DNA of 64,000 bases from Methanosarcina horonobensis HB-1 = JCM 15518 (lineage in GTDB: Archaea; Halobacteriota; Methanosarcinia; Methanosarcinales; Methanosarcinaceae), in the NCBI RefSeq assembly GCF_000970285.1, contig NZ_CP009516.1:4319036-4383035 (forward strand), in the 5' to 3' direction. The notes beneath the pieces were generated by a model. That model ran no database searches, was not told the origin of the DNA, and was given only the letters and a program-made list of their open reading frames with translations. The translations under genes were made by a program, and so were the position numbers. Every line of letters starts with the position of its first letter. The stretch's first letter is position 1. Shown one piece after another: positions 1 through 64,000 of this stretch.

Positions 1-382
1 AGTTTGATAAAGCCCCAAAAATAAAAACATATTATATAGAGGCTGATTTCAAATATATGAAAAAAATAGAAAGGTTTATTTACGAAATTGTTTAGAATTT
101 ATAGCATAAAAATCAAATTTTTTGTATGATTTTTGAATACTCAGATATCTAATATTAATAATGGATGCAAATAAGTTTGAAGAAAAGGGCGCATTGAGGT
201 TACATTATTTTTCCAGCTCATATTTTACGCATACTTCATGAATTGATGTTTCCAATGTTCCTGTTGATCAGCAGAAAATTGGAGAAGAATGAGCAGAACA
301 GAAATCATTTTCAAAGTAACCTGAACCTTTGGAGCGATTTGCGTAATCCAGGAGAAAATTCGAGACAGGAAGAGGCTGCAGG
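1..382. promoter_or_regulatory. AT-rich upstream region of the ABC importer operon
   Basis: No gene is visible here. The stretch is AT-rich with several TATA-like runs (for example 30-40). An 8-base inverted repeat (aaaaatca at 108-115 and tgattttt at 127-134) could be a terminator for a gene left of the window or an operator. The likely ribosome binding site of the next gene is the purine run ggaagagg just before 383. No transcription start can be fixed from sequence alone. Confidence 0.3.
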
Positions 383-2167
383 ATGAAACAAAGAAAAAAT
401 TTCACTAAATCAGAACTAAACAGAGGGTTAAAGCAGTGGTTGATTTTTGCCGTACTCACGATTATTGTTTACTCAAACATATATCCGGCAGTAGCGGCAG
501 AACCTGAGAATTCCGAGGAAAACCTTACACCCTCAAACGACGGGATTTTTGACAGAATTATAACATATATAAAAAGCCTGCTGGGAGACGAAGAAAAAAC
601 GCAGGTCTCCGGAGCGGTTTCTGAAGCGGCCGCCGCAGGTATGCAGCAGTCGGCAGATACTGGAGGAGCAGTCCTGAAAATTGCAACTCCAAGCGTAATA
701 AAATCTCCGTCCTTTTTAGGAGACTCAAACCTCGGAGTTTTTGCCCATCTTTCAAATCCTCCTCTCATGAAAATGGATTCTGAAGGACATCTTGTCGGCC
801 AGCTTGCAGAAAGTTACGAGGTCTCTGAAAATAATACCTGCTGGACATTTTACCTTAGAGACGACCTCTACTGGAGCGACGGAGAACCTGTAACTCCGAA
901 AGATATTGAGTTTTCAATCCGTTATTACGGAAAAGAGGCACCCTCAGCCAGATGGATAAATGACACCCTGGAAAGTGCGGCTGTTTCGGAAGCAAATAAT
1001 TCCGTGACCTTCAAATTTAACAAGCCTTACACCCGCATTGACCTGGAGTTTGCGACCTACAATATCCTCCCTGCCCATATATGGGAAACAATTGAAAACC
1101 CGGTAGAGTATACAAACAACGGTCCCTATGTGGGCTGCGGGCCTTACTATCTCAAGCTGATAGACCTTAACGCCGGAAAACTTGTTTTTGAGAAAAACCC
1201 TTACTGGAAAGGAAAAGCTCCGGAACCCGAAACCGTGGAGATCCATTTTTACTCAAGTGTTGATGTTGCCACCCTTGCCCTTAAAAACGGAGAGATCGAC
1301 ACTTATTACAAATATGCAGGTTCGTACCCCTATTCCGGTATTGAGCAACTTGAAGAAACAGGAAATTTCGACTTTATTGAAAAGACAGATATAGGGCTCG
1401 TGTTTCTGGCTCTCAATTTGAAAAAAGCTCCCTTCTCAGACACAGAATTCAGAGAAGCACTGGCTTATGCAATAAATTACGAAGAGATTGTAAGTCTCGA
1501 GACACTGGGGTATGGAGAAGTTCCAAATCGCGGTTTTGTGCCGTCTTCCATGGAAAATTTCAAGGAAACCGAAAGACTTGAGTACAGCCCCGAAAAAGCC
1601 AGGGAAATTCTGGAAAAAGCAGGATACTCGGACAGTAACGGAAACGGAATCCTTGAAGGAAAAGACGGGAAAGACATCAAGCTTGAAATCCTTATCCGGC
1701 CGGAATATTCCCGTACAGGCGAGCTTCTTGAAGAATATCTTGAGCAGGTTGGTCTTGCCTCAGACCTGAGGACTGCGGATGCAGATACCTGGGTCACTCT
1801 CAAGGATAACTACGAATATGACCTGACAGTAACCCGCTCCACCCCCTGGGGCATGCTCATGCATGCAAGCTGGGGAAGCGGCTATTTTGATTCAAGGCGG
1901 ACAGGACAGGGAGTTATGCATAATCTGGATGACCCCGAATTCATGCAGCTCTGCGATAATATTCTCGCAACCACAGACTCTCAAGAACTCCAGAGCTATG
2001 CATACGAGCTTCAGAACTACTATGCAGAGAATCTGCCTGCAATTCCTCTCTACTGGAGCAGCATTGTTACCCCATATAACAGGCACTTTGAGGGCTGGTA
2101 CACTGACCCTCTTTACGGGATCTATAACCTGGACAACTTTGTAAATGTGAGGAAAATAGAGGCATAA
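383..2167 (+). CDS. ABC transporter substrate-binding protein, peptide/nickel family
   Basis: Extracytoplasmic solute-binding protein (SBP family 5) of a peptide/nickel-type importer, 594 aa. A Sec signal segment covers about residues 18-39 and ends AVAAEP; there is no lipobox cysteine, so anchoring is unclear. An acidic and alanine-rich linker (residues 40-95) precedes the family core, which begins near LKIATPSV and contains the usual WTFYLRDDLYWSDGEPVT block (about residues 153-170). The C-terminal region has the typical LPAIPLYW segment. It heads a five-gene set with two permeases and two ATPases, all on the same strand and tightly packed. The ligand cannot be told from sequence: oligopeptide, nickel chelate or another small solute are all possible. 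Confidence 0.9.
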   Translation: MKQRKNFTKSELNRGLKQWLIFAVLTIIVYSNIYPAVAAEPENSEENLTPSNDGIFDRIITYIKSLLGDEEKTQVSGAVSEAAAAGMQQSADTGGAVLKIATPSVIKSPSFLGDSNLGVFAHLSNPPLMKMDSEGHLVGQLAESYEVSENNTCWTFYLRDDLYWSDGEPVTPKDIEFSIRYYGKEAPSARWINDTLESAAVSEANNSVTFKFNKPYTRIDLEFATYNILPAHIWETIENPVEYTNNGPYVGCGPYYLKLIDLNAGKLVFEKNPYWKGKAPEPETVEIHFYSSVDVATLALKNGEIDTYYKYAGSYPYSGIEQLEETGNFDFIEKTDIGLVFLALNLKKAPFSDTEFREALAYAINYEEIVSLETLGYGEVPNRGFVPSSMENFKETERLEYSPEKAREILEKAGYSDSNGNGILEGKDGKDIKLEILIRPEYSRTGELLEEYLEQVGLASDLRTADADTWVTLKDNYEYDLTVTRSTPWGMLMHASWGSGYFDSRRTGQGVMHNLDDPEFMQLCDNILATTDSQELQSYAYELQNYYAENLPAIPLYWSSIVTPYNRHFEGWYTDPLYGIYNLDNFVNVRKIEA

Positions 2168-2189
2168 AACAAAATAAAAAATAAGAGCA

Positions 2190-3137
2190 ATGTCAGGAAT
2201 AACAAGAAAAGGAATCAGATACCTTTCCTCACTCGTACTCATAATCATCATTAATTTTACCCTTCCCAGACTCATGCCCGGTGATCCGGTAAAAAACCTG
2301 ATAGGGGAAGATGTTTATGTGTCCGAAAACGTGATGGAGGAGCTGAGGGCAGAACTCGGGCTTGACAGGCCTCTTTACGAGCAATTTGCGTCCTTCCTTT
2401 CGGATCTCCTGCATCTTGATCTGGGGTATTCTTATCACCTTCACGCTCCTGTTGCAGAAATCCTCCTGGATAGGCTGGGCTGGACCCTATTGTTTGTGGG
2501 AATATCAGTTCTTATCGGAGCCTTCTTGGGAAGCCTGTTTGGGGCCCTTGCAGGGTGGAGACCTGAAAAGAGAATGAGCCGCTTTACAGGTCTAGCTTTT
2601 ATTGTGCTCTCCTGCACCCCGCCTTACTTTCTTGCCCTCCTTTCCCTCTATCTCTTTTCTTTCAGGCTGGGGCTCTTTCCCTCGAAGGGATTTTATGATG
2701 TCCTGGAAATAGGGAGTATTCTTCATCATCTCTTTTTACCTGTCTGTGTAATGTCTGTGTTTTCAGCGTCCAGAAATTATCTGGTAATGCGCGGAAGCGT
2801 AATCCAGGAGAAGGAACAGCTTTACGCGCTCTATGCCAGAGCAAAGGGCCTGAACGATATCGGCATACTCTTCAGGCATATAATAAAAAATGCCTCACTC
2901 CCGATCATCACCCTTCTCGCCCTGGACTTCGGGTTTCTCTTCAGCGGGGCACTGTTTATAGAAATCATCTTCTCCTTAAACGGCATGGGGACCCTTATAT
3001 ACGGTGCAATAATGGGAAAGGACTATCCCCTGCTCCAGGGAGCTTTTCTGGTAATTGCCCTCACAGCCCTGCTTGCAAACATGCTTGCTGACCTGTTCTA
3101 TTCTTTAATCGATCCCAGGGTAAGGAGACCTACATGA
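2190..3137 (+). CDS. ABC transporter permease, DppB/NikB type
   Basis: Inner-membrane permease of the peptide/nickel importer, 315 aa. It has the family hallmarks: an N-terminal membrane segment followed by FTLPRLMPGDPV, a long loop, then five further hydrophobic segments. The EAA-like cytoplasmic loop reads YARAKGLNDIGILFRHIIKN (about residues 217-236), which contacts the ATPase. The gene starts 22 bases after the binding protein and its end overlaps the next permease by 4 bases, so it sits in one operon. Length is normal for the family. Confidence 0.93.
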   Translation: MSGITRKGIRYLSSLVLIIIINFTLPRLMPGDPVKNLIGEDVYVSENVMEELRAELGLDRPLYEQFASFLSDLLHLDLGYSYHLHAPVAEILLDRLGWTLLFVGISVLIGAFLGSLFGALAGWRPEKRMSRFTGLAFIVLSCTPPYFLALLSLYLFSFRLGLFPSKGFYDVLEIGSILHHLFLPVCVMSVFSASRNYLVMRGSVIQEKEQLYALYARAKGLNDIGILFRHIIKNASLPIITLLALDFGFLFSGALFIEIIFSLNGMGTLIYGAIMGKDYPLLQGAFLVIALTALLANMLADLFYSLIDPRVRRPT

Positions 3138-4102
3138 GTACTGAAGCTGCCTGTATTGAAAGTTCCTGCATCACAGAAGCCTGCGCTGAGGAGCATCCTG
3201 AAAAACAGCAGGAAAACTCCAACCTTAACTTTAAGTTTCCCGGAGAGCCTTTATTCAGGGTTTCCAGAAAGCTAGAAGGTCTCCTGGGGCAACTGAATCA
3301 AGGAGGAATTCTCCTTTTTATTTTTTTCCTGTTCATGGCGTTATTTCCTTCCTTTCTTGCCCCCTATGCTCCAAACGAGCGATTCACACACTATGAAGAG
3401 CCTTCCTGGGATCACTTCCTCGGGACAAACGACATAGGAAACGATATTCTCTCCGAACTTGTGTACGGATCAAGGATCTCAATGACAGTGGGCTTTGCGG
3501 CAGCTCTGATTTCAACCCTGATGGGGATTGTACTCGGGATCTGTGCAGGCTATTTCAGGGGAGCTCTTGATGAGGTGCTCATGGGCTTTACCGATGTTGT
3601 CCTTATTATCCCGAAAATTCCTCTAATCATAGTGCTGGGAGCATACCTGCAGCCGAGCATCTGGATCTTGATCCCTGTACTTGGTCTCCTGTCCTGGGAG
3701 TCTACCGCCAGGGTTACCCGTTCAAAGACCCTCCAGCTCAGAGAGGCAGGCTATGTTAAAAGTGCCCGATGCATGGGCTTTTCTTCCTGGCACATAATGA
3801 GCACGGATATTTTTCCCAACCTCTACCATGTCCTGCTGCCCAAATTCATGCTGGCAACAGCTTCGGCAATGATTTCTGAGGCCTCACTTTCTTTTCTTGG
3901 ACTAAGCGACATAAGCATGAAAAGCTGGGGTACCATGCTTTCTTTTGCCTTTTTCAGGGGTGGCTTTATCCGTGATATGTGGTGGTGGTATGTTCCTCCG
4001 GGGATCTGCATCACTCTCTGCGTGATATCTATTGCACTGATAGGGTTCGGGCTCGAAACACAAGGAGAGGAACACGCAGGAGAAGGGGCGGATGCAATGT
4101 GA
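3134..4102 (+). CDS. ABC transporter permease, DppC/NikC type
   Basis: Second permease of the importer, 322 aa, pairing with the upstream DppB-type subunit. It carries the family motif HFLGTNDIGNDILSELVYGSR (about residues 94-114, equivalent to the usual GTDxxGRD block) and an EAA-like loop around SARCMGFSSWHIMSTDIFPN. A cytoplasmic N-terminal tail of about 50 residues with several cysteines (residues 7-18) is longer than usual. It overlaps the preceding gene by 4 bases and the next ATPase gene by 4 bases (atgtga region), which suggests translational coupling. Confidence 0.92.
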   Translation: MSTEAACIESSCITEACAEEHPEKQQENSNLNFKFPGEPLFRVSRKLEGLLGQLNQGGILLFIFFLFMALFPSFLAPYAPNERFTHYEEPSWDHFLGTNDIGNDILSELVYGSRISMTVGFAAALISTLMGIVLGICAGYFRGALDEVLMGFTDVVLIIPKIPLIIVLGAYLQPSIWILIPVLGLLSWESTARVTRSKTLQLREAGYVKSARCMGFSSWHIMSTDIFPNLYHVLLPKFMLATASAMISEASLSFLGLSDISMKSWGTMLSFAFFRGGFIRDMWWWYVPPGICITLCVISIALIGFGLETQGEEHAGEGADAM

Positions 4103-5052
4103 GTGCCGGTATTGTTAACGCGCTGCTTGAAGTAAAGGATCTCCAGGTCTTTTTTAAGGGAATAAAAACAATAACCGCTCTTTCAGGGATTTCTTTTTCG
4201 ATTGGTGAGAGCGAAACCCTGGCTCTTGTTGGAGAAACAGGATGCGGAAAATCTGTGGTTGCACACGCAATCATGCGCCTTTTGCCCTCTGAGTCCAGGG
4301 TAAAAGGGATTGTAAAATTCAGGGGAAAAAATCTGCTCGAACTGAGCGAAAAAGAAATGATAGAGATCAGAGGAAAGGAGATCGGGATCATTTTCCAGAA
4401 TCCGTCCCTTGCCCTTAATCCCGTGTATTCCATAGGACACCAGCTTGCAGAACCTCTGCATGTGCACAGAAAGGAAAAGAAGGAAAGAGCGCTTTCCATG
4501 GCAGCAGGAGCCTTGAAAAATATGGGTTTTGCAAATGCCACCGAGTATGTTCGTTATTACCCCTCATGGTGCTCAGGGGGGATGAACCAGCGTTTTTTGA
4601 TTGCAGCTTCAACTATGCTTGACCCTGCCCTCCTTATAGCAGATGAGCCCGGCAAAGGGCTTGACAGGAAATGCATGTCCGAACTTGAAACTGAGCTTAA
4701 GAAATTGAAAGTGGAAAAAAAGACTGCTCTGCTCCTTATAAGCCATGACCTCGGTTTCGTAAAGAGGCTTGCAGATAGGGTCGCAGTAATGTATGCCGGA
4801 GAAATTGTTGAAATTGCAGATTCCTCAAGCGTTTTTGAGAGTCCCCTCCACCCGTACTCAAAAGGGCTCCTGAACAGCCTGCCCGAGAAAGGCTTCATTC
4901 CCATACCCGGCTTTTCTCCTTCTCTTAGTAACCCTCCTTCAGGCTGCAGGTTCCACCCGCGCTGCTCCCTGAGAAAAATGCACTGTACTGAGAACCATCC
5001 AGACCTTACAGAAATTAATGGAAGAGCTGTGAGGTGTTTTTTATATCACTGA
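4099..5052 (+). CDS. ABC transporter ATP-binding protein, DppD/OppD type
   Basis: First ATPase of the importer. I choose a GTG start at 4099, which overlaps the permease stop (GTGA) and follows the purine-rich aggagaagg; the longer open frame from 3979 lies inside the permease gene. Walker A is GETGCGKS, signature WCSGGMNQR, H-loop SHD. Walker B runs LLIADEPGKGLD, where the usual DEPTTALD has become DEPGKGLD, an unusual D-loop region. The C-terminal oligopeptide-transporter extension with its conserved cysteines (CRFHPRCSLRKMHC) is present. The next ATPase gene overlaps it by 19 bases. Confidence 0.92.
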   Translation: MSAGIVNALLEVKDLQVFFKGIKTITALSGISFSIGESETLALVGETGCGKSVVAHAIMRLLPSESRVKGIVKFRGKNLLELSEKEMIEIRGKEIGIIFQNPSLALNPVYSIGHQLAEPLHVHRKEKKERALSMAAGALKNMGFANATEYVRYYPSWCSGGMNQRFLIAASTMLDPALLIADEPGKGLDRKCMSELETELKKLKVEKKTALLLISHDLGFVKRLADRVAVMYAGEIVEIADSSSVFESPLHPYSKGLLNSLPEKGFIPIPGFSPSLSNPPSGCRFHPRCSLRKMHCTENHPDLTEINGRAVRCFLYH

Positions 5053-5732
5053 GAGCGGACAGGCTTTCAAAGACTTACGGGTCTGGCCTGCTGAGTATGG
5101 GAAAATGCATTTTCCAGGAGGTTTCGTTTGAAATCAGGCCAGGAAAGACTTTCGGACTTATGGGGCCATCCGGAGAAGGGAAAAGCACTTTAGGAAGAGT
5201 CATTGCCGGGCTTGAAAAAGCCACAACCGGCTCCGTATATTATAAAGGTACCCTTCTTACCGGGATGGAAAAAATTGAAAAAATAGCCTTCCGCCGTAAA
5301 GTCCAGATAATGTTTCAGGATCCCACGGATGCTTTTAACCCCAGGAAAAAGATAGGACATTCGATTTTTGAGGTCCTGGCACTCCTCAGGGTTCCCGAAG
5401 GCAAATATGCCTCAAAGACAGAAGAGGTGCTTATAACCGCAGGCCTCCCTGAGGAAGTACTTTCCCGTTACCCCTCCCAGCTTTCAGGTGGTCAGCTCCA
5501 GCGCCTTGCCCTCAGCCGGATTCTCCTGCTAGACCCGGAATACATTGTCCTTGACGAACCGACCTCTGCCCTTGATGTTTCAGTGCAGGCACAGATCCTT
5601 CACATGCTTAAAAAGGTGCAGACTGAACGAAACACAGGCTATCTCCTTATTTCCCATGATGAAGCTGTTATCCGCTTTATGTCCGACAGCTATGGAGTGC
5701 TTGAAAACGGGCAGCTGAAGATAATCGAGTAA
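5034..5732 (+). CDS. ABC transporter ATP-binding protein, DppF/OppF type
   Basis: Second ATPase of the importer, 232 aa, from a GTG start inside the end of the previous gene. Walker A is GPSGEGKST, Q-loop MFQDP, signature LSGGQLQR, Walker B YIVLDEPTSALD, and H-loop SHD. It lacks the C-terminal oligopeptide extension that many DppF proteins have, so it is short but complete as an ATPase. It would form a heterodimer with the preceding protein beneath the two permeases. Confidence 0.92.
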   Translation: MFFISLRADRLSKTYGSGLLSMGKCIFQEVSFEIRPGKTFGLMGPSGEGKSTLGRVIAGLEKATTGSVYYKGTLLTGMEKIEKIAFRRKVQIMFQDPTDAFNPRKKIGHSIFEVLALLRVPEGKYASKTEEVLITAGLPEEVLSRYPSQLSGGQLQRLALSRILLLDPEYIVLDEPTSALDVSVQAQILHMLKKVQTERNTGYLLISHDEAVIRFMSDSYGVLENGQLKIIE

Positions 5733-5734
5733 CA

Positions 5735-5790
5735 GCTTTCAGCCCCGAGTTTCGTGTAGGGAAAAAGGTAGAAGGAGGAGAACTGAAAGC
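5735..5790. terminator. Possible bidirectional terminator between convergent genes
   Basis: Inverted 8-base arms gctttcag (5735-5742) and ctgaaagc (5783-5790) flank a 40-base loop between two convergent genes. The long loop and absence of a strong T run make this a weak terminator candidate. Confidence 0.25.
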
Positions 5791-5796
5791 CTGGGT

Positions 5797-6516
5797 TTAA
5801 AACAGATCCAGAACCGCTTCAGGGCTTTCAAGTACAGTGATTCCCTGCAGCCCTTTTACAATCTCAACGTTTCTCATATCCACGTCCCTGACAAGGACTT
5901 CAACAGGCCCGCCCTTGATGGCATTGTAAGGACACAATTCCTTGCAGATCCCGCAGCCTTTGCATTTCAAAAGTTCTATCTGGTCTGTGATGCCGTCTTT
6001 TTCAGTGATTGCGCCGTGAGGGCAGTTTTCCCGCGGGGGGCAGGTTTCACAGTGCCTGCATTGTTTCCTGTCAATATTGTAGGGCATTTCAGATATGATC
6101 GAGCCTTCAATATCCACAGGAACGATATAGACCGGGACCCTTCCTTTCACAGCCTGTGCAACGGCATTGGTTACAAGGGAATCGGCAATCCCATAAGCTA
6201 TTTTTGAAACCGTGTTTGAAGTTGCAGGGGTAACGAAGAGGGCATCATATCTGTCAAGAAGAAAACGTCCGACTTTGGGGGAACTTGAACCCTGCTCGGT
6301 TTCCCGGAAGATTTCCTCAAGGTAGTCTCCTCCCGAGATTTTCACAAGCTTTTGTTCAAGCCCGTACATCCTGAGCACCTCTTCAGCTGCCCTGGAAATA
6401 TAAGTGTTTACTGAAAGTTCGGGGTTCCTGCGTTTGAGTTCTTTAAAGACCTGGTAACTGCGATTCAGGAAATGACCTGCTCCTGTAATACCCCATGCAA
6501 TGATCTGAAAGCTCAT
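5797..6516 (-). CDS. dmrX: Dihydromethanopterin reductase (acceptor), iron-sulfur flavoprotein
   Basis: Reduces dihydromethanopterin to tetrahydromethanopterin, the C1 carrier of methanogenesis, using an unidentified electron donor. The 239-aa protein has an N-terminal flavoprotein fold (WGITGAGHFL near residue 8, then FVTPATSNTV for FMN) and a ferredoxin-like C-terminal half. Cysteine motifs are CRHCETCPPRENCPH (about residues 163-177) and CKGCGICKELCP (about 194-205), enough for two [4Fe-4S] clusters. This layout matches the archaeoflavoprotein/DmrX family characterised in M. mazei. It lies last in a minus-strand cluster after DUF447, CitG-like and marker-9 genes, which supports a pterin role. 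Confidence 0.85.
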   Translation of the reverse strand: MSFQIIAWGITGAGHFLNRSYQVFKELKRRNPELSVNTYISRAAEEVLRMYGLEQKLVKISGGDYLEEIFRETEQGSSSPKVGRFLLDRYDALFVTPATSNTVSKIAYGIADSLVTNAVAQAVKGRVPVYIVPVDIEGSIISEMPYNIDRKQCRHCETCPPRENCPHGAITEKDGITDQIELLKCKGCGICKELCPYNAIKGGPVEVLVRDVDMRNVEIVKGLQGITVLESPEAVLDLF

Positions 6517-6585
6517 GAAAAGAAGTCATGCCTAGAGAGATAATATAATTTTCTAAAACAGAACAATCGGAATGAAAAAGAAAAC

Positions 6586-7224
6586 TCAAAGCCCGAGAAC
6601 TTCATAAAGCAGTTTCATAGCTTTCTTTTCAGCATCGCCACCGCATTTGGAAGCAAGGGACTCATAGTGCGTTATCCAGTCAAGGTATTTTTCTTCTCCA
6701 GAAAGCTGGTAACGGGTTGCGTGAACAGTAGCCTCAATCACGGCGTTAAATCCTCTATTGGGCACAGGAAGCTCTTTTCTGTTAAGTTCGTTAAATCCCG
6801 CATTTATGGGAACGAGATCTGCAACAAGCGCTTGATCCGTATTTTTAATATTTATGCATTCGAAAACAACCCAGGATACGGCTTCTTTAAGGATCGGAAA
6901 CTTAAGCCCGCCTGAAATTACATACTCAAATTCTGAAGGTTCAAGGTCGAAGAAAGTCGAGCGCACAAAGAGCAGGGAATCATAGACAACGTTTGAAACC
7001 AGGTATCTCTCTTTAAGGACATTTGCCCAGGTATGGCTGCCTTTGAAAAGGCGGACAAAAGGTCTTCCGCCCTTTGTGATAATACCTATCGGAGCGGCAT
7101 TCGGGTATTCAAAGCCTGTACTCACTATTACCTCGGAAATTCCCTCCCTGATCCCGAATGAAGGAAGGTCGATAGCATAGTGAGGTTTTTCAAGTTCCCT
7201 GCAGTCAGAAGAGAATCCGGTCAA
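6586..7224 (-). CDS. DUF447 family protein
   Basis: Protein of 212 aa matching the DUF447 pattern: a split-barrel flavin-reductase-like fold with EVIVSTGFEYPNAAPIGI near residue 31 and a TWANVLKERYLVSNV segment. Function is not established. DUF447 genes accompany tetrahydromethanopterin genes in methanogens and in methylotrophic bacteria (from memory, the orf9 group), so a part in pterin cofactor synthesis is plausible. The start overlaps the stop of the CitG-like gene by 4 bases, so the two are probably co-translated. dmrX follows after 69 bases. Confidence 0.8.
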   Translation of the reverse strand: MTGFSSDCRELEKPHYAIDLPSFGIREGISEVIVSTGFEYPNAAPIGIITKGGRPFVRLFKGSHTWANVLKERYLVSNVVYDSLLFVRSTFFDLEPSEFEYVISGGLKFPILKEAVSWVVFECINIKNTDQALVADLVPINAGFNELNRKELPVPNRGFNAVIEATVHATRYQLSGEEKYLDWITHYESLASKCGGDAEKKAMKLLYEVLGL

Positions 7225-8276
7225 AATCTCAAGCCTCCGAGAAGGGCAATAAAAAGCCCTGCAATAATTATATCTGCAGTAGAGCCGGGATTAATCCTTT
7301 TTTCCAGGAGCTCGGAGTCAAACTCCTGTACTTTGGGAAGGATGGAGGCAAAGTCCCTGGCTGTTTTCCCTGAAGCTTCCCAGCCTAAAAAAATTTCGCC
7401 TGCTCTGGAAGAAACATAATCTGCAGTTTCGGTATCAAACTTGGTCTGGATAAAGGTATCCCTGTGCCTTGAAAGCAGTTTAAGGAAAGTGTATACTACA
7501 GCCTCATTGATTCCTGTGCCAGAACAGCTGGAAACCGAACCCCCGGTCAAAGCTTCTTTTCCGCAGTTTCGTGACTGCATAAACTCAAGGATGCTTTTTG
7601 CTCCCTCAAGGCAGCGCCCGAACCCAGAGGTCCACTCGTTTGCGATCAGGTCATATCCTCTGGCGATCTCCATAAGGGAGTAAAGAGTAACATTCTGTTC
7701 CCTTAGATCGGCAGTTGCTTCAGGGTCTTTGAGGTCAAATTCATCCACATTATTTACCCTGACTCCTGCGTGCCCGAAAGCCCTGTAGAACTCAACAGCA
7801 TCTTCACAATCAGTTGCCCGGACAAGAGAATGTGCACGGGAAGCAAGTTCCTCAAATTCCTCTGCCTCAAGCCGGAAACCTGCTTTTCCGCAGCGAACCT
7901 GTTCTTTTTGTTCTCTTGAAAGTTCGCCTGCAGCCATTGCCAGAGGGACCAGGAGTAAAAAAGCCCCGAAATGGGTGTTTCCTCCCTGCTGCCAAGTAGA
8001 GCTTTCGTAAACCGCACTCCTGAGAAGCAGTCCTATCCTTTCCGTGCTCTTTGCAGCAAGCTCAAGAACAGGATAGACGGAAACCGAAGAGGCAACAAAA
8101 TGCTCAAAACATGTATCAGGATAGTTATGTTCCCTGTCAACATTCCCTGGCTTAGGAGAAGCCGATACCTCAAGCAGCATGGCAAGCTGTGCACAGCGCG
8201 CGATCATGCTCGGGGTAAAGGACTCTCCTGACCATTCAGAAGTATGGCAGGAGAAAACAGTATTAGTGGGATTCAT
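7221..8276 (-). CDS. CitG/MdcB-like triphosphoribosyl-dephospho-CoA synthase family protein
   Basis: Member of the CitG family (COG1767), 351 aa. The family motif SPKPGNVDREH is at about residues 40-50, and GGNTHFGAFLLLVPLA follows near 98. Bacterial CitG makes the 2'-(5''-triphosphoribosyl) prosthetic group from ATP and dephospho-CoA for citrate lyase, but no citrate or malonate lyase is seen here. Methanogen copies sit beside pterin genes, so a related phosphoribosyl transfer in tetrahydromethanopterin synthesis is more likely; that is inference. It overlaps the marker-9 gene upstream by 14 bases and DUF447 downstream by 4. Confidence 0.8.
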   Translation of the reverse strand: MNPTNTVFSCHTSEWSGESFTPSMIARCAQLAMLLEVSASPKPGNVDREHNYPDTCFEHFVASSVSVYPVLELAAKSTERIGLLLRSAVYESSTWQQGGNTHFGAFLLLVPLAMAAGELSREQKEQVRCGKAGFRLEAEEFEELASRAHSLVRATDCEDAVEFYRAFGHAGVRVNNVDEFDLKDPEATADLREQNVTLYSLMEIARGYDLIANEWTSGFGRCLEGAKSILEFMQSRNCGKEALTGGSVSSCSGTGINEAVVYTFLKLLSRHRDTFIQTKFDTETADYVSSRAGEIFLGWEASGKTARDFASILPKVQEFDSELLEKRINPGSTADIIIAGLFIALLGGLRF

Positions 8277-9402
8277 TTACCGGAATCCTGGCGTGGTCAA
8301 GGATATATTTTGCCAGCTGTTCTTTAAGCTTCATGTATTCTGCATCGGATAGATCGAGAGTGTTCAGTACACCGTCCCTGATCCAGCAGGGCTTTGTAAT
8401 CTTACAGCACCAGACAAGGCTGCCGAAACAGGTATCTTCTCCGAACTCGAGCATTGTGCCCCTGGCGAATTCCATTTTAGTTCTGGCGAACTCTTCTGCG
8501 GTGTATCCCAGCTTTCTGAACTTCTCATGCACAGGGCAGGGCTTTACCGGAAGGCAACAGAAAGCCAGAGCTCTGAAGTCTCCTTCACTGCAAACGTGCT
8601 TGGGAGCATTATACCAGCCTATTGACTCCTGATAAGAAGTGACACTTTCTACAAGTTCCTTTATCAGCTCAGGGTTTTCCATGGCACCTCTTGCAACAGA
8701 GACCATGTCGGCTCCCCGGGAAAACATGTCCTTTGCCGCGGCAAAGTCAGTAACCGAATTGTTGCCTATAAGGAAGAGCCTTGTAGCATCCCTGTAGCTT
8801 GTGATCGCATCAAGATCGGCTCCAAAGCCTTCGAGCATGGCATCCACATGGATAATGTCAGCCCCGGCCTTATCAATAAGCCTGGCAAGTTTGACATCAT
8901 CTACTACATTTGCTCTTACCTTTACGGAAAGCACAACTCCGGTCTCTTTTATTGCCTTTATCCAGGCAGAGAGTCTTGGGAGGTCGCGCAAAAGGGCTTC
9001 ACCTATGCCTGCCTCAAGCATTTCAGGCTGCTTGCAGTGGGCATTTAGTTCAAGGATTGCCCCTTCTTCCTTTACAAGCTTTGCAGCTTCAATCAAAGGC
9101 TCAAGGGTGGTGCTTCTTACGTTTACAGCAACAGCGCTTCCGGAGGTTACTGCCCGAATTTCCTTTTTTATAAGCTCCAGAGGTTCGTCGGAAATGAACT
9201 CTTTCCTGCCCCGGGCTACAAGGTCTGATGCAACTTTCATAGACCCCTTATCCAGATTGAAGGCTCCGAGTACTACGAGCCCGGCATCACCTGCATACTG
9301 GTTGGCAAAGGCGCTGTCGGCAATTCCTGCCATAGGTGCCAGTGCAATAGGATTTCTAAAACGAACATACCCAATATGCAAATCAAATAGACAATCACTC
9401 AT
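8263..9402 (-). CDS. Methanogenesis marker 9 protein, dihydrouridine-synthase-like
   Basis: Protein of 379 aa with an N-terminal TIM-barrel like that of dihydrouridine synthases and dihydroorotate dehydrogenases (FRNPIALAPMAGIADSAF, residues about 15-32; NNSVTDFAAAKDMFSRGADMVSVARGAM for the flavin phosphate site). The C-terminal third is cysteine-rich (CSEGD, FCCLPVKPCPVH, CFGSLVWCCKITKPC), the domain I recognise as methanogenesis marker 9. Family function is unknown; a flavin- and Fe-S-dependent reduction is likely. First gene of the minus-strand cluster that ends in dmrX. Confidence 0.8.
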   Translation of the reverse strand: MSDCLFDLHIGYVRFRNPIALAPMAGIADSAFANQYAGDAGLVVLGAFNLDKGSMKVASDLVARGRKEFISDEPLELIKKEIRAVTSGSAVAVNVRSTTLEPLIEAAKLVKEEGAILELNAHCKQPEMLEAGIGEALLRDLPRLSAWIKAIKETGVVLSVKVRANVVDDVKLARLIDKAGADIIHVDAMLEGFGADLDAITSYRDATRLFLIGNNSVTDFAAAKDMFSRGADMVSVARGAMENPELIKELVESVTSYQESIGWYNAPKHVCSEGDFRALAFCCLPVKPCPVHEKFRKLGYTAEEFARTKMEFARGTMLEFGEDTCFGSLVWCCKITKPCWIRDGVLNTLDLSDAEYMKLKEQLAKYILDHARIPVNESH

Positions 9403-9790
9403 GTTTTACCTCTTAAAAATAAGCATGGAAACTGAACACAAAAATGATAGTTATAGTCAGATATTAAACTAACGAATTTTTTAAGCTTATGAGAATCTTT
9501 TTTCAAAGAATTCGCGAGAATGGAAAATCCATCTTATTTTCACGATTACAATACATATATATTAATATTTGGGAATACCTCCAGGAACGCAAAAGTTATA
9601 TAGAGTACGCGGAAGAAATGCACCTGCTTAATTCAGACCCTTAGAGAACTGAAACTAGCCAGAAAAATCAACCCGAATTTGATAAAGGTGTTCTGACCAT
9701 AAGCTCTTTTCAGTCGATTCCCCTGTATAGAAATATCCTCCCATAAATATATATAGCATCAAAAAATAGATAGAGCCAGCTAGTCAGTAA
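9403..9790 (+). promoter_or_regulatory. Promoter region of rnpB with two TATA-like sites
   Basis: A strong TATA-like element (ataaatatatatag, about 9744-9757) lies roughly 30 bases before the RNase P RNA, the spacing expected for an archaeal promoter. A second TATA-like run (aaaagttatatag, about 9591-9603) lies 190 bases upstream and could belong to an unseen short transcript. The region also holds the promoter of the divergent marker-9 gene. No open reading frame of note is present. Confidence 0.5.
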
Positions 9791-10160
9791 CGTGCGAGAG
9801 AGGCTGGACGGCTGCCGGACCTTCAGGTCTGAGGAAAGTCTCCCCACCGCTCCGGACACACGAACGTCTATAAAGGATGTCGGGCGAGAGCCCGGGCCCT
9901 GGCACAGAAACGAGAACCACCCCCTGCAAATGCGATGATGCCGTAAGCTGAGGTCGCAGGGAGAGTGGATGAAACGGCGAATCCTCGTGGGTGCAAGTTG
10001 GAAATCGGGAAAAACGAGCAGTCCGGAATCGTCCCGATTGGTTTTGGTAACGCTTAGCCGAATGCCGTCACTGCAAGGTTCTCAGGAACCATTTCTTACA
10101 CTGATGGGTGTAAGAAATCTTTGCAGGAACAGAAGGGAGCTTACACGCCTCACTCGCACT
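9791..10160 (+). ncRNA. rnpB: RNase P RNA (archaeal type A)
   Basis: Catalytic RNA that removes 5' leaders from pre-tRNA. The universally conserved gaggaaagtc lies at 9831-9840 and the matching 3' element acagaagggagcttac at about 10128-10143. Helix P1 is visible: gtgcgagagaggc at 9792-9804 pairs with gcctcactcgcac at 10147-10159 with one mismatch, which sets both ends. Length of about 370 nucleotides fits Methanosarcina type-A RNase P RNA. A T-rich stretch follows and probably terminates transcription. Confidence 0.95.
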
Positions 10161-10267
10161 TAATCATTCTTTTTATTCAATCTATTGTTTATCCGATATA
10201 TCTCATCAAATTAATCGTTTTACTCAAATTGTTTTTCTTATTTTTTATGTTTTTCTTATTTTTTATA

Positions 10268-11443
10268 TTACTGATTCTTCTCTGTAATGGATCTCATTTT
10301 AGATGCAGGTTCAGACAGACTGAAATTGAGCAGCAACCACCTGACATAGTCTTTGTGGCTTCTATTTATCATAACCTCATCCAGGTACTTATCCAGAATT
10401 TCTTTCCTGCTGAGAGCAAGTCTGAAAGAGGTCTCAGGAAAACGGTGCATAACCTTTTCAAGTTTAAGGGAACTGACAAGGAAATTCCCGAATTCCTGCC
10501 TGCACCTTGCTTCGTATTCTTTAAGATCACCCAGCCTCTGGTCATAGAGTACAAGTTCAGCTACTTTCTCCGCCGCAAGCTGCCCTGACCGGACAGCATA
10601 AGCAATACCCTCTCCCAGGAAAGCATCTGCGAAACCTGCAGCATCTCCACTCAAAAGAATCCTTGAACTTACGGTTTTTCGTTTTATCCCTCCTACAGGG
10701 ATAATGTGGGAATGGATCTGATAATCTCCTGAAAAACCGTTTGTCTGCAAAAACGCCTGCATTATTTCTTTTGGATGCTCCAGATACTCAGCTGTTCCAA
10801 CAACTCCCACGGAATAATACCCTTGATGAGGGAAAATCCAGCCATACCCTCCGGGTGTGATCCCGAAACGAATATCTATGAGATCCGGAAACCGACTACT
10901 TATCACCTCGTCCTTTTCAGGAACTTCCGAAACAAGGGCAAGATCATACTCTGTCCTCCTATCTCTATGCCGCCTGACATTGTGCTTAAGCGTGCCTTCC
11001 GAACCTTCCGCAATAAGAACAAATTTTGCAAGGTAAGTGTTCTGAGAGGTCTTAACCTCAACGCATCCTTCTCTTTCCTCGCAGTTCAGTACCTTTTCCC
11101 CTAAATGGATATCAATTCCTGTTTCTCTGGCTTTATCAAGCAGGAAATTGTCAAAAGCTGTTCTGGAAACAAGCAAAGCTAATCTGTAGTCTTTTTGCCT
11201 TTCAGTACAGAGTTCCCTGAAATGAATCCTCACCTTTGAAATATCCCTCTCGATTAAGTATTCAGGGAGTTCGAAATCCAGGCATGAGAGAGCATAAGGA
11301 GATAAAGCTCCTCCGCAGGGCTTATACCTCGGAAAATTTTCTTTTTCGAGCAAAAGAGTTGAAATTCCTGCTTTTCCGGCTGTTCTTCCAGCAGAAGATC
11401 CCGAAGGGCCTCCACCCACTATAATGAGATCGTACATACCCAA
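10268..11443 (-). CDS. Geranylgeranyl reductase family FAD protein, copy 1
   Basis: FAD-dependent reductase of 391 aa in the family that saturates geranylgeranyl chains of archaeal lipids. It has the dinucleotide fold IIVGGGPSGSSAGRTAGKAG (residues 7-26), the family signature FPRYKPCGGALS with its conserved cysteine (about residues 38-49), and the second flavin motif LLSGDAAGFADAFLGEGIA (about 264-282). Substrate is not evident: it may act on lipids, quinone-like methanophenazine or other polyprenyl chains. A closely related paralog lies directly upstream, separated by 337 bases. Confidence 0.85.
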   Translation of the reverse strand: MGMYDLIIVGGGPSGSSAGRTAGKAGISTLLLEKENFPRYKPCGGALSPYALSCLDFELPEYLIERDISKVRIHFRELCTERQKDYRLALLVSRTAFDNFLLDKARETGIDIHLGEKVLNCEEREGCVEVKTSQNTYLAKFVLIAEGSEGTLKHNVRRHRDRRTEYDLALVSEVPEKDEVISSRFPDLIDIRFGITPGGYGWIFPHQGYYSVGVVGTAEYLEHPKEIMQAFLQTNGFSGDYQIHSHIIPVGGIKRKTVSSRILLSGDAAGFADAFLGEGIAYAVRSGQLAAEKVAELVLYDQRLGDLKEYEARCRQEFGNFLVSSLKLEKVMHRFPETSFRLALSRKEILDKYLDEVMINRSHKDYVRWLLLNFSLSEPASKMRSITEKNQ

Positions 11444-11780
11444 AACACCTGCTTATAGATTAGAGGCATGTCTTTAACAGACAGCCCCAAACGAATAATT
11501 TACCCCATAAACTAAATTGGTGTGGAAAAATAAAAAGATAGGGGAAAAGAAGAAAGTAGAAAGAAAAAATGAAGAAAAAGACTCTATTAAAACTATTGAA
11601 TGACTTTCAAATCTCAGATCATACCTCAGATTAGACTGCCATTCCCCGGTTTCAATTTTCTTTTTTTTATTTTGAGAAGAGCCTCCAGACAGACTGAGTG
11701 AGAGCTTCAGAGAGAAAACTGAAGGATTACAGCCCTGGTTCAGCGGGCATAGATCAACCGTTAACCAGAGACCATATTGA
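11444..11780. other. Intergenic region between two reductase paralogs
   Basis: No gene is seen. The half next to the downstream reductase is purine-rich on the plus strand and AT-rich, as expected of its promoter on the minus strand. The T-rich tract around 11657-11674 is followed by a more balanced segment. Nothing with clear secondary structure was recognised. Confidence 0.4.
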
Positions 11781-12905
11781 TTATCTGAGTTTGAAATTCA
11801 GAAGAGACCAGCGGAGATAATCCTTATAATCAATGCTGAAATCCACAACTTCAAGGTATTTATCAATCATTTTATCGCTTGATGTGAAGATTTTAAATGT
11901 CTTTTCCGGGAAGCGGTGCATTATTCTGGAAAACATAAGGGAATACTTAAGGTGAGTTCCGAACTCGGCCTGGCAGAGAGACTCGTATTTACTCAGGTCT
12001 TTTAGTCTTCCGCCACACAAGCAGATTCCGGCAATCACTTCAGCAGCAAACTGCCCCGAGCTTATGGCATAAGCAATCCCCTCGCCTGAGAAAGCGTCTA
12101 CGAATCCTGCGGCATCCCCGCTCAGAAGAACTCTTGAGCCCGTAATCTTTCGCTTAACCCCGCCCAGAGGGATTTTATGCCCTTTTAGCTTGTAATTGCC
12201 GGAAAAGCCGTTACATTTGAGGAACTCAAGCATAGTCTCCTTAGGGTGAGGGAGGTCTTTAATAAGCCCTCCAATTCCAACTGAATAATAAGTTCCGTGA
12301 GGGAAAATCCAGCCGTACCCGCCGCCAGCCACTCCGAAATACATATCAACGGTTTTGCCGATCTTCTCTTTGATCTCCTCTTCTTCAGCTGGAATTTCGG
12401 TAACCACACAGACTCCACATTCTTCTTCGTTATCAACAGGTCTTACACAGGTCTTAAGAAGTCCGTGTGCCCCTTCAGCAATGATTGCAAACCTTGCCTG
12501 ATAGGTCTCTTTTTCTGTCGTGACCTCCACATATCCGGGAGATTCCGCACATCGATAAACTTTTTCTCCGGTATGGACTTCGGCTCCTGTCTCTTTTGCC
12601 TTTTCAAGAAGGAGGTTATCGAAAACATCCCTTGATACCATTGTGGAAAGGCAGTGGTCTTTATGTACTTCAATTGTCTGCTCCTTAAAAGAGACTCGTG
12701 CTCCTGTAACTTCCCATTCAATGATATCCTGAGGAAGCTCGAAATCAAGATAAGAAATCGCGTGTCTCGAAAGCCCTCCTCCACAGGGTTTGTACCTTGG
12801 GAATTCTTCTTTTTCAAGCAGCAGTGTATTGAGGCCAAGTTTTCCTGCCCTTCTTCCGGCCGAGGCTCCGGAAGGCCCTCCTCCGACTATAATTAGATCA
12901 TACAT
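11781..12905 (-). CDS. Geranylgeranyl reductase family FAD protein, copy 2
   Basis: Paralog of the neighbouring reductase, 374 aa, colinear along its whole length. It has the FAD fold IIVGGGPSGASAGRRAGKLG (residues 5-24), FPRYKPCGGGLSRHA with the family cysteine, and LLSGDAAGFVDAFSGEGIAYA near residue 263. The pair most likely arose by tandem duplication. Both genes and a more distant FAD protein upstream lie on the minus strand in series. Role: reduction of polyprenyl double bonds, substrate unknown. Confidence 0.85.
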   Translation of the reverse strand: MYDLIIVGGGPSGASAGRRAGKLGLNTLLLEKEEFPRYKPCGGGLSRHAISYLDFELPQDIIEWEVTGARVSFKEQTIEVHKDHCLSTMVSRDVFDNLLLEKAKETGAEVHTGEKVYRCAESPGYVEVTTEKETYQARFAIIAEGAHGLLKTCVRPVDNEEECGVCVVTEIPAEEEEIKEKIGKTVDMYFGVAGGGYGWIFPHGTYYSVGIGGLIKDLPHPKETMLEFLKCNGFSGNYKLKGHKIPLGGVKRKITGSRVLLSGDAAGFVDAFSGEGIAYAISSGQFAAEVIAGICLCGGRLKDLSKYESLCQAEFGTHLKYSLMFSRIMHRFPEKTFKIFTSSDKMIDKYLEVVDFSIDYKDYLRWSLLNFKLR

Positions 12906-12926
12906 GTTAAGACGCCATCTTTAAAA

Positions 12927-13925
12927 TTATTTGTAGCACATATTCAAAAATTGAAGGGGATTCTTACTGGATGTAAATGTATAATAGATTATAGGGTACA
13001 TTAAAGAGCCCATTATTTCAGAAATTAGTCTGTTTCTTTTTGAATGCTTCAATTTTTTAAGTAAATGTTCTTTTATCAAATCATTATACGACTCGTTCTC
13101 TATTATACTTCTTGCAGCAAGATTAGCACTCTGAAAGGCGTATCTCATTCCAAATCCCCATAAATAGTCCTGAAATCCCCCTGCTTCTCCAATGAACATT
13201 GTTCCTTTTTCGTCATAATAGTTTTTCTTTATTTCAAAACGCCCGTAGCCACCGAATTTTTTTCCGGCAGAAAGCTCTTTTTCATCAAGAAAATCTGAAA
13301 AATAGTTAATTGTGTTTTTAAGGAACTCTTCCGAACGAGGAGCGCTCTTGCGTCCAAAAACAGTCGCAATTGTTCCATGCCCATTTTTAACCAGAAGATA
13401 GGAGTAGAACCCTCTGGCTATATCCTTGCCAAAAGCCATATGATAACCACAGTCCAGGTTCGTATTGAATTTAATTCCCCTTGCAAGGATATTTGCGTTT
13501 CTGGGACCTTTTGCATTTACCTGAGCAGGCAGATTATTCTCCTGCTTATAGTTTAGATGAATTTTTACTCCCAGTTTTTCGGCCTGCTCAAACAAGGCCT
13601 TATCCAGGCATCCTTCTGTGCCTCCCCTTCTCACCAGATAACAGGCATTTTTTCCTCTGATAGTTTTTAGTTTCCCTGAGTAATGGATAACTAACTCCGA
13701 AAGAGGTTCGTACTCAAAAGACAAATCAATACCATATGATTCTACCTGTTTCAGGACGTCAATTTTCTCAGACCAATTTTCTAACCCTTGCCAGTCCTCG
13801 TTGAACCGTTTACCGATGTAACTGCCCTTTTCATAAACATTGACTTTGTAATCATTTTGACAAAGAATTATTGCACATGCAAGGCCGCTTATCCCTCCGC
13901 CAATAATATTTATCTCTCTGTCCAA
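12927..13925 (-). CDS. FAD-dependent oxidoreductase distantly related to geranylgeranyl reductases
   Basis: Protein of 332 aa with an N-terminal FAD fold (NIIGGGISGLACAIILCQND, residues 6-25) and a second flavin motif MFIGEAGGFQDYLWGFGMRY (about 253-272). The overall layout resembles geranylgeranyl reductases, but the PxxYKxCG signature is absent, so chemistry may differ. Twenty-one bases separate its stop from the start of the downstream reductase, so the three flavoproteins may be transcribed together. Codon use looks more AT-rich than its neighbours. Confidence 0.75.
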   Translation of the reverse strand: MDREINIIGGGISGLACAIILCQNDYKVNVYEKGSYIGKRFNEDWQGLENWSEKIDVLKQVESYGIDLSFEYEPLSELVIHYSGKLKTIRGKNACYLVRRGGTEGCLDKALFEQAEKLGVKIHLNYKQENNLPAQVNAKGPRNANILARGIKFNTNLDCGYHMAFGKDIARGFYSYLLVKNGHGTIATVFGRKSAPRSEEFLKNTINYFSDFLDEKELSAGKKFGGYGRFEIKKNYYDEKGTMFIGEAGGFQDYLWGFGMRYAFQSANLAARSIIENESYNDLIKEHLLKKLKHSKRNRLISEIMGSLMYPIIYYTFTSSKNPLQFLNMCYK

Positions 13926-14179
13926 GTAAACACCTGCAGACAGTGGAATTACGAAATATTTATATTTTTTCTTTTGTAAAGAGCCGGGTTACAAAAATTA
14001 ATTAAAAGATGACGATTTTTGCGTAATGAACAGGTTATTACTTGAAGAATAATAAAAAGCATGATGAGCAGGTTTCTAATCAAATAATTATGATACGATT
14101 TTCAATCTATGATATAATTTTCGACATATAACTCTTAAAATCTGAAAAATAAATAAAAAATAACTCCGAAAAAGCGATC

Positions 14180-14809
14180 TCAGTAACGGGAAATATTAAA
14201 CGTTTCAAAAACATCAAGCACGTTTTGATAATCCACAAATGTCCCGAAGCAGCCATCGTTTTCCATAGGGACCCCGTAAGTAATCACTTTCTTCCCTTTG
14301 AGAGCACGCATAACTTTGTTGATTTCATAATCGCAGGCGATAAGAAGGACTCCGTCTGCAGCTTCCATTTTTAAGATATTCTTCACATATGAAGAGCCTG
14401 TCAGAATAAAAACTTTATATCCGTACTTTTCGGCATCTTTTTTTAACTGAGTAAAAACACACTTTCCACAGGACTTACACTGGATTCCTGTCTGTGTGGA
14501 ATGGGCAGGACAGTCAAGGTTACGCATGCAGTGAGGGGCAAGAATGATTCTTTTCTTCGTTCTTTCAAAGGCAGACTTATGAGCCCGATTTTTTAGAGAG
14601 GCCATCCACTTGTCCAGAACGCGCGTATCCGAAAACTTGAGAAAAATCTGTCTCAGAGGCAGATAGAAGAAGTCGAGAACATTAGCGAAAAAACCTGCCA
14701 GATAAACACTGCGTGTAAGGCTCCTCCGGCTGACCAGCAGAGCAATCCCTGAAAGGATGAAAGATGCCAGCATGGAGATAAAAAGAGCCTGCCCGATAAG
14801 GTTATACAT
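14180..14809 (-). CDS. DUF116 family protein, copy 2
   Basis: Protein of 209 aa with an N-terminal hydrophobic segment (about residues 8-27) and a DUF116 domain. The domain shows CMRNLDCPA, then CKSCGKCV, then LIACDYE and PMENDGCFG, a set of cysteines that could bind metal or an Fe-S cluster. Function is unknown. Its start overlaps the upstream DUF116 gene by 8 bases. The two are homologous and probably act together at the membrane. Confidence 0.8.
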   Translation of the reverse strand: MYNLIGQALFISMLASFILSGIALLVSRRSLTRSVYLAGFFANVLDFFYLPLRQIFLKFSDTRVLDKWMASLKNRAHKSAFERTKKRIILAPHCMRNLDCPAHSTQTGIQCKSCGKCVFTQLKKDAEKYGYKVFILTGSSYVKNILKMEAADGVLLIACDYEINKVMRALKGKKVITYGVPMENDGCFGTFVDYQNVLDVFETFNISRY

Positions 14810-15443
14810 TGCACATCTCCATTTTTTGAATTATTTCCTCAACATTTGCTTCCGTGTTGAAGCAGCCGTCCTTTAAGAGAAGAACTCCCTGAACAGGGAC
14901 AAAGGAGACAGCCTGCATGTTCTCGGAAAGCTCATTATAACAGGCAACCCCCAGACAGGCTTCAGGCCTGTATTCTTTGAAGATCTTTTTAACAAAACTC
15001 CCCCCCGGAACTACGAAAACCTTAAAATTACACCTGTCAGCAGCGTCACAGAGTTTTGCGATATCACAGAGCCCGCACCGCTTGCACTCATAACCATAAA
15101 CAGGGTCGCACCTTGCCTTACAGCTAGGATGGCGCAAACACTGCGGGAGAAGAAGAATTCTCCTCCCTTTGATATTAAGGAAATCATCATACATAACAGC
15201 ATTCCGGACATCGATCAGGATATCATCAACAAGGGTATCTCTAATCCGGAAAACTCTGCAGATCCATTTTGCAGGAGAATAGAAAAGATACAGTGTGAAC
15301 AATACGAACTCCGGAAAAATGATTTTGTGCTTCTTAAACGAGTATGCTCCTATAAGAAGGGCAAGCCCGGTACCTGCAAGGGTCAGGAGCAGCATATAAA
15401 CGAAGATTTTTCCTAAAAATTCGTAAGGGATCTGCATATTCAA
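14802..15443 (-). CDS. DUF116 family protein, copy 1
   Basis: Protein of 213 aa with one or two N-terminal membrane segments (about residues 10-50) and a DUF116 domain: CLRHPSCKARCDP, CKRCGLCDIAKLC, GVACYNEL and LKDGCFN. The cysteine pattern is richer than in the downstream copy. It begins 94 bases after hdrD, but a hairpin with a T-rich tail lies between, so it may have its own promoter. Function unknown; proximity to heterodisulfide reductase hints at a redox role but does not prove it. Confidence 0.8.
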   Translation of the reverse strand: MNMQIPYEFLGKIFVYMLLLTLAGTGLALLIGAYSFKKHKIIFPEFVLFTLYLFYSPAKWICRVFRIRDTLVDDILIDVRNAVMYDDFLNIKGRRILLLPQCLRHPSCKARCDPVYGYECKRCGLCDIAKLCDAADRCNFKVFVVPGGSFVKKIFKEYRPEACLGVACYNELSENMQAVSFVPVQGVLLLKDGCFNTEANVEEIIQKMEMCNV

Positions 15444-15500
15444 GGGGAAGAATGTATCGGTATTTAAACTTTGCTATAAGACAGTAAAATACAGGATCAT

Positions 15501-15534
15501 GAAAAAGAGAAATAAAGAAAGCTGGAAAACCAGC
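15501..15534 (-). terminator. Terminator candidate after hdrD
   Basis: Read on the minus strand, a 5-bp stem with a 4-base loop (gctgg, tttt, ccagc; 15534-15521) is followed by a T-rich tract (15520-15501). It lies 3 bases after the hdrD stop and would end the hdrED transcript. Confidence 0.55.
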
Positions 15535-15536
15535 CT

Positions 15537-16781
15537 TCAAGCTTTTTTGGGTTCTTCTGTACTGAGACCAAGGGCCTGTGCAACCAGTACAATTACATCC
15601 TCGACTTCGATGTTAGCTTTGAGAGAATCGCGGCCGTCCATAAGATTCCTCTTACAGAAAGGACATGCACTGGAGAGGATGTCCGCATTGGTTGCAAGGG
15701 CATCCTTGACTCTGGACTCTGCAACACCGACTGCAAGGTCAGGAATACCTGCCTTTACACCACCGCCAGCTCCACAGCAGCGCTGGAACTCTTTTACTCT
15801 GTCCATTTCGACGAATTTAACACCCGGAATGTGGGAAAGCACAAACCTCGGGGCATCAAAGACACCAACGTGGCGTCCAAGGTGGCAGGGGTCGTGATAG
15901 GTGACAGTCTTGTCGAGAGACTTTTCCCATTTAACCTTGTCCTTTTTGATAAGATCTGCAAGGAACTCTGTGATGTGAACAACCTCAAAAGGCAGTTCTT
16001 CACCGATGAGTCTCGGCCAGTCAACCTTTGCTGCGCGGAAACAGCCTGCACATGCAAAGAGAACCTTTGTGGCACCTTTTGCCTTAATGGCTTCAACATT
16101 GTGTCTTGCAGTTTCACGGGGAACGTCATTTACGTGGACCTGACCTGTCCTGATAAGGGCAGAGCCGCAGCACCATTCATCCTCTCCGAGCATGGCAAAT
16201 TCAATGCCTAGCTTGTTAAGCACACGGGAAGTTGCAAGGGCAAGAGCAAGCTGTTTGTATCCCGCAGTACAACCTGTGAAGTAGACGATATTTGCTTTAT
16301 CTGCAATCTTCACGTCTGGAGGTACCCAGGCAAGCCTGTCTTTCTGGTCAAGCAGATAGGGGTTGTGGTACTGTCCTATGAGTTTTGGGAACATGTTTTG
16401 TTTCCCGTAAGGACCGATTCCTCTCTTGACAAGGTTTGTCCTCAGGGATTCCCAGAGTTCCACGGTGTTAATGCCTGATTCACATACTGTTGCACAGATA
16501 CCGCAGGTGGTACAACCGTGCACGTCGTCTTTGAATTCTTCAAGCTCTGACTGGGGAATTTCAGTTGGGCCGAAGAGTTTTGCTTTAATCCCGTAGGATT
16601 TGTTCATGTACTGCCTCCAGCGCAGAATCTTGTCCCTGGGTGCTAGCCCGGGCTTCTGGCCGGAAGCGGCATAAGTTGGACACCATTTTACACATTCACC
16701 ACAGCGGGTGCATGAGTCGAGCTCCATGAGCTGAACTGCTGTAAGGTTCTTGGTGTCAATTGATGGAGTTTTTTTTGCCAT
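15537..16781 (-). CDS. hdrD: CoB-CoM heterodisulfide reductase, catalytic subunit D
   Basis: Catalytic subunit of the membrane heterodisulfide reductase, which reduces CoM-S-S-CoB with electrons from reduced methanophenazine, the last step of energy conservation. The 414-aa protein has two [4Fe-4S] motifs ([12 protein letters not shown] near residue 25; [11 protein letters not shown] near 90) and two CCG domains ([10 protein letters not shown] and CCGAGGG) that bind the noncubane active-site clusters. It starts 2 bases after hdrE with a ribosome site inside the hdrE end. Length agrees with Methanosarcina HdrD. Confidence 0.97.
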
Positions 16782-16783
16782 AT

Positions 16784-17566
16784 TTATTCTCCTCCCTTAT
16801 TTGCAAGGATTGCAAGGGGGGTAGCGATTACATGTATGTATTTACTGTATGGGATGTATGCGATACAGAAGAACAGGGAAATCACGGAGTGAAAAAGAGC
16901 TGCAGGGGGTGCGGTTGCGGGGTCAAGTCCGAAGCCCCAGACGATCCCAGTCCGGATACCATCGGCAATAAAACCGGAAATCGTGACTATGAAAACTCCT
17001 CCAAGCAGGACCCAGTCATACATGATGGAAGCTTCCCTGACTTCAGAAACAAAGAGTCTTCTTACTAAGGCAATAATGACTCCGATAAGCAGGACATAGC
17101 CGAAGATATAGTTCGGGAGGGACAGGAACTCTCTAAATTCTGCGGGGGTGAACGGGAGTTCTATTCCGAACTTTTCAGTCATTTCAACCGCGAACATCAT
17201 CCCGGACAGGGCAAACAGAGTCATCCAGCCTGCAAAAATCGTGAAGTGCATGAACCAGCGAAGAGGGCTTCTTTTAAGGATCCTTCTCTGGAAGAGAACA
17301 TCAAGGACGAGGACTTCAAGGATGGGTTTTCCATGTCCGTGATGAGACTCTTCTTTAACCTGTTCCCACCAGGTTTTTAAGAATCTGATTGCACTTCCTT
17401 TCTTTCCTTCCTGAGGCTCAAGGGCGTAACCTGTCACTCCTGCACCCCATTTCTGGAGGTTACCGATCATACCGTATAAGAAAATCACAATAGCTATTGT
17501 GCTGAGTATCATAATCTGGACAAACGTAATCCTGAGCGCATCCGAGAATCCAGAGAAGTATTCCAT
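16784..17566 (-). CDS. hdrE: CoB-CoM heterodisulfide reductase, cytochrome b subunit E
   Basis: Membrane b-type cytochrome that takes electrons from methanophenazine and passes them to HdrD. The 260-aa protein has about five hydrophobic segments, with histidines such as in [13 protein letters not shown] (about residues 100-112) and [11 protein letters not shown] near the end that can ligate heme. It is first in the hdrED operon. The nearest strong Shine-Dalgarno (aggagga, 17592-17586 on the minus strand) is 19 bases from the ATG, further than usual, so an alternative start or a leader structure is possible. Confidence 0.95.
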
Positions 17567-18170
17567 CTCAAGGCTAATAATTTATTCCTCCTATATATGG
17601 GTAAAAACTGAGAACTGATACTGCTTTAGAATTATCATTCATGTTACAGAATATCAATAACAGTAAAGACAGAGCGAGAACCGTAGCGACTGTCTGTATA
17701 AGGTTTGAATAGTCTGTTAGTCTTTGTATCTATTATATTTAAACGTTATCTTTAATACATAATGCATCGAAAAGCTCGCAAGAGCCGCGAAAACAGAGTA
17801 GCATTAAAGCCATTCGAAAGTAAAATAAAAAGAAAGCCTGAAAAATAATGATAAAATTATAATATAGAGATTATAAATCCATTTACTGAAACTCTTCCTG
17901 ACTGTAAATGAAAAAATCCGACTGCAGAGAGTTTAAAAAAACGCAGAAAAATAGCAGGTGCGATCAGAAAACATAATAACAGACTGGAAAAAGCTGGAGA
18001 AAAAATAAAGTTCAAATAAATTGTTATAAGATATTTGAAAGCATGATTCTTCTGAAATCGAACTGTCCAGCTTTTTCTTAAACTACTTGGAAACAGATTT
18101 TTTGGAACCAGTATTTGAAATCAGACATTAACTGATTCAACTAAATTGGCTCGTGTTATAAAAGGGCTAT
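17567..18170. promoter_or_regulatory. Upstream region of hdrED
   Basis: About 600 bases without a gene between hdrE and the sulfite reductase stop. On the minus strand a TATA-like element (tttaaatataat, about 17743-17732) could drive hdrED and would give a leader of about 150 bases. The rest is AT-rich with no clear repeat. A second CATATATA run sits directly beside the hdrE ribosome site. Confidence 0.4.
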
Positions 18171-18845
18171 TTACAGCCCTATACCTTCTTTGAATTTCTC
18201 AATCCCGATCTCATCTATAACTTTTCCGAGCCTTTTGGGCTTTCCATAACCTTTGTAAAAATCAATTATCTTTTCAACAAGATCCAGCACCTGTTCCTCG
18301 GAAAGATCCTTTGCCACTAAATCTCCAAGCCTTGGACTCGGACCTGCACTGCCTCCAACGGTCAGATTAAAGCCCTTTGCCGTGCCCATGATACCTATAT
18401 CCTTTATGCTCGTTTCGGAACAGGAATTAGGGCAACCTGAAACAGCCATTTTGAATTTGGAAGGAAGCTGCATGCCGTGGTATTTTTTGTCAAGCTTCAG
18501 GCCAAGCCCGACTGAGTCCTGCTTACCTCTTTTACAAAATGTGGTTCCCGGGCAGATTTTGACGCTCCTGACACAGAGACCGATGGCAGCTCCCGGGCTC
18601 ATACCGAGTTCACCCCATGCTGCATCCAGGTCTTCCTCCTTGAGACCTACAATTGCAATTCTCTGGGCTGAAGTAACTTTCAGAGCCGCAGCGCCATACT
18701 TGTCTGCAATGTCTGCGATCTTTCTGAGGGTCTCTGGATATACGATCCCTCCGGGAATGTGCGGAGCAATAGCATAAGTTTCCCCATCTCTTTGCAGAAT
18801 TGCAGCCTTCTCAGGAAGATCCCCCTTAACGTACTCTTTCGTCAT
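18171..18845 (-). CDS. Small siroheme [4Fe-4S] sulfite reductase-like protein
   Basis: Protein of 224 aa made of one nitrite/sulfite reductase ferredoxin-like half-domain plus one siroheme [4Fe-4S] domain. The cluster ligands are CPGTTFC (C-x5-C, about residues 98-104) and SGCPNSCSE (C-x3-C, about 135-143). This matches the low-molecular-weight, assimilatory-type sulfite reductase (P590) described from Methanosarcina barkeri, which reduces sulfite to sulfide. There is no extra ferredoxin domain as in Fsr or DsrA. It stands alone on its strand; a divergent ferredoxin gene 570 bases away is a possible partner. Confidence 0.85.
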   Translation of the reverse strand: MTKEYVKGDLPEKAAILQRDGETYAIAPHIPGGIVYPETLRKIADIADKYGAAALKVTSAQRIAIVGLKEEDLDAAWGELGMSPGAAIGLCVRSVKICPGTTFCKRGKQDSVGLGLKLDKKYHGMQLPSKFKMAVSGCPNSCSETSIKDIGIMGTAKGFNLTVGGSAGPSPRLGDLVAKDLSEEQVLDLVEKIIDFYKGYGKPKRLGKVIDEIGIEKFKEGIGL

Positions 18846-19412
18846 AGTTTTACACTCTCCAGGTGGATAGTTTCAAATTTATCTCAGGATCTAATTATCG
18901 CTTAGCCTGAGCCTGAAGTTCAGACATCAGGGCAAAAACTGAGTTGATGAACAGGCCGAGTTTCCGAAAAAACCTGATCTGCAAATAAACAGATCCGAAA
19001 ACCTGTTTAACCAAGGAAATTAGACCCCTACATAACTGCATAACCTCAATAATCCGGCACCCTTCCGGATTAGAGGAATTAAACTTCTGGACCCGTAAAA
19101 GAGAGTACCAGTTCAGAGAATATATTGCTCGAAACAATATAAAATAGTATGTGTACAAAATGACTTTTTTTTCGGGTCATTGTGTTTAATTTCGTTAATG
19201 CATTTAAATACCCAGTTTAACCCCATAAATTAATTTTAAAGCGTACTCTAATATATCAAGGAAATGAATAAGACCTCTGCATACTTTGATAAAGAAATTA
19301 CAGTAGATAGAATTATAAAAGTGCAATAAAATAAAATGTAAATATATAAATTGAGTTATAAGATATTCTAAAAAGATAAGAAATACATTAAAACGGATGG
19401 AAAATAACCAGC
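18846..19412. promoter_or_regulatory. Divergent intergenic region between sulfite reductase and ferredoxin
   Basis: No convincing gene. Two small inverted repeats are visible: gatctg/cagatc (18976-18981 and 18990-18995) and atattg/caatat (19122-19127 and 19135-19140), the latter directly before a TATA-like ataaaatag. The right half is very AT-rich and should hold the ferredoxin promoter. The short minus-strand open frames here look non-coding. Confidence 0.4.
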
Positions 19413-19610
19413 ATGAAAATTTATATTGATGAGGAAAAATGTACAGGCTGCGGAGCATGTAAGGCTGCATGCCCTAAAGGCCCGAGGGTTTATTCCATAG
19501 AAGAAAAAAATGGTAAAAAGGTCTGTGTTGTGAAGGACCCCTCTTACTGTCTGGCGTGCAGGATGTGCACGACTGTCTGCATGGCAGATGCAATTACCCT
19601 TGAAAACTGA
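19413..19610 (+). CDS. 2[4Fe-4S] ferredoxin
   Basis: Electron-transfer protein of 65 aa with two cluster motifs, CTGCGACKAACP (residues 10-21) and CLACRMCTTVC (about 47-57). The second lacks the usual proline after the last cysteine (CMAD). Such ferredoxins carry electrons between oxidoreductases in the cytoplasm. The following methyltransferase frame overlaps its end, so they share a transcript, though no functional link is evident. Confidence 0.9.
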   Translation: MKIYIDEEKCTGCGACKAACPKGPRVYSIEEKNGKKVCVVKDPSYCLACRMCTTVCMADAITLEN

Positions 19611-20400
19611 TTTTAAAAAAACACATTCAGGATTGAGAAATTTGTCACTTGAAATTAGGGTAGTACTCGTGGAACCCATGTATCAGGGAAATGTTGGGTC
19701 CGTTGCAAGAGCGATGAAAAACTTCGGATACTCCGACCTTGTTCTGGTAAATCCCTGTGAACTTGAAGGGCAAGCCAGAGCAATGTCTTCTCATGCAAGG
19801 GATGTACTCGAAGGGGCAAGAATTGCCTCAACACTTGAAGAAGCCGTAAAAGGTGCAGACCTGCTCATAGGGACTACAGGAGTCTCAAGCCTGAAAACGG
19901 GAGAACATATCCGCCTCCCTCTTTATACTGTAAAGGAATTAAAAGAAAAGCTTAAAGGCCACAGCGGTACTATCGCAGTCCTTTTCGGGCGCGAGGACAA
20001 CGGCTTTAGAAATGATGAACTTAAAAAGTTTGACATGCTCATCACAGTCCCTACTTCGGAAATATATCCGATTATGAACCTTTCTCACGCCGTTGCAATT
20101 GTGCTTTACGAACTTTCTGAGCTTGAAGGAGGAAGCAACCCACTTGCCGAAGGCTTTGACCTGCAGCTTCTTTACGGGCACCTGGATGAGCTGCTTGAGG
20201 AAATAGATTATCCGGCTCACAAAAAAGACAAAACCTCTCTGATGTTGAGGAGGATATTCGGAAGAGCAGGACTTACTCCGAGAGAAGTCCAGACTCTGAG
20301 GGGCATAATAAGGAAAAGCGAGAGAAAAATGAGGCTTGCATCAGAGGCAGAAGCCCTGCAGAAAGCGGAAGATTCGGAAAGCATAGAAAAGTTCATATGA
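19588..20400 (+). CDS. TrmJ-like SPOUT RNA 2'-O-methyltransferase
   Basis: SpoU/TrmH-class methyltransferase with the trefoil-knot fold. The N-terminal substrate motif is VLVEPMYQGNVGSVARAMKN, motif 2 is IAVLFGREDNGF and motif 3 is IMNLSHAVAIVLYEL, where S-adenosylmethionine binds. Architecture fits TrmJ, which in archaea methylates C32 of tRNA. The ATG at 19588 lies inside the ferredoxin gene and gives 270 aa; a TTG at 19642 (start LSLEIRVV) would fit the family N-terminus better. Cannot exclude an rRNA target. Confidence 0.85.
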   Translation: MQLPLKTDFKKTHSGLRNLSLEIRVVLVEPMYQGNVGSVARAMKNFGYSDLVLVNPCELEGQARAMSSHARDVLEGARIASTLEEAVKGADLLIGTTGVSSLKTGEHIRLPLYTVKELKEKLKGHSGTIAVLFGREDNGFRNDELKKFDMLITVPTSEIYPIMNLSHAVAIVLYELSELEGGSNPLAEGFDLQLLYGHLDELLEEIDYPAHKKDKTSLMLRRIFGRAGLTPREVQTLRGIIRKSERKMRLASEAEALQKAEDSESIEKFI

Positions 20401-20524
20401 TAATAAACCTGTTTTACATCAGAATCTATTATACGTTTTTTGACTTTTTTTAGGATCGTTTTCAAGTAGAAACAACCTGATCAAAGATAGAAGTTTTACA
20501 TAAAAGCCAACTTTTGAGAATGTT

Positions 20525-22630
20525 ATGACTGAAACAGAAAGCAAGTGGGACGAGAAACTAAAAAGATTCTTCAAAGACTACTACTGGAATGAAATCCTTC
20601 AGCTGGCAAACGAATATCCTGACCAGCGAAGTCTCGGAGTCGATTTTACAGATATAGAAAAGTTTGACAGGGAGCTTTCGAAAGAATTTCTTGATCAGCC
20701 CGGAGAACTCATACTTGCAGCTGAAGCTGCCCTGAAAGAAATCGACCTGCCTGTGGAAAAGAGCCTTGAGCAGGCTCATATAAGGGTTATAAAAATCCCG
20801 AACAGGGTTCCTATCAGGGAACTGAGAAGCAAACATCTCTCACGCTTTGTTGCAATCGAGGGCATGATAAGGAAAGCAACAGAAGTCAGGCCAAGAATCA
20901 CGAAAGCTGCCTTCCAGTGTCTCAGATGCGGGCACCTGACCATTGTGGAGCAGAACAGCTTCAAATTCGAAGAGCCTTTTGCAGGCTGTGAAAATGAGAC
21001 TTGCGGAAAGAAAGGACCCTTCAAGGTTGCAATTGAAGACTCGACCTTTATCGATGCCCAGAAACTTCAGATCCAGGAATCTCCGGAAAACCTCAAGGGA
21101 GGTTCGCAGCCCCAGAGTCTTGAAGTGGATGCTGAAGACGATCTCACAGGAAATGTTACCCCCGGTGACCGTGTAATAATCAACGGAGTCCTGAAATCAA
21201 GGCAGCGAACCCTTAAAGATGGGAAGTCCACTTTTTACGACCTCGTACTGGAAGCAAATTCCATCGAGCGCCTGGACAAAGATTTCGATGAGCTTGAAAT
21301 AACTCCCGAAGACGAGGAACAGATCCTTGAGCTCTCCCGTGATCCGGCAATTTATGACAAAATAATAGGATCCATTGCACCGTCTATCTACGGATATGAA
21401 GATATCAAAGAAGCCCTTGCGCTCCAGCTTTTTTCAGGAGTTGTGAAAAACCTTCCTGACGGCTCGAGGACAAGAGGCGATATCCATATGATGCTCGTAG
21501 GTGACCCCGGTATTGCAAAAAGTCAGCTGCTTCGCTATGTGGTCAAACTTTCTCCAAGAGGAGTCTTTGCTTCAGGGCGGAGTGCATCTGCAAGCGGTTT
21601 GACTGCCGCTGCCGTGAAAGATGACATGAATGACGGCAGGTGGACAATAGAAGGTGGAGCCCTTGTCATGGCTGATATGGGGGTTGCTGCAGTTGACGAA
21701 ATGGACAAGATGAGGACAGAGGACAAGAGTGCTCTGCACGAGGCAATGGAACAGCAGACCATAAGTATAGCTAAAGCAGGGATTATTGCAACCCTGAAGT
21801 CAAGGTGTGCCCTTCTTGGAGCTGCAAACCCGAAATACGGCCGCTTTGACAGGTACGAGGGACTTGCAGAGCAAATAAATATGCCTCCTGCCCTGCTTTC
21901 ACGTTTTGACCTGATCTTCGTTTTGCTCGATACCCCAAACCATTCTATGGACAGCAGAATAGCAAACCATATTCTCCAGTCGCATTATGCGGGAGAGCTC
22001 TCCGAACAGCGGCAAAAACTTCCCGGGTCTACCATTACAGAAGATTTTGTTGATGCAGAACTGGAAGTAATTAAGCCTGTGATAGAAGCAGAAATTATGC
22101 GGAAGTATGTTGCATACTCACGAAAAAATGTATATCCGGTAATGGAAGAAGATGCGAGACATCACCTTATCGATTTTTATACAGGCCTCAGGAAAAGCGG
22201 AGAAGGTAAGAATACGCCCGTACCCGTGACAGCAAGGCAGCTTGAAGCGCTGGTTCGCCTCTCCGAAGCTAGTGCACGGGTCCGCCTGAGTAATATAGTC
22301 ACCCTTGAGGACGCAAAACGAACTATCAGAATAGTAATGAACTGTCTTAAAAATGTAGGAGTCGATCCAGAAACAGGAGCTCTTGACGCAGATATACTTG
22401 CTTCGGGCACAAGCATGAGCCAGAGAAACAAAATAAAACTCCTTAAAGATATAATAAAAAAGGTCTGTGAGAGGCATCCAGGGGCCAAAGCTCCTCTCGA
22501 AGAAGTCTACGCAGAGGCTGAAAGCGAGCACGGGATAGACAGAGGCCACGCAGAGGAGTATATAAAAAAGATGAAGCAGAGAGGCGACATTCTCTCTCCG
22601 GATCAAAATCACATCAGGCTCATTAATTAA
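20525..22630 (+). CDS. mcm: Replicative DNA helicase MCM
   Basis: Hexameric 3'-to-5' helicase that unwinds DNA at the replication fork, 701 aa. N-terminal domain with zinc ligands CLRCG and CENETCG (about residues 139-165). The AAA+ core has Walker A GDPGIAKSQ (about 325-333), Walker B AVDEMDKM (about 388), sensor 1 AANPKYGRFD and arginine finger LLSRFDLIF (about 457). A C-terminal winged helix follows. No intein is present. Partners in the same window are GINS, primase and RfcS. Confidence 0.97.
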   Translation: MTETESKWDEKLKRFFKDYYWNEILQLANEYPDQRSLGVDFTDIEKFDRELSKEFLDQPGELILAAEAALKEIDLPVEKSLEQAHIRVIKIPNRVPIRELRSKHLSRFVAIEGMIRKATEVRPRITKAAFQCLRCGHLTIVEQNSFKFEEPFAGCENETCGKKGPFKVAIEDSTFIDAQKLQIQESPENLKGGSQPQSLEVDAEDDLTGNVTPGDRVIINGVLKSRQRTLKDGKSTFYDLVLEANSIERLDKDFDELEITPEDEEQILELSRDPAIYDKIIGSIAPSIYGYEDIKEALALQLFSGVVKNLPDGSRTRGDIHMMLVGDPGIAKSQLLRYVVKLSPRGVFASGRSASASGLTAAAVKDDMNDGRWTIEGGALVMADMGVAAVDEMDKMRTEDKSALHEAMEQQTISIAKAGIIATLKSRCALLGAANPKYGRFDRYEGLAEQINMPPALLSRFDLIFVLLDTPNHSMDSRIANHILQSHYAGELSEQRQKLPGSTITEDFVDAELEVIKPVIEAEIMRKYVAYSRKNVYPVMEEDARHHLIDFYTGLRKSGEGKNTPVPVTARQLEALVRLSEASARVRLSNIVTLEDAKRTIRIVMNCLKNVGVDPETGALDADILASGTSMSQRNKIKLLKDIIKKVCERHPGAKAPLEEVYAEAESEHGIDRGHAEEYIKKMKQRGDILSPDQNHIRLIN

Positions 22631-22774
22631 GTAAAAAACAACGATATCTCATAATCCGGGAAAGTTGCTGCATAGCATAAGTTCTCGCAGCCGGGAATTT
22701 CTGCCCGAAGATAAAACAATGATGGTTAAGCTGTAAATACTAAAAGGGCGAAATATTATTTAAAAAGGGGAAAC

Positions 22775-23065
22775 ATGTATTTAAAAGTCTATAAAAATGG
22801 AGGGCATATACTTGTTGCAGCCTGTGACAAGGAAGTGCTCGGAAAAACCCTGAAACATGGTAATACTACAGTGGAAATAAGCAGAGCTTTTTATGAAGGA
22901 GAGCTTGTTTCTGAAGAAAAACTCCAGAAAGCTCTGGAAGAAGCTACTACTGCAAATCTCTTCGGGGAAAAAACAATCAAATGCGCCATAAAGTGTGGGT
23001 TTATCGACCCTGACTCCGTAATTATGATCGATTGCGTACCTCATGCCCAGGCCTTTAAAATTTAA
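22775..23065 (+). CDS. DUF424 family protein
   Basis: Protein of 96 aa matching the archaeal DUF424 family: it begins MYLKVYKNGGHILVAACD, and contains ANLFGEKTIKCAIKCGFID (about residues 61-79). Function is unknown. DUF424 genes are widespread in euryarchaea and often lie near translation genes. It stands 144 bases after mcm and before two coiled-coil genes on the same strand. Confidence 0.8.
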   Translation: MYLKVYKNGGHILVAACDKEVLGKTLKHGNTTVEISRAFYEGELVSEEKLQKALEEATTANLFGEKTIKCAIKCGFIDPDSVIMIDCVPHAQAFKI

Positions 23066-23206
23066 AAAAATCTGGCGGCCTTCAAAAGTTGTGCAAACGG
23101 CTGAAAGAGCGGGTATGGCAATTCCCTGGATAACTTCCGGGCTGGCTCTGCCAGAGCTTGATAAAAACGTAGAACTATAAGAAATAAACTGCAAGATCGT
23201 GATACT

Positions 23207-23830
23207 GTGAGCGAAAATATCGAAGAAGCCGGGATCAGAATACTGACAGAAGGGGAACTGATTCCCAGAGTTGTGGAAAAACACAGGAGATTCCTGGAAG
23301 AGTACCGTAAGGAGTTTGAAGAACTGGAAAGCAAACTGAACCGGTTTGAAGAAGACACAAAAAATGCCAGGATCTCCAGAACCCGGATGGCAGAGCGAAA
23401 AGAAGTCCTGAAAGAAAAAAGACAGCAGTATTACCATCAGGCAGAAGGACTGCTCGAAAAAGAGCTTTTCCCAAAGCTTGACCCTGTAACTGCTGATAAA
23501 ATAAAGGAAGATATCAAAAAACTCAAAGGACAGATCGAACCCGAAGAAGAACAGAAAATAAAAGACTCTTTTATGGAAAACCTGCGCGAACTTTCCAGAG
23601 AAAAAGGAGTGGGAGATGCTCTTCTCCTGCATATTGGCGCCAGATTGGAGGAAGCCAGAAACTCAAATCTGGAGTTGAAAGATATAAAAGAGTCAGAAAA
23701 ACAACTTGAAGAGGATGACGGCAGCAAAAACAGCGAAATTTCCAAAAATAAACCCCAGCACAAATGGCTCGGCAGTAAAATAAAAAGTCACGAAGAAGCC
23801 CTGAGTTACTGGGAAAAACAAAAAGTATGA
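23207..23830 (+). CDS. Coiled-coil protein of unknown function
   Basis: Charged protein of 207 aa from a GTG start. Residues 25-80 and 95-120 are strongly heptad-like and rich in Glu, Lys and Arg, so long coiled coils are likely. The C-terminus becomes basic and ends HEEALSYWEKQKV. No catalytic motif is seen. It lies 30 bases before a second coiled-coil gene, and the two may form a filament or complex. Reverse-strand frames over it are Phe/Ser-rich shadows. Confidence 0.75.
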   Translation: MSENIEEAGIRILTEGELIPRVVEKHRRFLEEYRKEFEELESKLNRFEEDTKNARISRTRMAERKEVLKEKRQQYYHQAEGLLEKELFPKLDPVTADKIKEDIKKLKGQIEPEEEQKIKDSFMENLRELSREKGVGDALLLHIGARLEEARNSNLELKDIKESEKQLEEDDGSKNSEISKNKPQHKWLGSKIKSHEEALSYWEKQKV

Positions 23831-23860
23831 ATGTTTTCGAAAACACGTGGGTGGTAGGAC

Positions 23861-24823
23861 ATGAACAACGACGTTTCAACAGCGGAAACTGCAACGGCCG
23901 ACCTTTCAAACCTTAACGAACGGGAGCTCAAGGGCAAGGTGAACGAGCTCAGGAGCAGGATAGAGAAAAGCGAAAGGCAGTTGGCTTCGATTTTCAAGGA
24001 CCTGAAAATGAACAGGACCGATATCGACGAACTGAAAGGAAAGAGGGATGCTCTGAATCAGCAGGTAAAGGAAAGGGTTGCAAAAGCACAGGCACTTAGA
24101 GATCGACGGGACGAGATTAATAAGCAGATTGGTGACTACAAGGAGAAAAGAAGCGGCATAAACTCCAAAACCCAGGAGCTTTTTTCTGGAATTGCGGACC
24201 TCAAGGAACAGCGTGATGAGTGTAATAAACTCTCTCACGGAAGTGTAGAATCCCTCTCAAGAGCGTATGAGGCAGAGCTTGATGCTTTTTTAAACAAAGA
24301 TCTCCCCCTTGCTGTGGAAATCAAGATATTCCAGAAATTAAACGACCTGAGTAAACGCCTTGAAGCTGCAAAGAAGGCAAATGAGCTGCACGCACAGATC
24401 CAGGACAGCTATAAAGAGTCAAAGGGAATCCATAAAGAAGGGGACGAATTCCACGAAAAAATCCAGGCACTTTCGGATGAATCTCAGGCCTGTCACCTGG
24501 AAATGCTCGAGAATTTCAAGAACGCAGACGAAATTCGAAAAGAAGCAAACATATATCATGCTCAGCTTACAGACAAAATTGCAAACATAAATTCCATTAA
24601 AGAAAAAATCGATCCCCTCAAAAACAGTATTGCCAACAGTCGGAAAGAGCTTTCGTTATATCTTGACAGACTGAAAGACCTTCAGCTAACAAAAGATGAA
24701 CATAAAGTAAGCCAGAAGCACAGCGATGCCCGCGAAAAGCTACAGAAAAATGCTCGTCTCAGTCTGGAAGACCTTAAGCTTCTCATAGAAAAAGGAGATG
24801 TAAAGTTCTCTACAAACGAATGA
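23861..24823 (+). CDS. COG1340-type archaeal coiled-coil protein
   Basis: Protein of 320 aa, almost entirely coiled coil, of the archaeal COG1340 group (sometimes labelled phosphoserine-phosphatase-like, without evidence of that activity). It has no HAD motif. Regular charged heptads cover residues 20-110 and 130-300, with a central helical break near SLSRAYEAELDAFLN. It immediately follows another coiled-coil gene. A structural or SMC-like tethering role can be imagined, but nothing here shows it. Confidence 0.8.
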   Translation: MNNDVSTAETATADLSNLNERELKGKVNELRSRIEKSERQLASIFKDLKMNRTDIDELKGKRDALNQQVKERVAKAQALRDRRDEINKQIGDYKEKRSGINSKTQELFSGIADLKEQRDECNKLSHGSVESLSRAYEAELDAFLNKDLPLAVEIKIFQKLNDLSKRLEAAKKANELHAQIQDSYKESKGIHKEGDEFHEKIQALSDESQACHLEMLENFKNADEIRKEANIYHAQLTDKIANINSIKEKIDPLKNSIANSRKELSLYLDRLKDLQLTKDEHKVSQKHSDAREKLQKNARLSLEDLKLLIEKGDVKFSTNE

Positions 24824-25029
24824 GAATCAGGAAGAAAGAGCAAGGAAAAGGCAGTAGGAAGCCGGTTTTAAGAAGTCTGTTTCAGACTTTTCTTTTTATT
24901 TGGGACTTTAGTCCGAGATTTCGGTTCCCACACAAAATACCGACTTCTGCTTTATATAATTATGATAAATCAGTGGTTACTAACCTCTTTTTTAATTCTC
25001 TTTTCAAAAAAAATCACTTTTTCTTAAAA

Positions 25030-25608
25030 TCACTTTTTCTTATATGCTCCCGCAAAAACGCCAGTAATCAAAAACACTGCTCCAATGCTCAAAAGAAAGA
25101 TAGGCAAATCAAAACCTTCTGCCTGATTTTCAAATACAGGAGGAATAGAGGAATTGTTATCAGAGCTGCTGGCAGGAGGATTCACCGGTGTCTGGGGCAT
25201 AGGAAGTTTAGGGTCAAGGTACTGATAGACTGGAGAGAACTTTACCAGCACTCCGTTTGCCCCACCGTATATGGTTTCCACTGTGAGATTCAGAATCTCT
25301 GTAGAATTATTAGAATATACAAAAGTGTCGCCCACGCCGACAATAGCGTCTTCAAGGAAAACTTCGTTTCTGCGCAGTTCTATCCATACCCTGCTATCTT
25401 CAGAATTGGCGCCTTTTACATAAATTTGATAACCCTGTAAGAAAGTGTAGCAGTTGCCTGACCGCACATAAATCTCGTCACCATCAATTAAAATAATAGA
25501 AAGTCTTTCGTCGTCCGCACCTGCGGCAGGAAAGACTGCACAGGAGAAGAGAATCGAAAATAAAAAAAAGACAGTTACGGAAAAAAAAAGTCCAGGGATG
25601 AGTCTCAT
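25030..25608 (-). CDS. Secreted, membrane-anchored small surface protein
   Basis: I start this at 25608 (MRLIPGLF), where aggaaagga precedes the ATG; the longer frame to 25689 would overlap birA. The 192-aa protein has a signal segment (residues 4-31), an extracellular beta-rich part with YVRSGNCYTFLQGYQIYVKG, a Pro/Ser/Asn linker (PPASSSDNNSS) and a C-terminal membrane helix ending in AYKKK. The extracellular region resembles S-layer-related domains of Methanosarcina in spacing, at low certainty. It follows birA by 25 bases but need not share its job. Confidence 0.7.
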   Translation of the reverse strand: MRLIPGLFFSVTVFFLFSILFSCAVFPAAGADDERLSIILIDGDEIYVRSGNCYTFLQGYQIYVKGANSEDSRVWIELRRNEVFLEDAIVGVGDTFVYSNNSTEILNLTVETIYGGANGVLVKFSPVYQYLDPKLPMPQTPVNPPASSSDNNSSIPPVFENQAEGFDLPIFLLSIGAVFLITGVFAGAYKKK

Positions 25609-25633
25609 TCCTTTCCTGCTCTTTCTTCCGTAT

Positions 25634-26611
25634 TCATTTGGGGCGCGCATAAATGCATCTACCTGCAATAATTTCTTCCTTCGTATCATCTGCCTTCCTG
25701 ATTATAAGTGCTCCGTCAGGAGTCACTCCGATAGCTCTGCCCTCAATAATCCTGGAAGGTGTGGTGACCTTTACTTCTTTACCGATCGTGTCCGAGAGAG
25801 CGAGCCAGTCATTGAGGATATGGGAAAACGGCTGAGTTTTGAAGCTTATATACTGCTGCTCAAGCTCTAAAAGGAAGTCCTGAAGGAACGAAACCCTTCT
25901 GATGTGTTTTCCGAGCTCCACTTTCAGAGTGGTCGAACCTGCACGGAAAGACTCGGGGATATCTTTCAGATCCATATTTACATTGATTCCTATTCCCAGC
26001 ACCACATAATCCACTCTGTCCACTTCGGCTTTTGCTTCGGTAAGGATTCCACAAACTTTCTTTCCATTAATACGGACATCATTTGGCCACTTGATGCGGG
26101 CGTCAAGCCCTATTTCACGGATAACGTTTGCAACTGCAAGCCCGGCAACAAGGGTCAGCCTTGAGGCATGCCTGAGAGGAATCCCGGGTTTAAGGATTAC
26201 TGACATCCATATCCCGCCGTGAGGTGAGACCCATTCTCTGCCCATGCGGCCCCTGCCTCCTTTCTGGATCTCAGCGATAACAAGGGTTCCTTCTTCTTCT
26301 GAAGCTGCAATTTCTTTAGCAACACTGTTAGTGGAGCTAACTTCCTCGAAGTAGTGGATTTTCTTGCCCAGAAGAGTTGTTTTGAGCCCCATCTGGATCT
26401 CATCAGGGTACAGGAGTTGAGGCACGGATTTCAGGACATAACCCCTCTTGGGGGACGATTCGATTTCATATCCGTCGGCCTGGAGAGACTTTATGTATTT
26501 CCAGACCATTGTCCTGGAAATTCCAAGCTTGAGCCCGAGTTCTTCTCCAGAAACAGGGGTCTTCTGTGCATCTTTAAGTGCCTTAATAATTCGAGATCTT
26601 TTATCTCCCAT
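25634..26611 (-). CDS. birA: Biotin--[pyruvate carboxylase] ligase with regulatory HTH domain
   Basis: Attaches biotin to the carboxylase lysine through biotinyl-AMP, 325 aa. The N-terminal 60 residues form a winged helix (SGEELGLKLGISRTMVWKYI), so the protein may also repress transcription as bacterial BirA does. The catalytic core has GGRGRMGREWVSPHGGIWMS (about residues 120-139) and KWPNDVRINGKKVCGIL (about 172-188). It lies 118 bases after pycA on the same strand, next to its only evident substrate PycB. Confidence 0.93.
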   Translation of the reverse strand: MGDKRSRIIKALKDAQKTPVSGEELGLKLGISRTMVWKYIKSLQADGYEIESSPKRGYVLKSVPQLLYPDEIQMGLKTTLLGKKIHYFEEVSSTNSVAKEIAASEEEGTLVIAEIQKGGRGRMGREWVSPHGGIWMSVILKPGIPLRHASRLTLVAGLAVANVIREIGLDARIKWPNDVRINGKKVCGILTEAKAEVDRVDYVVLGIGINVNMDLKDIPESFRAGSTTLKVELGKHIRRVSFLQDFLLELEQQYISFKTQPFSHILNDWLALSDTIGKEVKVTTPSRIIEGRAIGVTPDGALIIRKADDTKEEIIAGRCIYARPK

Positions 26612-26728
26612 CCGTGCACCCCATACAAATGTATATGTTCCACCTTATATATTCTCTTAGTCCAGACATATGCTTCATCCATAAAAGGCTGGAATTTCTC
26701 TTTCCTGTTTTCCGAAGAGTAAACGGCG

Positions 26729-28210
26729 TCACCGCTGTGTTTTCTGGGCCATGTTAACATAGGCGTGTACCGCAGCTGTGATCGCTGCAACCTTCTTGTC
26801 TTTTGCCTCAAGAGCCGAAGCCAGGGTAGCCCCTTTCTCGCTATCAGCCTTGACAACATTTTCCACAGCCTCAAGAATATTCTGCTCTTCGATGAAACCG
26901 GTTGTCAGGTCACCTCTACGGAATGCCGGATTCCTCATGACAGCTTTATGGAAGGGAATATTGGTTTTTACTCCTACAACCACATACTCGTAGAGTGCCC
27001 TTTCCATCCTGGCAATAGCGTCTTCTCTTTTTCTTGACCAGACGCAGAGCTTGGAAATCATGGAGTCATAATAAGGAGAGATCGTATAACCGGTATGCAC
27101 ACCACTGTCCACTCTTACTCCGGGCCCTCCTGCAGAACGGTACCTCCGGATTTTTCCTGGAGAGGGAGCAAAATCGTTTAAGGGATCCTCAGCGTTTATT
27201 CTGCATTCGATTGCATGCCCGTCAATGACTATATCTTCCTGCCCGAATTCGAGTTTTTCGCCCCAGGCAACCCTGAGCTGTTCCCTCACAATATCAATAC
27301 CAGTGACCATTTCGGTGATCCCATGTTCCACCTGCAGACGGGTATTGACTTCGAGGAAATAGAAGTTTCCTTTAGAATAAAGGAACTCGACAGTTCCTGC
27401 GTTTACATAACCGATTGCTTTTGCAACCTTTACGGCAGCTTCTCCCATCTGCTTCCGGAGTTCAGGGGTCATAATAGGGGAAGGAGCTTCTTCAATTAAC
27501 TTCTGGTGTCTTCTCTGAATGGAACACTCCCTGTCCGAAAGGTAAACCGTATTACCGTAAGAGTCAGCGAGAATCTGGATCTCGATGTGCCTGGGTTCTT
27601 CTACGTATTTCTCAATAAATACTGAGGAGTCCCCGAAAGCAGAACCTGCCATCTGCCGCGTTGAACTTAAGGACGTAGCAAGCTCTTCTCTGGAATGAAC
27701 GACTTTCATCCCGATTCCTCCGCCTCCGGCAGACGCTTTGATAAGGACGGGATAACCGATCTTTTCCGCAACTTCCATGGCTTCGTTAGGGTCCTCAACC
27801 GCATCTTTTGTTCCGGGCACAACAGGCACTCCGGCTTTCATCATCAGATGCCGAGCCCTGATTTTACTTCCCATTTCAGCGATTACATGACTCGGAGGAC
27901 CTATGAAAATAATACCCTCTTCTTCACAGCGCTTTGCAAAGACAGGGTTTTCGGAAAGAAAGCCGTAGCCGGGATGGATTGCATCGGCTCCGGTATTTTT
28001 TGCAACTGCAATGATGGCTTCCATGTTCAGATAACTCTGGCTGGAAGGGGCAGGTCCTATTAAATAGGCTTCATCTGCATATTTGGCAAAAAGGGCATTT
28101 TTGTCGGCCTCGGAACAGATGGCTACAGTTGAAATTCCGAGTTCCCGGCAGGCACGCATAACCCTTATCGCTATCTCACCGCGGTTTGCAACGAGTACTT
28201 TTTTGAACAT
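26729..28210 (-). CDS. pycA: Pyruvate carboxylase subunit A (biotin carboxylase)
   Basis: ATP-dependent carboxylation of biotin on PycB, giving carboxybiotin for oxaloacetate synthesis. I start at [14 protein letters not shown] (28210), preceded by ggaaggt; an upstream frame adds seven residues. The 493-aa protein shows the ATP-grasp loop [12 protein letters not shown] (about residues 158-169), [10 protein letters not shown], and the catalytic [12 protein letters not shown] (about 285-296). Two-subunit archaeal pyruvate carboxylase is known in Methanosarcina and Methanothermobacter. It is 22 bases downstream of pycB. Confidence 0.95.
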
Positions 28211-28232
28211 GATACCTTCCACCCTGTCCAAT

Positions 28233-29954
28233 TTACTCGATTGACAGTATTATGTCACCGGGAGCGACAGTGTCCCCTTCGGCAACAAAGATTTCCTTAA
28301 CGATTCCCGCGTGCGGAGCATGAACAGCATTTTCCATCTTCATGGCTTCAATAACAGCTACGGTATCCCCTTCTTTGACAGCATCTTCTACTTTAACCTT
28401 AAGGGAAAGCACCATACCCTGCATTGAACAGGTAACTCCTCCTTTGACGGATTCGGCACTTGGCTTTTTAGGAGACGCTTCGGAGATGGAAACGCCGCCG
28501 CCGAGAGGCTCTACCTTAACTTCGTAGACCTCATCGTCTACCTCGACCTTGAAGTGAGTCGGGATTGAATATTCCCTGGGAGCTGCGGGAGCAGGGGCGA
28601 TAACTGCCAGGGTCTCTTCTTCCATTTCCCCTTTCAGGAATTTGGGAGCAATTGCCGGGTAAAGGATGTATGTGAGGATGTCCTCTTCGGATTTTGCAAT
28701 GCCCATTTCCTCTGCTTCTTTTTTCCTCTTCTCATACTCAGGCTTGAGAAGATCTGCAGGACGGCAGTGAATCGGTTCTTCATCGCCTATGATCTTTCCT
28801 ATGATCTCAGGGCTTATCGGGGCAGGAGAACGTCCGTAGAGCCCGCGTACATAGTCTTTTACCTCTTTTGGAATGACCTTGTAGCGTTCTCCCATGAGCA
28901 CGTTGAGCACAGCCTGTGTGCCTACAATCTGGCTTGTAGGAGTAACAAGAGGTGGATAACCGAGCTCTTTCCTGACTTTTGGCATCTCTTCAAGTACTGC
29001 CCCGTATTTATCAAGGGCATTCTGCTCCTTTAACTGGGAAACCAGGTTTGAGAGCATACCTCCCGGGATCTGGTAGATAAGAACATTCGTGTCGATCTGT
29101 TCGGAAATGGGATCAAGAATTCCACGGTACTTTTCTTTCAGGTCTTTAAAGTACCTGACAGCCTCTTCAAAAGCTCCAAGGTCAAGCCCTGTATCATATG
29201 GAGTTCCCTGAAGGGCTGCGACAACTGTCTCTGTAGGAGGCTGGGAGGTTCCCCATGCCAGAGGAGAAAGAGCTGTATCCAGAACATCTACCCCGACAGC
29301 GCAGGCTGCCATATAGCTCATGGGAGCCATTCCCGAAGTGCAGTGGCAATGGAGAGAAATAGGGATAGAGATTTCTTTTTTCATGGCACTGATTATCTGA
29401 GTAGCTTCATAGGGAGAAAGAAGCCCTGCCATATCTTTGATACAGAGGGAGTCACATTCCAGCTCTTCAAGCTGTTTTGCAAGTTCCACATATTTTTCTA
29501 CAGTATGTACCGGGCTTATGGTGTAACAGACCGTGCCCTGAACATGAGCTCCCAGTCCTTTTGCCACCTTGATGGAAAGTTCCATGTTCCGGATATCATT
29601 GACCGCGTCAAAAACCCGGAATATGTCAATGCCGTTTTCATAGGCTTTGGTGACGAACTTTTCAACCACATCGTCCGAATAGTGCCTGTACCCTACGAGA
29701 TTCTGGCCGCGTAGCAGCATCTGGGCATATGTGTTGTCCATCTTTTTCTTGAGATCCCTCAGGCGCTGCCAGGGATCTTCGTTAAGGTAGCGAATACTGG
29801 AGTCGAAGGTGGCACCTCCCCACATCTCGAGGGAAAAATACCCAATCTGGTCCAGTTGTTCCACCACTTCGAGCATATCCCTTGTCCGCATTCTGGTTGC
29901 CAGAAGGGACTGGTGTGCGTCCCGGAGGACGGTTTCAGTAATTTTTACGCGCAT
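28233..29954 (-). CDS. pycB: Pyruvate carboxylase subunit B (carboxyltransferase and biotin carrier)
   Basis: Transfers the carboxyl group from biotin to pyruvate, making oxaloacetate for the partial citric-acid route and amino acids. The 573-aa protein begins with the carboxyltransferase barrel ([30 protein letters not shown] metal site). A C-terminal biotinyl domain carries [12 protein letters not shown] with the biotinylated lysine about 35 residues from the end. It heads the pycB-pycA-birA series on the minus strand, an order unlike the pycA-first arrangement I recall for other methanogens. Confidence 0.95.
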
Positions 29955-30439
29955 GGATGAGCCTCTTAAATCGAATCAAAAAACGAGATCTATTGAAATA
30001 ATCATGTATTCTCCAGAGAGACTGTTTCGGATTTCCGGAGTATATTGGACCTGTTTGAGCTTGTCTTTTGATCCGGTTCTGTCAAAGCATAGAACTCTCC
30101 TGATAGCGGTCGATTGCAGGAACCTGCAGTTACCTGGAGAGGGGATTAGTCCGGTCATATAGAACCGAATCTCCGGTACCGCATAGTTTAGCAGGAGAAA
30201 ATTAATATTACGGATATATACTGCAAAACTCAATGAGTCTTGCGTCGATATGAATATTTTTAATAATACCATTGTTAACAAGTAAATACTTTTCGCTGCC
30301 GTTAACATTAGGAAATGACCTATTAAAATGAAGCTTCTCAGGCTGAAAAATAATTACAATAAAAAGACAAAAAGTTCCTGAGCCTGATAGAAAAAAGGAA
30401 AAAAAGAGGATATAAACAAAAGGAAAATTCTACAAAAAC
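29955..30439. promoter_or_regulatory. Upstream region of pycB with inverted GTTAAC pair
   Basis: No gene is seen over 485 bases. Two GTTAAC hexamers (30274-30279 and 30301-30306) stand in inverted context, attgttaac and gttaacatt, 21 bases apart, about 320 bases upstream of pycB. This resembles, loosely, bipartite biotin-repressor operators. An 11-base palindrome actcaatgagt occurs near 30228. TATA elements for pycB on the minus strand are possible around 30220. Confidence 0.35.
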
Positions 30440-31411
30440 TCACTGTATGGATAATGCACTTTTTTGTTTCCGCCCCACAAAGAGCCACTGGTCATAAGCA
30501 CCCTCTACATCTTTATTATCCACAATCTCTCCCTCAACCCCTGCCTTAGAGAGAGCGTTGGCAAGAATTTCAATCTCAGGTTTGCTGCTTACTGTAAAAA
30601 GTAGGACTGCCCCATCAGCTGCAACGGAAACAGCCTCTCTTATAATGCGGATCCAGAGTTCTTTATTAAATTCATAGATAAGCCCCAGCATAAAACCCAT
30701 TACTGCATCAAAACTCCCAGGGTCGAAGTATCTCGAGACGGCTGTTGCATCCATGACCATAACTTTTTGAGGGTTCAGTACCTGCTGCTCGAGTCCCTGA
30801 CAGACAGTACACTTATTGATTTCTATTGCCAGGGGATCCAGCCCGGATCTGTAAAGTGCAAGCGTTGACATCCCATTCCCACAGCAAACCTCAAGAAGTC
30901 TGCCTTCTGGATAATAACCTTTTTTTCGTAGAAGCTCAAGAATTTCTGTGACTCTGTTTATGCGGTTTTCTGAAAAAACACTGCTGTAAGACTCTGGTCT
31001 GACAGAACAACTCACACAGAGATTCCGGTTAACAAGCATAAGAGAGTAATATTCATTTACTGCGCTCAGCCAGGTTTCGTAAGAAAGTTCAACATTCTTT
31101 TCAGGAGGGTTAAGGGCAAGAAGGGAATCTGCAAGGGCTTCAAATCTGGCTTTCAGAGCAGCCGGGGCAAAGGCTCCGGTAAACACTGACCAGAAGTCTA
31201 CAGGAACGTCTCCGTCTGCAGGATTGAAAAACAGCAACCCCAGTGTGTGCCCTGCCTCCCTGACCCTTATAACCCGAGTGTTCCCTGAATCGGGGAAGTT
31301 TCGGAATCTGTTAAGATACTGGAGCGTACGCTCAGGAGTTCTCTGGGAGGTATAACTTTCTTCTATAAGGTAGATCTCTTCATCTATGCCAAGGAGTTCC
31401 TGTAAGAGCAT
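30440..31411 (-). CDS. Class I SAM-dependent methyltransferase, unknown substrate
   Basis: Protein of 323 aa. The first 145 residues show no known fold to me. The C-terminal half is a Rossmann methyltransferase: LLEVCCGNGMSTLALYRSG (motif I, about residues 168-186), then PLAIEINKC (motif II), KVMVMDATAV and SFDAVMGFML (motif IV region). The CCGNG in place of GCGxG is unusual. It also has a CVSCSVRPESY cysteine pair near residue 130. Substrate not predictable; it stands alone between pycB and the histone. Confidence 0.8.
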   Translation of the reverse strand: MLLQELLGIDEEIYLIEESYTSQRTPERTLQYLNRFRNFPDSGNTRVIRVREAGHTLGLLFFNPADGDVPVDFWSVFTGAFAPAALKARFEALADSLLALNPPEKNVELSYETWLSAVNEYYSLMLVNRNLCVSCSVRPESYSSVFSENRINRVTEILELLRKKGYYPEGRLLEVCCGNGMSTLALYRSGLDPLAIEINKCTVCQGLEQQVLNPQKVMVMDATAVSRYFDPGSFDAVMGFMLGLIYEFNKELWIRIIREAVSVAADGAVLLFTVSSKPEIEILANALSKAGVEGEIVDNKDVEGAYDQWLFVGRKQKSALSIQ

Positions 31412-31750
31412 GTTTCACTAGATTCGAATAATCCAATATCAAGATTTCGAAAAAGAGATTCAAAATAAAGTAACAGGAATTTGAAGCGAGAACAAATTAA
31501 TAAAATTGATAGGATAAGAGTCGAAAAGATTTATAGAAATTTATCGGCATTGATGAATCCTTATAAAAATAATTTAAAATAAAAAAAGAGAAAAATAAGC
31601 TTTACAAAGTAAATAAAGGGGAAAAAGAGCATTAAAAGCTGAATAAGATGGAAAGAAAACTCCGATATAAGCAAAAGTATTTATAGAATCTGATTACAAA
31701 ATCAGAGATTAGAAGGAATTACATTAAAGAAAAGAAGCTTGGAGGATAAT
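31412..31750 (+). promoter_or_regulatory. Histone promoter region
   Basis: AT-rich tract of about 340 bases upstream of the histone gene and of the divergent methyltransferase. A TATA-like box (agtatttatagaat, about 31676-31689) lies about 65 bases before the histone ATG. The ribosome binding site ggagg (31741-31745) sits five bases before ATG 31751 and decides the start over an in-frame TTG at 31739. Confidence 0.5.
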
Positions 31751-31963
31751 ATGGCAGCAAAAGTTATACCGTTCGCACCAATCGAGCGTTTAATAAGGAC
31801 AGCAGGTGCCCACAGAGTGAGCGAGAGTGCAGGAATGGCTCTTACGGAGATCCTGGAAGATTATGGGCTTCAGATATCAAAAGAAGCTATAAAACTTGCA
31901 GAACACGCCGGCAGGAAAACCGTAAAGGCTGAAGACATAAAGCTAGCTAAAGAAATGCTGTAA
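31751..31963 (+). CDS. Archaeal histone
   Basis: DNA-wrapping protein of 70 aa of the HMfB family. The single histone fold is complete: IPFAP-type N-terminus (KVIPFAPIERLIRTAGAHRVS), central helix with ALTEILEDYGLQISKEAIKLA, and the C-terminal HAGRKTVKAEDIKLAKEML. The RxTVxxxD pattern that pairs with DNA loops is present. It is monocistronic with its own promoter and lacks any C-terminal tail. Confidence is high because the whole fold matches. Confidence 0.97.
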   Translation: MAAKVIPFAPIERLIRTAGAHRVSESAGMALTEILEDYGLQISKEAIKLAEHAGRKTVKAEDIKLAKEML

Positions 31964-32225
31964 ATTAAAAGAATGTTGTAAATTAAAGAGATCTGCCTGG
32001 CAAACAATTACAGGTTAAAAGGACATGAGTACGCAGCCTCATCCCTTAGCAGCAACTTGACGGATAATACTGCAAAGAGTATTGAAAGAAACCCGATTGC
32101 CAGTGTATGAAATACTGACTCAAGAGTATGGGCTCAAGAATAAGAATCTGCTGTAAGGAATGAAAAAGAACTAAAAAGAACGAAATGCTGAAAAACAGCA
32201 TTTTCCATATTTTTACGTAAACTAA

Positions 32226-32489
32226 TTATGCAGTTGCGGACTCAAGCTCAACTACCGTGAGGGATTCCACAGGACAATTCTTTGAGCAGGCTCCGCAGCG
32301 AATGCAGAGCTCATCGCTGATTATTGCCACACCGTCAATGATCCGGAGTGCAAGCTCGGCAGTTTCGGGGTCAAAATCATCGCTTTTCATTAATTTTGCA
32401 TTCACAGGGCAAACGGAATAACATATCCCGCACCCAATACACTTTTCAGACTGAACTATTTTTTTGTTTTTCTTATCTGCCTTTGCCAT
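32226..32489 (-). CDS. 2[4Fe-4S] ferredoxin-type protein
   Basis: Protein of 87 aa with two cluster motifs, CIGCGICYSVCPV (about residues 17-29) and CIRCGACSKNCPV (about 62-74), separated by a 32-residue insertion. The N-terminus is lysine-rich (MAKADKKNKK). A gaggtga ribosome site precedes the ATG at 32489. It resembles the ferredoxin subunits that sit beside oxidoreductases, but no such partner adjoins it here. Confidence 0.88.
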   Translation of the reverse strand: MAKADKKNKKIVQSEKCIGCGICYSVCPVNAKLMKSDDFDPETAELALRIIDGVAIISDELCIRCGACSKNCPVESLTVVELESATA

Positions 32490-32663
32490 TAAAAGTCACC
32501 TCAAAAAACTCCATAGAATTGCCAGACAACGGGAAACAGATCGTGTTAGAAGCTGTAAAAGCAGGACTGGCTACAAATATAAAGAGAAATTTATATTTGT
32601 TCTGTTGATGATATAGTTGATATTTTTAAGGTATATGAAGATTTCGAAAGCCTGACCTCAAGG

Positions 32664-33176
32664 TCATGACCCGAAAATAAGGTCAGCCAGGCCCATGCCT
32701 GTCATTGTAACAGCAGTTACGATAATTCCCGCTATCATTACACCTGCAGCGATTGCCGGAAAAGAATGCTTGAATCGAATTCCGAAGACAAAAGCCGCTG
32801 CACAGCCTGTCCATGCCCCGGTAACAGGCAGAGGCACGGCAACGAAGAGTGTCAGGGCAAGGAGCCCGTATTTCTCAAAGTTTTCACTGTGATTTCTACG
32901 AGTTCTCGAAAAGAGCCACGTGAAAAATATATCGAAGATCCGGTAGCGGCGCAGGTTCTTCGAAACCGGCTCAAGGAAAAGCAGGAGAGGAACCACAGGG
33001 ATTAGATTTCCGAGCACCGAAAGGAAATAAGCTTCAAGAGGTCCCATTCCATAGATACCCATGGCAACAGGGATTGCACCCCTCAGTTCGGAAATCGGAA
33101 GAGCCCCTATAACCATGACTGAAAGCCAGTGGGGCACAGAGGCCAGCATTTCTACCAGTAAATTTTCAACGGACAT
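32664..33176 (-). CDS. COG2426 small multidrug-export family membrane protein
   Basis: Integral membrane protein of 170 aa of the 'putative small multi-drug export' family (COG2426). It has four or five hydrophobic segments, with the family features ALPISELRGAIPVAMG (about residues 24-39) and TLFVAVPLPVTGAWTG (about 109-124). Despite the family name, transport of drugs has not been shown to my knowledge. It stands alone between a ferredoxin and rfcS. Confidence 0.8.
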   Translation of the reverse strand: MSVENLLVEMLASVPHWLSVMVIGALPISELRGAIPVAMGIYGMGPLEAYFLSVLGNLIPVVPLLLFLEPVSKNLRRYRIFDIFFTWLFSRTRRNHSENFEKYGLLALTLFVAVPLPVTGAWTGCAAAFVFGIRFKHSFPAIAAGVMIAGIIVTAVTMTGMGLADLIFGS

Positions 33177-33302
33177 AATAATCAGAAGTGATAATTAGAA
33201 TCTTTTAAAAGAAAAAGGCTCGCTTCAGTCTGCCTCTTTCATCTATCTCAGAGATCTGGATCTGAGCTTGCGACAAAACCGTTTTTCAGAAGTTCTGAAA
33301 CC

Positions 33303-34307
33303 TCAGTCTTCTCTTGAAAGGGCAAAATGTGCAAGCAGAGCTTCCAGCTGGATTTTCTCACTGGCTCCTTCGGTTAGCCTGAAGTCGGTTTCTCCGATGA
33401 TATCCACAAGGGCGACAATATCCCTTTCCGACAGTCCAAGGTCAAGGATCATCAGGTTATCCATTTCAGAAACTACCCTGTAGATCTGTCCTATGATATC
33501 TTCTCCGGAAAGTCCTTCTTCATAAAGCAGCCTGTTAAGCTCTTTTCTGGCAGCCCTGAAATTTCCGCGCAGGGCAGTCTCGATAAGGTTCTTAATCTCT
33601 TCAGGATTTGCAGTTGCCGTGGTCCTGTAGATGGTTTCCCTGGAAATAGGCTTTTCCGTATCAATGAAGGCAGCAGCCTGCAGAGAATTGACGGCTTTTC
33701 GCATGTCTCCCTGAGCTACATAAATCAGAGCTTCATACCCGCCTTCGGTAATGGACAGGCCCTGGTCTTCTGCAATGTATTCAAGTCTTTCTTTAATGGC
33801 TTCATCGGAAAGCCGCCTGAACCTGTAGACTGCACACCTGGACTGGATAGGTTCAATGATCTTGGAGGAATAGTTGCAGGAGAGAATGAAACGGCAGTTG
33901 CTGCTGAATTTTTCCATAGTTCTGCGGAGTGCGGACTGTGCATCCGATGTGAGGGCATCGGCTTCATCAAGGAAAATGATCTTGAAAGGAGCTCCGCCTA
34001 TAGGAGCGGTTTTTGCAAAGTTTTTAATCTTATTTCTAACAACATCAATACCCCTTTCGTCCGAGGCATTGAGTTCCGTAAAATTTTCTCGCCATAAATC
34101 TTCCCCGAAAATCTCTCTTGCAATTGAAACTGCAGAAGCTGTTTTCCCTACACCCGGAGGCCCGGAAAAGAGGAGGTGAGGAAGGTTTTTAGTTGCCACA
34201 TAAGACATCAGGCGTTCGATTGTTTCTTCCTGTCCAGCTACCTGACTCAGCCTGACAGGCCTGTATTTTTCAATCCAGATCTCTTCTTTAATCTTAAAGT
34301 CCTCCAT
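33303..34307 (-). CDS. rfcS: Replication factor C small subunit
   Basis: Clamp-loader AAA+ subunit that loads PCNA onto primed DNA. I favour the ATG at 34307 (MEDFKIKEE), with aaggtg about ten bases upstream; a GTG at 34319 adds four residues. Walker A is [13 protein letters not shown], Walker [12 protein letters not shown], sensor 1 [11 protein letters not shown], and SRC ([13 protein letters not shown]) is the arginine finger motif. Length of about 334 aa is normal and there is no intein. Functionally tied to mcm, priS and gins in this window. Confidence 0.97.
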
Positions 34308-34491
34308 TTGTGCTTGCACCTTAATTAGAGAAGATAATATTTAAACTTTCGAATGTTTGCGATATTTAAGTCACATCGACCGCATTTCGAAAAAAAGAAT
34401 ACCTAAGGGAACGCTGTCCCGAAAATATAATTTTGGATTTAAATTTTACACTTAACTCGTGATGTATAAACAATAGAAAAAAGGAAGATAT

Positions 34492-34551
34492 AAAACAGTT
34501 ACATCAGAGTGAAAACAGTTACATCAGAGTGAAAACAGTCACATCAGAATG
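34492..34551. repeat. Three tandem 20-bp repeats
   Basis: The unit aaaacagttacatcagagtg occurs at 34492-34511 and 34512-34531 perfectly and at 34532-34551 with two changes. It lies between the rfcS start and the end of the Rnf operon. Such spaced copies can be protein-binding sites or slippage products. Confidence 0.85.
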
Positions 34552-34619
34552 TATGTTAAAAAGAAAGTAAAATTGCCCCTTTTCAGGACAATTCGTGTTT
34601 TCAGGTTAAATCTGTTTAT

Positions 34620-34955
34620 TTACTCACCATAGGCAAAATCGTAGGCAATCTTTCCTATGATAGGGATTTTGAACTTTGAACCCCTGAAAGCCATGTACAT
34701 CGGAATAAGGATAAGCAGCATAGCTGTCATCCCTGCACCGTCCGCAATGAACCAGCCAATTACAGGAACCCATGCCACAAGGAAGATAAAGAGAGCAAGC
34801 GGCATGAAAAGCAGTATTGACTGCATTGCGTGGAAGCGGACGAACTTATTCTTGCGCTCAAGGAGCAGGAAGAACAGGCCTGAGAGCCAGCCAACAGGGT
34901 AGCAAAGAGCAGCCACTATATTTTCAGGTAAGCCAAGGAAAGTTTTGTACGGCAT
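34620..34955 (-). CDS. Small Rnf-operon membrane protein, DUF4870-like
   Basis: Membrane protein of 111 aa from ATG 34955, preceded by agaggtga; a GTG at 34964 adds three residues. It has three hydrophobic segments and a central ERKNKFVRFHAMQS (about residues 33-46), the pattern of DUF4870/Tic20-like proteins. It lies 47 bases after rnfB, the position of the extra gene that closes the M. acetivorans Rnf operon (MA0665 in my memory). Its job is unknown; assembly or stability of the complex is a reasonable guess. Confidence 0.8.
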   Translation of the reverse strand: MPYKTFLGLPENIVAALCYPVGWLSGLFFLLLERKNKFVRFHAMQSILLFMPLALFIFLVAWVPVIGWFIADGAGMTAMLLILIPMYMAFRGSKFKIPIIGKIAYDFAYGE

Positions 34956-35002
34956 ATTTTTCACCTCTGTATTTATTTCAAGGTCAGAAAAATGAGCCCG
35001 GA

Positions 35003-35815
35003 TTACCGGAGCTCAATTGCTTTCTGCGGACAGACTCCAGCACAGGCTCCGCAGCCTGTACATTTTTCCTGGTCGATTTCAGCCAGGAATTCCGTGACCT
35101 TAATGGCCCCCTGCGGGCATTCTTTTTCACACTTCTTACAGCCTATACATCCGACTTCGCACACTGCTTTGACATCTTTACCTTTATCATGGGAGCGGCA
35201 GAGCACATGCACTTTCTCGGAGTCCATGGCAAAGGTGAGCACGCCGTTCGGGCAGGCTGCGATACAGTTTCCACAGCTTGTACAGAGGGCTTTGTTCACA
35301 ACCGGAAACCCGTTTTCTCCCATTGAGAGAGCTCCGAACTGACAGGCCCGTACACATGTTCCGAGACCAAGGCAGCCGTAGGTACAGCCTTTCCTTGAAT
35401 CGCAGAGCATAAGGGCAGCTTTACAGCCTTCAACTCCCTCATAGTCGTAAAGGGTTGTACAGTTCACATTGCCACCCTGGCAGCGGACAAATGGAAACGA
35501 CTTTTCAGTCTCTGAAACTTCCTGCCCCATGACTGCACCGATCAGTTTTGCAACATCAAACCCTCCTACAGGGCAACTGTTGATAGGTGCGCCTTTTAAG
35601 ACAATAGCTTCGGCACAGGCAGCACATCCGGCAAATCCGCACCCACCGCAGTTAGCTCCCGGAAGAAGGGAGGCAACCTCATCGACCATAGGATTGGTTT
35701 CCACTTTAAAAACTTTGGAGGCGATTACCAGCATGGCGCCTACTGCAATGCAAAGCCCGACGAGTACCGAAACGGTGTTTATGAGTACAGGCATAACTTC
35801 TGACGCAACGATCAT
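35003..35815 (-). CDS. rnfB: Rnf complex subunit B, polyferredoxin
   Basis: Electron-entry subunit that accepts electrons from reduced ferredoxin. The 270-aa protein has an N-terminal membrane helix, the NCGGCGFAGCAACAEAI motif (about residues 55-71) for the first cluster, and a long row of CxxCxxC motifs, including CTSCGNCIAACP, CIGCKKCEKECP and CTGCGACAGVCP near the C-terminus. About six [4Fe-4S] clusters are possible. It overlaps rnfA by 4 bases. Confidence 0.95.
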   Translation of the reverse strand: MIVASEVMPVLINTVSVLVGLCIAVGAMLVIASKVFKVETNPMVDEVASLLPGANCGGCGFAGCAACAEAIVLKGAPINSCPVGGFDVAKLIGAVMGQEVSETEKSFPFVRCQGGNVNCTTLYDYEGVEGCKAALMLCDSRKGCTYGCLGLGTCVRACQFGALSMGENGFPVVNKALCTSCGNCIAACPNGVLTFAMDSEKVHVLCRSHDKGKDVKAVCEVGCIGCKKCEKECPQGAIKVTEFLAEIDQEKCTGCGACAGVCPQKAIELR

Positions 35816-36411
35816 AGCGGAATCACCTTGAAGTAGTTAGCAAAGGACATCGACATGATCAGAGCAATGAAGAAAGCATACGTGACGCCTCTTCCAACTG
35901 CTTTTGGGACATACACTACATTACTCCATTCACGTATGGAAGCCATGATGAGCATTGCAACTGTGTATCCAAGCCCGGCAGCAACCCCAAAGGTGAGACT
36001 CTGAATGAATGTATATTCATTCATCACGTTAAGCAATACGGCTCCGAGCACTGCACAGTTTGTGGAGATTAGAGGCAGGTAAATACCAAGCGACCTGTAT
36101 AGAGGGGGCATAAACTTCCGGACAATAAACTCTACCAACTGCACAAGCGCTGCGATCACTATAATGAATGCGATTGTAGTAAGGTAGTCCAGCCTCAAAG
36201 GTACAAGAACGTACGTATACAGGAAGTACGATACTAAAGCGGACATCGAGATAACGAAGATAACCGCTCCTGACATCCCTGATGCACTTTTTACGTCTTT
36301 TGTGACACCCACGAAGGAGCAGAGCCCGAGGAACTGGACTATAAGGAAGTTCTTAAGGAATACTCCATCCATGAATACTGAAAACAGAGATGCGTCTGCC
36401 ATTTTAAGCAC
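35812..36411 (-). CDS. rnfA: Rnf complex subunit A
   Basis: Integral membrane subunit of 199 aa with six predicted helices, homologous to NqrE/RsxA and to the neighbouring RnfE. The conserved cysteines LCSFVG (residue 26) and STNCAVLG (about residue 118) sit in two opposed half-channels and bind the intramembrane [2Fe-2S] cluster in related complexes. It overlaps rnfE by 8 bases and rnfB by 4, so translation is coupled. Confidence 0.95.
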   Translation of the reverse strand: MLKMADASLFSVFMDGVFLKNFLIVQFLGLCSFVGVTKDVKSASGMSGAVIFVISMSALVSYFLYTYVLVPLRLDYLTTIAFIIVIAALVQLVEFIVRKFMPPLYRSLGIYLPLISTNCAVLGAVLLNVMNEYTFIQSLTFGVAAGLGYTVAMLIMASIREWSNVVYVPKAVGRGVTYAFFIALIMSMSFANYFKVIPL

Positions 36412-37039
36412 CTCTCATAGCTTTTACGATTCTGCGGTAGTTGACCATAGCCATCAGAACCGCAATGGTCAGGAAAGCTCCCGGAGACAGTGTCATCATG
36501 CCTATCGGATTAAACCCGAGCGTGGATACCAGGTCAATTAATTGCATTCCGAAGAGGTTGATTCCGCCTGTTCCCAGAAGCTCCCTGATTCCTCCGATCA
36601 GCATAAGCATCAGCAAAAAACCTGTACCTACACCTAACCCATCGATCAGTGAGTAGAATACTCCATTTTTCAGAGCATATGCTTCGGCACGACCGATCAC
36701 AATACAGTTCACGACGATAAGCGGGATATACACACCTAAAGCTGCATATATATCAGGCGTGAACGCTTCCATTACCATGTCCACAATCGACACGAAAGTG
36801 GCTATGACAATCAGTTCTATTGGAATCCTTACTGAATCAGGGATTTCGTTTCTCATTACAGAAACCAGCAGGTTTGAACCGACCAGGACAAAAATAGTGC
36901 CCGCGGCCATACCAATCCCGTTCGCAACGGAAGTGGTGACCGCAAGAGTCGGGCAGAGCCCGAGCACGAGGCCAAACGTAGGATTGTCCTTGGTGATTCC
37001 TCGCATAAATTCACTTGCTACATTCCTATTATCAGCCAT
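36404..37039 (-). CDS. rnfE: Rnf complex subunit E
   Basis: Integral membrane subunit of 211 aa with six helices, homologous to NqrD/RsxE and in inverted topology to RnfA. It carries LGLCPTLAVT near residue 28 and VVNCIVIG near residue 109, the cysteines equivalent to the shared [2Fe-2S] ligands. The start lies 5 bases after rnfG. Together with RnfA it forms the membrane core that couples electron flow to sodium translocation. Confidence 0.95.
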   Translation of the reverse strand: MADNRNVASEFMRGITKDNPTFGLVLGLCPTLAVTTSVANGIGMAAGTIFVLVGSNLLVSVMRNEIPDSVRIPIELIVIATFVSIVDMVMEAFTPDIYAALGVYIPLIVVNCIVIGRAEAYALKNGVFYSLIDGLGVGTGFLLMLMLIGGIRELLGTGGINLFGMQLIDLVSTLGFNPIGMMTLSPGAFLTIAVLMAMVNYRRIVKAMRGA

Positions 37040-37043
37040 ATGA

Positions 37044-37604
37044 TCACCCTTCCACAGCTCTTACATTATCAATTCCGGTGTGCAGAGCGTTTACCACTGT
37101 AACAGAAGAGATTGTTGCACCGGAAATGGCGTCAACTTTTCCGCCATTTTTGCTCAGGCTCAGATCTGTAACAGGCAGGTTCAGGAACTGAGACTTGAAA
37201 CCGGGCTCGGTGATCTTTGCTCCAAGCCCCGGAGTTTCGGAGTGGGACATAACTTCCATTCCTGTCACTGTACCGAAATCCGCAGTTACTCCACCGAGGA
37301 TTTCAACTAACCCCTGTGCACCGGGTTGAGTATTCCTGAAGGCATACCCTACAATATTTCCGGAAGAGTCAACCCCACGGAAGTACAGAACAATGGGTTC
37401 ACCGTCTGCATCTACCTGGTCTCCGGTCACGGGCTCGAAATCTGCAGCCTGGGGAAGAACAGCCTTTAACGCCTGTTTCTCCTGTTCTGCCTGCAGCACT
37501 TTTAACTGCGCCTGCGTAGGAACGAAAGTCAGAGCAAGAAGCACAGCTGCAAGGGCTGAGAGCGCAATCATTTTGACAATTATGTTTACTGGTGTATTTT
37601 TCAT
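37044..37604 (-). CDS. rnfG: Rnf complex subunit G, covalent FMN carrier
   Basis: Single-span subunit of 186 aa with a large extracytoplasmic FMN domain. The flavinylation motif KVDAISGATISS (about residues 156-167) is intact; FMN would bind Thr164 through a phosphoester made by ApbE. N-terminal membrane helix at residues 8-27. It overlaps rnfD by 4 bases. The apbE gene lies divergently upstream of the operon. Confidence 0.95.
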   Translation of the reverse strand: MKNTPVNIIVKMIALSALAAVLLALTFVPTQAQLKVLQAEQEKQALKAVLPQAADFEPVTGDQVDADGEPIVLYFRGVDSSGNIVGYAFRNTQPGAQGLVEILGGVTADFGTVTGMEVMSHSETPGLGAKITEPGFKSQFLNLPVTDLSLSKNGGKVDAISGATISSVTVVNALHTGIDNVRAVEG

Positions 37605-38500
37605 TCTTCTTCACCTCCAGCGGCTCTAGGAGCAGCGGAATGTGTAATTACCGGAGCTGAGAAGGGCTTTGGTAAGGTGGCGCGCTCGATTAGCGGGAAA
37701 ATCGCGTTTGAAAGGAGCAAACCATAGAGTGTTCCTGAGATATAGTCCCCGGTAAAGTACCCGTAAATCACTGTCAGAAACCCGCAAACTACTCCATAAA
37801 CAAACCTTCCATTTCTGGTTATAGGGGACGTGGATGTTTCCGTCGCTATGAAAAACACTCCAAGTAAGTAAGTCCCGGTAATGATGTAAGCCAGAGGGTC
37901 CCCAAGCAAAATTACCAGTATGACTGTTGTCAATAAATAAGCTAGAGGGATTTTCCAGTCAACATACTTTTTGGCGATCAAAACCAGCACACCGATCATG
38001 GCAATCGGGGAGGCATCTGCCAGGAATCCTGCTCCTGTTTCAAGGATCAGGTCAGAGAGCGAGCCAAGCTGGGGAATTGAACCCGGAACCATCAGGCTAG
38101 CCCAGGAAAGACTCAGGAAGACCCAGGTAGCCAGAGCGGGATGGAACATATAAGAGCCAAGCCCTCCAAAAGCATGCTTTACAATTCCTACCCCGAAGAC
38201 TGCCCCTATAAAAGGCATCCAGATTGGAGCCGAGGGTGGAACTATCAGTGCAATAAGCAAGCCCAGGTACGCTGCGTTTCCGTCACCGATCGTTACTTTC
38301 TGATGGAATATCTTTTGGATTGCCAGTTCGATAAAAACTGCGCCCAGCACTCCGGAAATAAGAATTCCGAGAGCCGGGAGTCCAAATAAGTAAATCGAAG
38401 CTAAACACAACGGGAGAAGAGCAATAAATCTCCCCCACATTAATGCTTTAACCGATACACCTTCCTTTATGTGAGGAGGTGGAGATATTGTAAAGGCCAT
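37601..38500 (-). CDS. rnfD: Rnf complex subunit D
   Basis: Membrane subunit of 299 aa homologous to NqrB, with about ten helices. It shows the family segments GDGNAAYLGLLIALIVPPSAP and FHPALATWVFLSLSW. In bacterial homologs a Thr in a GxTxATPL-like loop carries FMN; here the corresponding loop reads GFLADASPIAMIG (about residues 161-173), with Ser where Thr is expected. Either FMN is on Ser or this site is not used. It lies 4 bases after rnfC and overlaps rnfG. Confidence 0.93.
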   Translation of the reverse strand: MAFTISPPPHIKEGVSVKALMWGRFIALLPLCLASIYLFGLPALGILISGVLGAVFIELAIQKIFHQKVTIGDGNAAYLGLLIALIVPPSAPIWMPFIGAVFGVGIVKHAFGGLGSYMFHPALATWVFLSLSWASLMVPGSIPQLGSLSDLILETGAGFLADASPIAMIGVLVLIAKKYVDWKIPLAYLLTTVILVILLGDPLAYIITGTYLLGVFFIATETSTSPITRNGRFVYGVVCGFLTVIYGYFTGDYISGTLYGLLLSNAIFPLIERATLPKPFSAPVITHSAAPRAAGGEEE

Positions 38501-38504
38501 TTAT

Positions 38505-39848
38505 TTAGTCGCCTCCTCTTGCTTCAGCGGTACACATGTTCTGGATCTGAAGCTTTGAGTATCTTATCAATTGTACAAGATGTCTTTTCGAAGGACACAC
38601 CATAGCACAAGAACCGCATTCAATACAGTTCATAGCGTACAGGTGTTCACATTCCTCGTATTTTCCAAGGTCCGAGTACGACGCAATTCTGGTAGGAAGC
38701 AGGTTTACTGGACAGGCATCTACACAGCGAGCGCAGTGTATGCAGGCAGATGTTACATCCCGCAGGACCTGTTCTTTAGTCTGAACTACTATTCCGGTAG
38801 TGTTTTTGACTATCGGAGCCTCATCAGTATATACTGTTATCCCGCCCATGGACCCGTTTACAATAATTTTTCCGGGCTCGCCCTTGTAACCGCCACAGGC
38901 TTCGATAACATCTTTTATCGGGGTTCCGAACCTGACTATTACACTCTTCGGGTTATTAACAGCCCCTTTAACCGTTACTACGTTTTCAAGGTACGGTTTG
39001 CCCTCGCATATGGCATCGTAAACCGCTTTGGCAGACTTTACTCCGCATACTACCACATGTGCGTCTGAAGGCTCGCCTCCCAGAGGAAGCTTCCTGCCCA
39101 TCACATTGGCCGAAAGCAGGTTCATCATTGTTGGGGTGTAGGTGATATTTCCTGCAGCAACAACGATGATCTGATCTTCCACATCCTCAAGGTAGTAGTC
39201 AGCATGCCTTTTTCCGATAATAGGAGCTACAGTGAGCGGTTTACCGTCAACCTTCGCACTCTTGAAGGCTTTAATGGATTCCTTATCGTCTGCTCTTACA
39301 ACAATTACCCCTCTCGGAATCCCACTTGCTTCAAGCATAAGCCTGAACCCTTCAAGAACCTTATCAAGAGAGTTCAGGTAAGCATGGGTAATAAGGGGAA
39401 AAGTTGCATTCATGAGCAGGGTATCGATCCTCTTTCCGGGCTTCAGGGCAAGGTATGTGGGCTTTTCGTAATATTCTACAATTCCCGCTTCCTTGATTAT
39501 CTGAATTAACCTTGAAGGAGGTGCATTTTTCTCAGGCACGAAATCAACAGATTGTGCACACTCCGAAGGTGTAAGCACAACACTGAGAATTCTTTTTCCA
39601 CTGGGATTCGGCATCAGCTCTATTGAGTCTACAGTCCCGCAAAAAGGGGAGTGGACATAGGCGAGGTCACTTCCCTCGCATTCCCCCAGCTTCTGGCCGA
39701 CAATAACTGCTTCACCTTTCTTAACCAGAGGAGCACAGGCAATTCCATCGTGCTGCCTCATGGGTATAATCGCCTTTTCAGGCAGTTTATCAAGTCTAAC
39801 AACGTCACTCAGGTTCGTCACCTCCTTAGAACGCAGGTTTTGTTTCAA
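38505..39848 (-). CDS. rnfC: Rnf complex subunit C
   Basis: Peripheral subunit of 447 aa with a flavin/NADH-binding-like barrel and two [4Fe-4S] motifs, CIHCARCVDACP (about residue 376) and CIECGSCAMVCP (about 415). In this lineage electrons come from ferredoxin, so NADH binding may be lost. The start is uncertain: a TTG at 39848 lies inside the mmcA end, while a strong ctaaggagg (39830-39822) sits within the frame and would fit a start near 39821 or just after. Confidence 0.93.
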   Translation of the reverse strand: MKQNLRSKEVTNLSDVVRLDKLPEKAIIPMRQHDGIACAPLVKKGEAVIVGQKLGECEGSDLAYVHSPFCGTVDSIELMPNPSGKRILSVVLTPSECAQSVDFVPEKNAPPSRLIQIIKEAGIVEYYEKPTYLALKPGKRIDTLLMNATFPLITHAYLNSLDKVLEGFRLMLEASGIPRGVIVVRADDKESIKAFKSAKVDGKPLTVAPIIGKRHADYYLEDVEDQIIVVAAGNITYTPTMMNLLSANVMGRKLPLGGEPSDAHVVVCGVKSAKAVYDAICEGKPYLENVVTVKGAVNNPKSVIVRFGTPIKDVIEACGGYKGEPGKIIVNGSMGGITVYTDEAPIVKNTTGIVVQTKEQVLRDVTSACIHCARCVDACPVNLLPTRIASYSDLGKYEECEHLYAMNCIECGSCAMVCPSKRHLVQLIRYSKLQIQNMCTAEARGGD

Positions 39849-41325
39849 CCTCTACAGGTCTCGGCCTGGCATAACTAATGTCAATACTCTTCACTGCTGA
39901 CGCCTCTCCTCCAGGGTCTTCCGTATAGCCAAGAGATGCCCAATCAATCACGGATGCATTCCCGTGGCAGTCCTTGCAGGTGTAAGGATTAGCTATTCCA
40001 ACATCACTGCTCACAATGTTGTGGGATACCTGGTAATAGAGATCCACTGTTCTTAATATCGCATTGGGATAGTCAGCCTGTCCGTCCTCATTTGCATCGT
40101 AAGCCTGCATCTCTTCCACTGTGACTTCACCGTTTCCATCAGCATCTGCTGCCTTTACATATTTTATCGGGATTGGGTCTCCCGTAGAGACACTTGTATT
40201 CGGGCTTGCGAGTATTTCAGGGTCAGTGCCTGCATCCCACCAGGTTCCGGTGATGTTGTTGAAAGGAGTTACCTTTACATCGGAATCATTCCTTGTGTCC
40301 ACACTCGGCAGAACATCTCCGAAATTCCCATTGTACCAGGCAAGGGTGGGCTGGAATTCTTCCTCCCAGTAAACGTCTTCACGTTCTCCATTCTGCCAGC
40401 TGAAAGCTTTAAGAGGCTTGCCTCCGGCGAGTTCCCCTCCAGGAAGCTTGGGGATATGGCAGGCTTCACAGGCAAGGAATTCCATGTGAGAGTCTGCAAA
40501 GGGCCCGTGAGAGATACCTGCGTGACAGTCTTCATCGTCACAGCTGCGCATTGTATCATCAAAGTGACTATCAGGAAGGTCTGGAGTACCGGAAGTATTT
40601 CCGCGCCCGATCTGATGGTCCGAGGTGATAATGAAACCTTCAGTGTGGTGGCACTCAGCACATTCGACTCCTGCTTTTGCATGGGCATCAAGCTCTTCAT
40701 AGGTTTCCTCATTGCCCCAGGCTACAGCACTCTTTTCAACATTCCGGATGTGACACTTTTGAGCACAGGATTCGTGTGAAGGAGCTCCGTTTACATCGTC
40801 ATGGAAAACGATAAGCAGGGGATAGGGGGTAAGCAGGTTAGCATTGTAGACGAAAAACTGCACGGGATTGGTCCTCGCAGTATAGCTTGATTCTACCATG
40901 GCTGCTTCGTTTGCATCAGCATATTCTCCATTTTCGATCTTCTCGGCACGAGCTTCGAAGTCATAGAGACCGTACTGCTCATGACACATCATGCAGTCAA
41001 TGCCAATACCATATGCTGCAAGCGGACCTCCGCCAGGGTGATACTTCCCGAACTCTTTGACCCATTCCTCTTCTCCAGATGTTTCAAGATCAAAATTTGT
41101 GAGGGGAGACCACCTGCTCATGTTTACCTGTACATGATAAGAATGATTGACGTTTTCGTAGACGTCGAAGTGACAGCCTCCGCAGACCGTATCGGACCAT
41201 TCCCCCTTGGTCATGTAATGGGATGCAATTTGATCATTCCCTGCATATCCAAGAGAAGAATAGGCACCAGCAGCCACAAGAAGCAGCACAGCGACTCCCG
41301 ACACCAACAGATTTAACCTATTCAT
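39826..41325 (-). CDS. mmcA: Multiheme c-type cytochrome MmcA of the Rnf operon
   Basis: Exported seven-heme cytochrome that links Rnf to methanophenazine and can pass electrons to outside acceptors in M. acetivorans. I start at ATG 41325 (MNRLNLLV, 499 aa); a GTG at 41334 adds three. A signal segment covers residues 5-27. Heme motifs in order are CGGCH, CMMCH, CAQKCH (CX3CH), CAECH, CDDEDCH (CX4CH), CEACH and CKDCH: five standard and two expanded. An EF-hand-like DADGNGEVTVEEM segment (about residue 400) may bind calcium. First gene of the Rnf operon. Confidence 0.93.
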   Translation of the reverse strand: MNRLNLLVSGVAVLLLVAAGAYSSLGYAGNDQIASHYMTKGEWSDTVCGGCHFDVYENVNHSYHVQVNMSRWSPLTNFDLETSGEEEWVKEFGKYHPGGGPLAAYGIGIDCMMCHEQYGLYDFEARAEKIENGEYADANEAAMVESSYTARTNPVQFFVYNANLLTPYPLLIVFHDDVNGAPSHESCAQKCHIRNVEKSAVAWGNEETYEELDAHAKAGVECAECHHTEGFIITSDHQIGRGNTSGTPDLPDSHFDDTMRSCDDEDCHAGISHGPFADSHMEFLACEACHIPKLPGGELAGGKPLKAFSWQNGEREDVYWEEEFQPTLAWYNGNFGDVLPSVDTRNDSDVKVTPFNNITGTWWDAGTDPEILASPNTSVSTGDPIPIKYVKAADADGNGEVTVEEMQAYDANEDGQADYPNAILRTVDLYYQVSHNIVSSDVGIANPYTCKDCHGNASVIDWASLGYTEDPGGEASAVKSIDISYARPRPVEVETKPAF

Positions 41326-42421
41326 AACGACCACATTCTCTTTTTTTGTTCACGTTGTTATGTTCATACTCGGAAAGAAACAAAGTTCAAAGTTCAACAA
41401 CTTGAAACTTATATTGATAATGAATGAGATTGAAGGATATTTACGGCTGAATCGTACACGGCCAGGAGGTGTACACTGCCGTTCCTTCCAGATCCCCAAT
41501 GACATTATCCAGAGACTGAAAGGAAAATCAATTAAACGGAAAACTGAAGCTGAGAAGGAACTGGCATGAACGGTTAGCCTAGCCCTTATTGGCATCACTG
41601 GTTTTCCTGAATGTTTTTTGATCACCGGCTTTTTTCTTTCCTTGCTTTAGATAGCCATTTTACTCCGAAAAACAAAGCTAAATTCCACTTCAACGAAAAA
41701 TGTTTGCGTGAGGTAATACTTATTTCTTTCGAAATAAGTTTGAGGGAATTGAATAGATTTTTATAAAGTAATTAAAATATATACTTTATATATAGCACGT
41801 GACGTATATTAATCAAATATATAAAATATTTGAGATATAAGTTAAAACTTATACTTTTTTTATATATATAGTTTTCCGAAGAAAATATACATGATTATAC
41901 ATTAAAAACAGGTAGAGTCCCTGCACAAATAGTCTAAGGAAAAAGAAATGTGATTGACCTCTCGTAAAGGAAAAAAGCCCCATTGAACATATATAACATA
42001 AGATTTATATAAAATTTGTCATGTATTTAGTAACCGGCAATCAATAAATAATTAATAATTAATCATGAGGCATAAGGGAATTAAAGAGAGCAACTGAAGA
42101 AAGTCCTGCCCATAGTCAGGAGAAAAACACAACAACAAAATAGACAGCAAGAGAGCACAATAGATTTCTCATCAACGAAAATAGACCACAAAGAACAAGC
42201 AAAAAAATTGGTAGGAAGGAAAACTTGAGAGTAAAGGGAAGACATTATAAACAAAAAGTAAATCAAAAAAAAGATAAAACAAGATCTTCCTTTCAATTTT
42301 GTTTTTGCTAGTAAAGATGAAAAAAGATCGGAAAGAGTAAGAAAAGATTTGAAAGACTTCAGAATCTAAGAGAAAAAAAATAACCCAAACATATAAAACA
42401 AGCAGGTAAAATTGATAGAGC
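41326..42421. promoter_or_regulatory. Long divergent intergenic region between mmcA and apbE
   Basis: About 1.1 kb. I see no convincing gene; a 69-codon frame at 41360-41569 lacks a ribosome site and family. The middle (41750-41890) is extremely AT-rich with several TATA-like runs, and contains a perfect 16-base palindrome, ataagttaaaacttat (41837-41852), and a cacgtg hexamer near 41798. The mmcA transcript should start here, perhaps with a long leader. Room remains for a small RNA, but no signature is visible. Confidence 0.5.
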
Positions 42422-43447
42422 ATGAATTCCAAATACAAAATACTATTTGCGTTTTTATTGATTATATCGATTTTAGTATCAGGCTGCGTGCAGTCTGAAT
42501 CCCAAGAGAACGGAGAACTTCAGGAGTTCCAGCAGACAAGAAGCATTATGGATACCACAGTTACTGTAGCTGTATATGCTTCTAATGAAAGCGAAGCTTC
42601 AAAAGTAATAGATGATGCCTTTAATGAGATTTACAGGGTTGACGACCTTATGAGCCCCTCAAAAGAAGACAGTCAACTCAATATTCTGAACACCAGAGGA
42701 GAAGTCGAAAACGCTGACCCTGCTTTTATCCACGTACTGGAGCAGTCAAAGTACTATTCAGACAAAAGCGGAGGAGCCTTTGATATCACTATCCAGCCTG
42801 TACTAGATCTCTGGAGAAGTAAATTCCTTCCAGGCGGACCTCAGGAACCACCTACCGCAGATGAACTGAACGAAACTCTCAAACTTGTAAACTACTCGGA
42901 AATAAACATCGAGGATGGAAATATAAGTCTCAAACCCGGGATGAAAGTAGCCCTCGGCGGGATTGCAAAAGGATATGCTGTTGACAGAGCAATTGAGTCT
43001 CTGCAGGAAAACGGGATTGAAAACGCTTTCGTGAACGCAGGAGGAGACGGAAGGTATATAGGTCAGAAGCCAGACGGGACACCTTGGATGGTAGGCCTTC
43101 AGAATCCTGACAGAAGCGGACAGTATATTACTGCAATTGAAGCTCGTGATATTGCAGTAGCAACAAGCGGAAACTACGAACGTTATTTTAACGAATCTGC
43201 GCGGGTGTCCCATATCTCGGATCCGAGAACAGGGTATCCTTCCGAAGGCATAATTAGCAGCACGGTAATTGCCAGAAGCGCTATTGATGCCGATGCTTTT
43301 GCAACCGCAGTCTTCGTGATGGGCGAAGAAGAAGGGCTTGAGATGGTAGAAAATCTCGAAGGGGTTGAATGCCTTATAATAACCGAGGACCGCAGGCTTG
43401 TGTATTCAAGCGGGTTCAAGGAATATGAAGCAGAAGGTTCTATCTGA
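42422..43447 (+). CDS. apbE: ApbE FAD:protein FMN transferase, lipoprotein
   Basis: Transfers FMN from FAD to a threonine or serine of target proteins, here most likely RnfG and possibly RnfD. The 341-aa protein has a lipoprotein signal with lipobox VSGCVQ (Cys22) so it works outside the membrane, where the RnfG domain lies. Family motifs include MDTTVTVAVY, GGAFDITIQPV, ALGGIAKGYAVDRAI (about residues 179-193), VNAGGDGRYIG and ATSGNYERYF plus SRxxHIxDPRTG-like HISDPRTGYP. It is divergent from mmcA-rnf. Confidence 0.94.
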   Translation: MNSKYKILFAFLLIISILVSGCVQSESQENGELQEFQQTRSIMDTTVTVAVYASNESEASKVIDDAFNEIYRVDDLMSPSKEDSQLNILNTRGEVENADPAFIHVLEQSKYYSDKSGGAFDITIQPVLDLWRSKFLPGGPQEPPTADELNETLKLVNYSEINIEDGNISLKPGMKVALGGIAKGYAVDRAIESLQENGIENAFVNAGGDGRYIGQKPDGTPWMVGLQNPDRSGQYITAIEARDIAVATSGNYERYFNESARVSHISDPRTGYPSEGIISSTVIARSAIDADAFATAVFVMGEEEGLEMVENLEGVECLIITEDRRLVYSSGFKEYEAEGSI

Positions 43448-43550
43448 GATCAAATCAATAGTAGTGCTATCGTTCAGGTGCACAAAAGCAACTGGTAGAT
43501 TAAAAAGAATTGATATGCAGGACTGAGACAGTTCAGCGCAAGAAAAGCTA

Positions 43551-44105
43551 TCAGTCCAGGTATACAGTGTGCAGAGTCTCATATATAGGACCATCGGGAG
43601 TTAGAGTGCTTTTTTTCAGAAGCACTTTATTCACCCGCATACTGCCGAGTTCGATATCTTTTAATTCTTTCAGAACATCTGCAAAAGCATTTTTTTGATC
43701 TTTATTAAGGAATTTTGCCCTGGCAAGGGTAGCATGGGCAGTAAATGCCCTCTCCTCCTCTTTGAACTTAAAGGGCTTCAGTACTGTTTCCACATCAGCA
43801 TGAAGGGTTTCGAAGTTCCCTGTTGCTCCCAACCAGAGGACTTTAGGGTTTGAAAGTTTTGGGAAAGCTCCAAGACCTTTAATTCTTGCTTCAAAAGGCT
43901 CACACATAATGGAATCAAGAGCTTCTGCAATTGGGGCGACCATTGACTCTTTAATGTCACCGAGAAACTTCAGAGTTATGTGAACAATTTCGGGGTTAAC
44001 AAACTTCAAATCAAATCCGGAAAATCTTTCCTGAATCTGGCTGATTTCCTCCCTGAAACTCGGGTCCAGTTCCACTGCTATGAATGTCCTGATCAAGGTT
44101 TTCAC
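43551..44105 (-). CDS. thpR: RNA 2',3'-cyclic phosphodiesterase (ThpR/LigT family)
   Basis: 2H phosphoesterase of 184 aa that opens 2',3'-cyclic phosphates on RNA and can ligate tRNA halves in vitro. Both catalytic HxTx motifs are present: IVHITLKFLGD (about residues 45-55) and FTAHATLARAKF (about 129-140). The frame opens at a GTG at 44105; a TTG one codon group later (start LIRTFIAVEL) is closer to the family's usual N-terminus. It may assist tRNA intron processing, relevant to the split tRNA-Trp here. Confidence 0.9.
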   Translation of the reverse strand: MKTLIRTFIAVELDPSFREEISQIQERFSGFDLKFVNPEIVHITLKFLGDIKESMVAPIAEALDSIMCEPFEARIKGLGAFPKLSNPKVLWLGATGNFETLHADVETVLKPFKFKEEERAFTAHATLARAKFLNKDQKNAFADVLKELKDIELGSMRVNKVLLKKSTLTPDGPIYETLHTVYLD

Positions 44106-44372
44106 CAGTATAAATTAGAAGGAAGAAACAGAAAAAGATTTCCGTAAGCCTATATTTCTGAAAAAACAGGCTCAGCATATAGTTTCCCTGAGAAATTGTG
44201 AACTAGTGAGCTGAACGACATCTGGAAAAAGAAAAGAAAAGAAAATAAGTAATGGAAGTTAAGAAAAAGTTAGTAGCGAAAAAGAGAAAAATAAGAGCAA
44301 TTACAGAATAATTATAATATATCAGATATTACACTGGAGAATAAACAGGCTTATTATGTACATAATTACCGT

Positions 44373-44429
44373 TAATGTTAACTCTGAGAAATAATGTTAA
44401 CCCATGGAAATAACATTAGCCCAAAGAAA
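44373..44429. repeat. Three imperfect 19-bp repeats upstream of dacZ
   Basis: Units start taatgttaac at 44373 and 44392 and taacattagc at 44411, each ending in a gaaa run. The period is exactly 19 bases, and the first two contain the GTTAAC palindrome. They lie 95-150 bases before the diadenylate cyclase gene and could be a regulator-binding array. The rest of the 417-base gap (44106-44522) is AT-rich without a gene. Confidence 0.7.
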
Positions 44430-44522
44430 TAATAATTAATTTCAAAATCAACAGCAGATTATAAATAAACTCTGGACTAAAACAGCAGGACTGCAAAAAT
44501 GATTGCGTAAAAATAAAAAGGG

Positions 44523-45407
44523 ATGGATGACATGGAAAGAGCACGTATAATTGCAGAAGCGGCAGCCCATATTTCCCAGGAGCTTGGTGCTGCCGCAATC
44601 ATGGTCTCCGGAGATCTGAGTTTTGAGGGGATCGAAACCGGGGAAGTTCCGGTTTATTATATCTCCATGCGTCCCAAAAGTATAATAGACCATCTTGTAG
44701 CAACCAGTAAAGATGGAAAAAATCCTGCAAAAGAGCTCAGTGACCAGCTCAACAGAGAGGCTTCAGGCAATGTTGACCACCTGCAGCATGCCACAGCCAT
44801 AGAGTATGTGCTTGAAGGTCCCAGAAGCGGAATTGTAGTCGGTGTTGTTGAAACTCGCGGTTCCAGCTCTATCATAGTTCATAACCTGGATGAGAACCCC
44901 CTTATAAAAGCAATGAAAGAATGTGAAGAGAGGGTCAGACCTGAAGTTATGAACGCAGTTCTGAAAATTGCTTTTGATATTGCCCTCACAGGCAGAGAAG
45001 GAAAAAAAATAGGGGCAGCCTTTATTGTAGGAGACTCCGAAGAAGTCCTTAAACGCTCTCATCAGATAATTCTTAACCCGTATGCAGGCCATGAGGAAAT
45101 CCATAGAAATATCCTTGACAGAAAAAACTGGGAATCCATAAAGGAATTTGCCCAGCTTGACGGGGTTTTTGTAATAGATGAGACAGGCATTATCCATGCA
45201 GCGGGACGATACCTTGACGTGGACGGAAAAAATATTGACATTGAAAAAGGACTTGGAGGGCGCCATGTTTCAGCTGCGGCCATCAGCAGGGATACGGTAG
45301 CAATTTCAATTACAGTATCAGAGTCAGGAGGAGTCCTCAGAGTATACAAAGACGCAAAAGAAACTATCTGTATGGAGTCCTTACAACCTGCATCAAGATA
45401 CCTCTGA
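44523..45407 (+). CDS. dacZ: Diadenylate cyclase, DacZ-like
   Basis: Makes cyclic di-AMP from two ATP, a second messenger used by euryarchaea. The 294-aa protein has an N-terminal alpha/beta domain (residues 1-110) and a C-terminal DisA_N domain. Catalytic motifs are QLDGVFVIDETGIIHAAGRYL (DGA-type, here DGV, about residues 217-237) and GLGGRHVSAAAIS (RHR-type, about 250-262). A Met three residues in (44532) is an alternative start. It precedes a DUF1614 membrane protein by 181 bases. Confidence 0.85.
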   Translation: MDDMERARIIAEAAAHISQELGAAAIMVSGDLSFEGIETGEVPVYYISMRPKSIIDHLVATSKDGKNPAKELSDQLNREASGNVDHLQHATAIEYVLEGPRSGIVVGVVETRGSSSIIVHNLDENPLIKAMKECEERVRPEVMNAVLKIAFDIALTGREGKKIGAAFIVGDSEEVLKRSHQIILNPYAGHEEIHRNILDRKNWESIKEFAQLDGVFVIDETGIIHAAGRYLDVDGKNIDIEKGLGGRHVSAAAISRDTVAISITVSESGGVLRVYKDAKETICMESLQPASRYL

Positions 45408-45588
45408 AACTTAGAACACCAGAGGAAAAAAATATTTAGCGGTTTTTTAACTGCCCATATTTAATTACCTTTTTTATAGAGTCCCCGATTCCAGGCATGG
45501 AAACTCGAGGGAAAAACGGATACTCATTAATAAAGAGAATGCACATACCTCTTAATATGCAAAAAACCAGAGAACCAAGAGTGATTCC

Positions 45589-46308
45589 ATGAGCAGACAA
45601 ATTTTCTACATGCCTTTCAGCCTGAAATTTCTTTTCTTATTAATACTCATAATGATCTTCGGGCTCGGGTCTCTGTTTCTGGGAGTGATCGTTTCTGCCT
45701 TTATGAAAATAGGATTTTCTGCAGAAGACGCGCTCTTAATCCTGCTACTGTCTCTTCTTGGAAGCGGGATCAATATCCCGCTGACAACTCTGAAGTCTGA
45801 CATTCCGGTTGTCAAAGAAAATTATATAAAGGTCTTCGGGATTTCCTATAGAATCCCCACAAGACAGATAGTCAGAAACGAAACTGTACTTGCCATCAAT
45901 GTGGGAGGGGCAGTTATTCCGGTCCTGATTTCCGCTTACCTTCTTACGCAATTCCCTTCTTCATTCTATCTTGCAGGAATCGGTGTGGCGATTGTTTCAA
46001 TTATAACCTATTCCGTAGCAAGACCAATTAAAGGGGTAGGCATCGCAACTCCTGCTCTGGTTCCACCCCTTACAGCTGTTCTTACTGCAGTCCTGCTCAC
46101 TTCGGCTATCCAGATTCCTGGCTGTCCTGCCGAACCCTGCCGTGTTATCATTGCTTATACAGGAGGAGTGCTCGGGACTCTTATAGGAGCTGACCTGCTT
46201 AATCTGGGAAAAATTAAAAACCTGGGAGCTCCCATTGCAAGCATAGGAGGAGCAGGTACTTTTGATGGGATTTTCTTAAGCGGATTTATAGCTATTCTCC
46301 TGATCTGA
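45589..46308 (+). CDS. DUF1614 integral membrane protein
   Basis: Membrane protein of 239 aa with about seven hydrophobic segments. It matches DUF1614 by GSGINIPL near residue 58, NVGGAVIPVLIS near 104, and the C-terminal GVLGTLIGADLLNL and SIGGAGTFDGIFLSG. Function is unknown. A motif HExxH is not present, so a protease role is unlikely. It follows dacZ on the same strand. A cysteine pair CPAEPC sits in an external or internal loop. Confidence 0.8.
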   Translation: MSRQIFYMPFSLKFLFLLILIMIFGLGSLFLGVIVSAFMKIGFSAEDALLILLLSLLGSGINIPLTTLKSDIPVVKENYIKVFGISYRIPTRQIVRNETVLAINVGGAVIPVLISAYLLTQFPSSFYLAGIGVAIVSIITYSVARPIKGVGIATPALVPPLTAVLTAVLLTSAIQIPGCPAEPCRVIIAYTGGVLGTLIGADLLNLGKIKNLGAPIASIGGAGTFDGIFLSGFIAILLI

Positions 46309-46682
46309 AAAAACGCAGGTTCAGATTAGCCGGTTAATCCGTTCCAGATCCGGAAGGAATTTTTCAGCCTTTTTTCCTGCACCGCAGGGAGCTGGAGCCG
46401 GCCTGCAGGTAAGAGAAAAATATTCTGTAAACCAGCATTGCAATTAAAAAAGAATCACTTCCGAAATCTCTCTAGCTGACAGATCACTTCCCTTTGCCTG
46501 GAAAATAACTTTCAATTCAAGCAAGTATAAATTTCTCTGTAAGCTTGCCTGGAGGCTCTTCCCAGAAAAAGAAAAGGTAAATAAAAAGAGACAAGAGAGA
46601 TAATTCTCAAAGAGAATAAACTCCAAGAGAATAACCTCTAAGAGAATAAACCTTTTATTAGATTTTCACCTTAGAAAGCAGA
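46309..46682. repeat. Intergenic region with three 15-bp repeats
   Basis: No gene is visible. Three near-identical units starting aagagaataa lie at 46610, 46625 and 46640 with a 15-base period, just after the S-layer gene stop on the other strand. The left part holds T-rich tails after a small inverted repeat (ttccagatccggaa near 46341), a likely terminator for the DUF1614 gene. Confidence 0.6.
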
Positions 46683-48947
46683 TTAACTCTTTTTTCTAAG
46701 AGCCAGACAGGCTATAATCCCTAAAATTCCGGAAAGTATTCCGAAACCCGGAAGTTTTACAGATGATCCTTCTCCTGCTCCTTCTTCAGGGTGGTTATTG
46801 TTTTCTTCAGAGTCTTCGAAAGATGCTTCTGAAGTGGATGTCGTTCTGTGATCAGGAGATATACTTTCAGACTCATTTACAATCGAAACCGTATCTGTCA
46901 CATTTGCCTCTTCTGTAATAGTATTATTACGTTCAGATTCGGTCGCATTTTTATCTTCAACGGTAATATCCGTTGCCGGGTAGATTACGTATCCATTAGA
47001 AGAAGTACTGCCCTTTCCCTCATCTGAAGTCTGGAAATACCATGAGTCAGTAAAATAGTTCTTTTTATCCTTGTCAAGGTTCAGGGTTATTGACTTTGAG
47101 TTTTTGAGAACAATACCGTCTTTAGAAGTTTCCTTTACTTCAAATCCCTGGTACTCGTCCCCATTTTCAATAACCAGAACGTTATCTTTGTCTATTAACC
47201 AGGTATACTTGAAGACTGCAACTGAGTCGGTGGCACTCACAAAAACAGAGTCAACATAGGTAATGAAATAGAGCTGGTCCTTTCCGTCTCCGAAGTCTGC
47301 AGTTGCAGTGAAAGTCTGGCTTTCTACAGTCCCATCTGCATTCACAATTCCGGACTCGAGTTCTTCTCCATTTTTGGACAAGGAGAACCAGACTTTATCG
47401 CCCTCCACATCAACCTGATTCACTGTCAGCGAATAACCTTTTCCAAGATCCCAGATATCACCGGCTTTAAGTGTTTTTTTGTCCTTGCTGTCCTGGTTGA
47501 TAACAATGTTTGCAAGCTGGGTGGGATCATTATCGACGGTAACATACGGTTTTCCGAACCAGTGAAGCTTGTAATAAAACATTCCACCCAGTTCTGAAGG
47601 AGTTGTATTGGCATTGAGTCCGAGTTCGGAAACAACTTTGTGTTTTTCGGAGAACTGCCTTGTAGAATACAAAAGCTCTCCTTCGCCAATGACATGGTTT
47701 CCGGGGTTGTTTCTCCCAAGTTCGTTCTGACTGTCACTCTCAACGTATTGCAGGCGTTCTCCCCACCAGTTTTTAGAAGCAACGAAATCCTTGTGTTTGT
47801 TTATAGGGTAATTAAAGCCTCCAAAAGTGGTCGCATCCCAGCTAAAACCATCTGCTGAAGTAACAGCAGTATCAACCGGCACTCCTCTCAATGTATAATT
47901 TCCAGGTTTGTCCAATTCTTTTGCAGGCAGGATAATGTATCCTGAAGGAGAAGAGCTGCCTTTTCCTTTATCCGAGGTCTGGAAATACCATGAGTCAGTA
48001 AAGTAGTTCTTTACGTCCTTATCAAGGTTAAGAGTAATAGACTTTGAATTTTCGAGGACAATCCCGTCTTCGGAAGTCTCTTTCACTTCAAAACCCTGGT
48101 ATTCATCCCCGTTTTCGATAATCAGAATATCATCTTTGTCAATAAGCCAGGTATACTTGAAGACAGCAACGGAGTCTGTGGCACTCACAAAAACAGAGTC
48201 AACATAGGTAATGAAATAGAGCTGGTCTTTTCCGTCTCCGAAGTCTGCAGTTGCGGTAAAGATCTGATCTTCTACAGTGCCGTCTGTGTTCACAATCCCT
48301 GATTCAAGTTCTTCCCCTTTTTTGGATAAAGAGAACCAGACTTTATTGCCCTCTACATCAACCTGGTTCACTATCAGCGAATAACCTTTTCCAAGATCCC
48401 AGATATCACCGGCTTTAAGTGTTTTTTTATCACTGCTGCCCTGTGTGATAACAATATTTGCAAGCTGTGTGGGATCGTTATTAACAGTAGCATACGGTTT
48501 TCCAAACCAGGGAAGCTTGTAGTAAAACATTCCGCCGAGTTCTGCAGGGGTTATGTTAGCATTAAGCCCGAGACTGGAAACAAGTTCATACTTGTTTGAG
48601 AACTGTCTTGTAGAATATACGAGCTCTCCTTCACCTATTACATGATTTCCGGGGTTGTTTTTTCCAAGTTTGTCCTTGCCGTCTTTCTCAATGTACTGCA
48701 GGCGTTCTCCCCACAAGTTCTCAGAGGAAACGAAATCCTTGTGTTTGTTTACGGGGTAGTTAAAGCCACCGAAAGTGGTTGCATCCCAGCAAAAACCATC
48801 GGATGAAGTTTCATTGGTATCAAAAGAAATACCGCAGATAACTGGAGCTGCAAGACCAAGCTGAGGAAGCATCAAACAGATTGCTAATGCAATAAAAAGC
48901 GAATGCAATAATTTACGGATACTGAAACTCATAAATATCTCGCTCAT
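46683..48947 (-). CDS. S-layer protein with two tandem S-layer duplication domains
   Basis: Cell-surface protein of 754 aa. A signal segment covers about residues 11-33; a second start (MSFSIRKLL, 48932) is possible. Two homologous domains of about 316 residues follow (about 40-345 and 360-665), each with GDIWDLGKGYSL, KVWFSLSK, FTATADFGDGKDQLYFITYV and VAVFKYTWLIDKD. A Thr/Glu/Ser-rich stalk (about 675-725) leads to a PGF-type C-terminal anchor, KLPGFGILSGILGIIACLAL plus basic tail. This is the Methanosarcina S-layer fold, likely a paralog of the main lattice protein. Confidence 0.93.
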   Translation of the reverse strand: MSEIFMSFSIRKLLHSLFIALAICLMLPQLGLAAPVICGISFDTNETSSDGFCWDATTFGGFNYPVNKHKDFVSSENLWGERLQYIEKDGKDKLGKNNPGNHVIGEGELVYSTRQFSNKYELVSSLGLNANITPAELGGMFYYKLPWFGKPYATVNNDPTQLANIVITQGSSDKKTLKAGDIWDLGKGYSLIVNQVDVEGNKVWFSLSKKGEELESGIVNTDGTVEDQIFTATADFGDGKDQLYFITYVDSVFVSATDSVAVFKYTWLIDKDDILIIENGDEYQGFEVKETSEDGIVLENSKSITLNLDKDVKNYFTDSWYFQTSDKGKGSSSPSGYIILPAKELDKPGNYTLRGVPVDTAVTSADGFSWDATTFGGFNYPINKHKDFVASKNWWGERLQYVESDSQNELGRNNPGNHVIGEGELLYSTRQFSEKHKVVSELGLNANTTPSELGGMFYYKLHWFGKPYVTVDNDPTQLANIVINQDSKDKKTLKAGDIWDLGKGYSLTVNQVDVEGDKVWFSLSKNGEELESGIVNADGTVESQTFTATADFGDGKDQLYFITYVDSVFVSATDSVAVFKYTWLIDKDNVLVIENGDEYQGFEVKETSKDGIVLKNSKSITLNLDKDKKNYFTDSWYFQTSDEGKGSTSSNGYVIYPATDITVEDKNATESERNNTITEEANVTDTVSIVNESESISPDHRTTSTSEASFEDSEENNNHPEEGAGEGSSVKLPGFGILSGILGIIACLALRKKS

Positions 48948-49261
48948 TTTTATTAGATATTGTTAATTAATCTATACACAGAAGGAAGACAATAAACAAT
49001 TATTGTTATTAACTAAAGTAAAAGTAACAACAAATAAAGAGGATTGGTTAATAAATCTTACTAATTTAAATTTAAAAAAAATAAAATAGTACATGATAAA
49101 AAAATATAAAACAAAAAATAAATTGGTGATGTTTATAAGGGAAATGAAAAAAAAGAGATTAATAAAAAAGAACAAAAATAAAAAAGAAAACCGAAATTAA
49201 ACAGGTACGGATAAATCAGAGTCGAAAGTCTAGAATTAATACCAGCTTAAGTCTTTCAGGC
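48948..49261. promoter_or_regulatory. AT-rich promoter region of the S-layer gene
   Basis: About 310 bases of very AT-rich sequence between the S-layer start and pelA stop. Poly-A and poly-T runs are common, as expected for a strong promoter and for a T-rich tail after pelA is not obvious. No gene or clear repeat was seen. Confidence 0.4.
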
Positions 49262-50314
49262 TCAACCAGTCACCTTAAAGCGAAGTAGAGCCGCAATCCC
49301 TCCAAGTTTGTGAAGCTTTTCTCCGGGCTCAAAGGCTGTGCTGAATACAACAACCTTTCCCTGAGCCTGCTCAACCTCCATAAGAAGTTTGTCGATATCC
49401 TCTCCTTTTTCCCGCCCTTCCCGCAGGGTTTCATCGGCAATGAGCAGGGTTTCGACAGCCCCGTATCCAAGCGCATTTTTCACATCTGCAAAACCATAAG
49501 CGGCTTTGCCGTCCATTGAGATCTCTCTGATAAGGTCTTCCATAAGAGAGGATTCCCTGGCTATACGGGACTCCTGCATGATCCGGTCAACAGCTCCTCT
49601 GCGAAGCACTTCCTGAAACCCGGACATTCCTATCATGGATGTGTCCTCAGTCAATGCCTTTGAAGCCATTCCGGGTTCGGTTTCATGGAAATATTTCAGG
49701 AAATCCTCTTTTGTAAAACCGGGCCCTGCGATCACTATAGAAGCATCTTCGGGAACCGCATGTCTGAGCTGTTCAACAATTTCCTTAAAAAACTCGTTCC
49801 TTAGTCCTGTCTCCCGTTTCCCGGATGACTGCGTGATATGTGAATATACTTCAATTCCGTAGTGGCGTACAAAACCAATATCTGCATCCCCTTCTTCGAC
49901 TGCTACAATAACAACTTTGGGACGTTTTCCGGCTTCTTCTGCATCTTGAATGCGCTGGAGCTGGTCGTTTTTCCAGTGCTCCTTAATGATGGAGATGTTA
50001 GTCCCTATTTCCACATTGAGAGTATGATAGGAACCGGCATCCATCCCGTGCTCAATTGGCCCGTGTATTCGCAGCCGGTTTGCAAATTTGTGGAATTCCA
50101 GTTCCTCGACCCTGATCCCTAACCTTACTTTTACTTTCTCGACCTTTTCCGGGCGGAGTTTATCACTTGCAGTATCAGCTTTCCTTTTGGTCAGGGCAAA
50201 GACCAGGTCCCCTTTTTCAATAATATATTTCAGGTGCCAGAGGTCATCAAGAGTCTCGGCTGTTACGGCAATTTCCCCTTCCCTGCCTTTCAGAGAACGG
50301 TTTGTGACTCTCAT
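49262..50314 (-). CDS. pelA: Pelota (Dom34) ribosome-rescue factor
   Basis: Recognises ribosomes stalled with an empty or blocked A site and splits them with aABCE1. The 350-aa protein has the three eRF1-like domains: an N-terminal Sm-like domain (TLDDLWHLKYIIEKGD, about residues 22-37; HGPIEHGMDAGSYHTLNVE, about 86-104), a central domain (AVEEGDADIGFV) and a C-terminal domain (VETLLIADETLRE). No GGQ motif, as expected. The start overlaps the RqcH-type gene by 4 bases. Confidence 0.96.
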   Translation of the reverse strand: MRVTNRSLKGREGEIAVTAETLDDLWHLKYIIEKGDLVFALTKRKADTASDKLRPEKVEKVKVRLGIRVEELEFHKFANRLRIHGPIEHGMDAGSYHTLNVEIGTNISIIKEHWKNDQLQRIQDAEEAGKRPKVVIVAVEEGDADIGFVRHYGIEVYSHITQSSGKRETGLRNEFFKEIVEQLRHAVPEDASIVIAGPGFTKEDFLKYFHETEPGMASKALTEDTSMIGMSGFQEVLRRGAVDRIMQESRIARESSLMEDLIREISMDGKAAYGFADVKNALGYGAVETLLIADETLREGREKGEDIDKLLMEVEQAQGKVVVFSTAFEPGEKLHKLGGIAALLRFKVTG

Positions 50315-52689
50315 ATCTTTTTCACTCCAGGTACTTCAATTTCCGTACCATTTTCCTCTCTGGCTTCGGTCTCAGTTTTCACCTCATTGCCTTTTACGGT
50401 TTCTTCTTCAAACTCCTCTCCGGCTTCTTCTCCGAATTCTTCTTCAGTTCCTCCTTCAACATCTTCAAATTCGGCTTCCATTTCAGGAGTTATATGGCCT
50501 TCCAATTCTGGACCGACTGTCTGGCCTTTCCTTTCCGGCTTCTGGTTCCTTATATCGGATTCGCCAGCCGGGATCATCATAGCCACCTGGTCAGGTGACG
50601 CAATCTGCTTTACGAAGCGAGAGTCATTAAGTTCATCCGCATAGATCCTGTAGATCTTTTTCGAAATATCATTCTGATTGAATTTTCCAGGGATGATTTC
50701 AAGAATATAGTCCCCATGCTTCCGGACTGCAGAAGCAGGCCCGCCTATAACCCTTGTTTCGCCTTTCAGCTCAAGCCCGACTGCAATGCCGAGAGGTACG
50801 TCTTTGAAGTAATTACGCTCCCCACGGATAACAAATGCTCCTTTTTTCAGGTATTCTCCGGACTCAGGAGTCTTTGTTACCTGTTCGGATTTAATCCAGT
50901 AACAATCCCCGCTGAACTGCCCGGCTTTCCAGAGGCTTGAATAAGAAACCGCAAACTGGGCAGCCTCCTGAAGTGTAGATTCCGGTACTTCCTCTCCCCC
51001 TGTCTTTACAACTGTCAGAGGAGCACCCGGAGTCTGCGTATGGAAGACAATATCTCTCTTTTCCATGTATTTTTTGAAAATTTCCTCGTTAGTATCGGCG
51101 TCCCTACCTCCTACAACAAGGAAGCCGTCTGAAGATACAAACCACCTGAACCGGTCGTACCAGTGTTTTTTCCTGGACGCCTGTAGCTTCCTTCCAGCCT
51201 TTGCAGCCTTTGCAGCAGCCTTTTTCTCCATAGCCTTTTTAGTGTCCTCAATAGCCCTGACAGCTCCATCCCTCTTTTTAGTGAACTTTTTGACCTTCTC
51301 ATAGTATTCCTGGGCATTCTGAGGTACAGTTTTACGGATATCAAGGTTTACGCTTCTCCCGTCAAGGTCTACCGTTACAGTCCCGGTTTTAGGGTCAATG
51401 TTCGTGATCTTCTGAGCAGCGGGCACGGTCTTTTTTGCCTGCTTCAGGATGGTACGGATTTCATCCCATGAGTAGCCTTTTGCCCTTGCACCGTTAAGTA
51501 CGGAAAACAGCTCTTCGATAATCTGGTAATTTGCATAAGTTGTTTCTGCAAGGGTATTATTTTTTTCAATATCTTTTTCAAACTTTTTAAGGCTCTCTTC
51601 CTGCTGGAGCAGACGTCTTTCGTATACACCGAGAGTTTTCTCCTTTTTCTCAGCTTCCTTTACCTCTGCCACCTGTTCAAGAGCCTTTTTCCCGAAAAAC
51701 TCATCAAGTGCAGTATTAAATGAATCAAAGTACTCTTTTTCGTACTCAGAATAACGGTTCAGGTCAAAAGGAACTACATCGAAGGTTTCCATTTTTCCGT
51801 TAATTTCTTTCTTTACATGCTGAGGCCTGAGTCCGGGGATCTGAGATTTAATAATCTCTTCAGGTCCGCCTTCAATTTCAGAGCTGGCTTCAAGCCCGGT
51901 TTCAATTATAGTTTCGGCTTCGAGTTCAGCTTGAGTGCCAGTTTCAAGTTCGCCCTCAACTTTACCGGCAGCCCTCGCTCTGAACAGAGGAGAAAAGAGG
52001 TTCTGAAGCGCATCACGGAGCTTTTCAGCATCCCCTACGGTGGCTTCTTTTGCAGGTTTCGACTTGTTAACTCCTGCACGGGCACAGGCTTCTTCTGCAA
52101 GAACTCCTCCGAGATTGAATCTTGTAGCAATAGTCCGGACGATATCAGCCGTTGATTTAGAAAACGCATCCATAAGGTCCGAAACCTTAGCTTCAATAGG
52201 GCTCAATTGCGCTTCAGGAAGCTCGTAAACTTCTCCGCTCCTGAGCCTGCGATCCTTGAGAGTTACGGGATTCATTGGCAGGATGATTTTATTTTCCGAA
52301 TCCACTATCAGGACATTACCTCGCGCAAACAGTTCTACAATAAGGGTGCTTCTGACTCCAGCCCTCTCAATCCCTATCTTTATGATCCTGTCAAAGTCAT
52401 GCTGCTCGACAGATACTATCCTGCCCCCCATCAGGTATTTTCGCAGAAGCATGGGAAATGCCTGAGGAAGTGTTGGGCTTGCCCGAATGTGCTTGGTCAT
52501 ATGGAGGCGCTTTCCTGCCTCGATAACCAGGTTGTCCCTTCCCTGATGAAAAACGTAAAGATTGATGCGTATCTCCTCGCTGGCCGGCTGGTAGATCTTC
52601 CCGATCTTCGCATCAATAATAGATTTGGGACCTGCTGACAGTTCGGCAACAACTGCAGCAACGTCTGCACTTGACATATCCTGTTTCAT
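50311..52689 (-). CDS. rqcH: RqcH/NEMF-family ribosome quality control protein
   Basis: NFACT protein of 792 aa that binds peptidyl-tRNA on split large subunits and directs tailing of stalled chains in bacteria and eukaryotes. The N-terminal NFACT-N domain has the Asp-Arg pair (EQHDFDRIIKIG, D100-R101) needed for tRNA binding in homologs. A helix-hairpin-helix follows, an acidic insert (about residues 243-280), a long coiled coil (about 345-415), and the NFACT-R domain (KKHWYDRFRWFVSSDGFLVV). A very acidic tail (from about 745) is notable. Co-encoded with pelota by a 4-base overlap. Confidence 0.92.
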   Translation of the reverse strand: MKQDMSSADVAAVVAELSAGPKSIIDAKIGKIYQPASEEIRINLYVFHQGRDNLVIEAGKRLHMTKHIRASPTLPQAFPMLLRKYLMGGRIVSVEQHDFDRIIKIGIERAGVRSTLIVELFARGNVLIVDSENKIILPMNPVTLKDRRLRSGEVYELPEAQLSPIEAKVSDLMDAFSKSTADIVRTIATRFNLGGVLAEEACARAGVNKSKPAKEATVGDAEKLRDALQNLFSPLFRARAAGKVEGELETGTQAELEAETIIETGLEASSEIEGGPEEIIKSQIPGLRPQHVKKEINGKMETFDVVPFDLNRYSEYEKEYFDSFNTALDEFFGKKALEQVAEVKEAEKKEKTLGVYERRLLQQEESLKKFEKDIEKNNTLAETTYANYQIIEELFSVLNGARAKGYSWDEIRTILKQAKKTVPAAQKITNIDPKTGTVTVDLDGRSVNLDIRKTVPQNAQEYYEKVKKFTKKRDGAVRAIEDTKKAMEKKAAAKAAKAGRKLQASRKKHWYDRFRWFVSSDGFLVVGGRDADTNEEIFKKYMEKRDIVFHTQTPGAPLTVVKTGGEEVPESTLQEAAQFAVSYSSLWKAGQFSGDCYWIKSEQVTKTPESGEYLKKGAFVIRGERNYFKDVPLGIAVGLELKGETRVIGGPASAVRKHGDYILEIIPGKFNQNDISKKIYRIYADELNDSRFVKQIASPDQVAMMIPAGESDIRNQKPERKGQTVGPELEGHITPEMEAEFEDVEGGTEEEFGEEAGEEFEEETVKGNEVKTETEAREENGTEIEVPGVKKI

Positions 52690-52734
52690 GAAGTGGATAT
52701 AATAGAGGATTCACGTATAAGTTTTGTTCTCCCA

Positions 52735-52752
52735 GTCGAGTTGCGGCTCGAC
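52735..52752. other. Short GC-rich hairpin upstream of rqcH
   Basis: Perfect 6-bp inverted repeat gtcgag-ttgcgg-ctcgac in a GC-rich patch within AT-rich intergenic DNA. It lies between rqcH and the FGE-like gene. It is not followed by a T run, so it is not a standard terminator; it may be an intergenic repeat element. Confidence 0.5.
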
Positions 52753-52855
52753 GGTACGCTGTCCTTTTCGCTTCGCTCAAGAGGACTTATTGTTGGTGGC
52801 AGTCTATGGAGAAGTATTTTTAGGATACTCGGATGAGAAACTGAGTAGAAAGTAC

Positions 52856-53716
52856 TTATAATTCCCTCACCAGTCTAAACCCAAGATTGGCAAAACGACT
52901 CTCAGGTGCACGGCTGAAGCGAGCAGCCGAGCGGCAGGAATCGGGATCACAGTACCAGCTTCCCCCACGAGAGACACGATTGGAGCTAGTTCCTTCTTCC
53001 CATGCACTGCCATCACAAAGGGAACCGTTATAGTTTTCGTGCCATTTATCCTGAACCCATTCCCAGACATTCCCATGCATATCATAAATTCCCCAGGAAT
53101 TTGGTTTCTTCTGGCGAATGGGGTGAGTTTTACGACCTGAGTTTTCAGTGTACCATGCATACTCACTGAGTTCGGACTCGCTACCGCCAAAGTAATACCT
53201 GCTTTGTGTACCGGCTCTACAGGAATATTCCCATTCGGTTTCCGAAGGCAAACGATATTTGTCAGTATTTTCTGCTGCATTCAGTTTTTTAACAAATTCC
53301 TGGACATTTTCCCAGGAAACCATCTCAACAGGGCGAGCTTCACCCTTGAAGTGTGAAGGGTTATTTCCCATTATAGTCTTCCATTGTTTTTGTGTAACCT
53401 GTGATTTGCTCATGTAAAAATGGCTTTTAATCGTTACTCTGTGGGTCGGAGATTCGAAGTCTGACCTTCCCAACTCATCAGAAAAGGAACCCATATCAAA
53501 CTCCCCGGTCGGAACCGATACAAACTCCATACCGGTGGACAAGCTGATGAATGTTTCAGGAATTTCTGAGTTTCCAGATTTTGCAGCAATGGATGAGTCT
53601 TGAATTGAGTCTTGAATTGAGTCTTGAATTGAGTTTCTGGCTTCTTCCTTTTCTCCCTTTTTCAGATAACACCTAACTGCATTGATGTGATTTATAATAC
53701 TGATCTTGCTTCCCAC
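52856..53716 (-). CDS. Formylglycine-generating-enzyme-like (SUMF1 family) protein
   Basis: Protein of 286 aa with an FGE-sulfatase domain from about residue 55 to the end; GTG start after ggaggt. Typical segments are PTGEFDMGS, YRLPSETEWEYSCRAG, GNVWEWVQD and RGGSWYCDPDSCRSAAR. Cysteines 256 and 261 occupy the positions of the copper-binding pair in true formylglycine-generating enzymes (C-x4-C). No sulfatase is near. An N-terminal segment has three SIQD repeats from a 12-bp tandem repeat. No signal peptide, so cytoplasmic. Confidence 0.88.
   Translation of the reverse strand: MGSKISIINHINAVRCYLKKGEKEEARNSIQDSIQDSIQDSSIAAKSGNSEIPETFISLSTGMEFVSVPTGEFDMGSFSDELGRSDFESPTHRVTIKSHFYMSKSQVTQKQWKTIMGNNPSHFKGEARPVEMVSWENVQEFVKKLNAAENTDKYRLPSETEWEYSCRAGTQSRYYFGGSESELSEYAWYTENSGRKTHPIRQKKPNSWGIYDMHGNVWEWVQDKWHENYNGSLCDGSAWEEGTSSNRVSRGGSWYCDPDSCRSAARFSRAPESRFANLGFRLVREL
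53595..53630. repeat. Three perfect 12-bp tandem repeats within the FGE-like gene
   Basis: gagtcttgaatt repeats at 53595-53606, 53607-53618 and 53619-53630. It is in frame (4 codons, encoding S-I-Q-D on the minus strand), so copy number can change without a frameshift. Confidence 0.95.
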
Positions 53717-54126
53717 AGAACCTCCCCCCGAAAGTTCTTGCTTCTGGCAGTTTCTATAGTTTCTCCCTATTTTTCACATTATTGGCAGAGACAATAATAG
53801 AGTCATATATTGGCGGAAACTCATTTCTAAGTTTCATAGCTAACTTATTTATATAGTCCATGTACTTTTTATTTAGCGCAAAATTCTCCACTTTGACTTA
53901 TAAGAAGCATATTCAATGACAAACTTGCGTTAAATACAGATTTTCATTTTTTAATTGCTAATGAGCTGTGGTTTTTCATCAAATACGATATTTCCTGTCT
54001 CTCCCTTAAACCTGAACTGTCGGGAAAAAGGTTTCAAAAAAACTCATATAAACAAAAGTAAAATATGAGTTAGTCTATCATAAGTGACCCCTACCCAAGA
54101 TCTAAAAAACCTGAAGCCCTAAAACC
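53717..54126 (+). promoter_or_regulatory. Divergent region with priS promoter and inverted repeat
   Basis: About 410 bases without a gene. The arms actcatat (54042-54049) and atatgagt (54063-54070) form an 8-base inverted repeat around a TATA-like catataaacaaaag, about 60-85 bases before priS. No clear ribosome site precedes the priS ATG, so the transcript may be leaderless or have a short leader. The left half holds the promoter of the FGE-like gene. Confidence 0.5.
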
Positions 54127-55371
54127 ATGGACAGCCGAACCGCCCGTTATTTGAAATCCCATTTTCAGAACTATTATAAAACTGCTGAGATAAGCCTCCC
54201 AGACCACCTGCCTAATAGAGAATGGGCTTTTATCTTCTACGACGACATGCCGGAAAAGATGATGCACAGGCACAAGTCTTTCGGCTCATCTGGAGAAGCT
54301 CTTGATTACCTTTACGGCATGGCTCCTGCGCATGTTTACAATTCTACTGCTTATTACGAATATCCTGATGCGCGGAAAATGAACGAAAAGAACTGGCTTG
54401 GGGCAGAGCTCATTTTTGACCTTGATGCAGACCATCTGCCCAATGCCCCGAGAAACTATGCGGATATGCTTGAGCTTGTGAAGAAAGAGTCTCTTAAGCT
54501 CATGGACTTCCTTTTAGATGATTTCGGATTCTCAGAACAGGAGGTTGAGCTTGTTTTTTCCGGAGGGAGAGGATACCATTTCCATATTACCAGTCCGAAA
54601 GTCCTGAAGCTAGGGAGTTCCGAAAGAAGGGAAATCGTGAACTATGTCAGCGGAAGGGACATTGATTTCAAGTACTTTTTCAGAGAAGTTGCAATGGACG
54701 GAGATTTCGGGACAGGCTCAAAGACATTTAAAGGTATTAAGAATGTACCGATGAAATGCACGCTCGTGGGATATGATTCGGGGTGGGGAAAGAGGGTTGC
54801 ACTTTACCTTACTGACTACATGAAAGCAGAGTGCGGGAAGAAATACAAAAAAGATATGTTTCCTGAGCTTCGAAGGCATGAGAAGGTCGGGGATACGACA
54901 ATCAAAAAGCTGATTAACATTACTAACAGTGAAAACGGCTTAAAGGATATTCTGGAGAGAGGAAGACTGGACTTCGACGTAAGAAATTTTAAGGAGATCG
55001 CCGCATATTTTATGCAGGAATCGATGGGAAATTTCCTGCACAGGTTCGGAGCTAGCGTTGATGAACCCGTAACTGCAGATATCAAAAGGCTTATCCGTGT
55101 GCCAGGGTCCCTGCACGGCGGATCAGGGATGCTTGTTAAGAAACTTGCCCTGTCCGAACTGGAAGGGTTTGATCCGCTTAATGACGCAGTTGTTTTTGGA
55201 GAAAGGCCGGTAAAAGTGACTGTTTCAAAGCCTTTTTCAGTACAGTTGAAGGGCAAGGATTTAAGAATAGAAGAGGGCATACAGGAAGTTCCCGAGTATG
55301 CAGCCGTATATCTGATTTGTAGAGGTGTTGCAGAGTATGGATATAGAAGAAATCAGCCAGACGCTGTATAA
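54127..55371 (+). CDS. priS: DNA primase small (catalytic) subunit
   Basis: Catalytic subunit of the heterodimeric archaeal/eukaryotic primase, 414 aa. The metal-binding motif FDLDADHLP is at about residues 96-104, the conserved SGGRGYHFHI at about 144-153, and the second acidic site near residue 286-290 (RLDFDVRNF). No large intein. The following gins gene begins inside its end. The large subunit PriL is not in this window. Confidence 0.96.
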   Translation: MDSRTARYLKSHFQNYYKTAEISLPDHLPNREWAFIFYDDMPEKMMHRHKSFGSSGEALDYLYGMAPAHVYNSTAYYEYPDARKMNEKNWLGAELIFDLDADHLPNAPRNYADMLELVKKESLKLMDFLLDDFGFSEQEVELVFSGGRGYHFHITSPKVLKLGSSERREIVNYVSGRDIDFKYFFREVAMDGDFGTGSKTFKGIKNVPMKCTLVGYDSGWGKRVALYLTDYMKAECGKKYKKDMFPELRRHEKVGDTTIKKLINITNSENGLKDILERGRLDFDVRNFKEIAAYFMQESMGNFLHRFGASVDEPVTADIKRLIRVPGSLHGGSGMLVKKLALSELEGFDPLNDAVVFGERPVKVTVSKPFSVQLKGKDLRIEEGIQEVPEYAAVYLICRGVAEYGYRRNQPDAV

Positions 55372-56056
55372 AGAAAAAAACCAGACATTAAAAACAATTC
55401 CGGCTGATTTTTACCTGGAAGCCGAAAAATATATCCGGGAACTCGAGAAAGAGATAGGTAAGATAAATAATCCACGTTCTCCGGAATCAAAGATGCTCAA
55501 TGACGAGCACGAAAGGGCACTTTCCGACCTTGAGACTATCTTTATGAAAAGGATAGGAAAGGTCATAACCAGGGCAACTATCCAATCTCATGCTGACAAA
55601 CCTATCTCAAAGGATATTGAAAAGCTGCTCCCTATTGAGAAAATGCTCTACGATCTTGTGCTTCAGGGAATAGAAGCTGCAAAAATAGAGCTTCTGGGCC
55701 CCATTCTTTATCCAGATTCCGGAAAGATTGCTGTCTGGCCCGGAATGGGGGAAGCAAAACAGGCTTCTGCTGCTATTCTTGTAGAAGCAACGACAGGTAG
55801 AGGGGTAACCGTGGCTGCAGAAGGAAAGGGAACTGAGTCGGGCAAAAACAATATAAGTGAAGAATATGTTGTTGTTCGAATACTGAAGGACCTGCCTACC
55901 TTCACAGGTGCGGACGGCCGGAACTATACTGTCAATGCTGAAGATGTTGTTGTTTTGCCGCAACTGAATGCGAAAGGGCTGATAAAGCGGAATGCAGCAA
56001 AAATGATTGCTGCCGGAGATGAAAACTCCGGAGAGAAGAATTCCGAAAAGAATTGA
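55337..56056 (+). CDS. GINS complex subunit (Gins51-like)
   Basis: Component of the CMG-like helicase assembly with MCM and GAN/Cdc45. I start at ATG 55337 (MDIEEISQTLYK), preceded by agaggtg nine bases upstream; it overlaps priS by 35 bases. The protein of about 239 aa has the A-domain helices (residues 10-110, with LEKEIGKINN and RRIGK-like KRIGKVITRA), a low-complexity linker, then the beta-strand B-domain (VRILKDLPTFTGADGRNYTV). A-before-B order is typical of Gins51/Sld5. Pairing with priS is common in methanogens. Confidence 0.87.
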   Translation: MDIEEISQTLYKEKNQTLKTIPADFYLEAEKYIRELEKEIGKINNPRSPESKMLNDEHERALSDLETIFMKRIGKVITRATIQSHADKPISKDIEKLLPIEKMLYDLVLQGIEAAKIELLGPILYPDSGKIAVWPGMGEAKQASAAILVEATTGRGVTVAAEGKGTESGKNNISEEYVVVRILKDLPTFTGADGRNYTVNAEDVVVLPQLNAKGLIKRNAAKMIAAGDENSGEKNSEKN

Positions 56057-56924
<868 letters not shown>

Positions 56925-56996
56925 CCGGACCGGTAAAAGCACTGCACAGGAGTACAGTAGAGAGTAATAAAAGACAAAAATCGAGAAGTGGTACGA

Positions 56997-57803
56997 ATGG
57001 GAAACGATAACTGGCCCGAAGTCGGAGAGTTTGTTGTCTGTACGGTGAAGAATGTAACTGATTTCGGAGCCTACGTCGAGCTTGAGGAATTCGGAGGACG
57101 GGAAGGTTTCATCCACATCTCCGAAATTAAAGCAGGCTGGGTCAAATACGTCAGGGACTACGTCAGGGAAGGGCAGAAGATCGTCTGCAAGGTCCTGAAC
57201 GTGGACCCTTCCCGCGGCCACATAGACCTTTCATTGAAAGACGTGAACGAGCACCAGCGGCGGGCTAAAATCCAGGAATGGAAGAATGAGCAGAAAGCCG
57301 CCAAATGGCTCCAGTTCGTGGCTGAAGAGACAAAGACCGATGAAAGCGGCCTGCAGGCTCTGCATGAGAAACTTGTAGAAGAGTTCGGAAGTGCATATTC
57401 TGCCTTCGAAGAAGCAGCTATCGAAGGAGAAAAAGCCTTTAAAGGGCTCAAAGTCAACAAGAAGTACTTAAAGAGCATAGCCAAAATCGCAGGAGAAAAT
57501 ATCAAACTGCCCTTCGTGGATATCGCAGGGTATGTGGATTTGACCTGTAATCTTCCAAATGGCATAGAGGTCATAAAGCAGTCCCTCAATGCTGCAAACT
57601 CCATCAGTGATGTAGATGGAAAAGATGTCAGGCTCGAGATAAGCTACACAGGGGCTCCGAGATACAGGATAAAGGTAATAGCTCCTGACTATAAAAAAGC
57701 CGAATCCGTCCTTAAGAAGTCTGCCCAGACGGCAGTAGACACTATTTCCAAACTTGGCGGACACGGGACCTTCAAACGGCATATCGAATCGACAAAGGCG
57801 TGA
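56997..57803 (+). CDS. eif2a: Translation initiation factor aIF2 subunit alpha
   Basis: Alpha subunit of archaeal IF2, which carries initiator Met-tRNA to the ribosome. I start at ATG 56997 (MGNDNWPEVGEF); a GTG at 56988 adds three residues. An S1 domain covers residues 8-85 (GAYVELEEF, GFIHISEIKAGWVK), then a helical domain, then the alpha-beta C-terminal domain that binds aIF2-gamma. About 268 aa. The Nop10 gene follows after 6 bases. Confidence 0.95.
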   Translation: MGNDNWPEVGEFVVCTVKNVTDFGAYVELEEFGGREGFIHISEIKAGWVKYVRDYVREGQKIVCKVLNVDPSRGHIDLSLKDVNEHQRRAKIQEWKNEQKAAKWLQFVAEETKTDESGLQALHEKLVEEFGSAYSAFEEAAIEGEKAFKGLKVNKKYLKSIAKIAGENIKLPFVDIAGYVDLTCNLPNGIEVIKQSLNAANSISDVDGKDVRLEISYTGAPRYRIKVIAPDYKKAESVLKKSAQTAVDTISKLGGHGTFKRHIESTKA

Positions 57804-57809
57804 TACCCT

Positions 57810-57965
57810 TTGGGACAAAAGATCCGCAAATGCAAAAATTGCGGCAGGTACACTTTAAGGGAAAAATGTCCGGTTTGCGGGGGAGATACCTTACCCGCTA
57901 TTCCGGCTCGCTTTTCTCCTCAGGACCCTTACGGTAAGTACCGCAGACTGGCAAAGAAAGGATAA
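57810..57965 (+). CDS. nop10: H/ACA ribonucleoprotein protein Nop10
   Basis: Small zinc ribbon protein of 51 aa, too short to be listed by a 60-codon cutoff. It opens at a TTG and reads GQKIRKCKNCGRYTLREKCP, then CGGDTLPAIPARFSPQDPYG and a basic end. This is the family's CxxC-CxxC ribbon and PxxFSPxDxYxxYR signature. Nop10 is part of the pseudouridylation complex with Cbf5. It sits between aIF2-alpha and a PAC2 gene, the usual archaeal order. Confidence 0.93.
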   Translation: MGQKIRKCKNCGRYTLREKCPVCGGDTLPAIPARFSPQDPYGKYRRLAKKG

Positions 57966-57973
57966 GGATTTTT

Positions 57974-58744
57974 ATGCAGCAAAGTACACTTGTCCGCCTG
58001 AAAGAAAAACTTGAGCTCAAAAACCCTATACTGGTAGTCGGACTTCCGGGTGTAGGGCTTGTGGGCAAGCTGGTGGCAGAACATCTGGTAGACGAACTTG
58101 AGGCTGAAAAGATTATGGAGGTTTATTCCCCACATTTTCCACCTCAGGTCCTTGTCAATAAAGATTGTACGATCCGCCCGGTAAGTAACACCATATATCA
58201 TGGGAAGGCAAACGAAACTGATATTCTATTTCTTGTAGGGGATCACCAGAGCACTACCTCACAGGGGCATTACGAACTCTGTTCTCTATATCTGGATGTA
58301 GCTGAGGAACTTAAAGTACCCAGGATTTACACACTCGGAGGCTACCCGACAGGTAAGCTCACCTATGAAGAGACAGTCCTTGGAGTTGCTAACAGCACTG
58401 ACCTGATCGAAGAGATTAAAAAATACGGAGTCGAGTTCAGGGAATCCGAGCCAAGCGGAGGAATTGTAGGAGCATCCGGCCTGCTTGTTGCTTTCAGCGG
58501 AATGAGAGGTATAGATGCCGCCTGCCTTATGGGAATGACACCCGGATACTTGATGGATCCTAAAAGTGCCCAGTCTCTTTTGAAAGTACTGTGCAATATC
58601 TTCGGAATTGAGGTAAATACAGACTCTCTTAAGAAAAAAGCCGAGGAAATGGAGAGTATCCTTGAAAAACTGAAAGAAAAAGAAGAGCAGCAGAATTTCC
58701 CCGAGGTTAAACCCACGGAAGAAGACCTGCGTTACATAGGGTGA
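57974..58744 (+). CDS. PAC2 family proteasome-assembly-chaperone-like protein
   Basis: Protein of 256 aa of the PAC2/COG2047 group. It has GLPGVGLVGKLVAEHLV (about residues 24-40), FLVGDHQST, YTLGGYPTG and GIVGASGLLVAF. Members aid 20S proteasome assembly in eukaryotes; the archaeal role is presumed similar. A C-terminal coiled coil (about 215-240) ends in a basic-acidic tail. It follows nop10 by 8 bases in one operon. Confidence 0.88.
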   Translation: MQQSTLVRLKEKLELKNPILVVGLPGVGLVGKLVAEHLVDELEAEKIMEVYSPHFPPQVLVNKDCTIRPVSNTIYHGKANETDILFLVGDHQSTTSQGHYELCSLYLDVAEELKVPRIYTLGGYPTGKLTYEETVLGVANSTDLIEEIKKYGVEFRESEPSGGIVGASGLLVAFSGMRGIDAACLMGMTPGYLMDPKSAQSLLKVLCNIFGIEVNTDSLKKKAEEMESILEKLKEKEEQQNFPEVKPTEEDLRYIG

Positions 58745-58864
58745 ATAAACAGCTGGATAAACACGGTTAGAAGTTCCAGGTTGAGAGTATAAAGGATCAG
58801 GAATCCGGACAGATACACAATTAAAGAACCTGATAGTTAAAAACTTCTGGCGAAAGGTTCGGAA

Positions 58865-60268
58865 ATGAAAGTCAATGCAGACCTCCATCTCCACTCAAAG
58901 TACTCTATGGCATGTTCCGCAAAAATGGAACTGCCCACAATTGCAAGTGAAGCCTCGAAAAAAGGGATGGAGCTTATCGGTACAGGGGACTGCACCCATC
59001 CGAGATGGCTAGAAGAGATTAAGAAAGCAGCCATTTCAGACGAAGAAATCCGGATAGGAAATATATTTTTTATCCCGACTACAGAAATCGAAGATATAGA
59101 CAGGGTTCACCATCTCCTGATTTTACCTTCGATTTCAAAAGCCGAAGAACTGGCAGAAAGAATTGCTCCTTTCGGAAACCTTGAAGCGGACGGACGCCCT
59201 ACAGTTAAACTGGACGGCTGTGAGATTGCTGAGATTGCAAAGGATCTTGAAGCTCTTATCGGCCCCTGCCACGCTTTTACTCCCTGGACTGCTCTCTACG
59301 GCTACCATGACAGCCTGGAAAGCTGCTATGGGAGTATGACAGATTATGTTTCTTTTGTTGAACTTGGCCTTAGTGCAGACAGCAATTATGCTGACAGGAT
59401 TGAAGAACTGCACAGACTGACCTTCCTTACGAACTCAGATGCTCATTCCCCTTCTACAAATAAACTGGCAAGGGAATTCACTCAGTTCAATGTCCCTGAT
59501 ATCACCTTTGAAGGACTCAGGAAAGCAATTCTGAGGGAACAGGACTACGGAGCTACTCTGAATGTCGGTTTTTTCCCTGAAGAAGGAAAATACAACCGGT
59601 CTGCCTGCATCAAATGCTTTACTCAGTATACTCTGCCCGAAGCCGAAGCTATTAAATGGCGCTGTTCTGTATGCGGAGGCATTATAAAAAAAGGAGTAAC
59701 TGATCGGGTCAACGAACTCGCGGATTTTGAGGAGCCAAGGCATCCTGCCTACCGCCCTCCTTACCTTCACCTCATCCCTCTTGCCGAAATCATACAGATG
59801 GCACTCGGTCACGCAAGCGTCCAGACAAAAGGCGTAAAAACAGCCTGGGAAACCCTTGTAGAACATTTCGGAAATGAGGTTGAAGCCCTTATTTATGCAG
59901 AACCCGAAGCCCTGAAAATTGTGGACGAGAAGATAGTAAATGCAATTCTCGCCTTCAGGAAAGGCGATGTAATAATTCATCCGGGCGGAGGCGGACAGTA
60001 CGGCTGGCTAGAACTGCCTGAACACCTGAAAAAGAATAAGGCTGAGCCTGCCAGAAAAACCGGCGAGGAAAAGAAAAAGGATTCGAAGGTGATAAAAAAG
60101 GAGAAAAAAAAGCCCGGATCTCAGATTTCTTTCTCTGACCTCGAGCAAAAAAAAGCGGTGGAGACATTAAAGACTGATGTTGAAAAGGCCGAAAAAGCAG
60201 GAACAAAAAAAACAGAGGAAGAGAGCTCAGAAAAAACTGCGGGTCAGAAATCTCTTTTTGATTTTTAA
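58865..60268 (+). CDS. Endonuclease Q with C-terminal PCNA-binding peptide
   Basis: Nicks DNA 5' of deaminated bases (uracil, hypoxanthine, xanthine) and other lesions in Thermococcales and some methanogens. The 467-aa protein has a PHP domain (NADLHLHSKYS; HAFTPW; TNSDAHSPS) for metal binding, a zinc ribbon (CIKCF and CSVCGG, about residues 252-276), and a helix-hairpin-helix part (IHPGGGGQYGWLEL). A Lys/Glu-rich tail leads to GQKSLFDF at the very end, a canonical PIP box (QxxLFxF) for PCNA. Confidence 0.9.
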   Translation: MKVNADLHLHSKYSMACSAKMELPTIASEASKKGMELIGTGDCTHPRWLEEIKKAAISDEEIRIGNIFFIPTTEIEDIDRVHHLLILPSISKAEELAERIAPFGNLEADGRPTVKLDGCEIAEIAKDLEALIGPCHAFTPWTALYGYHDSLESCYGSMTDYVSFVELGLSADSNYADRIEELHRLTFLTNSDAHSPSTNKLAREFTQFNVPDITFEGLRKAILREQDYGATLNVGFFPEEGKYNRSACIKCFTQYTLPEAEAIKWRCSVCGGIIKKGVTDRVNELADFEEPRHPAYRPPYLHLIPLAEIIQMALGHASVQTKGVKTAWETLVEHFGNEVEALIYAEPEALKIVDEKIVNAILAFRKGDVIIHPGGGGQYGWLELPEHLKKNKAEPARKTGEEKKKDSKVIKKEKKKPGSQISFSDLEQKKAVETLKTDVEKAEKAGTKKTEEESSEKTAGQKSLFDF

Positions 60269-60453
60269 GATCCTGAATCCCATTGAGAATAAAATATATA
60301 AGATAGAAAGTATATTCACTTAACTCTGCACCAAAAACGCCGGGCATTGCCCGGAAACTTCCTTATTACATAATAATATAATTACATAAGACGTCCGTTC
60401 AATACTTAAAACGAAGCAACCTAAAATAAAATATAGAAAGTAATTATCAAAGT

Positions 60454-60536
60454 GCCCAGGTCGTCTAGCGGTAGGGCGACGGTCTCGAAAACCGTTTCTC
60501 CTTGGGGGATCGCAGGTTCGAATCCTGCCCTGGGCG
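60454..60536 (+). tRNA. tRNA-Ser (anticodon CGA)
   Basis: Acceptor gcccagg (60454-60460) pairs with cctgggc (60529-60535), discriminator g at 60536. The anticodon loop ctcgaaa (60484-60490) holds CGA at 60486-60488, within an acggt/accgt stem. A long variable arm (about 60496-60511) identifies serine class II. T-arm gcaggttcgaatcctgc is perfect. CCA is not encoded. A TATA-like aaaatatag lies about 25 bases upstream. Confidence 0.95.
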
Positions 60537-61436
60537 TAACAACTAACCGAAAACTGTTTGAAATCTATTTAGAAACATAACTGCTTAAAATATATTTTTT
60601 ACTGACAGTTACAAAATGCCTTATGAGCTTTATTTATTCCACACGGTCCTAGGCTTCAGAGTCCGTAAAAGGAGTTTTTTTCTCCTGACATTCTTCTGGA
60701 AAAATTAACATTATTCCAGTTATATTCGAGTCCTTTCGGAAATAAATATATGGATTTTCACAGGATTTGTCTCATAACTCTTTTTTTGAGGACGCCGACT
60801 GTTTAATCAAAGTTGCGCTGGCGCACCCCGCAGCAAGCTAGCGGAGTATTCGACTGAAATAAATTCATTACATACCTGCAGCTTCTTTTTTCAAAGTTCA
60901 GATACTCCGGAATGTACAGTCCTGTGAGCAACCAGCCAAAGAGAGGTATTAGCACACAGCCCGGAAAATTAAATTTATAAGCATAGTTTAAATCCTAAGC
61001 TTAGAGCATAAACAAAAAACCAATTACTGTTTAAATTAATTAACTAAAACAATACAAAAAAGTTTTAAAATTTAAAGGAAAAGTTTATATATAAAAAGAA
61101 TAATTACAGAACAACAAGTTATATAACTTGCAAAAACAAAAAAAGTAAAAAAACTAAAACATAAGCCACCAAATAGATCTAAAACCCCTCGATGATTGAG
61201 AGAAAAATTTACTTATACTCTCAATCACGATTTTTTATAATATACATATTTAAAATATATAATAACTTAATTGGAAAAAAACCGAGTTTTTTCACAGAAA
61301 ATAAATTAAAGTTATCATTTCTGAAGGCTAATGAATTAGATAATTTTGAACAATAAAAACTGGATTACTTAAAAATGTAAGGAACTAGTTCATAAAAAAA
61401 TAAAGTGTTATAACTATGGAAGATTAGGAGAAACAT
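60537..61436. other. 900-bp AT-rich stretch without a confident gene
   Basis: No coding region recognised. Hairpins present: aggag/ctcct around seven T (60670-60686), tgcgc/gcgca (60814-60825) within a GC-rich patch, and gattgagag/ctctcaatc (61194-61202 and 61218-61226) followed by acgatttttt, a good intrinsic terminator shape. The right part is above 75 percent A+T by eye, with a TATA-like run near 61390 that may serve the next gene. Confidence 0.45.
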
Positions 61437-62192
61437 TTGCTGGACTCAGAAGTCATATGGACAGAGTACCGGAAACTGGAAACTGAATTCCTGGATTGTT
61501 TGCAGTACGTGCCTTTAATAGAAGACCATTACAACGTATGGTCACAAATGCTTGGCGATATTTTGTTGAAAACAGGGAACTTATTAGATTTATTTTTTGG
61601 AAAATTGATATTTGACCCGGTATTTGATGATGTTGAAAGCATTAGAAAGGAGAGAGAAAAGATCAAACTAAATAAACTCCAGTGCGGTATAATTAATTAT
61701 TACTATGCTTTCAATGAATATTATCGTCTGTATGATAGAGAAATATACATTCTGAACCCCCAAAAAGCTGAAAACGCTATTAAAAAAATCATCCCATTTT
61801 CGGACTGGCTACCGGAAAAGCTGATCTCTAAAAATAATCAGCTTGAGTGGTGGGATGCATACACTAAAATAAAGTGTAACCGCTTTACAAATAAAAGGGA
61901 AGCAACCCTGAAAGTAACACTTGAGGCACTTTCGGCTTTGTTCGTTCTGCTTTCTTTATATCCAGACACAAAGAAACTGTTAGTATATAAGAGCATTATA
62001 AAAAGCAGATATACCGGAGATCATATCAATGTCCTTATAAAAGGAAGTATAAAAAAGAACAAGGGCCTGAAGGAGCATGAAATTATCCTTGTCGAAACAC
62101 CTCTTTTTGGATATGTTTTTGAGGGTTCGGACAGTAATCGCCAAAAAGAAACCTGTTACTTTGATCATCAATTGGCTGGTATATGTGTGTGA
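61437..62192 (+). CDS. Hypothetical protein, lineage-specific
   Basis: Protein of 251 aa that I do not recognise. It opens with TTG seven bases after aggag. It has no signal peptide; residues 156-175 (LKVTLEALSALFVLLSLYP) are moderately hydrophobic. It is rich in Lys, Asn, Ile and Tyr, and its AT-rich codon use differs from neighbours. Segments such as YRKLETEFLDCLQYVPLIED look alpha-helical. Flanks are AT-rich without operon partners. This profile suits recent acquisition or a fast-evolving orphan; no defence domain can be named. Confidence 0.7.
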   Translation: MLDSEVIWTEYRKLETEFLDCLQYVPLIEDHYNVWSQMLGDILLKTGNLLDLFFGKLIFDPVFDDVESIRKEREKIKLNKLQCGIINYYYAFNEYYRLYDREIYILNPQKAENAIKKIIPFSDWLPEKLISKNNQLEWWDAYTKIKCNRFTNKREATLKVTLEALSALFVLLSLYPDTKKLLVYKSIIKSRYTGDHINVLIKGSIKKNKGLKEHEIILVETPLFGYVFEGSDSNRQKETCYFDHQLAGICV

Positions 62193-62485
62193 ACTCCAAA
62201 AAAAGAACGTTTGCAAGTGTGTGAGATCTTTATAACCAATCAAATGTAACCGTATCTCACCGGCATTTTATTTACTTTCTTTTATTTAATACTGAATTCC
62301 CTTTTCTCTCTTTTGCAAACTCTATAGTGAATTATAGTGAATAGATGGTTGTCAGGATCTCTTTTTTTCAAAACGTACTCAATATGCAAAGTCAGATTTT
62401 GGTTTCAGATATTCTGAGCGTTAAAAATAATAAATATGACCTGGTAATAGGGTAAAAAAAGATTTCAAACTAAGGGGAGATAAAT

Positions 62486-62977
62486 ATGAGTTCCAAAGAC
62501 AACCTTAAAGCTGCATTTACCGGCGAATCGATGGCAAACAGGACATACCTTGCCTTTGCGAAAAAAGCAGACGAAGAAGGATATCCTCAGATAGCCAAAC
62601 TCTTTAGAGCCGCTGCTGCCGCGGAAACAGTCCATGCTCTCAATCACCTTCAGCGTATGGGAGGGATTGGAACTACAATGGACAACCTGAAAGATGCCAT
62701 TGACGGGGAAACATACGAATTCACTAAAATGTACCCAGAATTTATAGAAGAAGCAAAGACGGAAGAGGACAAAAGGGCTCTCTGGAGCTTTGAGGTGGCA
62801 AATAAAGTAGAAAGGATCCACGCAATGCTATACGAAAAAGCACTGGAAGAAATCGGAAATAACAAAGAAGTTGATTATTACGTATGCTCTGTCTGCGGAC
62901 ATACTATAGAAGGCGAGCCTGAAGGTAACTGTCCGATCTGTGGGGCAGCCGCATCCAAGTTCAACAAAATCGACTGA
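62486..62977 (+). CDS. rbr: Rubrerythrin
   Basis: Peroxide-detoxifying protein of 163 aa. The ferritin-like diiron domain (residues 1-125) has AFTGESMANRTYLAFAKKADEEG and AAAAETVHALNHLQRM, giving Glu and His ligands; a second EE and ExxH-type VANKVERIHAML follow. The rubredoxin-like C-terminal part has CSVCGH and CPICGA (about residues 134-155). It reduces hydrogen peroxide with electrons from rubredoxin-like carriers. A strong ggggaga precedes the ATG. Confidence 0.95.
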   Translation: MSSKDNLKAAFTGESMANRTYLAFAKKADEEGYPQIAKLFRAAAAAETVHALNHLQRMGGIGTTMDNLKDAIDGETYEFTKMYPEFIEEAKTEEDKRALWSFEVANKVERIHAMLYEKALEEIGNNKEVDYYVCSVCGHTIEGEPEGNCPICGAAASKFNKID

Positions 62978-63313
62978 AAACTGCGACAGGACAGCGGCTT
63001 CTTTGGCGGTCAGCATAATAAAGAGAGCTAACGGATAAGAAAAAGCTCTCTATCTACTTTTTACTGCCAAATGACTCTTTTTTTCTGCACAAAAGCAGAC
63101 TGAAACCCATTAATGACCTTGTCTTGTTGTTTTGTTTTCATGAGAACATCAAGCAAATTACAGATTTAAACAAATTACAAATTGGTTGTTCAAGTTCTCT
63201 GGTTATCTGGTTTTTGTGTAGTTCTACTTTCCTAATCTCACAGAGCCATACAAATATCTTTATTTGTAAAACCCAGATAATAGAAGGAAATTGAAAAGGG
63301 AGCCCTGAATTCA

Positions 63314-63484
63314 TTGAAACTGAACAAAAAATTGATGAAATATTTTGACCGCAGAAGAACAGGCAAATGGACAGGTGAGGTAAGTACGTATGATTTCACA
63401 GTCCGCCTTCTCGGCTTTATCTCCTTTGCAATCCTTGTGATCTTAATACTTGCGGGGATAATCTATTTCCTTTTAATGTACTGA
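63314..63484 (+). CDS. Small single-span membrane protein
   Basis: Frame of 56 aa from TTG 63314 (or 49 aa from ATG 63335), missed by a 60-codon cutoff. The N-terminal half is basic and aromatic (KYFDRRRTGKWTGEVSTYD), and the C-terminal half is one clean membrane helix (LGFISFAILVILILAGIIYF). An aaaaggga run sits about 13 bases upstream of TTG. It has no match I recognise. Coding potential is supported by the neat amphipathic-to-hydrophobic layout, not by homology. Confidence 0.55.
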   Translation: MKLNKKLMKYFDRRRTGKWTGEVSTYDFTVRLLGFISFAILVILILAGIIYFLLMY

Positions 63485-63597
63485 AAAAGGAATAATGACT
63501 TTATAAAAATAATAAAGTTTTAAAATTTTTATTCAGAAACACTCTTTTCTGCCGTTAACTATTTAAGAGAGAAGGGCTATTTCACTATCCTTGTAAA

Positions 63598-63789
63598 GGG
63601 GCTGTGGCCTAGCCCGGCATGGCGATGGGCTCCAGCGGATAAATGATGAACAACGGGTCTACCGAGTCTTTCCCGACGGGGCAGGACAATGAGGAACCGT
63701 TGGAGCACTGATAGATGCTCACCAGAGAACTGTTAAAGCAGTTGTTCGGAGATACCCGTCGATCGTGAGTTCGAATCTCACCAGCCCCA
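63598..63789 (+). tRNA. tRNA-Trp (anticodon CCA) with a 118-base intron
   Basis: Acceptor ggggctg (63598-63604) pairs with cagcccc (63782-63788), discriminator a. The anticodon stem is atggg (63625-63629) with cccgt (63755-63759), loop C-T-C-C-A-G-A after joining exons 63598-63635 and 63754-63789. The splice site has a full bulge-helix-bulge: 5-bp exon helix, bulge ata, 4-bp central helix ctcc/ggag, bulge agc, and 6-bp intron helix ggataa/ttgttc. Splice after position 37 is canonical. CCA is not encoded. Confidence 0.97.
63636..63753 (+). ncRNA. Box C/D guide RNA in the tRNA-Trp intron
   Basis: Intron of 118 bases with C box atgatga (63643-63649), D' box ccga (63662-63665), C' box atgagga (63689-63695) and D box ctga (63708-63711); each guide is exactly 12 bases. 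The D guide ttggagc pairs with the anticodon region so that the fifth base before the D box faces C34. The D' guide acgggtct pairs with exon-joined bases 36-43 so that its fifth base faces C39. It should direct 2'-O-methylation of its own tRNA, as known in Haloferax (C34, U39). Confidence 0.88.
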
Positions 63790-63815
63790 CGTTTTTATTC
63801 TTTTTCTTTAATTTT
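63790..63815 (+). terminator. T-rich terminator after tRNA-Trp
   Basis: Poly-T runs (gtttttattctttttcttta) directly follow the tRNA 3' end, the usual archaeal RNA polymerase termination signal. Confidence 0.6.
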
Positions 63816-64000
63816 GATATTCACTTTTTGAAATATTCATTTCCTAACCTGTTATATATTTGGAGAAACCGAGTAGGGAAACCTGTAGTTTAGGGAATAA
63901 TTACTTTCACAAAGCTCCCCCAATGATTATTACCTCCAAAGTATAATCTTCTTCTAAGATCCGATTTTTTATATTCATTTAAAAGACCGAGGTTCTTCTT

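Follow-up and report, generated by a model that had tools for sequence, protein, structure and literature searches.

A CitG-like protein and a DUF447 protein are candidate side-chain enzymes of tetrahydromethanopterin-type cofactors

Introduction

Methanogenesis and much of methylotrophy use tetrahydromethanopterin (H4MPT) as their folate-like one-carbon carrier. The synthesis of its side chain has so far been partly assigned to genes, and a 2011 survey counted seven unknown proteins for H4MPT synthesis (PMC3087415). We examined a 64,000-nucleotide stretch of the Methanosarcina horonobensis genome (hereafter, the window) containing a cluster in which genes for a methanogenesis marker 9 protein, a CitG-like protein and a DUF447 protein precede dmrX. 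The earlier note, made from the DNA alone, had read all four genes as likely a single pterin-cofactor set, which raises the question of which of them belong to the H4MPT pathway and which steps they might catalyze.

Results

The gene cluster and its conservation

On the minus strand, the cluster runs head to tail from marker 9 (8263-9402) through the CitG-like gene (7221-8276; 351 aa, PF01874) and the DUF447 gene (6586-7224; 212 aa, TTG start, PF04289 and PF20766) to dmrX (5797-6516; 239 aa), which encodes dihydromethanopterin reductase (acceptor). Marker 9 and the CitG-like gene overlap by 14 bases (8263-8276), the CitG-like and DUF447 genes by 4 bases (7221-7224), and 69 bases (6517-6585) separate DUF447 from dmrX, all exactly as the earlier note had described. 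In the region upstream of the cluster (9403-9560, minus strand), a ribosome-binding-like site, AAGAGGT, lies just before the ATG at 9402; a sigma-70 scan for promoters and terminators there, with archaeal promoters outside its scope, found no excess over shuffled sequences.

The DmrX protein, composed of a flavoprotein domain (PF02441) and a ferredoxin-like domain (Fer4), scored 407.7 bits against TIGR02700 (cut-off 251.35). Of 137 Halobacteriota genomes searched, 129 carry both the CitG-like and the DUF447 gene, and in 116 of these the former is the immediate upstream neighbor of the latter in the same orientation, a degree of adjacency that indicates more than a chance pairing. The link between dmrX and DUF447 is less general: of 81 loci, many of which are truncated by contig ends, 3 (L062, L078 and L111) have dmrX on the DUF447 strand no more than 300 bases away.

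Marker 9 probably stands apart from the pathway

The marker 9 protein exceeded the cut-off of the methanogenesis marker 9 model TIGR03277 (183.6 bits against 96.2). It consists of a Dus-like, flavin-type TIM barrel (PF01207, about residues 1-255) followed by the cysteine-rich methanogenesis marker 9 domain (262-369), and a fold search with its structural model returned dihydropyrimidine dehydrogenase, Dus and dihydroorotate dehydrogenase among the matches. The view of marker 9 as methanogen-specific stands for the C-terminal domain and fails for the barrel, given that Natrinema carries, near its CitG-like and DUF447 genes, a barrel lacking that domain.

Among the 137 Halobacteriota genomes, the Dus-like barrel was matched in 95 and undetected in 42, and it lies just upstream of the CitG-like gene in 71 of the 91 genomes with both, a count based on 94 of the 95 barrel hits with one weak hit (G083) left out. 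Despite this adjacency, presence and absence led us to reject membership of marker 9 in the set: the three genomes devoid of mptG, CitG-like and DUF447 all retain the barrel, and no marker 9-type gene is annotated in the bacterial H4MPT clusters examined. Marker 9 is by position co-transcribed with its neighbors, yet is presumably not required for the H4MPT side-chain pathway.

Archaeal distribution relative to mptG and mch

In Halobacteriota, mptG, CitG-like and DUF447 are all present in 128 of 137 genomes, with mptG counted in 133 genomes at E 0.001, 126 of them above the curated cut-off. Exactly one of the three is missing in 6 genomes, and the whole trio is absent in 3 (G026, G067 and G122), each 99%-complete and apparently haloarchaeal. 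The Thermoproteota (161 genomes) are more divided, with the whole trio in 54 and none of it in 78; for mptG, 66 of 117 hits were kept at E ≤1e-20, a threshold picked post hoc within a gap from 4.6e-23 to 2.6e-8. There, mptG is found in 57 of the 59 genomes with DUF447 (59 at E 0.001, 57 above cut-off; Fisher p 3e-31), and mptG or mch in 75 of the 77 with CitG (p 1e-31), p values that overstate independence because the genomes are related. When mch is not counted, mptG is present in 62 of the 77 genomes with CitG. The exceptions comprise 15 genomes with CitG but neither mptG nor DUF447 (13 of which have mch), 8 with CitG and mptG without DUF447, 3 with DUF447 and mptG without CitG, 2 with DUF447 alone, 1 with mptG alone and 6 with mch but none of the trio. 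In Sulfolobus acidocaldarius and Haloferax volcanii, used as search controls, both CitG-like and DUF447 are present.

Gene neighborhoods in Thermoproteota point the same way. Of the 57 genomes with both DUF447 and mptG, 20 have the two side by side and 38 have them within 15 kb of each other. One locus (L160) reads DUF447, mptG, dmrX and a gene for a pterin-binding DUF6513 protein, and another (L161) combines DUF447, a dmrX-like gene, the dihydropteroate-synthase-like TIGR00284, mptE-like, mptG and mptA-like genes. In some Thermoproteota, a gene with a nucleotidyl-transferase-like motif adjoins CitG. Co-occurrence and adjacency thus place CitG-like and DUF447 in one pathway with MptG (beta-RFAP synthase, TIGR00144), to which they are unrelated as proteins and whose step comes earlier.

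Bacterial plasmids and H4MPT islands

The bacterial test of co-occurrence was made on plasmid records. Among 72,556 plasmids, the bacterial-type CitG-like and DUF447 searches matched exactly one identical set of 35 records, all of which also belong to the 44 records with mptG and to the 36 with mch; the claim that these genes accompany H4MPT genes in bacteria lacking methanogenesis is therefore upheld in 35/35 plasmid records. The order flavoprotein-DUF6513-DUF447 recurs in four bacterial clusters, and mch is followed by one gene (a RimK-type ligase, annotated as hypothetical in Azoarcus), CitG-like and fae. In Methylosinus, the H4MPT island is given as mch-orf5-orf7-fae and orf19-orf20-afpA-orf21-orf22 (PMC3615186), so that CitG-like occupies the place of orf7, an equation resting on gene order only. 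Orf7 and the DUF447 gene of the bacterial island are among the closest known counterparts of the window genes. Genes of the mfnB, mfnE, mfnF and orf17 types are also found in these bacterial clusters, though not each one in every stretch. The phyletic profile against mptG and mch, with co-occurrence in Halobacteriota, Thermoproteota and plasmids, bears out the idea that CitG-like and DUF447 serve an H4MPT-type cofactor.

The CitG-like protein is related to, but distinct from, CitG and MdcB

The CitG-like protein matches PF01874 (E 1.9e-74), the Pfam family that it has in common with CitG and MdcB, but falls far under the cut-offs of both equivalog models, with 45.9 bits against TIGR03125 (CitG, cut-off 272.3) and 34.9 bits against TIGR03132 (MdcB, cut-off 282.35). 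In the tree, the root of which serves for drawing only, five CitG/MdcB sequences form their own clade on a long branch (support 100/100) that does not include the window protein. Core positions K42, G44, N100, G104, D273, P330, A334 and D335 are invariant in 29/29 sequences, these five included, a count that leaves out two long-branched 'weak' CitG rows of the tree, whereas G82, P111, D159 and A212 are fixed in the H4MPT-type CitG-like proteins. With core residues common to E. coli CitG and MdcB, the suggestion that CitG chemistry would suit a ribosyl step is a reasonable one. In a Foldseek search with the CitG-like model, matches at E ≤0.001 were confined to the three chains of 3h9p, and a second structural comparison gave Z 25.9 for 3h9p. 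Next came 13 ADP-ribosylhydrolase 3 entries (Z 4.2 for the best, with 179 residues aligned at rmsd 5.3), a match too weak for an all-helical protein to speak for or against a relation. A literature search for triphosphoribosyl-dephospho-CoA together with methanopterin found nothing.

The DUF447 protein and its possible flavin link

The DUF447 protein scored 102.6 against PF04289 (gathering score 24) and 75.3 against PF20766 (24.8), and is close to PDB 2nr4 and more distantly related to 2iml, 2ptf and 3b5m. By their titles, 2nr4, 2iml and 2ptf are presumably FMN-bound, although the PDB table itself lists no ligand. By sequence, the flavin link is weak: these are Pfam families distinct from the FMN split barrels of PF01613 (Flavin_Reduct) and PF01243 (PNPOx), neither of which the window protein matched at E 0.001. 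The homologue at L160 aligned with PF01613 over positions 9-152 of 153 at E 1.6e-5, its 25.5 bits lying below the cut-off of 27, and in a set of ten DUF447 proteins (A1) weak matches were found in 2/10 to PF01613 (best E 0.05) and in 2/10 to PF01243 (best E 0.0017). A literature search for DUF447 together with methanopterin found none; elsewhere, one paper ties DUF447, with DUF58, to cannulae (PMC13140500), and another only lists it, next to methanofuran genes, in a set of genes from insect symbionts (PMC9088363).

Discussion

Co-occurrence with mptG and mch, neighborhoods with mptG, mptA-like, mptE-like, TIGR00284 and dmrX, and the intact CitG core together show, by sequence comparison, a strong linkage of CitG-like and DUF447 to H4MPT-type cofactor synthesis. 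We consider both proteins probable side-chain enzymes, which would act after the mptG product (beta-ribofuranosyl-aminobenzene phosphate) and before the last reduction by DmrX.

CitG inverts a beta-N-riboside to an alpha-O-riboside and H4MPT carries an alpha-ribosyl unit; because these match, the CitG-like protein could be the alpha-ribosyl transferase, taking in ATP, releasing adenine and placing a triphosphoribosyl group in alpha configuration on the ribitol 5-hydroxyl, a proposal to which we give an about even chance. The reaction type would be that of CitG, triphosphoribosyl transfer from ATP, but the acceptor would be a pterin-ribitol rather than dephospho-CoA. Counting against this, White's work with extracts is said to name PRPP, not ATP, as the ribosyl donor. 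In methanogens, the 2-hydroxyglutarate hydroxyl could next displace the triphosphate, whereas bacteria making dephospho-H4MPT could instead remove it. A 2005 mutagenesis study of dephospho-H4MPT genes may already show mutant effects. The M. extorquens product is described as dephospho-H4MPT without phosphate and hydroxyglutarate (PMC8141765), and would retain the alpha-ribose. For DUF447, we offer more tentatively, and with some doubt, that as a putative split-barrel flavin protein it might act reductively on the mptG product, opening its ribofuranose ring to give the 1-deoxyribitol; this step would be a benzylic C-O cleavage aided by the para-amino group.

The linkage data settle the pathway rather than the step, and DUF447 is the closer companion of mptG (57/59, against 62/77 for CitG), both of which leave some room for action elsewhere in H4MPT synthesis. 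CitG-like could, for example, form another phosphoribosyl intermediate, and DUF447 could be a reductase on the pterin side, a carrier or an assembly protein; we think this rather unlikely, considering that the CitG core is intact in 29/29 and that the alpha-ribosyl unit is the known part of H4MPT needing such chemistry. To read all four genes as one pterin set, with marker 9 a further pathway reductase, would accommodate the barrel's position upstream of CitG-like, but is quite improbable given its retention in the trio-less genomes and its absence from detection in 42/137.

A role in making methanofuran or methylofuran, to which the mfn- and orf17-type genes in the bacterial clusters might point, is very improbable. 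Archaeal DUF447 adjoins mptG, and S. acidocaldarius and H. volcanii, which have both genes, are not known to have methanofuran. In addition, the methylofuran genes found by mutants are orf5, orfY and orf17 (PMC8141765), and we accordingly disfavor this role. There is hardly any likelihood that the CitG-like protein makes the prosthetic group of an acyl carrier as an ordinary triphosphoribosyl-dephospho-CoA synthase: although the PF01874 match and common core would fit, the equivalog scores and the separate CitG/MdcB clade speak against CitG proper, and its neighbors are marker 9, DUF447 and dmrX, with citrate lyase genes and citX absent beside it, unlike E. coli citG, which adjoins citX.

Returning to CitG-like and DUF447 as side-chain enzymes, a wider reading, which we regard as rather unlikely in its entirety, is that the CitG fold was at work in making cofactors earlier than in citrate lyase, with a triphosphoribosyl transferase that uses ATP building the alpha-ribosyl unit of methanopterin-type carriers. 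Its triphosphate would provide the activation needed to form the phosphodiester to hydroxyglutarate, with a nucleotidyl-transferase-like partner, as in the pairing of MdcB with MdcG. It would follow that haloarchaea such as H. volcanii, regarded as relying on folate alone, still make a methanopterin-like carrier, since they keep mptG-like, CitG-like, DUF447 and mch genes, and some haloarchaea lose mptG, CitG-like and DUF447 together. Against the side-chain reading itself, haloarchaea are reported as folate users, and HVO_2628 is not considered a genuine mptG (PMC8305020).

These findings narrow two open steps of H4MPT side-chain synthesis to two named families, with substrates and products to look for now named for CitG-like and DUF447, and leave marker 9 no longer among the likely candidates for the pathway. 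Moreover, they question the view of haloarchaea without methanopterin-type synthesis (PMC8305020).

Organization of the gene cluster

In the window, four minus-strand genes lie head to tail: marker 9 (8263–9402), which encodes a Dus-like barrel with a cysteine-rich C-terminal methanogenesis marker 9 domain; a CitG-like gene (7221–8276); DUF447 (6586–7224); and, last, dmrX (5797–6516), for dihydromethanopterin reductase. The figures given in the earlier note, overlaps of 14 and 4 bases and then a gap of 69 bases, are exact. Given the long intergenic stretch upstream of marker 9 and the plus-strand orientation of the flanking genes beyond dmrX, the four genes look like a single transcription unit. 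PDB 2nr4, presumably M. mazei MM1853, closely resembles the DUF447 protein. This genome also has two genes for beta-RFAP synthase, mptG, with near-equal scores (G000:C1:594856–595797 and 4660368–4661306; loci L010 and L011), one of them next to Nop5 and fibrillarin genes.

Co-occurrence with methanopterin genes

We searched 137 Halobacteriota genomes, at least 90% complete, with models for DUF447, CitG and mptG, obtaining matches at E 0.001 in 132, 131 and 133 genomes, respectively. All three genes were found together in 128 genomes and were wholly absent from three (G026, G067 and G122), whereas G043, G092 and G139, from the same genus as G122, retained the trio. Single genes were missing in the remaining cases: DUF447 in G034 and G111, CitG in G086, G096 and G106, and mptG in G099. 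Where both genes occur in Halobacteriota (129 genomes), the CitG-like gene lies immediately upstream of DUF447 in 116. Of 14 named controls, only M. jannaschii, H. volcanii, S. acidocaldarius and M. acetivorans gave matches to DUF447 and to mptG; CitG was matched in these four plus E. coli. The H. volcanii control holds an mptG-like gene, CitG, DUF447 and mch, a gene set that runs against the published view (PMC8305020) that methanopterin-specific synthesis is absent in this species and in haloarchaea.

The claim that CitG-like and DUF447 genes accompany H4MPT genes in bacteria held up on plasmids. Queried with the proteins of an Aquabacterium olei plasmid, 72,556 plasmid records yielded 35 with CitG-like and 35 with DUF447, the two sets being identical; mptG matched 44 records and mch 36, each set including all 35. 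The E. coli CitG query matched 132 records, with no overlap with the 35 among the 30 matches listed. In the clusters read from Azoarcus, Azospirillum oryzae, Thiodictyon and Phyllobacterium, the CitG-like gene lies between fae and the gene in the orf5 place, a RimK-type ligase (annotated as hypothetical in Azoarcus); in Aquabacterium it follows the same ligase. In Aquabacterium, Azoarcus, Azospirillum oryzae and Phyllobacterium, DUF447 immediately follows genes for a DUF6513 protein and a flavoprotein.

Across 161 Thermoproteota genomes, with mptG counted at E <= 1e-20, where the values leave a wide gap, the trio was complete in 54 and entirely missing in 78. mptG was present in 57 of the 59 genomes with DUF447, and mch in none of the DUF447 genomes lacking mptG; 75 of the 77 genomes with CitG had mptG or mch, and of the 15 with CitG but no recognizable mptG or DUF447 (e.g., G284, G206 and G275), 13 had mch. 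On these patterns, DUF447 travels with mptG as a single unit, and CitG acts as another within the same cofactor system. The CitG-only genomes presumably have either a diverged mptG or a different route to the arylamine. Six CitG-only proteins were placed in the tree, and two of them group with proteins from genomes holding the full trio. Separately, six genomes (G160, G163, G184, G187, G242 and G248) have mch but no mptG (E 1e-20), CitG or DUF447, and stop codons interrupt mch in G160.

Gene neighborhoods in Thermoproteota

Of the 57 Thermoproteota genomes with both DUF447 and mptG, 20 have the two side by side on one strand and 38 have them within 15 kb; CitG is next to DUF447 in 14 of 54. 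At locus L160, DUF447 is followed in order by mptG, a DmrX scoring above the cut-off of TIGR02700, and a pterin-binding DUF6513 protein. At L161, where DUF447 scores 26 bits against a cut-off of 24, the 8 kb past it encode DUF1464, a DmrX-like protein that falls short of the cut-off, a dihydropteroate-synthase-like protein (TIGR00284), and MptE-like, MptG and MptA/FolE2-like proteins; the DUF1464 gene (PF07318; L161:5133–6308) overlaps the end of DUF447 inside this H4MPT cluster. At L154, the contig with a DUF447-CitG pair also carries mptG, flanked by genes for an MptE-like protein and a GTP cyclohydrolase.

In five of six CitG-only loci read, a protein of ~340 aa with a nucleotidyltransferase-like motif is encoded within ~3.3 kb of CitG, directly downstream or one gene off on the same strand in three (L164:3333–4352, L166:3853–4878 and L167:4205–5236) and nearby in L163:8999–10006 and L168:8050–9087. 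One of two tested matches the PF01909 nucleotidyltransferase model (E 9.6e-5), the motif in the others having been spotted by eye. The arrangement is reminiscent of the MdcB-MdcG pair, a likeness we offer as a lead only.

Marker 9 is uncoupled from the trio

The earlier note had placed marker 9 in the same set, which was not borne out: all three trio-less Halobacteriota genomes keep the barrel, and 42 of the 137 gave no match to the TIGR00736 model. The bacterial stretches read carry no annotated marker 9 gene. The barrel adjoins the CitG-like gene in 71 of 91 Halobacteriota genomes with both, and in Natrinema a barrel lacking the C-terminal domain sits near CitG-DUF447. Marker 9 is best treated as a neighbor with its own role. 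Its barrel, well modeled (pLDDT 89), resembles DPD, Dus and dihydroorotate dehydrogenase. In Methanothrix the barrel is shortened while the cysteine-rich domain is nearly invariant (alignment A4), so the latter may be the working part.

Proposed steps in side-chain synthesis

The CitG reaction uses ATP to form an alpha-linked riboside and releases adenine; the ribitol of H4MPT bears an alpha-ribosyl phosphate. Eight CitG-family positions are identical in all 29 sequences compared (24 of the H4MPT type and 5 CitG/MdcB), an agreement that speaks for an intact ATP-handling core. The window's protein, like the one bacterial and one CitG-only protein tested, scores well under the cut-offs for CitG and MdcB, which together make up a clade of their own on a long branch; the acceptor is therefore expected to differ. 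M. extorquens dephospho-H4MPT is described in PMC8141765 as lacking the phosphate and hydroxyglutarate; if the ribose is kept, such bacteria would need the CitG-like enzyme as well. The gene is present in the bacterial H4MPT clusters read.

DUF447 is weakly similar in sequence to flavin reductases. Opening of the ribose to ribitol is the only known side-chain redox step between MptG and DmrX, which makes it a natural, if unproven, assignment for DUF447.

Among the papers searched, none joins either DUF447 or triphosphoribosyl-dephospho-CoA with methanopterin. A 2005 mutagenesis paper reportedly dealt with dephospho-H4MPT genes and may already give phenotypes for these, so the bacterial link to the pathway may already be known. 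This analysis adds the proposed assignment of steps, the finding that some Halobacteriota lack the whole trio together, the exact match between the plasmid sets and the separation of marker 9 from the trio.
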